Assembly (NCBI GenBank): GCA_026710425.1
Contig: JAPORB010000142.1
Coordinates: 1-36,746, forward strand
Source: Gammaproteobacteria bacterium
GTDB taxonomy: Bacteria; Pseudomonadota; Gammaproteobacteria; Pseudomonadales; Pseudohongiellaceae
DNA length: 36,746 nucleotides
Reading direction: 5' to 3'
Part shown: positions 1 through 36,746 of the stretch, one piece after another
Position numbering within the stretch: the first letter of the stretch is position 1
Layout: the number at the start of each line of letters is the position of its first letter
Notes under the pieces: generated by a model
What the model was told of the DNA's origin: nothing
The model's database searches: none
The model's input: only the letters and a program-made list of their open reading frames with translations
Position numbers and translations under genes: made by a program

Positions 1-63
1 ACGTACTGTTCGGTATAGTATAAGAAAGATCGGCAGCTGTCAAGGAATCATGAGGGGTTTTTG

Positions 64-189
64 ATGAAAATCTGCATGAGGACTGGCGCGCACTGGGCAT
101 GGCAATTGGCCGGTGTGGGTCAACTGCGGGTGGCGTGTTGGGGTGAAAAATTGAGAAAATGGTGGGTGAGAGTCAAAAAGAGGGGTTAA
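64..189 (+). CDS. possible small Trp-rich ORF (41 aa), unrecognised
   Basis: A short reading frame opens with ATG six bases after a strong GAGGGG ribosome-binding sequence (52-57). It encodes 41 residues, five of them Trp, and ends basic. A still smaller frame (ATG at 50, stop TGA overlapping this ATG) precedes it. The last codons run into the left arm of the hairpin at 175-203, an arrangement resembling a leader peptide. No family is recognised. It may be chance, since the region has no other support for coding. Confidence 0.2.
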   Translation: MKICMRTGAHWAWQLAGVGQLRVACWGEKLRKWWVRVKKRG

Positions 190-203
190 ATCGGCTCTTT
201 TTT
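175..203. terminator. possible bidirectional intrinsic terminator
   Basis: The arms AAAAAGAG (175-182) and CTCTTTTT (195-202) are perfectly complementary around a 12-base loop. The right arm runs into a T stretch, and the left arm gives the same on the opposite strand. The stem is AT-rich and so weak for a terminator. It lies 105 bases upstream of the cobO start, downstream of whatever precedes the window. Confidence 0.4.
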
Positions 204-307
204 GAGGTAAAATATAATTTAAGTGGTTACCATTAAGGGGTCATATCTTTTCTTTGGAACGTGCAGTTTGAAAATTTTTCTTGAAAAATTAAGGACAACA
301 AGCAATT

Positions 308-916
308 ATGCAGACATCGGAACAACGCAATGCACGGCATAAAAAAGCCATGCAAAGAAAGAAGGAACACATCGATAATAAAATAGATCAGGCAACTGTC
401 GACAAGGGCTTGATGGTGGTACTTACCGGTAACGGAAAGGGCAAGAGTTCTTCAGCCTTTGGTATGCTAGCACGCAGTGTAGGCCATGGGCTTAATTGTG
501 CCGTAGTCCAATTCATCAAGGGTGTATGGGAAACCGGCGAGCATCTGCTATTCCAAAACCATCCCTTGGTTGAGTTTCATGTCATGGCAACCGGATTTAC
601 CTGGGAGACACAGGATAGGGATAAGGATATTGCCGCTGCACAATGCACATGGGGCCAAGCTGCACAACTGCTTAGGGATGAAAATGTAGATGTGGTAATT
701 CTGGATGAGCTCACCTACATGCTTACCTATGGCTACCTGGATAAGCAACATGTTCTGGAAGCCCTTAGCAATCGGCCTCAAGGACAGCATGTCATCGTCA
801 CAGGCCGCAATGCCTCACGAGAACTAATCGAACTGGCCGATACAGTGGCGGAGCTTGATAGCGTAAAACATGCCTTCGATAGTGGAGTGAAAGTGCATAA
901 AGGTATAGATTATTAG
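308..916 (+). CDS. cobO: corrinoid adenosyltransferase (CobO/BtuR family)
   Basis: This cytosolic enzyme transfers the 5'-deoxyadenosyl group of ATP to reduced corrinoid, giving adenosylcobalamin or its precursor. The 202 residues match the usual size of the CobO/BtuR family. A charged N-terminal helix (1-33) precedes the P-loop-like motif GNGKGKSS (41-48), and the family motif ILDELTY sits at 131-137. The ATG at 308 is preceded by AAGGA about 12 bases upstream, a rather long spacing. The gene stands alone on the plus strand. Its stop overlaps by 4 bp the 3' end of the opposing cobC-like gene, another cobalamin gene. No cobalamin riboswitch is visible upstream. The family assignment is secure; whether it serves de novo synthesis or salvage cannot be told from the window. 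Confidence 0.93.
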   Translation: MQTSEQRNARHKKAMQRKKEHIDNKIDQATVDKGLMVVLTGNGKGKSSSAFGMLARSVGHGLNCAVVQFIKGVWETGEHLLFQNHPLVEFHVMATGFTWETQDRDKDIAAAQCTWGQAAQLLRDENVDVVILDELTYMLTYGYLDKQHVLEALSNRPQGQHVIVTGRNASRELIELADTVAELDSVKHAFDSGVKVHKGIDY

Positions 917-1590
917 GCTGGGTTAAATGGTCTGGCCTCAAACCCGGTCGCATTGTGAAAAATCAGTGCCGCTCCGCATCGATCGCCTGAAACATCTAAT
1001 GCAATCCTGCTATAGCAAGCAAACGGAATAAAAAGTGGAAAACTGCGATTGAGCGGCATACCCAATACTGTTGGCAGAACTATGCGCAGGACACCGCCAT
1101 GGGTCACCACAAGTAGATGCGTACCATTTGGATAGTCCGCCAGATTGCCCCAGACCTTCAGGATACGATCCCGAAAATCAACGAACCGCTCGCCATTGGG
1201 TGGTGCCAGTGCCGAAAAATCGTCTCGAAAGGCCCTGAATTGATCGGCGGCAAGTATACGCCACTCATCAATAGGTAAACCATCCCAGTCTCCATAGTCA
1301 ATTTCTTGCCAGCCTGCATCAACCTCAAGATCCAGTTTAGTCTCTGCAGCAACCGTTGTTGCAAAATCGCAACAGCGAGCCAAAGGCGAACTGATTATTC
1401 CAGTCCAGTCCGGCGTAGTCTTTGTGGGCTGACAGTCTTGTGTAAGCCCCGTGGCATGTTGCATCTGCTGCCAGCCAAGTGCAGTCAAGGCTGGGTTGAT
1501 ACGGCCACGCAGAATGTCACCGCCTTCGGGTTCACCATGACGAAGAAAATCCACCGTGATCTGTTTTTGGCTATGTGAAGAAGATATCAA
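913..1590 (-). CDS. cobC: histidine phosphatase, probable alpha-ribazole phosphatase (CobC-like)
   Basis: This is a member of the histidine phosphatase superfamily. The phosphohistidine motif RHGEP is followed by GGDILRGRINPAL, the pattern of alpha-ribazole-5'-phosphate phosphatases, and the second catalytic His lies in VVTHGG near the C-terminus. CobC removes the phosphate from alpha-ribazole phosphate in nucleotide loop assembly of cobalamin. The neighbouring cobO supports this reading. The superfamily is broad, so the substrate is inferred. The start is uncertain: the longest frame uses TTG at 1590, while a GTG at 1554 opens just before the RHG motif, and neither has a good ribosome-binding site. 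The gene lies 36 bp or more downstream of ribA on the same strand and may be its operon partner. Confidence 0.7.
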   Translation of the reverse strand: MISSSHSQKQITVDFLRHGEPEGGDILRGRINPALTALGWQQMQHATGLTQDCQPTKTTPDWTGIISSPLARCCDFATTVAAETKLDLEVDAGWQEIDYGDWDGLPIDEWRILAADQFRAFRDDFSALAPPNGERFVDFRDRILKVWGNLADYPNGTHLLVVTHGGVLRIVLPTVLGMPLNRSFPLFIPFACYSRIALDVSGDRCGAALIFHNATGFEARPFNPA

Positions 1591-1626
1591 GGCTGAAGTG
1601 AAAATTGAGGCCCTTAGATAAGACCA

Positions 1627-2211
1627 TTATCTCATATGGCCCAGTTTGTCGAACTTAGCAGCAATGTAGCTTTCGTTATGCGGGTTGGCCTCGGTATGTA
1701 TGGGCACAATTTCCGTAACCTCGATTCCCAGCTTTTTTAGAGCATTAACCTTGCGCGGGTTGTTGGTCATCAGTATTAACCGGGAGAGTTGAAAATGATC
1801 CAGGATTGGCTTGCAAATCTTGTATTCCCGGCCATCAGGTTCAAAACCGAGCTGCACGTTGGCTTCTACCGTATCGGCACCACAGTCCTGTAGAGCGTAA
1901 GCCTTGATCTTGTTGATCAGCCCGATGCCCCTGCCTTCCTGCCGCAAGTAGAGAATCAGTCCCCTGCCCTGCTCAGCTATCCTGCGCAAGGCCTGCTGCA
2001 GTTGAGGACCGCAGTCGCAGCGAAGGCTGAACAGGCAGTCACCTGTAAGGCATTCAGAATGTACCCGGCACAGCACCGGTTCCTTTCCTGCCATATCGCC
2101 CAAGGTAAGTGCAATATGCTCCTTACCTGAGGCTTGATCCTCGAAACCATGGATAGCGAACTCGCCCCACTGAGTAGGCAAGTTTGCTGTGGCAACATAC
2201 TGAAGTGACAC
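1627..2211 (-). CDS. ribA: GTP cyclohydrolase II
   Basis: RibA opens the guanine ring of GTP to give 2,5-diamino-6-ribosylamino-4(3H)-pyrimidinone 5'-phosphate, formate and pyrophosphate, the first step of riboflavin synthesis. The three zinc cysteines are present at C54, C65 and C67, the same numbering as E. coli RibA. The catalytic region RQEGRGIGL follows, and TNNPRK lies near the C-terminus. The length of 194 aa is normal. The start is GTG at 2211, behind TGGA. It follows pgpA by 18 bp and is probably cotranscribed. This copy is intact, whereas the cyclohydrolase-like half of the RibBA protein encoded at 5384-6517 is degenerate, so this gene must supply the activity. Confidence 0.96.
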
Positions 2212-2229
2212 GATTTTTCCAGAAGCGAT

Positions 2230-2712
2230 CTAGCTGGTCAGAATAACAATAGCCTGAATACACAGAGTAGCCATTATACCCGCTAAAATATCATCAAGCA
2301 TGATACCAAGACCACCAGACACGTGTTTATCAACCCACTTGATTGGCCAGGGCTTTAGAACATCCAGCATACGAAACAGTAGGAAACCCAAAACAATCCA
2401 CAACCAACCCGGCGGCACCATGATTAGAGTAATCCATAGACCAACAAATTCGTCCCAAACAATTCCGCTGTGATCATGAACGCCCAAATCTTGACTGGTA
2501 CGACCACAAATCCAGACTCCGACACCAGCTGATGCCAGAACTAACATGCTATAGGCTGGCATCGATAATTGCGCCATCGGCAGGTAGAACAAAACTGCGA
2601 CACCAGTGCCAGCAGTTCCTGGTGCTTTCGGTAACAGACCGCTACCAAAACCAAATGCCAGCAAGTGCACTGGATTGCTCAGATCCACCTGCTTCACTAG
2701 GTTCAAGCTCAT
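2230..2712 (-). CDS. pgpA: phosphatidylglycerophosphatase A
   Basis: This inner-membrane phosphatase dephosphorylates phosphatidylglycerophosphate to phosphatidylglycerol. Family signatures are GLLPKAPGTAGT (25-36), WDEFVG, FRMLDVLKPWP and the LDDILAG segment, with several hydrophobic helices between them. The chosen start is the ATG at 2712, giving 160 aa, the usual PgpA length. It is preceded by GGTGA at good spacing and sits 7 bp after the thiL stop. A longer frame reaching 2757 would overlap thiL and add an unconserved leader. The thiL-pgpA pair is a standard gammaproteobacterial neighbourhood. Confidence 0.94.
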   Translation of the reverse strand: MSLNLVKQVDLSNPVHLLAFGFGSGLLPKAPGTAGTGVAVLFYLPMAQLSMPAYSMLVLASAGVGVWICGRTSQDLGVHDHSGIVWDEFVGLWITLIMVPPGWLWIVLGFLLFRMLDVLKPWPIKWVDKHVSGGLGIMLDDILAGIMATLCIQAIVILTS

Positions 2713-2719
2713 GCTGTTT

Positions 2720-3745
2720 TCACCGTTCAGCCTGAATCGGGTTGACAAAATGAGCATAGGAAGATTGATCGAAATCCAACTTCATTCCTCTACTGTCGTG
2801 TAAATACAGATCTGTATTTTTGGTAATCTCCCCTACGCAACTCAGGTCAATCGCAAGACTATTGGCAATCGACTTAACAGCTGACAGATTTTCCGGCGGC
2901 ACACAAAGGCAGAGTTCATAATCATCTCCCCCAAACAGGGCGGCAGCATGACTCAGCTTTGAGTCGGCAAAGCTTCTGGCTGCTGAGGAAATAGGCAAGG
3001 CATCCACATTGATGCTGGCACCTAAACCATTAGCCATGAGGATGTGGCCCAAATCGCTGACCAGACCGTCTGATAGGTCGATACCACAGGAAACCAAGGT
3101 AGCACAGGCCTGTGCTAGCTTAATTCTCGGCTTCGGTTGAAAAAAGGCTGCCAGGAAGGTATCCCGACAATTCATTGGAATTTCCCCCTGCATCAGAACC
3201 TTGCTCGCAACTAGGTGTGAGTCCAAGCCCATCGCCAGTAAAGCCAGTGCTCCGTCTCCGAGAAAACCACTGACAAGAATTTTGTCCCCGACCACTGCCC
3301 CGTGTCGCCGAATCATTACCGTCTTGTCGACTAGGCCATGCACCGTAATGGAAATGCTCAATGGTCCACGAACAGTATCGCCACCCACCAAGGGACAATT
3401 GTACTGCTGTGCCAGATCAAACAAGCCCCCACTGAATCGTTCCATCCATGCCTCGCTGACCTCATTTACAGCCAAACCAAGTGTAAAACACAGGGGCGCG
3501 GCACCCATGGCTGCCAGGTCACTGAGATTGACAGCCAAGGCACGATGAGCGATAAGATCAGCTGGTGCGTCAGCAGGAAAATGCACATCGGCTATCAACA
3601 CATCCGTAGCAACACACAACTGCTGCCCCTTGGGTATTTCAAGCACAGCAGCATCATCACCGATGCCAAGAATGACCTCACTGCGTTGAAACTGGTGGGA
3701 AGATTCAGCAAAGAACCTGCGGATTAGTTCAAACTCACTGGCCAT
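2720..3745 (-). CDS. thiL: thiamine-monophosphate kinase
   Basis: ThiL phosphorylates thiamine monophosphate to the active cofactor thiamine diphosphate, using ATP in the cytosol. It belongs to the PurM/ThiL/SelD fold family. Visible signatures are GIGDDAAV (27-34), the ATDVLIADVHF segment, NLSDLAAMGA, GIDLSDGLVSDLG and GGDDYELCL. The length of 341 aa is slightly above the usual ~320-330. The start is the ATG at 3745. It lies 74 bp downstream of nusB and 7 bp upstream of pgpA on the same strand, the common nusB-thiL-pgpA order. Confidence 0.95.
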   Translation of the reverse strand: MASEFELIRRFFAESSHQFQRSEVILGIGDDAAVLEIPKGQQLCVATDVLIADVHFPADAPADLIAHRALAVNLSDLAAMGAAPLCFTLGLAVNEVSEAWMERFSGGLFDLAQQYNCPLVGGDTVRGPLSISITVHGLVDKTVMIRRHGAVVGDKILVSGFLGDGALALLAMGLDSHLVASKVLMQGEIPMNCRDTFLAAFFQPKPRIKLAQACATLVSCGIDLSDGLVSDLGHILMANGLGASINVDALPISSAARSFADSKLSHAAALFGGDDYELCLCVPPENLSAVKSIANSLAIDLSCVGEITKNTDLYLHDSRGMKLDFDQSSYAHFVNPIQAER

Positions 3746-3819
3746 TTCTGGTCGCCTGCTTCAGCCTCTGTAGTTGGCAATGGAGATCTGTGCTAAACAG
3801 CTATGACTAAAGGAATAGC

Positions 3820-4260
3820 TCAGGTACTGCCTGCATGTTCTTCCATTCGAAGTTTTGGTACCAGCTTGTCCAGTACTCCGTTAATATACTTATGACTGTC
3901 TGTTGCTCCATAATTCTTGGCCAGTTCCACACATTCGTTAATTACCACGCGATATGGCACATCAATTCGGTAGGACAATTCATAGGTGCCCAGATACAAT
4001 AGTGCCTTCTCCACCGGATCAATCGCGGATACCTCCCTGTCGAGCAGTGGTTGAAAACTTGCAACCAGTTGCTTTGCCTGTATGGGAACATTGGTGAAAA
4101 TATCATCAAAGTAATCCCAGTCAATCTTACCGGGATTATCGGCATGGAACTGTTTGCTGATCTCTGCTGGTTCCATCCTGGACATAAACCACTGATACAG
4201 AGCCTGCATTATCAGCTGCCGAGCCCTGCGACGTTGCGCTACCGGAATCCTGGTGCCCAT
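3820..4260 (-). CDS. nusB: transcription antitermination factor NusB
   Basis: NusB binds boxA RNA with NusE (S10) and takes part in antitermination of rRNA operons. The basic N-terminal segment RRRARQLIMQALYQW is the family hallmark. The C-terminal part has ALLYLGTYEL, the helix RVVINECVELAKNYG and KYINGVLDKL, all conserved in NusB. I chose the ATG at 4260 (146 aa). A TTG at 4284 would add eight residues but has no better ribosome-binding site. It follows ribH by about 45 bp on the same strand, the usual ribH-nusB pairing. Confidence 0.95.
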   Translation of the reverse strand: MGTRIPVAQRRRARQLIMQALYQWFMSRMEPAEISKQFHADNPGKIDWDYFDDIFTNVPIQAKQLVASFQPLLDREVSAIDPVEKALLYLGTYELSYRIDVPYRVVINECVELAKNYGATDSHKYINGVLDKLVPKLRMEEHAGST

Positions 4261-4305
4261 GTTGTGGCCTGAGTGCTTCGGCAATTTGACCAGAGTAGTG
4301 TGCGG

Positions 4306-4782
4306 TCATACTTCCAGCTGTCGGGAAAGACTGACCATTTCCATGGCGACGTGCGCCGCATCAACTCCCTTGTTGCCGGCCTTGGTGCCGGCGCGTTCAA
4401 TCGCTTGTTCAATGGTGTCAACGGTTAATACGCCAAAAGCGACAGGTAAATCGGCATTCAGGGATACTTGACTCAAACCTTTCACGCATTCCCCAGCCAC
4501 ATAGTCAAAGTGTGGCGTACTGCCTCGAATCACTGCACCCAAAGCAATGACAGCGTCGTACTGAGCCGTGGCGACCATCTTCTTGACCGCCAGTGGCAAC
4601 TCATAGGCACCGGGAACTCTGACTACAGTAAGATCCTTGTTGGCAACGCCCTGCTTTTGCAGTGTATCAATGGCACCATCCAGCAATTTATCGACAATGA
4701 AACTGTTAAACCGTGCCACAGCAATCCCATAACGGGCACTTGCATTTTGATAATTTCCTTCTATGGTTCTTATGCTACTCAT
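4306..4782 (-). CDS. ribH: 6,7-dimethyl-8-ribityllumazine synthase
   Basis: RibH condenses 5-amino-6-ribitylaminouracil with 3,4-dihydroxy-2-butanone 4-phosphate to give lumazine, the riboflavin synthase substrate. Family features are the N-terminal [10 protein letters not shown], the [13 protein letters not shown] segment, [16 protein letters not shown] and the C-terminal [21 protein letters not shown]-type region. The length of 158 aa is normal. The ATG at 4782 has AGGAT at good spacing. A 600-bp gene-free stretch separates it from ribBA upstream, so it may have its own promoter; none is clear. Confidence 0.96.
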
Positions 4783-5383
4783 ACTGTCATCCTGAATCGC
4801 TGGCTACTTTGATTCGGTTATCTTGACTTTGTCACCACCTGCCATTGCGCTCTGGCGATGTCGATTTTGTATTACCCTGATGATCTATCATCGCGATTTG
4901 TTCCGATTATGACATTTGATCAATGCTCTTACTTCTGATGGATCAAAAAACTTAACGGCTTATCTCTGCCCAGTCAGTATTACCAACCAGTCTTCCAGAG
5001 GAACCGACGCAGTGGGGAATGGCCTTGGAAATGGCTTAGAGTTCATGTGTTGAAGATATCAAAAAACGGAAGAGCCGTTCTACTCTCTCATCACCAAGAA
5101 TTAACTAACTTAGCCCAATGTTTGATCAATAGACTCGTTATTTAACCACTGTTAGCGACTTATACTGTCAGCAAGAACCACTTTCCAGGTAAAGTCTATA
5201 GATATTACAAATTTCAACAGCTGGCTAAAATCTGGCCTAAAATCTGAACAACATTAATTATAAGGGGCAACGATCAAATGACGGTACACAACTGACAAGA
5301 CACTACACAATCGATATATACTATACCCAAAGATATAAGATTTCTAAGTTTCCGGTTGTTGCATAGACCTGTATCCGCCTCAG
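4783..5383. other. 600-bp gene-free spacer inside the riboflavin cluster
   Basis: No convincing coding frame is present between ribBA and ribH. The stretch contains a terminator-like hairpin (5061-5079), an exact 10-mer TTTGATCAAT at 4915-4924 and 5121-5130 with a palindromic core, and a 14-bp palindrome GATGATCTATCATC near 4879-4892. I see no FMN riboswitch on either strand and no recognisable remnant of a gene or mobile element. Confidence 0.6.
5061..5079 (-). terminator. possible intrinsic terminator downstream of ribBA
   Basis: On the minus strand AACGG and CCGTT pair around a CTCTT loop, and the stem runs directly into six Ts. It lies about 305 bases after the ribBA stop and 280 bases before ribH. 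It could end the ribD-ribE-ribBA transcript or a separate small transcript. The stem is only five pairs. Confidence 0.4.
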
Positions 5384-6517
5384 CTAGCGGACATGTTGTC
5401 GTTCCTTTTTTTCAAACTTCACAAATTCGACTACCTCCAGATCAAACCCTGAAATGGCGTTATACTTAGCAGGATAACTGAGCAAACGCATTTTGCCGAC
5501 TCCAAGATCACGCAATATCTGGGATCCGGTACCAATAGTCAGGTCATTGCCAGGCCGATCCTCGTTTACCAATGCGTTAGTGCCTGCCTTGGCTGAAGCC
5601 AGATTATGGGACAGGTCATTACCATAGTCATCACCGGATAATAACACAGCCACGCCAACTCCTTCCTTGCTGATGCGTTTAAGTGCGGTGCTGAATGACC
5701 AGCTGGTACGCTGTGCCTTGTAGACTTCACAGACATCCCTCAGAGTGTTTGGAATATGCACGCGCACCAGGGTTGGTTGATCTGGACTGATCTGTCCCAT
5801 AACGAAGGCCAGATGCAGGGAGCCGCTTATAGAATCCAAATAACTATGAACGGTAAAGTGTCCATAGGGAGTCTCCAATACATCTGTCCCCTTGCGTTGC
5901 ACAGTATGCTCATTGGCAATGCGATAGTGGATCAGGTCGACAATAGTGCCAATCTTCAGACCATGATGCCGAGAAAATTTTTCCAGATCCTCACGCCGGG
6001 CCATAGTGCCATCCTCATTCATGATTTCCACTATGGTGGCAGCTGGTTGATAACCGGCGAGACGGGCCAGATCGCAACCGGCTTCGGTATGGCCAGCACG
6101 GCGCAGGACACCACCAGGCTGTGCCATTATGGGAAACACATGTCCCGGCTGCACAATATCTTCTGACCGAGATTCTCTTGCCACGGCGATCTGAATGGTT
6201 CGTGCCCTATCTGCTGCCGAGATGCCTGTTGTTACTCCGGTTGCCGCCTCAATTGAAACCGTGAAATTTGTATTATGAGGTGTCTTATTTTCGTTGACCA
6301 TTAGGGGTAGCTTGAGATCTTCACAACGCTCCCGGGTTAGCGTTAGGCAGATCAAACCTCGAGCGTTGGTGGCCATAAAATTAATATCCTCGGTGCGTAC
6401 TCGCTCAGCAGCAATAATCAAGTCACCTTCGTTCTCGCGATTCTCGTCATCCATGAGCACCACCATCTTGCCTTGGCGAATGTCATCAATGATTTCTTCT
6501 GTGGTGTTCAGCTTCAT
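5384..6517 (-). CDS. ribBA: 3,4-dihydroxy-2-butanone 4-phosphate synthase with degenerate GTP cyclohydrolase II domain
   Basis: The N-terminal half (about 1-200) is a full RibB domain that converts ribulose 5-phosphate to dihydroxybutanone phosphate plus formate. It shows DDENRENEGDLI, the metal and substrate site, and RAGHTEAGCDLARLAG. The C-terminal half (about 205-366) aligns with GTP cyclohydrolase II, as in QILRDLGVGKMRLL. However, it lacks the three zinc cysteines and the RQEGRGIGL catalytic segment, so it should be inactive in that reaction. The separate ribA at 1627-2211 is intact, which explains the tolerated loss. The ATG at 6517 follows CAGGA. It lies 15 bp after ribE in the expected ribD-ribE-ribBA order. 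Confidence 0.94.
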   Translation of the reverse strand: MKLNTTEEIIDDIRQGKMVVLMDDENRENEGDLIIAAERVRTEDINFMATNARGLICLTLTRERCEDLKLPLMVNENKTPHNTNFTVSIEAATGVTTGISAADRARTIQIAVARESRSEDIVQPGHVFPIMAQPGGVLRRAGHTEAGCDLARLAGYQPAATIVEIMNEDGTMARREDLEKFSRHHGLKIGTIVDLIHYRIANEHTVQRKGTDVLETPYGHFTVHSYLDSISGSLHLAFVMGQISPDQPTLVRVHIPNTLRDVCEVYKAQRTSWSFSTALKRISKEGVGVAVLLSGDDYGNDLSHNLASAKAGTNALVNEDRPGNDLTIGTGSQILRDLGVGKMRLLSYPAKYNAISGFDLEVVEFVKFEKKERQHVR

Positions 6518-6532
6518 GGATTATTCCTGCTT

Positions 6533-7201
6533 TTAGGAGCTGAACCCCTGTTGTTGAAGAAATGCCTCATCCAGTGAAGAGTTCTTAGCCTTGTTCCGGT
6601 CGAGGTCATGATCGGCTCCCTGCAGTCGTTCAAGATATCTGGCGACTACATCCACTTCCAGATTAACTTTCTGGCCAATCTTGTAAGTACCGATGATAGT
6701 TTGTTCCTGCGTGTGAGGAATTACATTGATGGTAAATCGAACATTATCAACTTGGTTCACTGTCAAGCTGGTACCGTCAATACAGATTGATCCCTTGGGT
6801 GCTATATATCTGGCCAATGCCTGCGGCACTTCAAACTCAAGCCGTTGACTCCCGCCTTCAGCACAGCTTGTAAGAAGGACTCCCACTCCATCAACATGGC
6901 CACTCACAATATGTCCACCAAACCGATCGCTGGCTCGCATGGCTTTTTCCAGATTAACCAAACTACCGGATCTCAGGCTACCCAGTGTGGTACAACGCAG
7001 GGTTTCAGCCGATATATCAGCAGAGAAACCCTTTGCAGTCAGCCCTATAACGGTCAGACAACAGCCACTTACGGCAATACTGTCCCCCTTTCTAACATCG
7101 CCAAGATCCATCTGGCCGGTCAACAGTTTTATTTTCCAGTCAGAAGCTGTTTGCTGCAGGCTTTCAATGGTACCGACGGCCTGGATTATTCCAGTAAACA
7201 T
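6533..7201 (-). CDS. ribE: riboflavin synthase, alpha subunit type
   Basis: This enzyme dismutates two lumazine molecules to riboflavin and the pyrimidine precursor. The N-terminal MFTGIIQ is the family's signature start. Two lumazine-binding repeats follow: the first holds GDSIAVSGCCLTV, and the second SGHVDGVG and GSICIDGTSLTVN. The chosen start is the ATG at 7201 (222 aa), preceded by GGAG; a TTG at 7216 would add five unconserved residues. It lies 44 bp after ribD and 15 bp before ribBA. The C-terminal ~20 residues extend slightly past the usual end. Confidence 0.96.
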   Translation of the reverse strand: MFTGIIQAVGTIESLQQTASDWKIKLLTGQMDLGDVRKGDSIAVSGCCLTVIGLTAKGFSADISAETLRCTTLGSLRSGSLVNLEKAMRASDRFGGHIVSGHVDGVGVLLTSCAEGGSQRLEFEVPQALARYIAPKGSICIDGTSLTVNQVDNVRFTINVIPHTQEQTIIGTYKIGQKVNLEVDVVARYLERLQGADHDLDRNKAKNSSLDEAFLQQQGFSS

Positions 7202-7245
7202 GCCATAGTTCTCCAATAGTATAGGTTCCTATGATGCCCGGTCTG

Positions 7246-8427
7246 TCAGACTTTGAATGGCCTGAGCACTACTTTAATATCATTATCAATCTGCGATAAC
7301 TCCTTCACATCAAAGCGAGGAACTTCTGCCAAGGAGACGAAGCCTTGCAGTGCTGCCAGAGGCATTGCATCACAACCCATCAATTTGGGTGCCATGTAGA
7401 TAACTAACTCATCAACCAGATTAGCTTCCAGAAAACTGCCACACAGTGTGGGGCCAGCCTCAATCAACAACTCATTGCACTCGTAATCTGTTGCTAGCGA
7501 TTCTAGCACAGATACCAGGTTAACGCCTGCAGCCACTTCACCGTGTTCATGCCTGACTTGGCATATCTCTACATTTTCAAAAGACTCAAATCGTGCTCTA
7601 TCATCAGCCGTACAGGTATAAATCAGTGTTTTACCATCATACTGGCCGAGAATCTTTGCTGTTGCTGGTGTTCGCAGTCTACTGTCCAGCACTATCCGCA
7701 TCGGGCTGGATTGTAGCGTTACCTGATTTTCCTGTAGCTGTTCTTCACTGAGATTTATTTCCTCTCTGCGAACAACCAACTGTGGATCATCGGCCAGCAC
7801 CGTATTGATGCCGGTTAGAATGGCACTGCTGCGAGTCCTGTACCGTTGTACATCAGTACGCGCAGCCGTTCCTGTTATCCACTTGCTTGTGCCATTAGCG
7901 AGTGCGGTGCGTCCATCAAGACTCATCGCCAGCTTCATTCTCACATAGGGCCGACCAATACTTAGCCGTTGCATAAAGCCAGGATTGATGTCATGTGCCG
8001 TCTGTTCGAAATCCTCCAAGTGAAAGACTTTTATACCAGCCTGTTCAAGTCTTTTTATGCCCCGGCCTGACACCCTCGGATCGGGATCAGTCATGGCAAT
8101 GACAACAGTATTGATACCAGCATTAATCAAGACTTCACTGCAAGGCCCGGTTCGACCCTGATGATTACAGGGTTCTAGACTCACAAAGGCAGTTGCTCCG
8201 CAGACATCAGTCTGGGCATTACTCAATGCCATCACCTCGGCATGCGGTTGGCCAGCACCCCGATGCCAACCCTCAGCAACCACTATTCCCTCTTTGACAA
8301 TAACGCAACCAACGCGTGGATTTGGCCTGGCTGAGATAACATTACAGGCGAGATCGATTGCTCTTTTTAGATGTAATGACCAGTCAATAGCATAATCGTC
8401 AAGTTCTGTACTGTGCAGTACTTTCAT
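7246..8427 (-). CDS. ribD: bifunctional riboflavin deaminase/reductase
   Basis: RibD carries out the deamination and side-chain reduction steps of riboflavin synthesis. The N-terminal zinc deaminase domain shows H62-A-E64 and the PCNHQGRTGPC motif with C87 and C96. The C-terminal reductase domain includes RPYVRMKLAMSLDGR and the LIEAGPTLCGSFL segment. The ATG at 8427 gives 393 aa; a TTG at 8442 would add five residues, and neither has a strong ribosome-binding site. It is the first rib gene after nrdR, but a 455-bp AT-rich gap precedes it. No FMN riboswitch is visible in that gap. Confidence 0.95.
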   Translation of the reverse strand: MKVLHSTELDDYAIDWSLHLKRAIDLACNVISARPNPRVGCVIVKEGIVVAEGWHRGAGQPHAEVMALSNAQTDVCGATAFVSLEPCNHQGRTGPCSEVLINAGINTVVIAMTDPDPRVSGRGIKRLEQAGIKVFHLEDFEQTAHDINPGFMQRLSIGRPYVRMKLAMSLDGRTALANGTSKWITGTAARTDVQRYRTRSSAILTGINTVLADDPQLVVRREEINLSEEQLQENQVTLQSSPMRIVLDSRLRTPATAKILGQYDGKTLIYTCTADDRARFESFENVEICQVRHEHGEVAAGVNLVSVLESLATDYECNELLIEAGPTLCGSFLEANLVDELVIYMAPKLMGCDAMPLAALQGFVSLAEVPRFDVKELSQIDNDIKVVLRPFKV

Positions 8428-8882
8428 ACTTGAAATTTTCAAAACGGCAGTATTGATGTGAAATATCTTGAAGTAGAGAGTTTTTCGAAGATAATGTTGA
8501 ATAAGGGGTATAAGGAGCTTGAATTAGCATTGAGCAGTGGTTAATTTTAAATAAATTAAGTAAAGGTAAGTTGGTTTCCCATAGATGCTTACTTTCGAAA
8601 AAATTATTTATTATAATAGATTTATTTAGAACTCATTACTGCCAATTAATCAATTTGGGTTTACCCCATGCATTATTTCATACTCAAATCTATATGACAG
8701 GTCGGCAACAATCATATCTATGGATTTATCAGTCATTTGATCTATTAACTGTTCCAAAGATTATAGTACAAGGATTTTTTGGTACCAGCTCTTTTATGAA
8801 TTGCCTTCATAACGCAATCTCCCAAAACAATACTCGGCTGCAATTCAATAGTAACAATAGCAATCTTGCTTAGCAGCTGTGA
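8428..8882. other. AT-rich gene-free gap between nrdR and ribD
   Basis: This 455-bp stretch is clearly more AT-rich than its flanks. It holds only a low-quality plus-strand frame opening with TTG. A small hairpin (TATGAA at 8795-8800, TTCATA at 8806-8811, 5-base loop) has no T tract on either strand. I see no FMN riboswitch. The ribD promoter should lie here but is not obvious. Confidence 0.55.
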
Positions 8883-9344
8883 TCAGTTTTTTGTGCTTTT
8901 TGAAATCCGATCAATCTCTGTGCGAAATTCTTGGAGATCTTTAAAGCTTCTATAGACCGATGCGAAGCGGACATACGCCACTTCATCTATTTCCCGCAGT
9001 TCTTTCATTACTTGCTCACCCACTTCCCGAGAGGGTATTTCTCGTTCACCGGTTGACCGCAAACCCGCCTCAATACGCTTGACCGCTTCTTCGACTTTCT
9101 CAGTACTTACGGGTCGCTTTTCCAATGCCTTGAGCAGACCGGCCCTGAGTTTCTCCTCATCATAGGGTTCCCGGATTCCATTTTGTTTTATGATCCTGGG
9201 AATAACCAACTCAGCGGATTCATAGGTCGTGAATCGTTCCCCACAGGTGATGCATTCGCGCCTTCTCCTGACACTCTTGCCTTCAGAGACAAGGCGAGAG
9301 TCGATAACCTTGGTATCAGTGGCATAGCAGAATGGGCAATGCAT
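8883..9344 (-). CDS. nrdR: transcriptional repressor NrdR
   Basis: NrdR is a nucleotide-sensing repressor of ribonucleotide reductase genes. The N-terminal zinc ribbon has C3, C6, C31 and C34 within CPFC and [10 protein letters not shown], with TKVIDSR between them. An ATP-cone domain covers about residues 49-139 and includes [13 protein letters not shown]-adjacent residues and [14 protein letters not shown]. The length of 153 aa is typical. The ATG at 9344 follows AAAGGGAT. It stands between glyA and ribD, a standard gammaproteobacterial neighbourhood. Confidence 0.97.
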
Positions 9345-9504
9345 ATATCTGATCCCTTTGCAGTGCTATTTTCAGGGGCTAGATTTTTTGGCAGATTATC
9401 AACAGCGAAATTTACTGCTATTCCTTGACTGCCAAGTGACATCTAGAGTGAGCATCTGTTGGTGGCTTGTCACAAGGGCTGTCTTGCCGCTTTCAGTTAC
9501 CGAA

Positions 9505-10773
9505 CTAATCGCAACCAACCCGATGATAAACTGGAAATTGTGAGCAGAGTTCAAGCACTTGCTGTCGGACTTCAGCTATTTTCGCTTCATTGCCTAAATC
9601 GTCCAGTATGTCACACATCCACTCCGCTAACCTGGTGCATTCTACTTCACCAAATCCACGTGTTGTTATTGCCGGCGTGCCAATGCGAAGTCCACTGGTT
9701 ACAAAGGGCGGCTTAGGGTCATTAGGTACCGCATTCTTGTTTACCGTTATATTGGCTCTGTCCAGGGCCGCATCCGCCTCTTTGCCTGTAATCTCCTGAC
9801 GGATCAGACTCAACAGAAAAAGATGATCATCCGTACCTCCAGACACAACATCGTAATTCCGGCTAACGAAAACTTCTGCCATCACCTGAGCATTCTTTAC
9901 AACCTGTTCCTGATATTGCCGGAATTCTAAACTCATGGCCTCCTTGAAGCATACGGCCTTGGCAGCAATAACATGCATCAGCGGCCCACCCTGACTCTCC
10001 GGGAACACGGCAAAATTCAGTTTCTTCTCCAGCTCTTCATTAGCACGGGCCAGAATAATGCCACCCCGAGGCCCGCGAAGCGTTTTGTGGGTCGTCGAAG
10101 TAGTCACATCGGCGATATTGACCGGGCTTGGATATACGCCGGCAGCGATCAGCCCAGACACATGAGCCATATCCACCACGAAGTAGGCCCCTATGCTGTC
10201 AGCGATATCACGGAATTTTTGCCAGTCAATCAACCGCGAATAGGCAGAGAATCCAGCCATGATGATTCGCGGCTTGTGTTCCTGAGCCAACTGGTAGACC
10301 TGCTCAAAATCAATTTCGCCGGTTTCAGCATGCAACCCGTATTGCACTGCATTGTAGATTCGACCGGAAAAACTCACCTTGGCTCCATGTGTAAGGTGGC
10401 CTCCATCGGCCAGGCTCATGCCAAGAACCGTATCGCCAGGCCTTGCCAGAGCCATGTAGACGGCGGCATTGGCCTGGGATCCCGAATGGGGCTGCACATT
10501 GGCATAATCGGCTTTGAAGAGCTCCCTAGCACGGGTGATAGCAATCTCTTCCACAGTGTCGACATGCTCACAGCCACCATAGTAGCGCTTGCGGGGATAG
10601 CCTTCGGCGTACTTGTTGGTCAGTACCGAGCCTTGTGCTTCCATGACTAGCGGGCTGGTGTGATTCTCTGAAGCAATAAGTTCGATATGTTGTTCCTGCC
10701 TAAGATTCTCTGCTTGGATGGCGGAACTTATCTCCGGATCAAATCCGGACAGCTTGTTGTCGATTCTGAACAT
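9505..10773 (-). CDS. glyA: serine hydroxymethyltransferase
   Basis: GlyA is the PLP enzyme that interconverts serine and glycine and supplies one-carbon units to tetrahydrofolate. The PLP lysine is K230 in [11 protein letters not shown], and [11 protein letters not shown] and [17 protein letters not shown] are family segments. The length of 422 aa is normal. The ATG at 10773 has only a weak ribosome-binding site. The leader upstream contains a long-range inverted repeat (10811-10882) that may be regulatory. glyA leads the minus-strand cluster and is separated from nrdR by 160 bp. Confidence 0.97.
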
Positions 10774-11479
10774 TTAAATCTCACTGGAATAACGAATGTT
10801 GTTAAGTTTGCTCAGGCACTATTCTACCCGAACCAGCCCGTCTCCGTATAAACAGTAAAACACTCCCGCTATCATGCCTGAGTGAACTCAAGACTATATG
10901 AGCCAATTAGAGGAAGGGGAAGCCATTAGTGGATTATCGTAATTCTACAAGCATACAAAGTTCTGCCATTGGAACTTGAAGGCTGCAGACTACATTCAAT
11001 TATACCACAGCTGCATCCGAATAGACATATTGAATTCATCTCACACAACACAGCCGAAATTACCATACAATTTAATTCCAGGCCCTGATAATAAATTCTT
11101 ACTGACTGCTGCTGTCAACCAAAGCAATAGCTTTAGCCTAATCAATCTTCAGACTGCATCCCTGACGACATTAAAGGCATCAGGCTTAGCGTTTAAACAA
11201 TGTTGGCTAACAGGTAGAACAACTGAGTGAGTTCAACTACCAATAGCGAAACTGAGTTGCCCCACGGTCTGAGCACATGAAAATGCTGCCGACTGTCATC
11301 GCAATCTGCGATCGCAAAACAGGGGCCGCTCAACTGTGATTAGCATCCAATTGATGACAGACTGGTAACATGACCGAAATGACTTTGCCATTCGTTACCA
11401 ATTCTAACTCTTGCGAGTGAGCCATCCTTGATACTGTGCAATAATAAAGGCAGCATTTTCATCATCAGGATCAACATCA
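10774..11479. other. 706-bp gap between divergent glyA and ettA
   Basis: No supported gene is present. The stretch must hold the promoters of both flanking genes, although no strong sigma-70 match stands out. It contains the inverted repeat 10811-10882 and a short dyad ATCGCA/TGCGAT (11298-11312) that includes the palindrome TGCGATCGCA. One plus-strand frame opening with TTG looks non-coding. Confidence 0.5.
10811..10882 (-). promoter_or_regulatory. long inverted repeat in the glyA leader
   Basis: CTCAGGCA (10811-10818) and TGCCTGAG (10875-10882) are perfect 8-bp complements 56 bases apart. They lie 38 to 109 bases upstream of the glyA start. In the glyA transcript they could close a structured domain. 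The enclosed bases do not match the glycine, SAM or THF riboswitch cores I know. The repeat could also be an operator pair or chance. Confidence 0.3.
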
Positions 11480-13150
11480 ATGTCACAGTTTGTCTATACC
11501 ATGAACCGCGTTGGTAAAGTGGTACCCCCGAAAAGGGAAATACTAAAAGACATCTCCCTCTCCTTCTTCCCAGGAGCCAAGATAGGCGTGCTGGGCCTCA
11601 ATGGATCAGGCAAGTCGACCCTGCTTCGCATCATGGCCGGTCTTGACACCGAAATTCTGGGTGAGGCGAGGCCACAGCCCGACATCAATATCGGGTATTT
11701 GCCCCAGGAACCTGCACTGAATGATGAACAGGATGTGCTCGGCAACGTTGAACAGGGAATCAAGCACATCAAGGACCTGCTGCAAGAATTCAATGCAATT
11801 AGTGACCGATTTGCTCAGCCTATGGGTGAAGATGAGATGAACACCTTGCTGGAAAAGCAGGGAGAATTACAAAACCGAATTGATGCCGTGGATGGCTGGC
11901 AAATCGACCGCACTTTAGAAGTAGCCGCTGATGCCCTTCGCCTGCCGCCATGGACTGCACGGGTCGACCAGCTGTCCGGGGGTGAAAGACGACGAGTAGC
12001 CCTATGCAGGCTGTTGCTGTCCAAACCCGATATGCTATTGCTGGATGAGCCTACCAATCATCTTGATGCGGAGAGTGTGGCTTGGCTGGAACACTTTCTG
12101 CAAGATTATTCAGGCACCGTCGTTGCTGTGACCCACGACCGTTACTTTTTGGACAATGCCGCTGGCTGGATTCTGGAGCTGGACCGTGGTCATGGCATCC
12201 CCTTTGAAGGCAACTACAGTGCCTGGCTGGAAGCCAGAGAAAAACGCCTCTCGGTTGAGAAGAAGCAGGAAGTCAACAGAGAGCGTACTATCAAGTCAGA
12301 ACTGGAATGGGTGCGTGCTAACCCCAAGGGTCGGCAGTCCAAGTCCAAGGCGAGAATCGCCCGCTTCGAAGAATTAAACTCAAGAGACTTTCAGCAGCGC
12401 AATGAAACTCAAGAGTTGTACATTCCTCCCGGTGAACGACTCGGCGACAAAGTGATTGAGGTCAAGAACCTGAACAAAAGCTTCGGCAACAAGGTCTTGA
12501 TTGATAACCTTAGTTTCACCATACCCAAAGGCAGCATTATTGGCATCATTGGCGGCAATGGTGTCGGCAAAACCACCTTTTTACGCATGCTAACTGGTGA
12601 CGAAAAACCGGACATGGGCTCTATCGAAATCGGCGACACCGTCAATCTGGCCTATGTGGATCAGAGCCGGGATGAACTAAATGGCGACAACATCGTGTGG
12701 CAGGAAATCTCTGATGGGAAAGAAATACTCCACGTCGGCAGATATGAGATTTCCTCGCGAGCTTATGCCAGTCGCTTCAACTTTCGTGGGGCTGACCAAC
12801 AGAAACCAGTAAAGACTCTCTCCGGCGGAGAACGCAATCGACTGCATATGGCCAAGCTGTTAAAGAAAGGTGGCAATGTCCTGCTGTTGGACGAACCCAC
12901 CAACGATCTGGATGTGGAGACCCTGCGGGCATTGGAAGAAGCCCTGTTGGCTTTTCCCGGCTGTGTTATCGTGATCTCTCACGATCGTTGGTTTCTTGAC
13001 CGCATCTGTACCCATATCCTGGCCTTTGAAGGCGACAGCCAGGTTGTCTGGCACGAGGGAAATTACTCAGACTATGAGGCTGGGTTTAGGCAACGGGTCG
13101 GCAATAATAATCAGCCAGCCCGTATCAATTATCGCAAGCTGGATGCTTGA
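11480..13150 (+). CDS. ettA: energy-dependent translational throttle protein EttA (ABC-F)
   Basis: EttA is a ribosome-associated ABC-F ATPase that binds the E site and gates early elongation according to energy state. Two ABC domains are seen. The first has Walker A GLNGSGKST (39-47) and LSGGERRRVALCRLL, the second GGNGVGKTT and LSGGERNRLHMAKLL, with LLLDEPTNHLD and LLLDEPTNDLD as Walker B. The linker between them has the charged EWVRANPKGRQSKSKARI segment typical of EttA. There are no membrane segments. The length of 556 aa matches the ~555 of E. coli EttA. The ATG at 11480 follows AGGA. Confidence 0.97.
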   Translation: MSQFVYTMNRVGKVVPPKREILKDISLSFFPGAKIGVLGLNGSGKSTLLRIMAGLDTEILGEARPQPDINIGYLPQEPALNDEQDVLGNVEQGIKHIKDLLQEFNAISDRFAQPMGEDEMNTLLEKQGELQNRIDAVDGWQIDRTLEVAADALRLPPWTARVDQLSGGERRRVALCRLLLSKPDMLLLDEPTNHLDAESVAWLEHFLQDYSGTVVAVTHDRYFLDNAAGWILELDRGHGIPFEGNYSAWLEAREKRLSVEKKQEVNRERTIKSELEWVRANPKGRQSKSKARIARFEELNSRDFQQRNETQELYIPPGERLGDKVIEVKNLNKSFGNKVLIDNLSFTIPKGSIIGIIGGNGVGKTTFLRMLTGDEKPDMGSIEIGDTVNLAYVDQSRDELNGDNIVWQEISDGKEILHVGRYEISSRAYASRFNFRGADQQKPVKTLSGGERNRLHMAKLLKKGGNVLLLDEPTNDLDVETLRALEEALLAFPGCVIVISHDRWFLDRICTHILAFEGDSQVVWHEGNYSDYEAGFRQRVGNNNQPARINYRKLDA

Positions 13151-13153
13151 GTA

Positions 13154-13169
13154 ACCTTGACCACAAGGT
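13154..13169. terminator. hairpin between convergent ettA and the lambda P-like gene
   Basis: ACCTTG and CAAGGT pair around ACCA four bases after the ettA stop. A perfect palindrome CAGATATCTG follows at 13171-13180. Neither has a T tract, so intrinsic termination is doubtful, but they fill the only 36 bp between two converging genes. Confidence 0.3.
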
Positions 13170-13186
13170 ACAGATATCTGGTCTCA

Positions 13187-13891
13187 CTAGAGTTTGTATT
13201 CTTTTCGCATCTGAGCGATGCGGCGTTTCAACTCGGATTTAGAGAGGATTTTCTCAGTAACCTGTGGTAGAGGTGGCGGAGCATCAACACATAGCACCTC
13301 ACCCTTCAATACCTGTTGGCACAGCCGCTTGTAGTGTTGTCTGAACAGGGGATAAGTGACTTCCTCGCTCTGATTGGCAAGTAAATACCAGCCTGTTGCC
13401 TTACCAGCATGATAGACAGCAGGATGACTCCATTGATAGGCACTTTTGGGCGTTGGAGCCCGGCATGCTTCAACATAGGCAGCATGTTCATCCGGGAGGC
13501 CGAAAAGCTCTTTGCCCTGCTCGCAAGCATCGATCATGTCGGCAATGGTGGGTAGAAATTTGTCTGAGGAAGTCAAGGATTCTCCGGCCCGTAATATGAG
13601 CTCTGCAGGATAAGCACTCAACTGCTCCCGCCAATATTTTTTGGTAATAATTAGGTCCTCATCAACAGCAAATGCCTTGTTGTACTGATTGTGGTAGCTG
13701 TACTTAAACATCATAAAGACCTTGGAAATGGCATCAGTGTGGTCAAAGGATGCCCTATCCTGATCCGTTGCTCCAGACTGCGCTGTCCTTGGTTTCGATT
13801 CCCTAATCTGCCCAACTGCGGTCGGCAAGCTGCTCAAGCCTTGCTCTAACTTTTTCTTCTGTTGTTCTAGCAGTGTGTTGATCTTGTGCAT
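13187..13891 (-). CDS. dopE: lambda P-like replication protein, probable helicase loader (DopE-like)
   Basis: The 234-residue product is close to phage lambda P (233 aa) in length and in pattern. A weakly conserved N-terminus is followed by KYWREQL, then FLPTIADMIDACEQG, which corresponds to FLPSPGQFVAWC in lambda P. After that come an aromatic segment (YHAGKATGWYLLANQ) and a C-terminal basic stretch, ILSKSELKRRIAQMRKEYKL, which parallels the lambda P ending. Lambda P recruits DnaB helicase and loads it at the origin. A chromosomal lambda P-derived protein, DopE, has been proposed as a helicase loader in bacteria lacking DnaC and DciA. The ATG at 13891 has an excellent AGGTGA site; a GTG at 13900 sits on that site. 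It overlaps the upstream gene by 89 bp, so the two are surely cotranscribed. DnaB itself is encoded at 32161-33582. Confidence 0.72.
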   Translation of the reverse strand: MHKINTLLEQQKKKLEQGLSSLPTAVGQIRESKPRTAQSGATDQDRASFDHTDAISKVFMMFKYSYHNQYNKAFAVDEDLIITKKYWREQLSAYPAELILRAGESLTSSDKFLPTIADMIDACEQGKELFGLPDEHAAYVEACRAPTPKSAYQWSHPAVYHAGKATGWYLLANQSEEVTYPLFRQHYKRLCQQVLKGEVLCVDAPPPLPQVTEKILSKSELKRRIAQMRKEYKL

Positions 13892-15077
13892 CGATATCAC
13901 CTCGGGTTAGACGGGAATTTAAGCGGTCTGCCCAAACCATCTTGATCCATGTCAGATAAACAGTATTCCATGAAGCCCTCGCCTCCTTTCTGTCTTTCCA
14001 GTACATGACGAACTCTGGCACCTGTGCCTGCGCAAACTCTGCATCAATCTCGGCCAGTTCAAGGATTTCATAAAACTCCTTGCTAGGTTGCCAATTGTCC
14101 GGAATCAATTGCGGCGAAACGTCAGTACCGAAGGTGTCACTGGTCCTGGCCCATTGATAACGGATATGCTGAATAAATTTACTGTTCCAAGTCTTATTCT
14201 CAACTCCGCGTTCACGCCAATAAAGCACGAACTCCGGTATGGTAGCTTCAATGAAATCCCTATTAATTCCTGCACTCTCAAGAATTTCGAGGGCCTCCAG
14301 ACTGGGCCACCATTGTTGGGACATGGGCTCAAACAATTCTGAGCCACCCTGCCGGGTCTGTTCCTCGCGCCATTCCTTGACCGCATGTTTATAGAAGAGA
14401 TTGCCCCAGGAAAATCGTGCCTCCCTTCGACTTTGCCAGTAAATCACAAACTCAGGAATCAGTGAGTGTATGAAGTCTTCGGGAATGGCATGCTGCTGAC
14501 ACAATCGGATACAGTTGTCGTCCGGCTGCCAATCCGGCGGAAGCATCATGGCGGCACGAGGAGTGTCAGCCAGGTAAGTCACTCCAGCAATGGCAGCATG
14601 CTGTGTCTCAGGCGACCCGGTGGAACAAGGTATTGGAGCCACCTTGTTGTTTGTCTGACAATTCAAGTCTACAAGCTCAGTAGATGCGACGGATTTACGT
14701 TGATAATCTACGTTGTCGCCCGCAACATTTTTTGCAATAGCAATCCAGTAGTTACTATCGGTAGAACCTTGCTCAACAATCACCATGCCCAGCTTTTGCA
14801 AACTGTTTCTTACCCGATGAACATCAGCTGGCGACCAGAATGGTAGGGAGGCAACCAAGTTCCTGTCTTCCAGCTGAATCCAACTCAGGTCCGGGATACC
14901 GGGGCGACTTGCGCCACGGTGATTCAACAATTCAGAGAGACTCTGCAACAGCACCGCTTCCTCCAGCCCGATGGTGCCGGCGAGTGTGGGCGAGATGACA
15001 ATTGGGTGCTCCGGCAGCAAGATGAGCTCGTTCAGGTTGTGAGAGGTAAAATGAAAAAGCGATATGAGAATAGACAA
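13803..15077 (-). CDS. dopC: replication protein with winged-helix-like N-terminus and three tandem DnaT-type domains (DopC-like)
   Basis: Residues ~28-103 resemble the winged-helix region of phage-type replication initiators (SPTLAGTIGLEEAVLLQSL, LPFWSPADVHRVRNSLQKLG). After a ~70-residue low-conservation linker come three copies of the DnaT C-terminal ssDNA-binding type domain at about 179-238, 254-311 and 325-384. Each has the pattern W-P...IPEF-V-YW...W...F/Y...W. E. coli DnaT carries one such domain and acts in the PriA primosome. The pairing with a lambda P-like gene fits the reported DopC/DopE pair derived from lambda O and P. The start is non-ATG: TTG at 15077, or TTG at 15020 just before LPEHPIVISP, which looks more natural. 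No in-frame ATG occurs before residue 98. A short acidic/basic C-terminal tail is overlapped by the next gene. Confidence 0.65.
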   Translation of the reverse strand: MSILISLFHFTSHNLNELILLPEHPIVISPTLAGTIGLEEAVLLQSLSELLNHRGASRPGIPDLSWIQLEDRNLVASLPFWSPADVHRVRNSLQKLGMVIVEQGSTDSNYWIAIAKNVAGDNVDYQRKSVASTELVDLNCQTNNKVAPIPCSTGSPETQHAAIAGVTYLADTPRAAMMLPPDWQPDDNCIRLCQQHAIPEDFIHSLIPEFVIYWQSRREARFSWGNLFYKHAVKEWREEQTRQGGSELFEPMSQQWWPSLEALEILESAGINRDFIEATIPEFVLYWRERGVENKTWNSKFIQHIRYQWARTSDTFGTDVSPQLIPDNWQPSKEFYEILELAEIDAEFAQAQVPEFVMYWKDRKEARASWNTVYLTWIKMVWADRLNSRLTRGDIDAQDQHTARTTEEKVRARLEQLADRSWAD

Positions 15078-15274
15078 TTTAAGTCATTAATAATCAATGT
15101 TCTCAATCGTAGCACATATGCCTTGGTTTGCCTAGACAAAATACTGAAAAAGCAGTTGAAGGTGATGCAAAATTAATGATAGATAAAGCAAACATTGAGT
15201 AATAATAACGCAAGTGCCATTGAGTCTTTTGGTCACTGCAGAGTAAACTCACAACAAAGCTACTTATTCGCCTG

Positions 15275-16189
15275 TTGTTAAGTGTGTATCCACAAGTTAT
15301 TCAACAATTTCTGGCAGCTGAACGTCTGCCGGACACCTATGGACAAGATGCGGTCAGCTGGTTCCTTCCCTATATTGAGCAATTAAAACAGATTGTAAAT
15401 GCAACGGACAGGCGGCCAATGCTACTAGGCATCAATGGGGCCCAAGGTACCGGCAAGTCCACACTCTCCAGCCTGATCGTTACAGTTCTGAATGCTGCCG
15501 GTTATCGCACGCTGGCTTTATCCATTGATGATTTTTATCTAGGGAGAGACGTGCGAAAGCAACTGGCCGAGTCTGTCCACCCCCTGCTTCAGACCCGAGG
15601 TGTTCCAGGCACTCATAATACTAGTTTACTGCAACAGACTTTGCAGAAACTTGGTCAGGCTGGCGAGGGTCAGACTGTTCCAATTCCGAGCTTCAACAAG
15701 GCTTGCGACGATCTTTTCCCACCCGCCGCATGGCAAAACTTTGAGGGCCCGGTGGATCTGGTGATTCTGGAAGGCTGGTTTATCGGTGTCAAAGCGCAAC
15801 CGCTGTCAGCACTGCGTATTCCGATCAATGACCTGGAGAAGAACTTTGACAGGCAAGGCATCTGGCGCAAGTATGTCAATATAAAGTTGCATAATGACTA
15901 CGAACCTCTTTTTCACAAGCTGGACCGACTGCTGGTGTTACTTGCACCTTCCTTCGATCAGGTCTTTCGCTGGCGCAGTATGCAGGAGCAAAAACTGCGG
16001 CAGAAAATTGGAGCAAAAGCCAAAGATCTGAGGCTTATGGATGAACAACAACTAAAACAATTTATCCTGCACTTCGAGCGGCTGACTTGCCATGGTTTTA
16101 AAACCCTGCCGGACAGGGCTGATACAGTATTCAAGCTGGATACGACACAGCAAATCAGCGTACGCAGTGACAGAAATCAGAAAAACTGA
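15275..16189 (+). CDS. P-loop kinase, probable D-glycerate 3-kinase family
   Basis: The protein has Walker A GAQGTGKS at 55-62 and a LSIDDFYL segment, and the Walker-B-like DLVILEGWFIG is typical of the GLYK/Tda10/YggC family within the phosphoribulokinase/uridine kinase fold. Members phosphorylate D-glycerate to 3-phosphoglycerate, linking photorespiration-like or glycine/serine metabolism to glycolysis. The length of 304 aa fits. The start is uncertain: the TTG at 15275 and GTG at 15284 have no clear ribosome-binding site. It is divergent from the dopC-like gene, and a 700-bp empty stretch follows. Substrate specificity is inferred from family resemblance only. Confidence 0.75.
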   Translation: MLSVYPQVIQQFLAAERLPDTYGQDAVSWFLPYIEQLKQIVNATDRRPMLLGINGAQGTGKSTLSSLIVTVLNAAGYRTLALSIDDFYLGRDVRKQLAESVHPLLQTRGVPGTHNTSLLQQTLQKLGQAGEGQTVPIPSFNKACDDLFPPAAWQNFEGPVDLVILEGWFIGVKAQPLSALRIPINDLEKNFDRQGIWRKYVNIKLHNDYEPLFHKLDRLLVLLAPSFDQVFRWRSMQEQKLRQKIGAKAKDLRLMDEQQLKQFILHFERLTCHGFKTLPDRADTVFKLDTTQQISVRSDRNQKN

Positions 16190-16889
16190 TTGTCTTCAAC
16201 GATAACGTAAGGCAGTATATTTGGCTGAGATGAATGATGGTGTACTTAAATGGATACGAGAACGAGCAATAATGACCTTGATGTAAGCAGAACATTAATT
16301 AAATTTTTCGATAACACTAAGTGCTAAAAATTAATCAAAAAAATTTAACATGGAAACTGCAAATAACATGACGGAATCATTTTCAAGATAATGAGTTTTG
16401 TTTGCAGATGGTTAGTGTGATCCCATAATAAAGTCATAAACTAACAAGAAAACCCCTATTCCAGAACTTTCATTGTCCTGCATGAATTCACACATCTGAC
16501 ACTAGATCGCATTGGAGTAATTTTTCGATATCAGAAATATCTCTAGTGAGATTCTGTGATTTAGTCACAAGTGAGGTTTTGCTGCCAGGGAGGATGCTTG
16601 CCAAGTTTCAGTCTGAAGCCCTCATGTTCAAAAGCTTAAGTAAGAATATAACCATAATTGCATAAGAATAATGTATTGAAAGGAACAGATTTTTTATCTT
16701 TGCATGCACAGTAAATTGACAAAAAAGAACTCTCTTGGCAGTTAATCAGATATTACCAAACCAACTTGCTGGGAATCTTAAGCAGAAAGTATTCCAATAA
16801 ACAAACGGGTATTGAGTGAATCAGAATGTAGTTGGCAATCACCTGAACAAGACTGATAAAAACCTAAAATTCAACATTTTGTTCGCTGT
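16190..16889. other. 700-bp AT-rich region without genes
   Basis: Neither strand holds a credible frame, RNA gene or mobile element that I recognise. The composition is AT-rich with many stop codons. It separates the ends of two converging genes (glycerate kinase and permease). No strong terminator was found for either. Confidence 0.5.
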
Positions 16890-17945
16890 CTAGTTCTGCT
16901 CAGCAGGTGTAGAAAAAGAAGCGGGCTTGCTTGTCAAAAGCGGCTGTATCCATACTCGTGCAATCAATCCGATCAGTAATAAAGCAGCTAAGTGACGCCA
17001 TAGTGTGTGAGATTGGCCATGCTCCGCCACAGTGAGCAGCAGAGGCCACTGAAATGCTGCAACAAGATAATTCAGCAAAAGACCAATGGCAATGGCTGTG
17101 CCAATGACACCTACCAGATATGCCACGAGAGATTTGGTGCCCAGCTGTTCCCGGATCACTCCCATGGTTGCAATATTGGTGGCTGGTCCAGTCAACATAA
17201 ATACCAGTGCTGCACCAGGCGAGATGCCTGCAAACAATAAACTGGCTGCAACAGGTGTCGACGCCGTAGCACAAATATACATGGGCAGGCCAACAATCAC
17301 CATGATCAGCATGGCCAAAACACCATCACCCCATTGCAGAAAAAAGGATTGTGGTACGAAATAGGTAATGACGGTTGCGGCGGACAAACCAATAACCAGC
17401 CATTTGGCGGTATCTGTAATCATTCGCCCATAACCATACTTAATTGCTTCAACCAACCGCTGGGGCAATGGAGATGTTGATTCACAATTTTTGCTGGCAA
17501 AACAGCAACCTCCAGTTTGCTTGTTCGACTCCGGCTCTGATTCCTTGTCGCCAAGTCTATTGACTAGAATACCAGCTATGATCGCACTCAAAAGTGCACC
17601 AACGGGTCTCACGATGGCAAAAACCGGCCCCAACACTGCATAAGAAAAAGAGATAGAGTCGACACCCGTCTCCGGGGTCGCCACCAGAAAGGAAGCAGTG
17701 GCTCCTTTTGAAGCTCCAGCCTTGCGGATGGCCAAAGCCGTCGGAATAACACCGCAAGAGCAAAGGGGCAGAGGTGCACCAATAAAGGCACCTTTCATAA
17801 TTGAGAGAAAGCCTGGTTTGGACAGCTGTTTCTCAACCCAGCTGCTGGGTATCACCTGTTTTATGATTCCAGCCAACAGATACCCAATCAGCAACCACGG
17901 TGCACTTTCCACCACAAGATTCCAAAAAATCTGGGGTAATTCCAT
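16890..17945 (-). CDS. YraQ/ArsP-family permease, probable Zn/Cu efflux transporter (SO_0444 type)
   Basis: This is an inner-membrane permease with about eight to ten hydrophobic helices. The family signature LPLCSCGVIPTA (C62, C64) lies after the second helix. A second conserved segment, TGPATNIATMGVIREQLG, lies in the C-terminal half. The cytosolic loop between halves has a cysteine cluster (C147, C148, C154) suited to metal binding. The ATG at 17945 overlaps the zntR stop (TAATG) and has a perfect AGGAGG site, so it is translationally coupled to the ZntR-type regulator. That coupling argues for zinc or a related divalent metal as the substrate. Export is inferred from family and regulator, not shown. 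Confidence 0.82.
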   Translation of the reverse strand: MELPQIFWNLVVESAPWLLIGYLLAGIIKQVIPSSWVEKQLSKPGFLSIMKGAFIGAPLPLCSCGVIPTALAIRKAGASKGATASFLVATPETGVDSISFSYAVLGPVFAIVRPVGALLSAIIAGILVNRLGDKESEPESNKQTGGCCFASKNCESTSPLPQRLVEAIKYGYGRMITDTAKWLVIGLSAATVITYFVPQSFFLQWGDGVLAMLIMVIVGLPMYICATASTPVAASLLFAGISPGAALVFMLTGPATNIATMGVIREQLGTKSLVAYLVGVIGTAIAIGLLLNYLVAAFQWPLLLTVAEHGQSHTLWRHLAALLLIGLIARVWIQPLLTSKPASFSTPAEQN

Positions 17946-18400
17946 TAGTTGGTCCTCCTGTTGTGTATAGCATTAATGCTCGGACTATCGGCAGGCTCAA
18001 TTCCAGCCTCAAGGGCATCCATAATGGAGCAGTGGTTAGCATTCTCCGGACCACCGCAGCAACTTTCAAGAAGTCGAATCAGCGTCTGCTGCATGCTTTC
18101 AAGTTCGGCAAGCTTGCCATTAACTTCATCCAGCTTACGTCGGGTGATATCGGTGACCTCCTGGCAACTATGACTGGCCTTGTCTAGCTGAATGGAAAGA
18201 AGCTCCCCGATTTCATCCAAGGAAAAGCCGATATTGCGTGCTGTTTTGACAAACTCGGCACGCAGGATATCGGACTCGTTATAGAAGCGATAACCGGCAT
18301 CACTGCGTTCGCTGGCACTGATCAGGCCCAGTTTCTCGTAAAATCTGATGGTATGGGCAGAAAGCCCGGTATGTGCTGCGAGTTCGCTGATTTTGAGCAC
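17945..18400 (-). CDS. zntR: MerR-family Zn(II)-responsive regulator, ZntR-like
   Basis: The N-terminal MerR helix-turn-helix (LKISELAAHTGLSAHTIRFYEKLGLI) is followed by a coiled-coil dimerisation helix and a metal site. With the GTG at 18400 as start, the cysteines fall at C79, C114, C115 and C124, exactly the E. coli ZntR metal positions. His119 of ZntR is replaced by Glu, with a His at 123 that could compensate. This numbering match, and AAGAGG upstream, favour 18400 over the longer TTG start at 18421. MerR-type activators untwist a promoter with a 19-bp spacer, and just such a promoter lies at 18440-18470. It is the first gene of a two-gene operon with the permease. Confidence 0.85.
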   Translation of the reverse strand: MLKISELAAHTGLSAHTIRFYEKLGLISASERSDAGYRFYNESDILRAEFVKTARNIGFSLDEIGELLSIQLDKASHSCQEVTDITRRKLDEVNGKLAELESMQQTLIRLLESCCGGPENANHCSIMDALEAGIEPADSPSINAIHNRRTN

Positions 18401-18419
18401 GGCAGTAAAACCTCTTGGC

Positions 18420-18443
18420 AAATGTACCTGTTCGTGTACATTT
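18420..18443. promoter_or_regulatory. second dyad overlapping the -10 and start site of the zntR promoter
   Basis: AAATGTAC (18420-18427) and GTACATTT (18436-18443) form perfect 8-bp arms around an 8-base spacer. The repeat overlaps the -10 and the likely transcription start of the zntR promoter and is separate from the MerR dyad. Its position suits a repressor site. The protein that would bind it is unknown. Confidence 0.5.
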
Positions 18444-18470
18444 TAAGCTTAGAGCTGACTCTAAGGTCAA
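18440..18470 (-). promoter_or_regulatory. MerR-type promoter and operator of zntR-permease
   Basis: On the minus strand a -35 TTGACC (18465-18470) and a -10 TAAAAT (18440-18445) are spaced by 19 bp, the hallmark of MerR-family promoters. Between them lies the perfect dyad CTTAGAG-TCAG-CTCTAAG (18448-18465), the expected ZntR-type binding site. It implies metal-dependent autoactivation of the operon. Confidence 0.85.
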
Positions 18471-18506
18471 TACTTTTTTATCCGCACGGCAAGTTGGGAT
18501 CTCAGT

Positions 18507-19175
18507 CTATATTTTAAGGGTTCGTTGCAGCCAGCTGCCAATGTCGCGGATCTGCTGAGGGCATACCGCATGCTCCATTGAATAGGTTTCATATTCCGGG
18601 TTAAATCCAAGATTTTGCAGAATAGCTACACTCTTGCGCCCCAGTGTTTCAGGTACCATCGGGTCTGAAATACCATGGCAGATCAGAATCGGAAGGGTGT
18701 TTTGCACCAGTTGAATTTCTATGGAATCCGCAGTGGGGAAATAGGTAGAAAGTGCCATGATGCCCGCCAGGGGCTTGGGATAGCTTAACGCCGCCTCAAG
18801 TGCCACTGCCCCTCCCTGGGAAAATCCGGCGATAACGATTTGCTCAGCACTAATTCCGCGCTCCAGTTCACGCCCAATAAGGTCATGCACACGGTGAGCA
18901 GATTGCCGTAATTGTACTTCATCCGCGTGGCTCTCCATGCCCACTTTCCTGATGTCATACCAAGCCGGCATCACGTAACCATTATTGATGGTCACAGACA
19001 TGGAAGGGGCATGGGGAAAAACAAAGCGCACACCATAGTCTCCGGAGAGGCCCAGCTGCGGAACGATCGGCGCAAAGTCATTGCCATCGGCACCGAGGCC
19101 ATGCAACCAGATAACCGATGCAGACACTTCAGAATCCGGGGGATAATCCGTTTCAACTGTCGGCAAATATTCCAT
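18507..19175 (-). CDS. carboxylesterase / phospholipase, alpha/beta hydrolase
   Basis: A cytosolic serine hydrolase of the EstB/YpfH/acyl-protein-thioesterase-like family. The oxyanion and N-terminal segment VIWLHGLGADGNDF (21-34) is followed by the nucleophile S119 in GFSQGG, Asp171 in SDPMVP, and His202 in MEHAVCP. These form a complete triad in the usual order. The length of 222 aa is typical. The ATG at 19175 has AAAGGA at good spacing. The family usually reads MGH around the catalytic His; here it is MEH. It stands upstream of zntR on the same strand, but the MerR promoter between them argues for separate control. The natural ester is unknown. Confidence 0.9.
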   Translation of the reverse strand: MEYLPTVETDYPPDSEVSASVIWLHGLGADGNDFAPIVPQLGLSGDYGVRFVFPHAPSMSVTINNGYVMPAWYDIRKVGMESHADEVQLRQSAHRVHDLIGRELERGISAEQIVIAGFSQGGAVALEAALSYPKPLAGIMALSTYFPTADSIEIQLVQNTLPILICHGISDPMVPETLGRKSVAILQNLGFNPEYETYSMEHAVCPQQIRDIGSWLQRTLKI

Positions 19176-19648
19176 AAATCTTTCCTTTAATGCCTCTCGG
19201 GCAAAACCAACCAGTACAGGAAACTATCTTTGTTGTAGGTAACATATTTTAGCAGAGACTGTCTCCTACGAAAAATGAACAATGGGAAAGAATGAGGGAT
19301 TTGCGCCTTTAGGTTTTTCACGGACCCACACGGCAAGCCGGTCGTGCCTTCACTGGAACAGAGCTTCAGCCGAAACCGCTCCACTTCAACGTCGAGTTGC
19401 CGACTGTTGATCCCTCCGTGAATACAGGATACCTGCTCCACATAACCCAATCCTTCAGTCGGCGCGCAAGAAATCAAGAATGCCGTTGTGCGCAATGCAA
19501 GTAATGACCCGTATCCACTGGTCGAAACCCGACCGATCCTGATCCCCGGAACCGCCGGGCTACCCTCATTGTGGGAATTGTCTACAACTAGGGCTGAATG
19601 GCAATCCGGGCAGCTTCGCCTTGCGCCTGAAACAACTACTGCATTACC
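19176..19648. other. 473-bp intergenic region with dispersed repeat
   Basis: This divergent gap between the esterase and a secreted protein gene contains repeat copy A (19294-19339) and a small GC-rich hairpin (CCCGG and CCGGG around AACCG near 19545-19560). An apparent minus-strand frame across the repeat (19187-19495) starts with no ribosome-binding site and resembles the frame read through copy B, so it is best seen as a by-product of the repeat. Confidence 0.5.
19294..19339 (+). repeat. dispersed ~45-bp repeat, copy A
   Basis: The copy begins GAGGGATTTGCGC and ends GGCAAGCC. Aligned by eye with copy B at 36572-36616, about 37 of 46 columns agree. Both copies have the same orientation and both lie upstream of a minus-strand gene. 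Both are followed, on the minus strand, by a short GGAG-type inverted repeat. Confidence 0.6.
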
Positions 19649-20062
19649 ATGATAAGTAAGATGAATATGTACATTCGCACAATAATTCTGCTATTGACTC
19701 TGAGTTTGTCTATTGCGGTAATTTATGGTCAGCAGGCACGCAATACTCTGGAAGGAACCTGGGAAGGACCGCTGGTGCTGGGTCGTGACAATATGAGCAT
19801 GGCCTTGACTTTCTCTTTCGATAATGAAGAGTACTCAGCAACCTTGACCAGTGCAGGCTTGGGGCTCTATGGCCTGCCAGTGACCCGCACCGAAGTCACA
19901 GGGCGCAGGATTGTGATACGCATCCCGCGACTGGATCTGGTGTTTTCAGGCACAATGCGAAATGATGAGAAGGAACAAATTCAGCGCATTGATGGTGAGT
20001 GGTTTCAACATAGTGAAATGGTGCCAGTAATCCTAAAACCTGTGGAATCCCCTTCATTCTAA
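19649..20062 (+). CDS. exported protein of unknown function, lipocalin-like beta pattern
   Basis: A signal peptide is clear: Met-rich N-terminus, a hydrophobic core at about residues 11-25 and likely cleavage near VIYG/QQ. The mature ~110 residues start with LEGTWEGPLVLG and alternate strands (SMALTFSF, YSATLTSAG, RRIVIRIPRLDLVFSG). This resembles the small beta-barrel-like domain found in front of some secreted serine hydrolases (GTWEG...SATLDS pattern), but here it stands alone. In-frame ATGs at 19649, 19661 and 19667 are all possible starts. No partner domain is present. The role is unknown; it may bind a small ligand or be a remnant of a larger protein. Confidence 0.7.
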   Translation: MISKMNMYIRTIILLLTLSLSIAVIYGQQARNTLEGTWEGPLVLGRDNMSMALTFSFDNEEYSATLTSAGLGLYGLPVTRTEVTGRRIVIRIPRLDLVFSGTMRNDEKEQIQRIDGEWFQHSEMVPVILKPVESPSF

Positions 20063-20085
20063 CCTGGCATATTGCAGCATGCTGT

Positions 20086-20115
20086 GGTCATATCTGACCC
20101 CATTTTAATTTTTGG
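20086..20115 (+). terminator. possible intrinsic terminator after the secreted protein gene
   Basis: GGTCA (20086-20090) and TGACC (20095-20099) pair around TATC, followed by a T-rich run (CCATTTTAATTTTT). It lies 24 bases after the stop of the 19649-20062 gene. A palindrome CAGCATGCTG at 20075-20084 precedes it. The stem is short. Confidence 0.4.
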
Positions 20116-20250
20116 CAATATGGGCCGGAAGGCTTTGTTAACTGAAATGTCCCGACAAAAAAATGTTGTTCTCAATACCCGTGAATTAACATCATAAATC
20201 GGACAAAATCTTACGTGGCACTCACTCAAATTCACAATATCGGTTCTTAT

Positions 20251-20883
20251 ATGGGTCGCTCTACACTACTAGTAGCCTTGGTTATCTGCTTCATGTTGCT
20301 TTCCCCCGCTGTAAGCCAAGCCACCACGATTGCCCGTTTGCCTATTGGTTCGATTGTTCATGGTGCCGAACTCATCTTCGAAGGCAGGGTGCTGAGTCAC
20401 CTGGTTCAACACCAAAGTGGCACCGGCATCATAAATACCTATGTCATCTTCTCGGTTATTGATGTCATCAAGGGAGACTTTGATGCCGAATTAGTCGAGC
20501 TGAAATTTTCTGGAGGAGAATCTCAGGAGGAAATCTTCAAGGTCAATGGCTTGCGTATCCCAGCTGTGGAGGAGGAAGGAATCTATTTCGTCGAATCAGT
20601 ATACCGCAATCTTATCAACCCTCTTTTGGGTTGGTCGCAGGGGCATTATGTAATTTCCGAACAGAACGGTGAACGACTGGTGAACACGGCCGATGCGACC
20701 CCGGTAATCGATATCCAACCAATGACAGATATGCCTGCCTCAATCATGACACCTCTAGATCTAATCGATGGCAACATCGAGACCGCTGCAGGCATAATGA
20801 CAGCAATTACCACTGCCGCCACGGAACAGGCACTGACCGTTCAACAATTCAAGTCCCGAATTGTTGAAATACTCGAAAACTAA
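20251..20883 (+). CDS. exported protein of unknown function
   Basis: The product has a clean signal peptide from the ATG at 20251 (MGRSTLLVALVICFMLL, cleavage near SQA). A GTG at 20215 would add twelve polar residues before it. The mature part begins with a pattern, IVHGAELIFEGRVLSHLVQ then TYVIFSVIDVIKGDF, seen in exported proteins of marine gammaproteobacteria, but I know no function for it. Later come a glycine/acidic segment and NPLLGWSQGHYV. There are no cysteines or obvious catalytic motifs in the mature part. It follows the other exported protein by about 190 bp, with a probable terminator between them. It converges on the Rid-family gene. Confidence 0.7.
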   Translation: MGRSTLLVALVICFMLLSPAVSQATTIARLPIGSIVHGAELIFEGRVLSHLVQHQSGTGIINTYVIFSVIDVIKGDFDAELVELKFSGGESQEEIFKVNGLRIPAVEEEGIYFVESVYRNLINPLLGWSQGHYVISEQNGERLVNTADATPVIDIQPMTDMPASIMTPLDLIDGNIETAAGIMTAITTAATEQALTVQQFKSRIVEILEN

Positions 20884-20988
20884 CCGCCAGTTGTGAACTA
20901 GTCTATGACCAGTTTGCCAAACTCTGCTATTCAACCAACCAAGATCAGCCGCCAACCTACGATCAGTTAGCCTGCCTGCGGCTACTGG

Positions 20989-21459
20989 TCAGGGCATACG
21001 GGCAGCACGAATCTCGATTTCTACCAACCATCCATCTACCACCAGACCAGCTATCTCCACAAAGGAACGCACGGGCTTGTTGGGATTTTCATCAGTGCCA
21101 AAAAATTGCGAATACCCCGCATTGAATCCGGCAAAATCCAAGCCATCTTCACCCGATACTGCAAAAGCCCTTACCTGCACGACATCACTCAAGGACCAAC
21201 CCTGGGACTCCAGAGTCTCCTTAAAGCGTGAAAAGGTATTGATGGTTTGCTGCTCCATATCACCCCAGGAACCATCTTCAAGCGGCCTGGCACCGGAACC
21301 GGACAGGTACATGGTCTCTGCACCAGGCGGGATAGTGATTGAAGTGTAGAAGTAAGTCCCTTCATTGTTGCGTGTGATTTCCTGGGCATATACGGATCCA
21401 ATGATTCCGGTGCACAGTGCAATAGCTAGGGCGATGGTTTTAAATATACAGTTTTTCAT
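20989..21459 (-). CDS. exported Rid-family (YjgF/RidA-like) protein
   Basis: Rid proteins hydrolyse reactive enamine/imine intermediates to keto acids plus ammonia. The C-terminal segment VRSFVEIAGLVVDGWLVEIEIRAA matches the RidA active-site region in two blocks: R131 corresponds to E. coli RidA Arg105 and E147 to Glu120, so deaminase-type residues are kept. Unusually, residues 1-25 form a signal peptide (cleavage near VYA/QE); most Rid proteins are cytosolic. A ~15-residue insertion lies around 103-118. The ATG at 21459 has AAGGAG at ideal spacing; the frame could open at 21480 but without such a site. It is the last of four co-directional genes with a transporter, a diheme cytochrome and an exported amine oxidase. 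It likely acts in the periplasm on imines released by that oxidase. Confidence 0.82.
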   Translation of the reverse strand: MKNCIFKTIALAIALCTGIIGSVYAQEITRNNEGTYFYTSITIPPGAETMYLSGSGARPLEDGSWGDMEQQTINTFSRFKETLESQGWSLSDVVQVRAFAVSGEDGLDFAGFNAGYSQFFGTDENPNKPVRSFVEIAGLVVDGWLVEIEIRAARMP

Positions 21460-21511
21460 GTTGTCTCCTTGAGGCTCCATCAGGTATCGTTAGTGCAGTT
21501 TAACTCTCTTG

Positions 21512-22879
21512 TTACTCTTGTGCGGCAAGTCCGTGGGCTTCGCTTGCTGGCACTTTGCCCAGCAAACGTGTTGTGACCAGACCAGCGGTAATTGATCCAT
21601 TGACATTTAGTGCAGTGCGGGCCATATCAATCAGTGGCTCTATCGAGATAAGCAAGGCAGCAACGGTTACCGGAAATCCCATGGCCGGTAATACCACTAG
21701 TGCCGCATTAGTGGCACCGCCACCAACTCCGGCAATACCAAATGAACCAATCGCAATGACCAGCAACAGGCTAAGAATGAAGCCAAAATTGATATCAATT
21801 CCCATGGTAGGTGCCACCATAACTGCCAACATGGCAGGGTAGATACCGGCGCAGCCATTTTGCCCAATGGTAGCCCCGAAGGAAGCCGAAATATTCGCAA
21901 TCGGTGCTGGCACCTTGAGATCCTCAATCTGTGTGCGAATAGTCAATGGAATAGTGGCAGCCGAACTGCGGGTCACAAATGCAAAGGTCAGCACCGGCCA
22001 GACTCTCTGAAAGTAGGTTTTAACATTGGCACCAGTCATGGCAATGAAGACACCATGGACCAAAAACATGAGAGCTATGGCGATATAGGAGGCGATGACA
22101 AAACCAATCAGGGTGGCAATGGCATCACCATCGGAATTGGCAATCACCCGAGTCATTAGTGCCAACACGCCGAAGGGAGTGAGGCTGATGACCAGCTTGA
22201 CCAAGCGCATGATGACAGCCTGCGCTGTATCAACGAAAGCCCTGATTCGGGTACCATGAAGTTCATTCTCCTGGCTCACGAGCAATGCCGCAATGCCGAA
22301 CAGGGCACCGAACAGGGCCACGGCAATAATTGAGGTAGACCGGGCTTCAGACAAGTCCGCAAAAATGTTGCGAGGTACGGCACTCACCAGCAACTGGGAT
22401 ACACTGCGGTCCGTGGCCAAACGGGATTCTAGTACTTCCATCCTTGCCACCTCACGAGCACCACTGGCCAGCTCACCAGCATTGAGTCCGAAGGCACTTG
22501 CAAGGGCAATACCCAGTAGGGCTGCGATCATGGTGGTAAGAATCAGCATACACACCACCGAGCCACCAATCTTGCCGAGGGATTTTATTTCCTCAACTTT
22601 GAGGACCGAAGCCATCATAGTGATCAATACCAGCGGCGTGATGATCATGCGCAGCAAATTCACATAGGAATTGGCGACTACATTTGTCCATTCCAGCGTC
22701 TGGGTTGCAATATCCGAGGAGTAACCAAAAACCAGCTGAAGGTAAAAGCCAAAGACACTGCCGGCAACCAGGCCCGCCAGTACCCGTCTGGACAGACCCC
22801 ACTGAAGTTTGGTGAGCTGGAAGAGAAAACTCAACAGTGCAGCAAACAGAATCAGGTTTATGATGGCATACATAGACAT
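21512..22879 (-). CDS. dicarboxylate/cation symporter family, TcyP (L-cystine)-like
   Basis: This inner-membrane secondary transporter of the DAACS family has about eight helices plus two re-entrant loops. Family segments are LRMIITPLVLITMM, the serine-rich hairpin TRSSAATIPLTI, ASFGATIGQNGCAGIYPAM and the GVGGGATNAAL region. These resemble the cystine importer TcyP/YdjN more than glutamate or C4-dicarboxylate carriers. The chosen start is the ATG at 22879 (455 aa, near the ~460 usual), behind AAGGAGA. A frame reaching 22969 would add an unconserved leader. It ends 53 bp before the Rid gene. It may import the amino acid or product handled by the oxidase cluster, but the substrate is a guess. 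Confidence 0.83.
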   Translation of the reverse strand: MSMYAIINLILFAALLSFLFQLTKLQWGLSRRVLAGLVAGSVFGFYLQLVFGYSSDIATQTLEWTNVVANSYVNLLRMIITPLVLITMMASVLKVEEIKSLGKIGGSVVCMLILTTMIAALLGIALASAFGLNAGELASGAREVARMEVLESRLATDRSVSQLLVSAVPRNIFADLSEARSTSIIAVALFGALFGIAALLVSQENELHGTRIRAFVDTAQAVIMRLVKLVISLTPFGVLALMTRVIANSDGDAIATLIGFVIASYIAIALMFLVHGVFIAMTGANVKTYFQRVWPVLTFAFVTRSSAATIPLTIRTQIEDLKVPAPIANISASFGATIGQNGCAGIYPAMLAVMVAPTMGIDINFGFILSLLLVIAIGSFGIAGVGGGATNAALVVLPAMGFPVTVAALLISIEPLIDMARTALNVNGSITAGLVTTRLLGKVPASEAHGLAAQE

Positions 22880-23206
22880 GTTGAGTCTCCTTGATGCTCT
22901 TGCTGGGAATGTTGAATGTTGGGCTGAACCAAAGGGTGGCCAGCAAAGCTTCCCACATGCACCATGCAAACTACGGTAGGTACAAAACTCACCGACTGAT
23001 GATCATAATTTTTTGTCACGGGCAAGTTGACCCGCGATTCGTTGGGACCGATTGGCTGAAAACAGCCTCTTACACTCTTGCATGCTAAGTTTGTTCACTT
23101 GTTCATAGAGCATAGCCATCTCGCTTTCAACACCAACTCTTAGAATATTCTGCGGGCGGGAGAATTTCACAATCTATAATGCAATAGTTCAAGGGCTAGA
23201 AAGTTA
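22880..23206. other. 327-bp gap upstream of the symporter
   Basis: No gene or RNA is evident. The symporter's own promoter would lie here if it is not read through from the cytochrome gene. I see no strong promoter match, terminator or repeat. Confidence 0.45.
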
Positions 23207-23836
23207 TCAACGCTCGGCAAAGGTATTGATATAACTTACCACATCGCGGATACCGACTTCATCTCCGAGGGTCCTGGCCATACTACGCATCTGTTGGCCA
23301 TAGCTGTCATCTCTGTGATTGCCGCGATAATCAGCCATAAAATTTTTAAGTTGGGTAACTAGATACCAGTCATTCTGGCCAGCCATGGCAGGTGCTCCAA
23401 GGGTCTCACTACCTTCGGCATGTACGCCATGACAGGTTGCGCAAACCGCATAGAACTTCTCACCTCGAACCACATCCCCTTGCACAGTAATCCCGGCAGG
23501 CTCAGCGGGCCAGCTGTCTGCCCACTCCACAATGTCTGCGATACTGGCATCACTAAGCTTGGCGGCCATGGGTTGCATAGCGGCACCCTCAATGTCTTGG
23601 GGATGCATACCGCGAATACCCGCCCTGAAATTTTCCAGCTGACGGATCAGATACCAATCTTCCATCCCGGCCAGACGCGGAGCCTGCACACCTTCATTAC
23701 CACGTCCATCCGCACCATGACAGGTCGTGCAGTAGCGATCATTGAACGGCTCCAGTTCCTGACAGACCGCATTGATACTAGCCAAAAGACATGTCAGTAA
23801 TACAACTGTAAGAAAACTGCCTTTAAGTGATCTCAT
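23207..23836 (-). CDS. exported diheme cytochrome c
   Basis: Two CxxCH haem sites occur, CTTCH at 36-40 and CATCH at 132-136 (counting from the ATG at 23836). Each is followed by the same block (AP-LAG--DWYL--QL-NF----RG-H), so the protein is an internal duplication of a c4/c553-like fold. Candidate axial Met residues are in AMQPMAAKL and QQMRSMARTL. A signal peptide (hydrophobic 8-23) sends it to the periplasm. A GTG at 23854 would add six residues. It follows the FAD oxidase by about 50 bp. That oxidase has no partner subunit, so the cytochrome is the natural electron acceptor, passing electrons to a terminal oxidase. Confidence 0.9.
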   Translation of the reverse strand: MRSLKGSFLTVVLLTCLLASINAVCQELEPFNDRYCTTCHGADGRGNEGVQAPRLAGMEDWYLIRQLENFRAGIRGMHPQDIEGAAMQPMAAKLSDASIADIVEWADSWPAEPAGITVQGDVVRGEKFYAVCATCHGVHAEGSETLGAPAMAGQNDWYLVTQLKNFMADYRGNHRDDSYGQQMRSMARTLGDEVGIRDVVSYINTFAER

Positions 23837-23887
23837 CAGTGGCCATTGTCCCACTTCTAGATTTAATAAACATCAGACTAAAGGGAG

Positions 23888-25468
23888 TCAGGCCTGTGTT
23901 ACTGGTATTCGCTGATTGAAATCGGCCATGGCCCAATACGCTGACAGAATCGCACTCTCTTGCCAGGCCGAATGCATCGTCATCTGATCACCAATCAGAT
24001 AATGGCGGCCATTCACTGGTTGCTGAAGTGTTTTATAATGAGTTTCTTCCTCATAACTCCAGCCTCTACTGAAACTGCGCCGCCAGCGAGCAGAGCATCC
24101 CAACATATGGTTCATTCGGTGCCAGGCGACTGTGATGGGTTTCTCGACCAGCTGGCCATAACCCGGATGTAATTTTTCACCGTCTGACAGGTGCGCTTCA
24201 ATTCGTTGCTGTTGAGTCATTCGGGTGTGATACATCCCGCCCCCGTAGTCATAGGCCCCCAACACCACACCCTTATCTTGGTGAATACCGTGTGAGGGAT
24301 ACCATATCTGAAGTGAAGGTGTATTCATCCAGGAGATGCCTCCATAAATATCCTCCTCTTCCCAGAAGCGACGTTTGGCCTGAAATGCAGCCTTGTAAGC
24401 TTCGCCCCGGCGCACATATTTTAGAGCACTCACATACTCAGCAGGAAAGTTGTTATTAATGCCGGTTATAAGATGGGTAGGTATACAGTTGAAACAGTAA
24501 TCTGCCTGTAGCGGATGACGTACTCCATCCTGATCATAGGTGATGTCAACACCGTTTTCGCCAACTTTTACTGATGCCACCATGGCGCGGTACTTCACTT
24601 TATCGCCAACCTGAGCAAGAAAACCCTCGACAATTTTGTCCATGCCACCTTTTGGTTGCAGCAACATGGGGCCAGTATCTCCTTCGTTGGCACTGATCAG
24701 CACCCTGCCTAACGGTGTTTTCAGCAGATCCCGGAAGGCGATTATTTCTTTTTGTACACCATGTTCAAGAAAGCCGCCTGTGGCATAACCTGCCCGTAGA
24801 CTCCCGCGGTAGAGATCATCCTCGGAAAGATCGCCAAAAGATCGAATCATGCCGAGCAGGGTTTCAGCTTCTGATTCACTGAAAGGTGCATTAAGATCTT
24901 CTTGGTCAAGGGCCTTGGCCATCAGTTCGGCCATAAAGCCTTTCATATGGGTGGTATATTCAATATTACGAATTCGTTGTCCACCAAGCATGCTCTTGTC
25001 CTGAACATAGGATGTCTTGTTTTCGTTGACAAAAATCTCAAGCTCAACGTTCAGCTTTTTGCAGTAGGCGAGAATGTTGCGGTGGGTACTGGGGATTCGT
25101 GCGGCACCGGCATTGAAGTACATATGCGGTTCATCATCAAAGTCACAGTATTGGCGATTACCGATTTCATCAATTAGATCACCATTGCGGACCGTGAAGA
25201 TTCGCCCGCCACAGCGATGAGACGCTTCAAGAATTGTACAGTCATACCCCCGTTTGCTTAGTTCATAGGCCACGGTGAGACCCGAAAGGCCACCACCCAA
25301 TATCGCAATCCTGCGCTGTTCCGTTCCCGCCATCTGCAAATCAAGCGTTGCCGCAGCGGCTCCTCCTGGAAGAAGACCCAAGGCTGTTCCTGCAAGAATT
25401 GCCGCAGCCGTACCACCAGAGACACCCAGTAATGTCAGGAACTCACGTCTGCTTACATAATCGGTCAT
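23888..25468 (-). CDS. Tat-exported FAD-dependent amine / L-amino-acid oxidase
   Basis: This belongs to the flavin monoamine oxidase superfamily. A twin-arginine signal, SRREFL (6-11), with a hydrophobic stretch to about residue 38, exports the folded flavoprotein. The FAD-binding dinucleotide fold follows: GGGLSG (58-63), E81 in ILEASHRCGGR, and a C-terminal GDQMTMHSAWQESA segment closing the FAD site. The length of 526 aa fits. Such enzymes oxidise an amine to an imine, passing electrons to oxygen or, here more likely, to the adjacent diheme cytochrome c. The ATG at 25468 has no ribosome-binding site. It heads a run of four minus-strand genes (oxidase, cytochrome, symporter, exported Rid). 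The substrate cannot be read from the sequence. Confidence 0.88.
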   Translation of the reverse strand: MTDYVSRREFLTLLGVSGGTAAAILAGTALGLLPGGAAAATLDLQMAGTEQRRIAILGGGLSGLTVAYELSKRGYDCTILEASHRCGGRIFTVRNGDLIDEIGNRQYCDFDDEPHMYFNAGAARIPSTHRNILAYCKKLNVELEIFVNENKTSYVQDKSMLGGQRIRNIEYTTHMKGFMAELMAKALDQEDLNAPFSESEAETLLGMIRSFGDLSEDDLYRGSLRAGYATGGFLEHGVQKEIIAFRDLLKTPLGRVLISANEGDTGPMLLQPKGGMDKIVEGFLAQVGDKVKYRAMVASVKVGENGVDITYDQDGVRHPLQADYCFNCIPTHLITGINNNFPAEYVSALKYVRRGEAYKAAFQAKRRFWEEEDIYGGISWMNTPSLQIWYPSHGIHQDKGVVLGAYDYGGGMYHTRMTQQQRIEAHLSDGEKLHPGYGQLVEKPITVAWHRMNHMLGCSARWRRSFSRGWSYEEETHYKTLQQPVNGRHYLIGDQMTMHSAWQESAILSAYWAMADFNQRIPVTQA

Positions 25469-25697
25469 GGTTTATGTTCGCTTTGTTGTCGGTTTGATTA
25501 GCTGCTATCTTTCAAAGTTGCTGATGTTTCGCCGTGCGGGCACAATCCACTTCAACAATTGCCATTGAAGGCACAGGACAACATTAGCCAATCACTTTAC
25601 TCGATAAGAATAGCATTAACAGTACTCCGAGGTGCGTGACAAATTGTCTCGCCAGCCATGATCAAAACATGAACTGACTTTTCATATATTGTCTTTG

Positions 25698-25730
25698 GAG
25701 GTCTTATGTTCATACACTAATATAGACCTC
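25698..25730. promoter_or_regulatory. inverted repeat upstream of the cupin gene
   Basis: GAGGTCT (25698-25704) and AGACCTC (25724-25730) are perfect 7-bp arms, 19 bases apart, with three more possible pairs across one bulge. It lies 53 bases upstream of the cupin ATG and 230 bases upstream of the oxidase start. It could be an operator or a leader hairpin. The remaining 25469-25783 gap shows nothing else I can support. Confidence 0.35.
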
Positions 25731-25783
25731 GGCTTGAATAATCGCCTGCGCCATAACAGCAATTTGAATGAGGTATCAAACCT

Positions 25784-26098
25784 ATGAGTCTCAAAAATTA
25801 CTACCCGGAAAAAATCCAGCAATTACCACCGTTTGAAGGACCTTTCGATGCCTTCCGGCTGGCTGCCGAAAATTGTGAAGTCCTGCTTGCCAGCTATCCT
25901 GCCGGTACCCGTATTGAGCCGCATAACCATGATACTGAAAATGTCGGTGTAATCACCACCGGGAAGCTACTGCTCACCATGGATGGAGAAACCCAGCATA
26001 TTGCAGCCGGAGAGTGGTACCACGTGCCAGCGGGAAAAATTCATACAGCAGAATTTCCAGAAGATACTGCCGAGATTGAGTTCTGGTTCACTGACTGA
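25784..26098 (+). CDS. small single-domain cupin protein
   Basis: The 104 residues hold one cupin barrel. Metal-ligand motif 1 reads EPHNHDTENVGVITTGKL (about 46-63, with two His), and motif 2 is PAGKIHTAEF with the third His. Such short cupins can be isomerases, dioxygenases or ligand-binding proteins; the sequence does not say which. The ATG at 25784 follows GAGGT. It is divergent from the oxidase cluster and converges on the ABC exporter, so it stands as a single gene. A connection to amine oxidation is possible from position only. Confidence 0.82.
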   Translation: MSLKNYYPEKIQQLPPFEGPFDAFRLAAENCEVLLASYPAGTRIEPHNHDTENVGVITTGKLLLTMDGETQHIAAGEWYHVPAGKIHTAEFPEDTAEIEFWFTD

Positions 26099-26172
26099 TC
26101 GTCTCTATAAGCAACAGGATCTACTTATACATGGTGGAAATTCACATCAGTACCCATTGATATACTGAAACA

Positions 26173-26193
26173 GTCAGCTATTGGTAGGCTGAC
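26173..26193 (+). terminator. possible terminator after the cupin gene
   Basis: GTCAGC (26173-26178) and GCTGAC (26188-26193) pair around nine bases and are followed by CCATTTTCC. The stem is good but the T run is short. It lies between two converging genes. Confidence 0.35.
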
Positions 26194-26284
26194 CCATTTT
26201 CCATCCATTCGGACTCACGGGTGATGCTGAACCATTACTCTCTTGAATGGTATGATTGATGGTGGGATATCCAGCATAGTGCAC

Positions 26285-27046
26285 TTATGACCTCAGCTTG
26301 TAACCTGTCCTGAACAACACCACCACGGTGAAAAAGCAAACCAGCATGAATACGAAGATGCTGATCAGGCTGATCCACACGTTCACCTCCGCAATCTCAT
26401 AAAAGCTCCAGCGCAACCCGCTAACCAGATAAAGTACCGGGTTGAACAGGGAGAGGGACTGCCAAAAAGGCGGCAACATATCCGTGGAATAGAAGCTTCC
26501 TCCAAGAAAAACCAATGGAGTGATTACCAGCATTGGTACCACGGAAAGTTTCTCGAAATTATCTGCCCAAATACCCAGAATAAAGCCTAAAAGACTGAAA
26601 GTCACCGCGGTCAGTACCACGAAAGCCAGCATAATCAGTGGATGGGCAATGCGCATCTCAATGAAGAACGAAGCTGTTATCAGAATAATAAATCCAAGCA
26701 GCATGGCCTTGGTGGCCGCCGCTCCCACATAGCCCAATACCACTTCCAGAGTTGATATCGGTGCTGACAACATCTCGTAAACGGTACCGACAAACTTGGG
26801 GAAATAAATGGCAAACGAAGCATTGGAAATACTGTGTGTCAACAGATTCAGCATGACCAAGCCTGGCACGATAAAGGCTCCATAGCTTACACCCTCCACT
26901 TGCTGGATTCTGGAACCAATCGCAGCTCCGAACACAATAAAGTAGAGCGAAGTGGTAATTACCGGTGCCACGATACTTTGCAGCAGAGTTCGCTTAGTTC
27001 GCGCCATCTCAAATTTATAAATGGCCAGCACACCATAAAAATTCAT
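26285..27046 (-). CDS. ABC-2 type transporter permease (YadH-like)
   Basis: This 253-aa membrane protein has six hydrophobic segments and the ABC-2 permease pattern: [15 protein letters not shown], the [12 protein letters not shown] amphipathic region, and [18 protein letters not shown] before the last helices. E. coli YadH is of the same size and type. The ATG at 27046 has GAGGAT at good spacing and lies 9 bp after the ATPase stop, so the two form one operon and one exporter. The substrate is unknown; relatives act in polysaccharide, drug or lipid export. Confidence 0.9.
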
Positions 27047-27055
27047 GAGTGATCC

Positions 27056-28003
27056 TCAGGAAGTCTCATCCACAAGGTTTACGAAAATCTCTTCCAGCGA
27101 GCTTTGCGACGTGTGCAGATCCGTAAAGGCAATGCCAGCCAGCTTGAGATCATCCAGCAACTCAGTGATGCCACTATGTGTGCCTTGATTATCGAAAGTA
27201 TAAACCAGCCGCCTGCCGTCATTACTCAGTTCAAGCTGGTAATCTGCCAAGCTAAGTGGTACCCGGGGTAGCTCCTGATCCAGTTCCAGCATAAGCTGTT
27301 TCTTACCCAACTTTTGCATCAGACGAATCTTTTCTTCCACCAGCACCAGCTCACCATTATTGATAACGCCCACCCGGTCCGCAATTTCTTCAGCTTCCTC
27401 AATATAGTGCGTCGTCAGGATTATTGTGACCCCTTTAGACCGGAGATCATTGACTATCTTCCACATGTCCTTACGCAAGGAGACATCCACTCCTGCTGTA
27501 GGCTCATCAAGAAACAGAATCAGTGGCTCGTGCGACAACGCCTTGGCGATAAGCACCCGACGTTTCATACCGCCAGACAGCGTACGGATCATGTTGTCTT
27601 TTTTGTCCCATAGCGAAAGATCGCGCAAAACCTTCTCCAGGTGCCGAGCATTCGGTGGCTTGCCATAAAGACCACGGCTGAAAGCCAGCGTGGCCCAGAC
27701 AGTTTCAAAGGAGTCGGTGGTTAATTCCTGGGGGACCAGGCCAATAAGTGAACGAGTCTTGCGATAGTCCTTCACTGTGTCGTAGCCCTCGACTCTTACT
27801 GTGCCCGAACTCGCGCGCACGATGCCGCAGATTGTGGAGATCAGTGTAGTCTTACCAGCACCATTTGGTCCCAGTAAGGCTAGGATTTCCCCCCTGATAA
27901 TATTGAGGTTGATTTGCCTAAGTGCCTGAAAGCCACCTGCATAGGTTTTGTTCAGATTAGAGACTGTCAGAATTGGTTTAGTCTGCTCCGTTGAAGTATT
28001 CAT
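27056..28003 (-). CDS. ABC transporter ATP-binding protein (YadG-like)
   Basis: This is the cytosolic ATPase partner of the permease just downstream. It has Walker A GPNGAGKT (45-52), the signature LSGGMKR (142-148) and Walker [12 protein letters not shown] (161-171), plus an H-loop [10 protein letters not shown]. The ~80 residues after the ATPase core form the C-terminal domain common in ABC-2 exporters such as YadG and the NodI/CcmA group. The length is 315 aa. The ATG at 28003 begins a leader facing the MFS gene 233 bp away on the other strand. Confidence 0.93.
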
Positions 28004-28152
28004 GAGCGCAGAATTATGCAGTCATAGCCAATCAATTACAATCATAAGCATTTTCCTATGACTTAAGCAGGTCACTCAGGCTCAAACTCAAACCATTTTT
28101 TCAAAAATGACCCACAAAGTTGCAGAGGATAAGTGAAAACAGCAGGCAAGTA

Positions 28153-28192
28153 GATTTTCTGTATTGACAGAAAATCAGGAACCTCATTAAAT
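28153..28192 (+). promoter_or_regulatory. promoter with operator-like inverted repeat for the MFS gene
   Basis: GATTTTCTGT (28153-28162) and ACAGAAAATC (28167-28176) are perfect 10-bp arms around ATTG. The repeat contains a consensus -35 TTGACA (28164-28169), followed after 17 bp by TTAAAT (28187-28192). The predicted start near 28199 is 38 bases before the MFS ATG. A repressor bound to the repeat would block the -35. A smaller palindrome CATTTTTTCAAAAATG lies at 28094-28109, towards the exporter operon. Confidence 0.65.
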
Positions 28193-28236
28193 GAGACAGG
28201 CAACTCCAACGAATTCCGCAACAAGGAAGCTGGCCG

Positions 28237-29589
28237 ATGTCCGAAAACTGCGAGCAGACCACTGCTCCAACCAAAGCAACGGCAGCCTCCTCAAAAGGCA
28301 CTGAGACAGCGGCGGCCAGAGCCTACCGAAATATCACCTACCGCTATCTTGTCCTTGGCATACTGACCATTGTCTATGTGTGTAATTTTGTCGACAGGCA
28401 AGTTATCAATGTCCTGGCTCAGCCGATCATTGATGATCTGCAGTTGTCCGATGGTCAGTTTGGCATGTTGTCCGGGCTCGCCTTCGCCTTGATCTATACC
28501 ACTCTAGGCATCCCTATCGCCCGCTGGGCAGACGTGGGCAATCGCCGCAACATCATTGCCATCGCGGTGGCAGTTTGGAGTGCAATGACTGCAATGTGTG
28601 GCTTGGCGCAAAACTTCTTTCAGCTGTTTCTAGCACGCTTCGGGGTTGGAGTTGGTGAGGCCGGAGGTTCCCCGCCTTCCCATTCAATTGTCTCCGATAT
28701 TTTCCCGGCCGAACAACGCGCTACAGCCCTGTCAGTCTACTCACTTGGCGTGTATGGTGGAATCCTGGTTGGCACCCTGGGCGGTGCTTATCTGGTCCAG
28801 TATTTTGACTGGCGTACCGCTTTCATCGTGGTAGCAGTTCCCGGACTTTTGCTGTCATTACTGGTCCGTCTGGTGATCAGGGAGCCGCCGCGCGGTCTTG
28901 CTGAAAACCGGGCGGACAGTTCACCACCTGACTTCTTTGGTGTGATGACATTTTTATGGGATCGGCGGTCCTTTCGCCACTTGTCCTTTGCCTGTGCCCT
29001 GCATGCTTTTGTGACCTATGGAGTGGGCAATTTCATGCCTCTTTTTCTGGGACGCGTGCATAACATGCCGATGCTGGATATAGGGTGGTACTACGGCATT
29101 ATTGCCGGCATTGGTGGGCTGAGCGGGACCTTCTTTGGCGGTTGGGTGACCGACCGACTGAAACAGCGAACGGGTGATTCCACCTGGTATATGTGGATAC
29201 CTTTCATTTCAACCCTGCTGGCGATTCCATTCGCTCTTAATACCTTTATTGTCATGCCAAATGGCTACTACTCGGTATACTCCTATCTCATTACATCGTT
29301 CTGTGGGGGTTGGTACTTGGCCCCTTGCATTGCCTCAACACACTTTTTGGTAGGATTACGAATGCGGGCTTTGGGCTCTGCGGTGCTGTTCTTTATGCTG
29401 AATCTGATCGGACTCGGTCTGGGGCCAATGTTGACCGGGATAGTCAGCGATGCCTTGACACCGGAGTTTGGCGACAACGGACTGCGCTATGCGATGTCGA
29501 TTACAGTCATGATCAATCTTTGGTGTGCTTATCATTATTGGCTTGCGTCGAAAACCATCAAGGCGGATTTCGAACGAGCCCCAACATGA
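28237..29589 (+). CDS. MFS transporter, spinster-like
   Basis: The 450-residue product has twelve hydrophobic helices. Helix 1 contains YVCNFVDRQVINVLAQPI, the spinster/sugar-phosphate type entry. The loop after helix 2 has ARWADVGNRRN, the MFS motif A, and GVGVGEAGGSPPSHSIVSD follows. The two halves are joined by a cytosolic loop (residues ~218-235). The N-terminal 30 residues are polar. The ATG at 28237 follows AAGGAAG. The cargo is unknown. It ends 9 bp from the radA stop, on the converging strand. Confidence 0.9.
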   Translation: MSENCEQTTAPTKATAASSKGTETAAARAYRNITYRYLVLGILTIVYVCNFVDRQVINVLAQPIIDDLQLSDGQFGMLSGLAFALIYTTLGIPIARWADVGNRRNIIAIAVAVWSAMTAMCGLAQNFFQLFLARFGVGVGEAGGSPPSHSIVSDIFPAEQRATALSVYSLGVYGGILVGTLGGAYLVQYFDWRTAFIVVAVPGLLLSLLVRLVIREPPRGLAENRADSSPPDFFGVMTFLWDRRSFRHLSFACALHAFVTYGVGNFMPLFLGRVHNMPMLDIGWYYGIIAGIGGLSGTFFGGWVTDRLKQRTGDSTWYMWIPFISTLLAIPFALNTFIVMPNGYYSVYSYLITSFCGGWYLAPCIASTHFLVGLRMRALGSAVLFFMLNLIGLGLGPMLTGIVSDALTPEFGDNGLRYAMSITVMINLWCAYHYWLASKTIKADFERAPT

Positions 29590-29598
29590 ATCAGCCCA

Positions 29599-30984
29599 TT
29601 ACAACGCATCAAGTGCCTGGGTAATCTTGCTGACTCCGACCACTTTCAGCCCTTTAATGGCTTTTTTCGGCTCATTGGCTTTGGGAATAATTGCCCGGGT
29701 GAAGCCATGTTTTGCCGCCTCCCGCAAACGTTCCTGACCGCCAGGAACCGGCCTGATCTCCCCGGCTAGGCCAACCTCGCCAAACACCACCGTTTGCCTG
29801 TCCACTGGCGAGTCCTTGAAACTGGAGACTATGGCCAGCAAAAGTGCAAGATCAGCACTGGTCTCGCTTACCTTAACACCACCAACCGCATTCACAAACA
29901 CATCTTGGTCAGCCATAAAGAGCCCACCATGACGGTGCAAGACTGCCAGCAGCATGGCCAGTCGGTTTTGTTCCAGCCCGACGGTGACCCGCCGAGGATT
30001 TCCAAGCGGGCTGTTATCCACCAATGCTTGTATCTCCACCAGTAACGGTCTTGTACCTTCCCAAAGTACCATTACCAAAGAGCCTGCACTTTCCTCTTCA
30101 GTACGAGCAAGAAAGATTGCCGATGGATTCTTTACCTCCACCATGCCCTGCTCGGTCATGGCGAACACCCCCAGTTCATTGATTGCACCAAACCGATTTT
30201 TATGGCTGCGTAGGATGCGGTACTTGCTATCTGTATCGCCTTCAAGCATGACAAAGCAGTCAATCATGTGCTCCAGTACTTTCGGGCCGGCCAAATTACC
30301 TTCCTTGGTAACATGGCCGACCAGCAACAAAACCGTGTTGGTTTGTTTTGCATACTGAATCAGATAGGCCGCACATTCCCTGACCTGGGAGACACTGCCA
30401 GGTGCCGAGGGCACACCGCTGCTGTGCATAACCTGAATGGAATCGACCACCACTAGTTCAGGCTTGTGCTCCAAGGCAGTCCGTGTGATTTGCTCAACGT
30501 TAGTCTCGGCAAACATTTTTAGCTGCTCCCGAGGCAAATCCAGACGCTGCGCGCGCATGCCCACCTGCCGTAAGGATTCCTCTCCGGTAACATAAAGAGC
30601 TGAGCGACCGGCTGCCGCCAGCTGACACATCACTTGCAACAACAGAGTGCTTTTGCCGGCACCCGGATTACCGCCGATTAGAACCACAGATCCCGGAACC
30701 ACCCCTCCGCCAAGAACCCGGTCCAGCTCCCCAATAGTACTTGAAAACCGTGGCTGCGATTGAACATCAACATCCGCCAGGATGCGGACGCTGGCTTGTT
30801 CACCTGCATAACCCTGACGACGGAAATCAGCCCGGCTAGCAGGAGATGAACTATTACCAAGATTGACTTGGACTAAGGTGTTCCAGGCACCACAGACAGC
30901 ACACTGACCCTGCCATTGACTGTGCTCGGCACCGCATTCAGAGCAGACATAGGCAGTTTTTGTCTTGGGCATCAGTTTGGGCAT
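29599..30984 (-). CDS. radA: DNA repair protein RadA
   Basis: RadA is a RecA-like ATPase that drives branch migration in recombinational repair. Its zinc finger has C14, C17, C28 and C31 (CSECG...CAVCG). Walker A is GGNPGAGKST, and the RadA-specific KNRFG motif occurs in HKNRFGAINELGVF. A Lon-like C-terminal domain completes the protein. The ATG at 30984 (461 aa) follows TTGGA and starts only a few bases after the alr stop; a second ATG at 30972 is possible. It is probably translated from the same transcript as alr. Confidence 0.97.
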   Translation of the reverse strand: MPKLMPKTKTAYVCSECGAEHSQWQGQCAVCGAWNTLVQVNLGNSSSPASRADFRRQGYAGEQASVRILADVDVQSQPRFSSTIGELDRVLGGGVVPGSVVLIGGNPGAGKSTLLLQVMCQLAAAGRSALYVTGEESLRQVGMRAQRLDLPREQLKMFAETNVEQITRTALEHKPELVVVDSIQVMHSSGVPSAPGSVSQVRECAAYLIQYAKQTNTVLLLVGHVTKEGNLAGPKVLEHMIDCFVMLEGDTDSKYRILRSHKNRFGAINELGVFAMTEQGMVEVKNPSAIFLARTEEESAGSLVMVLWEGTRPLLVEIQALVDNSPLGNPRRVTVGLEQNRLAMLLAVLHRHGGLFMADQDVFVNAVGGVKVSETSADLALLLAIVSSFKDSPVDRQTVVFGEVGLAGEIRPVPGGQERLREAAKHGFTRAIIPKANEPKKAIKGLKVVGVSKITQALDAL

Positions 30985-30987
30985 CAA

Positions 30988-32136
30988 TTATCCAATATAA
31001 TCGCAGGGCACGCGCGCCGTGAGCTTGCAGAACAGCTCATAGGCGATGGTACCCGCCGAACGAGCTACCTGATCAGCACTCAGATCAGTGCCCCACAACT
31101 GCACTTCGTCATCAATCAGGACATCGTCAATATCACTCAAATCAATGGTGATCATGTCCATGGAAACCCTGCCAATTATGCGGGTGCGCCTGATACCTCC
31201 GGCAGATTTAACCACCACTGGTGTTCCATTAGCGGCACTGCGGGGATATCCATCCCCATATCCGATACTGACCGTTCCAACTCGAGTTTTGCGGTCACAG
31301 GTCCAAGTGGCTCCATAACCAATACTCTCACCCGCCTCAAGAGTGCGAATAGCTATCAATCTAGACTTTAAGGTCATGACAGGCTGCAAGCCAAGTTCTT
31401 CACCAGTCTGTTGAACCATGGGGGAACTTCCATAAAGCATAACTCCCGGGCGCACAATATCCAGATGGGTAGCGGGCCAATGTAAAATGCCGGCAGAGGC
31501 TGCCAGGCTACAGACCACCTCCTTTTGCATGTTGTTAGTTAACTCATTGCGAAGGTGCAACAAGTACTTCAGCTGTTGTTGGGTAAACTCGGAAAATCGA
31601 TCATTATCTGGATCATCAGCACAAGCCAGATGGGACATCAAAACTAGTTCCGTGCCTGGCAAGCGGTTCAGCTTGTGGTAACTGTCCCGACTCAATGCAC
31701 GGTCCATGCCGAGCCGGTTCATCCCCGTGTTGTACTTTATCCAAAATTTGTGCCTGTGGCCCGGCATACTGTCAGAGCTGATGCTCTCAACCAACCTAAC
31801 CTGATAATCACTGTGCACTACTGGCTCGATATTGCATTGCAGGCATTCGGTAAGTTCCTCGACCGACATGAAGCCGTTGAGCAGTACAATCGGCATTTCA
31901 TTTCCGGACTTGCGCAGCTTCAATGCTTCGTCGAGCGTGGCCACTCCGAAACCAGCCACCGCAGTTTCACAGTCTCTGACCGCAACGGCAATTCTGACCA
32001 TACCATGCCCATAAGCATTGGCCTTGACGATGGGAATAATTTTGGAAGACGGACAAAGCTTACACACCCGGGCCAGATTATTGCGCAAGGCTTTCAAATC
32101 GATGGTCGCCCAGGCACGGCGGGTGGCAATAGTCAT
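30988..32136 (-). CDS. alr: alanine racemase
   Basis: This PLP enzyme interconverts L- and D-alanine for peptidoglycan synthesis. The PLP lysine is K38 in VKANAYGHG, and the catalytic tyrosine segment SIGYGDGYPRS is present in the C-terminal domain. The length of 382 aa is slightly above the family's ~360. The ATG at 32136 lies 24 bp after the dnaB stop. Position dnaB-alr-radA is conserved in many gammaproteobacteria, so it should be cotranscribed with them. Confidence 0.97.
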   Translation of the reverse strand: MTIATRRAWATIDLKALRNNLARVCKLCPSSKIIPIVKANAYGHGMVRIAVAVRDCETAVAGFGVATLDEALKLRKSGNEMPIVLLNGFMSVEELTECLQCNIEPVVHSDYQVRLVESISSDSMPGHRHKFWIKYNTGMNRLGMDRALSRDSYHKLNRLPGTELVLMSHLACADDPDNDRFSEFTQQQLKYLLHLRNELTNNMQKEVVCSLAASAGILHWPATHLDIVRPGVMLYGSSPMVQQTGEELGLQPVMTLKSRLIAIRTLEAGESIGYGATWTCDRKTRVGTVSIGYGDGYPRSAANGTPVVVKSAGGIRRTRIIGRVSMDMITIDLSDIDDVLIDDEVQLWGTDLSADQVARSAGTIAYELFCKLTARVPCDYIG

Positions 32137-32160
32137 TGGAAAGCCCCAGGCCGTCAGACA

Positions 32161-33582
32161 CTACGTGCCGTGGGTGTAGCTCTGATCGTAATACTGAGTC
32201 TGGGGAGCGTAGTCTTCAAAGCGAGTCAGGTTATCAATAAAGTTCAGCTTGACTTTGCCAGTCGGGCCATTCCTATGCTTTCCAATAATGATCTCGGCAA
32301 TACCCTTATGCTCTGTGTCTTGATCATATACCTCTTCGCGATAGATAAAGGCGATTATGTCTGCATCCTGCTCAATAGCCCCGGATTCTCGCAAATCTGA
32401 CAACACTGGACGCTTGTCTGTGCGCTGGTCCACACTACGATTGAGCTGGGATAGGGCAAACACCGGGCATTCAAATTCTCTGGCGAGCAACTTGAGCGAG
32501 CGGGAGATTTCCGAAATCTCATTAGTTCTGTTTTCAGTGGTTCCCTTGATTTGCATCAACTGCATATAGTCCACCACAATCATCGCCAGCGGTCCATGTT
32601 CACGCTGAATACGGCGTGCTCGCGAGCGCATCTCTATCGGGCTAATGCCGGGACTGTCGTCGATAAAAAGCGGTTTGTCCTTGAGCATTCCCACGGTAGG
32701 ATTAAATTTCCCCCATTGCTCATCGGTCAGTTTGCCAGAGCGCAAAATTTCATGGTCGATGCGACCAGCGGAAGACAACAACCGGAAAATCAAGCTCTCT
32801 GCAGGCATTTCCAGGCTGAATACCAAGGCCGGGCCTTTACCCGCAATCAGAGCATTTTCCACCAGATTCATGACAAAGGCGGTCTTGCCCATTGATGGTC
32901 TGGCGGCAATGATTATCAAATCTGATTTCTGCCAGCCGCCAGTCTTTTTGTCCAGATCCTTGAACCCGCTCGTCAATCCGGTGAGGTCGCTGTCGGAGCC
33001 AGCGAGTTCGTCAATGCGATCCACCACCCTGTGCAGTAGTGGATTGACGAACTCAGGTCCCTTGCCCAATGGACGTTCGTCGGAAATCTCAAAAACCCAT
33101 CTCTCTGCCTCATCAATGACTTCCGTTGCGCTCCTTCCGCCGGTGTTATAACCGGAAGCGGCAATGGTATTGGCTACTATTATCAGCCGACGAAGAATAG
33201 CGCGCTCCCTGATAATTTCGGCATATTCCTTGATGTTGGCGGTGCCACGCGTATACATCGTCAACTCATCGATATAGGCGATACCACCTGCCGCATCCAG
33301 CTCTCCTCGGCTGTTAAGTAACTCCGCCAGAGTCACCGCATCAATGGCTTTATTGTCATCGCTCTGTTGCATCATCATGCTGAAGATCAATTTATGCTCG
33401 TTGCGGTAAAAGTCCTCTGGAATCAGTACATCAGCAATGTTGTCCCACTCACTATTGTCCAGCATCAGTCCGCTCAGCAGTGCATGTTCCGCCTCAATGG
33501 AGTGAGGTGGCGTTTTTAGAACGGAGACATTGCCGGTGCTGGCAGGTGCAACTGTGCTGTTTGGTTCAGAAAATTCGGGCAT
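32161..33582 (-). CDS. dnaB: replicative DNA helicase DnaB
   Basis: DnaB is the hexameric 5'-3' helicase of the replication fork. The N-terminal domain (HSIEAEHALLSGLML) is followed by the linker helix and the RecA-like core with Walker A ARPSMGKT (227-234). VFSLEMPAESL and the DLRESGAIEQDAD arginine-finger region follow. The ATG at 33582 gives 473 aa; a TTG at 33612 is in frame but lies in the hairpin arm of the leader. The replication gene pair at 13187-15077 probably encodes its loader. An unusual leader hairpin (33601-33640) precedes it. Confidence 0.97.
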   Translation of the reverse strand: MPEFSEPNSTVAPASTGNVSVLKTPPHSIEAEHALLSGLMLDNSEWDNIADVLIPEDFYRNEHKLIFSMMMQQSDDNKAIDAVTLAELLNSRGELDAAGGIAYIDELTMYTRGTANIKEYAEIIRERAILRRLIIVANTIAASGYNTGGRSATEVIDEAERWVFEISDERPLGKGPEFVNPLLHRVVDRIDELAGSDSDLTGLTSGFKDLDKKTGGWQKSDLIIIAARPSMGKTAFVMNLVENALIAGKGPALVFSLEMPAESLIFRLLSSAGRIDHEILRSGKLTDEQWGKFNPTVGMLKDKPLFIDDSPGISPIEMRSRARRIQREHGPLAMIVVDYMQLMQIKGTTENRTNEISEISRSLKLLAREFECPVFALSQLNRSVDQRTDKRPVLSDLRESGAIEQDADIIAFIYREEVYDQDTEHKGIAEIIIGKHRNGPTGKVKLNFIDNLTRFEDYAPQTQYYDQSYTHGT

Positions 33583-33600
33583 GAAGTTCAGTCTGATTGT

Positions 33601-33640
33601 CCAAGACAACAAACACGCATTGTATGCGTCTGTGTCTTGG
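33601..33640 (-). promoter_or_regulatory. strong leader hairpin upstream of dnaB
   Basis: CCAAGACA (33601-33608) and TGTCTTGG (33633-33640) enclose a second perfect pair, ACGCAT (33615-33620) and ATGCGT (33624-33629), around TGT. The dnaB RNA would fold 14 pairs in a 40-base element ending 18 bases before the ATG. No T tract follows, so it is not a terminator. It may control dnaB translation or be a protein site. The rest of 33641-33918 holds AT-rich repeats of TATAGAG (near 33812-33834), perhaps a promoter, and no gene. Confidence 0.5.
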
Positions 33641-33918
33641 TGCCTGGATGAGAATCGGTTTATTTTTAGAATTGATTGATGTCGTTACCACAATCCAATG
33701 AGCCTAGTCAGGCAATTTCAAGAGTGTGGGGTGGGACTTGCTCTAGAGTGACCCTAAAGTCAGATAGGGAGCCAACTTGCCAGTCGTACCACACAGAAAG
33801 GTTAATTTTGTAACTATACTCTATAACTCTATAGTTTTTCCTCACATATATAGGGGGGCATTGAAATTTAAATCAGGCGTTGTGGCAGTCAAGGACTAAA
33901 GACATGCAGTTCAGGAAA

Positions 33919-34518
33919 TTAAGCCCCTTTCCCCACCACCTCGGAGCCGGATTCCGTTGATTTCGCAGATGCCTCAGCTTCCGTTGCTTTCGGTTCGGCA
34001 CTCTCCGCTGTCTCAGTCTCATCTATTTCATCAATGATACTGCCATCAGCATCAATACCTGCGACGGAACGCAAGCCAACTACTGACAGGGAAATCTCCG
34101 CGTTTACGTCATAACCCAAATCAAGCTGTATCTGATAATCACCCAATTGGCGAATCACACCATGGGGCATAAGTACTTCACTTTTCTGGATATCGCTGCC
34201 ATTCCTAGCATTCAGTGCATTGGCAATATCTCGAGTGCCAACCGAACCAAACAGCTTGCCTTCATCACTGGCATTAACTTCAATCTTAACCTGAGTGTTC
34301 TTCACCTTGTCAGCGCGAGCTTGGGCAAAAGACATCTTCTCATTGTGAATAGCCAGCAAGTCCGAGCGACGCTGCTCAAGATCCTCAAGATTGGCCTTGG
34401 TGGCCGGAATAGCCTTACCAAGCGGAAACAGAAAGTTTCGCGCATAGCCGGCCTTCACTGATGCTGTGTCTCCAATTTCTCCAAGCTTGCCAATTTTTTC
34501 CAGCAAGATAACGTTCAT
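33919..34518 (-). CDS. rplI: 50S ribosomal protein bL9 with acidic C-terminal tail
   Basis: bL9 binds 23S rRNA and protrudes from the L1 side of the 50S subunit. The N-terminal domain (MNVILLEKIGKLG, VKAGYARNFLFP) and C-terminal domain (LFGSVGTRDIANAL) are complete within residues 1-149, the normal bL9 length. A further ~50 residues (150-199) are rich in Glu, Ala, Ser and Thr and have no counterpart in E. coli. The ATG at 34518 follows GAGGT. It lies in the rpsF-rpsR-DUF2232-rplI cluster, 157 bp after the membrane-protein gene. Confidence 0.97.
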   Translation of the reverse strand: MNVILLEKIGKLGEIGDTASVKAGYARNFLFPLGKAIPATKANLEDLEQRRSDLLAIHNEKMSFAQARADKVKNTQVKIEVNASDEGKLFGSVGTRDIANALNARNGSDIQKSEVLMPHGVIRQLGDYQIQLDLGYDVNAEISLSVVGLRSVAGIDADGSIIDEIDETETAESAEPKATEAEASAKSTESGSEVVGKGA

Positions 34519-34574
34519 TGTGATTACCTCTTTTCAAGCATTTGCCCAAGCCGACATAATCTTCCAGCTCATCA

Positions 34575-34652
34575 ATGCTTATGTGTTTTCTCTTGACTAT
34601 GCTACAAATAAATCATGCTTATGCACGCCATATCAACAATTCAAACATAAGC
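34575..34652 (-). repeat. direct and inverted repeats in the rplI leader
   Basis: ATGCTTATG occurs exactly twice, at 34575-34583 and 34615-34623, 40 bp apart. CATAAGC (34646-34652) is the inverse of part of both. In the minus-strand RNA the first GCTTATG could pair with either CATAAGC, giving two mutually exclusive hairpins ahead of rplI. Confidence 0.4.
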
Positions 34653-34675
34653 CCTGTTGTCTTCAGCTGATGTCA

Positions 34676-35500
34676 TCATGCGGGCTTGTTCATCCGTCCC
34701 CTGAAATCGTACAAACTGTCTATCAATGCCGCTAATGCCAAAAACTGCAAGGAATATGGCAACAACAACAAAAGGTAAAACAGCACCAGCCACAATCGGG
34801 ACATCCTATTCCGAGCGACCACAGCATGGATCAGAGCAATACCCGAAAACAGCATTGGCAACAGCATATATAGCAGCCACCCCGCTGGGATAAATACTTC
34901 GAATCTAGACAACACCACCATCCCCAGCAGTAGCATTGCAAATTTAGGGCTGATTCTGAGTTTCTGAAATTCCTTTTGAAATCCGCCAGGATTATAAAGT
35001 ATTGATTGCATCCAGCGTGCAATCATGAGCAGAATAATAGACAAAAATACATAGAATCCGTTCAGATAGTCTGGAATTACTTCCTGCAACCTTTCGACTT
35101 GTATGGACTGTTGTTCTGGAGAACTCTGCCGATTAATTAACTCTGCCAGTGCCTCAATCTGATCAGGATTTACATGGACAAAAATGCTAAAACCCACACC
35201 TACCAGTATAGCAGCGAGCAGCGTCTTTTCCCAAGATCCTGTTTCTCGTAACAGGAGACTAAGCCCGCTTATTGAAAGCAACATGATTAAGGGAACAAAT
35301 TCTCCGGTTGAATACCACCCCAGCAGCGGTAAAAGTGACCAGAGAAAGATAATAAACCCCTCTAAGGGTCCTCGGCGGAGAACGACCAGGCCCACCACGA
35401 CCGGATTCAAAAGATTTACGATTGGTATAACGCCCAGCAACACGGCTGCGATAATAGCCTGCCTGCGTCCGTTCATCACATATTCAGCCAGACCCCGCAT
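34676..35500 (-). CDS. membrane protein of the DUF2232 (YybS-like) type
   Basis: The product has about eight hydrophobic segments, including IAAVLLGVIPIVNLL, FIIFLWSLLPLLG and FAMLLLGMVVLSRF. The C-terminal pattern (LLPMLFSGIALIHAV, ...LLYSL-type helix, DSLYDFRGR) fits DUF2232/YybS proteins, which sit between rpsR and rplI in many gammaproteobacteria. Their function is unknown. The ATG at 35500 gives 274 aa; a TTG at 35512 is possible. There is no catalytic motif. It lies 33 bp after rpsR. Confidence 0.82.
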   Translation of the reverse strand: MRGLAEYVMNGRRQAIIAAVLLGVIPIVNLLNPVVVGLVVLRRGPLEGFIIFLWSLLPLLGWYSTGEFVPLIMLLSISGLSLLLRETGSWEKTLLAAILVGVGFSIFVHVNPDQIEALAELINRQSSPEQQSIQVERLQEVIPDYLNGFYVFLSIILLMIARWMQSILYNPGGFQKEFQKLRISPKFAMLLLGMVVLSRFEVFIPAGWLLYMLLPMLFSGIALIHAVVARNRMSRLWLVLFYLLLLLPYSLQFLALAALIDSLYDFRGRMNKPA

Positions 35501-35533
35501 ACCGAGTACCAATCAAGTAATTTCGAGTCTTTC

Positions 35534-35764
35534 TCAGGTCTGATGACTATCGGTATAGGGAATCAACGCCAGGTAACGCGCTCTCTTGACAGCAGTTGCG
35601 AGCTGCCGCTGATAACGGGCTTTGGTGCCGGTAATGCGACTGGGTACTATCTTGCCGGTCTCCGACACATACTCGCGTAAGGTTTCCAGGTCCTTGTAGT
35701 CAATCTCTTTGATTCCTTCGGCTGTAAACTTGCAAAATCTGCGACGGCGAAAATAACGAGCCAT
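35534..35764 (-). CDS. rpsR: 30S ribosomal protein bS18
   Basis: bS18 binds bS6 on the 30S platform. The 76 residues are complete: [17 protein letters not shown] at the N-terminus, the [27 protein letters not shown] core and a basic C-terminus ending in an [12 protein letters not shown] segment. The ATG at 35764 has CAGGA. It follows rpsF by 26 bp. The priB gene that separates rpsF and rpsR in E. coli is absent here. Confidence 0.98.
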
Positions 35765-35790
35765 AATCTGTTCCTGTCTTGGTAGTGTGA

Positions 35791-36435
35791 CTATTCGGGT
35801 TTGATGGAATCGTCTGCAGCTGTTTCGACCGCTGGCGATTCAGCGTCTGCCTCAGAGCTAGCCGCCTCTGGTGCTTCTTCGGATCTCTCCTCAGGCACTT
35901 CCTTCGAAGTCGCTGATTCAGCTTCAGGAGGATTTTCATCCGCAGCCGTTTCGGGTTCTTCAGTGGATTTCTCCACAGGCTCCTCAGCCGACAACTCAGA
36001 CTCGCCCTCGGTCTCAGTTTCCTCCTCTGCGGACTTTCTGGCCGCAGCGGCTGCCTCTTCGGCCTCCCGTTCCTCTCGCCGCTTTTCGGCTCTGGCCCTG
36101 CGCTCTTTGCTTTCGCGCTCCTGCTTCAAAATCAGCGATTCCCCAATCACCGCTTCCTTGCGTTTGATCACAAGATTTCGCAGCACAGCATCGTTGTAGC
36201 GGAACTGCGTGGAAAGTTCCTCCAGGGCCTCACCGTTACATTCAATATTCATCAACACATAATGCGCCTTTTGCATTTTGTTGATGGGATAAGCCAGTTG
36301 GCGTCGACCCCAGTCCTCCAACCGGTGAATACGGCCACCAGTGTCATTCATCAGCTTGGTGTATCGGTCAATCATTTCAGGCACCTGATCAGACTGATCA
36401 GGATGCACTAAAAATACCACTTCGTAGTGTCTCAT
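35791..36435 (-). CDS. rpsF: 30S ribosomal protein bS6 with long charged C-terminal extension
   Basis: bS6 pairs with bS18 on the 30S platform. Residues 1-100 form the complete domain ([44 protein letters not shown]). The remaining ~114 residues are an extension, first a basic/charged stretch (105-130) and then a Glu/Ala/Ser-rich acidic tail. E. coli bS6 is about 131-135 residues including a short Glu tail extended by RimK, so this is unusually long. The ATG at 36435 has AAGGAG. It is the first gene of the cluster, behind a good promoter at 36538-36566. Confidence 0.96.
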
Positions 36436-36537
36436 AGAGACTCCTTTTGGTTCAGGCTTCCCAACAAACGCTGGCGCGCGAGGTGAAGCAAGGAGTTATG
36501 TGGAGCTCTGCCTAGGCTGAGCGATTCAGTAAACAGT

Positions 36538-36566
36538 ATTATAGGGAGTTTCTCCTCTCTATGCAA
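36538..36566 (-). promoter_or_regulatory. sigma-70-type promoter of the rpsF cluster
   Basis: On the minus strand TTGCAT (36561-36566) and TATAAT (36538-36543) are spaced by exactly 17 bp, a near-consensus promoter. The spacer holds the small dyad GGAG-AAA-CTCC. The predicted start near 36531 leaves a leader of about 95 bases before rpsF. Dispersed repeat copy B lies just upstream. Confidence 0.75.
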
Positions 36567-36571
36567 GCTCT

Positions 36572-36616
36572 GAGGGATTTGCGCTGTAAGGTTTTCGATG
36601 ACCCGCAGGGCAAGCC
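36572..36616 (+). repeat. dispersed ~45-bp repeat, copy B
   Basis: It begins GAGGGATTTGCGC and ends GGCAAGCC, aligning with copy A (19294-19339) at about 37 of 46 columns. It lies immediately upstream of the rpsF promoter. Further upstream a TATACA-ATAAC-TGTATA dyad (36716-36732) is present at the window edge. Confidence 0.6.
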
Positions 36617-36746
36617 CGAACCACCCCAAGACGGCCCCGATGGCACCACCCGAACTCCATTTCGATGTGCCCGCAGGCATTTCTAAATGACAGCCAATAA
36701 TCACTGGTTAAGTTCTATACAATAACTGTATAAAATTTGTGCAATT

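Follow-up and report, generated by a model that had tools for sequence, protein, structure and literature searches.

A chromosomal DopC/DopE-type gene pair with three DnaT units, the probable DnaB loader of a Pseudohongiella-like bacterium

A lambda P-like gene and its O-like partner, lying together on a gammaproteobacterial contig, form a DopC/DopE module that is very probably (we put this at roughly 0.85) the sole loader of the replicative helicase DnaB in this organism. The window (the whole stretch of DNA that was analysed, 36,746 nt) comes from a Pseudohongiella-like lineage, whose genus includes OX638378.1 from an uncultured Pseudohongiella, and both frames are present on its minus strand, flanked by ettA and a kinase-like gene. 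As far as sequence can tell, the case is made by homology of DopE to lambda P, three DnaT units in DopC, a tail shared with phage O proteins, the status of the two genes as a core pair, and the finding that this pair and a detectable DciA exclude one another. No cell can do without helicase loading, and Brezellec et al. (Genome Biol Evol 9:1561, doi 10.1093/gbe/evx111) are said to have proposed in 2017 that DopC/DopE, a chromosomal pair derived from lambda O/P, serves bacteria without dnaC/dnaI and dciA. The window pair is a member of this known kind, as the original prediction had it. It consists of a P homologue and an O-like partner, kept as a chromosomal core pair in a host with no dciA or dnaC match over cut-off. 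The features discussed below are:

13803..15020, minus strand: dopC-like gene (O-like partner), 405 aa from the TTG at 15020; the open frame from the TTG at 15077 has 424 aa
14769..15020, minus strand: N-terminal O/DnaD-like (winged-helix-type) domain of DopC, residues 20-103 of the 424-aa frame, assigned by sequence matches
14349..14543, minus strand: DnaT unit 1, PF17948 at 69.3 bits
14139..14327, minus strand: DnaT unit 2, PF17948 at 86.8 bits
13920..14105, minus strand: DnaT unit 3, PF17948 at 72.5 bits
13806..13823, minus strand: DRSWAD tail, proposed DopE-docking peptide; the C-terminal end of DopC reads ADRSWAD
13897..13903, minus strand: GAGGTGA, ribosome-binding-site-like, for dopE and inside dopC, read from the sequence
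13803..13891, minus strand: overlap of the dopC 3' end with the dopE 5' end, 89 nt
13187..13891, minus strand: dopE-like gene (lambda P-like helicase loader), 234 aa, identified by PF06992, PHROG 109 and profile alignment to lambda P
32161..33612, minus strand: dnaB, presumed client helicase, start codon uncertain; TIGR00665 at 553.3 bits (cut-off 385.25), PF03796 at 351.3 bits and PF00772 at 110.8 bits

Profile searches bore out both family assignments that had been made for the pair. The DopE protein matched Phage_lambda_P (PF06992) at 34.4 bits (2.3e-8), above the gathering cut-off of 26, and DopC matched the DnaT domain (PF17948) at a total of 203.3 bits against a cut-off of 25, with each of its three stretches scoring over 25. 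DopE also matched PHROG 109, 'P-like helicase loader', at 67.3 bits (3.7e-18), and a DopE profile aligned to lambda P at 18.6 bits over profile positions 34-228 and to the P protein of Pseudomonas phage PAJU2 at 107.1 bits. With 234 residues to the 233 of lambda P, it is indeed the lambda P-like product of nearly identical length that had been predicted. The DopE profile matched no solved structure in the PDB by sequence; used as queries, lambda P found a PDB chain and lambda O did not. PMC6391071 places lambda P between the C-terminal domains of DnaB and has it extend to a neighbour's linker helix, and PMC9912922 gives the same LH-DH site of DnaB for DciA. By analogy, DopE is expected to use the DnaB site of lambda P and DciA.

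For the partner, a winged-helix-like N terminus and three DnaT-type domains had been predicted, and both have sequence support: PF17948 matches three times, and the N-terminal stretch is O/DnaD-like by sequence, its tblastn matches including phage genes for a 'replication initiation O-like protein', 'Primosomal protein I' and 'DnaD-like helicase loader'. Among phage replication PHROGs, DopC matched 1408, 1032 and 6493, the last at 4e-6. A profile search of the genome found DnaT domains nowhere beyond the three in dopC. As in E. coli DnaT, a C-terminal ssDNA-binding domain is present, here three times per chain; unlike DnaT, DopC has an O-like N terminus in place of the DnaT N-terminal domain, and no PriB was found in its genome. 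A dedicated DnaT orthologue was ruled out as an identity for DopC, the equivalog model NF002770 reaching 12 bits against a cut-off of 201 and matching the C-terminal part only. Queried against the PDB, a single DnaT unit of the window gave chance matches only.

In E. coli, the C-terminal domains of DnaT line the lagging strand as a filament (PMC13377028) and hold two nucleotides at each junction between them (PMC13377028, PMC4132743); Phe124, Tyr127 and Trp128 contact the bases (PMC4132743). The F..YW spacing of these residues is also aligned in the DopC units. Searched as F..[YF]W in distinct proteins, the triad is present in every second and every third unit (109/109 each) and in 99/109 first units of distinct three-unit proteins, and in 8/23 single-unit DopC relatives, one broken fragment left out. 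The proposal that triplication means ssDNA wrapping over a long stretch was unsupported as stated: at about two nucleotides per unit a chain would cover about six, and a long stretch would therefore need DopC oligomers.

The two reading frames are tightly interlocked. The start of dopC is most likely, if not certainly, the TTG at 15020 rather than the one at 15077, because that is where most of 25 relatives start to align locally. For dopE, the ATG at 13891 is most likely the start rather than the GTG at 13900, and GAGGTGA lies five bases upstream of this ATG; a start at 13891, inside dopC, leaves 89 nt common to both genes. The overlap is 89 nt in 30/30 loci of the own genus. Among 80 named loci from GTDB genomes, DopC was found in 73 (71 with three units, two with two units) and was absent from the stretch in seven; the overlap was measurable at 71 loci and came to 89 nt in 67, 92 nt in two and 107 nt in one, with no overlap in the remaining one. 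Lambda shares with this pair a P-family loader of near-equal length and a C-terminal [DN]x[SDNT]W tail in O, but lambda O has no DnaT domain by profile search and overlaps P by 4 nt, whereas DopC has three units and an 89-nt overlap.

Three genera of the family (g2, g3 and g8; loci L180-L199, ten genomes) have dopC and dopE apart, and all ten keep a DRSWA-type tail on DopC, which suggests that the tail is conserved for its own sake and not by double coding. In the separated DopE proteins the profile match starts at model position 8 to 43, and the start no longer fits the model; a few initial residues, MKKADSL or MKSIDQI for example, are often still there. Judging from these ten genomes, much of the conservation of the DopE start in other genera may be due to the overlap.

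Both genes are phage-type and have phage relatives, as would be expected if the pair were a prophage remnant in the chromosome. We regard that explanation as scarcely credible, and it was rejected on the distribution of the pair, a core component in its family and beyond. The neighbours are not phage genes, as had been claimed from the start: one is EttA (TIGR03719, 953.6 bits) and the other a P-loop kinase-like protein that passes PF00485 narrowly (22.1 bits, cut-off 22). The overlap is near-constant, and the pair is near-universal in the family, with DopE in 129/137 genomes (90/92 near-complete ones) and DnaT domains likewise in 129/137 (91/92). It occurs in 27 families of the order. This core-gene distribution contradicts a prophage remnant and points to domesticated chromosomal genes that have been kept vertically. 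Loci from Gilvimarinus, Cellvibrio, Marinimicrobium and Zhongshania are relatives of the window gene.

The wider order was sampled with 391 genomes of at least 90% completeness, evenly drawn from a larger group. DopE was detected in 241 of them, DnaT domains in 243, both in 238 and DciA in 119; since the genomes are related, 238 against 119 do not amount to 357 independent events, and the Fisher value of the cross-tabulation is not to be taken as a probability. No genome of the 391 combined DciA with the full DopE/DnaT pair, and none of the 238 pair-holding genomes had a DciA match even at E<=0.001. DciA occurred with DopE alone in three genomes and with DnaT alone in three, and DnaT was found alone, without DciA, in two. 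A tally of family labels gave the same picture: among 43 families sampled, 27 had the pair, 16 had a DciA match and none had both, two of the 16 being doubtful (f41 with sub-cut-off matches only, and f23, whose one listed match lies in a 1745-aa frame). None of DciA, DopE or DnaT was seen in 32 of the 391 genomes, which probably have a diverged DciA and could have another loader; together with the two that showed DnaT only, they indicate that the searches miss some loaders.

In a sample of 370 genomes from the class, DopE was found in eight, the own genome included. Three loci outside the order (L169, L170 and L171), from genomes of 1.2-1.3 Mb and 31-32% GC that we infer to be SAR86-like, have two or three DnaT units with an overlapping DopE. 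Another class-level locus (L173) has three DnaT units, and L172, L174 and L175 have no DnaT unit nearby. The genomes of one family of the order (f32: G167, G197, G223, G246, G268) each have 3-7 DopE-like and 2-6 DnaT matches; the extra copies are possibly prophages or duplicated loaders.

The original reading calls for a host without dciA and dnaC, and the genome-wide search agreed with it. Its assembly (3.81 Mb, 258 contigs, 99.95% complete) gave no match to DciA (PF05258), a profile that matched 7/14 control genomes, and 12 weak matches to the DnaC/IstB type (PF01695), all below the cut-off. A dnaC elsewhere in the genome was rejected, the frames at four of these 12 sub-cut-off matches (L004-L007) resembling, by eye, DnaA, Lon, a PhoH-like protein and an ABC exporter. 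Hence neither DciA nor DnaC/DnaI, families for which the same job as that of DopC/DopE is presumed, passes its cut-off here. The absence of priB from between rpsF and rpsR, which had been noted at the outset, was confirmed as well: an rpsR-like frame (35534-35764, identified by eye) directly follows rpsF and leaves no space for it, and the best PriB match elsewhere in the genome scored 22.2 bits against a cut-off of 72.

Could a diverged DciA still act as loader, with DopC and DopE as auxiliaries? In some families the DciA profile scores poorly, with matches down to 21.2 bits, and 34/391 genomes of the order show neither DciA nor the full pair. Furthermore, a six-frame search of the whole genome with PF06992 did not return the dopE of the window itself, so false negatives are possible for diverged families and genome-wide negatives carry some doubt. 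Against this stand the 0/238 DciA matches at E<=0.001 among pair-holding genomes and the absence of any family with both, and we consider a hidden DciA quite improbable. DopC/DopE as the sole loader remains our preferred reading.

Triplication of the DnaT domain, as originally noted, is real, though not special to this locus. Exactly three units are found in 125/129 family genomes with DnaT, the others having 2, 4, 5 and 5, and three is the usual state in the family and in most pair-holding families of the order. A single unit is found mostly in five families (f2, f5, f7, f24, f35) and in one genus (g105) of f38, four units in genera g21 and g101 of f14, and two, four or more in scattered genomes. 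The single-unit relatives of DopC in these five families lie at loci L043-L064 of order genomes; in the f2 example and 3/4 f7 examples the open frame has 153-181 aa, too short for the O-like N-terminal domain.

In a tree of 100 DnaT units taken from 49 loci, built on 66 columns and of limited support since its bootstrap had not settled, the units group by position, with 12 changes for five groups against a mean of 59 for shuffled labels; none of the positional groups forms one clade. Second units share a mean identity of 0.53 and third units one of 0.49, against 0.35 between second and third, and first units are the most diverged, at 0.34 among themselves. This pattern can be read as a single tripling of the units before the families split, so that three would be the ancient state. 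Six single units (f2, f7 and g105 of f38) cluster with first units of f38, f43 and f27, and in mean identity single units do not differ with respect to the three positions (0.29 to each).

At its C-terminal end DopC has a short motif in common with phage O proteins. In its final form the pattern was [DN]x[SDNT]W in the C-terminal 45 residues; a first version (D, one or two residues, then [SDN]W, in the last 40 residues) had matched 19/51 phage frames against 5/367 background frames. The final pattern is present in 156/163 DopC-like frames and in 132/138 distinct ones, as judged by the last 150 residues. The sets overlap, since one genome may belong to both the genus and the named set; their counts are 30/31 in the own genus, 21/21 for three- or four-unit and 22/23 for one-unit proteins of the order, 10/10 for separated genes, 72/74 for named loci and 1/4 at class level. 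The six distinct DopC proteins without it are L032 (a broken-frame fragment), L057, L162, L169, L171 and L173, the last three of which have the related tails KEW, HEW and RHW. The tail occurs in 3/1241 other frames, a background that consists of open frames, 150 aa or longer, from either strand of the named and phage loci and so includes many that are not genes.

Where a phage has a P of lambda or PAJU2 type, the frame next to it in the O position has the tail in 34/36 cases, lambda O included (as N-T-D-W); this count is not an independent test because the pattern was widened after the phage tails had been seen. Many of the 36 are near-copies; reduced to frames distinct by their last 40 residues, 22/23 match (the match of L232 being internal and chance-like), 21/23 within the last 20 residues. 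The tail was found in 0/15 upstream frames at phage loci detected with the DopE profile, and it was not found in a Stenotrophomonas phage initiator, in whose stretch there is no P. At viral contigs (L239-L251), frames upstream of several DopE-profile matches are without the tail and have an SVFEGSF- or VLEG-F-like stretch near their end, perhaps another docking peptide. PMC6022878 suggests the C-terminal region of lambda O as a P-binding domain, and since the tail is common to phage O and DopC, we propose that it docks DopE.

The pair could work as follows. The N-terminal O/DnaD-like domain would help to position DopC on DNA, at oriC and perhaps together with DnaA. So would the three covalently linked DnaT units of the protein, acting as a short pre-assembled filament that grips about six nucleotides of ssDNA. 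The C-terminal D-x-S-W tail would bind DopE, much as phage O is believed to bind P through its C-terminal region, and DopE would hold DnaB like lambda P, open the ring and pass DnaB to the ssDNA held by DopC. The binding of DopC to DopE through the tail, the binding of ssDNA, the binding and loading of DnaB and the place of action are all steps that we infer.

An alternative is that the pair serves replication restart only, as DnaT does with PriA and PriB, and that DnaB is loaded at oriC by another, unrecognised factor. Restart is the setting in which DnaT is known (PMC13377028, PMC4132743), and with PriB not found here DopC could replace it. Restart alone would, however, leave the lack of any DciA match in pair-holding genomes unexplained; the O-like N terminus and O-type tail of DopC are initiator features, and the DnaT equivalog model falls far short of its cut-off. 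We therefore hold a role confined to restart to be unlikely, and prefer DopC/DopE as the loader of DnaB in general.

A bolder proposal, quite possible if still short of probable, would make DopC a covalent three-unit DnaT filament on a phage-O chassis, serving both origin firing and fork restart without PriB and so uniting the roles of DnaA and of the DnaT oligomer, which are separate in E. coli. [DN]x[SDNT]W would then be a general O-to-P docking signal, from lambda to chromosomes, and triplication would have happened once, early in the radiation.

Taken together, DciA appears to have been exchanged for a phage-derived pair in a large block of Gammaproteobacteria, and the exchange can be followed here through the individual families sampled from one order. 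The Cellvibrionales are an order that was listed in 2016 (PMC5109545) as having neither loader. The DopC/DopE proposal of 2017 is cited in PMC13326638, PMC6784150 and PMC9912922, and PMC13326638, from 2026, lists DopE as a loader family. Among the literature matches listed, none was a work directly on DopC or DopE and none had the term tandem DnaT, which says nothing beyond the library searched. Placement of the window pair in a Pseudohongiella-like lineage and the reach of the pair into 27 families of the order, and into a few further genomes from elsewhere, extend this picture. The triplication, the near-fixed overlap and the tail are additions made here, which may overlap with the content of Brezellec et al. 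2017. With the DnaT triplication, the lambda O-like tail and the near-fixed overlap, what was a phylogenetic proposal becomes a mechanism that point mutations can test, and these added details connect helicase loading at the origin with helicase loading at restart.

Elsewhere in the window, positions 16890-18421 (minus strand) encode an SO_0444-type Cu/Zn efflux transporter (NF033936), adjoined by a MerR-like regulator frame identified by eye.
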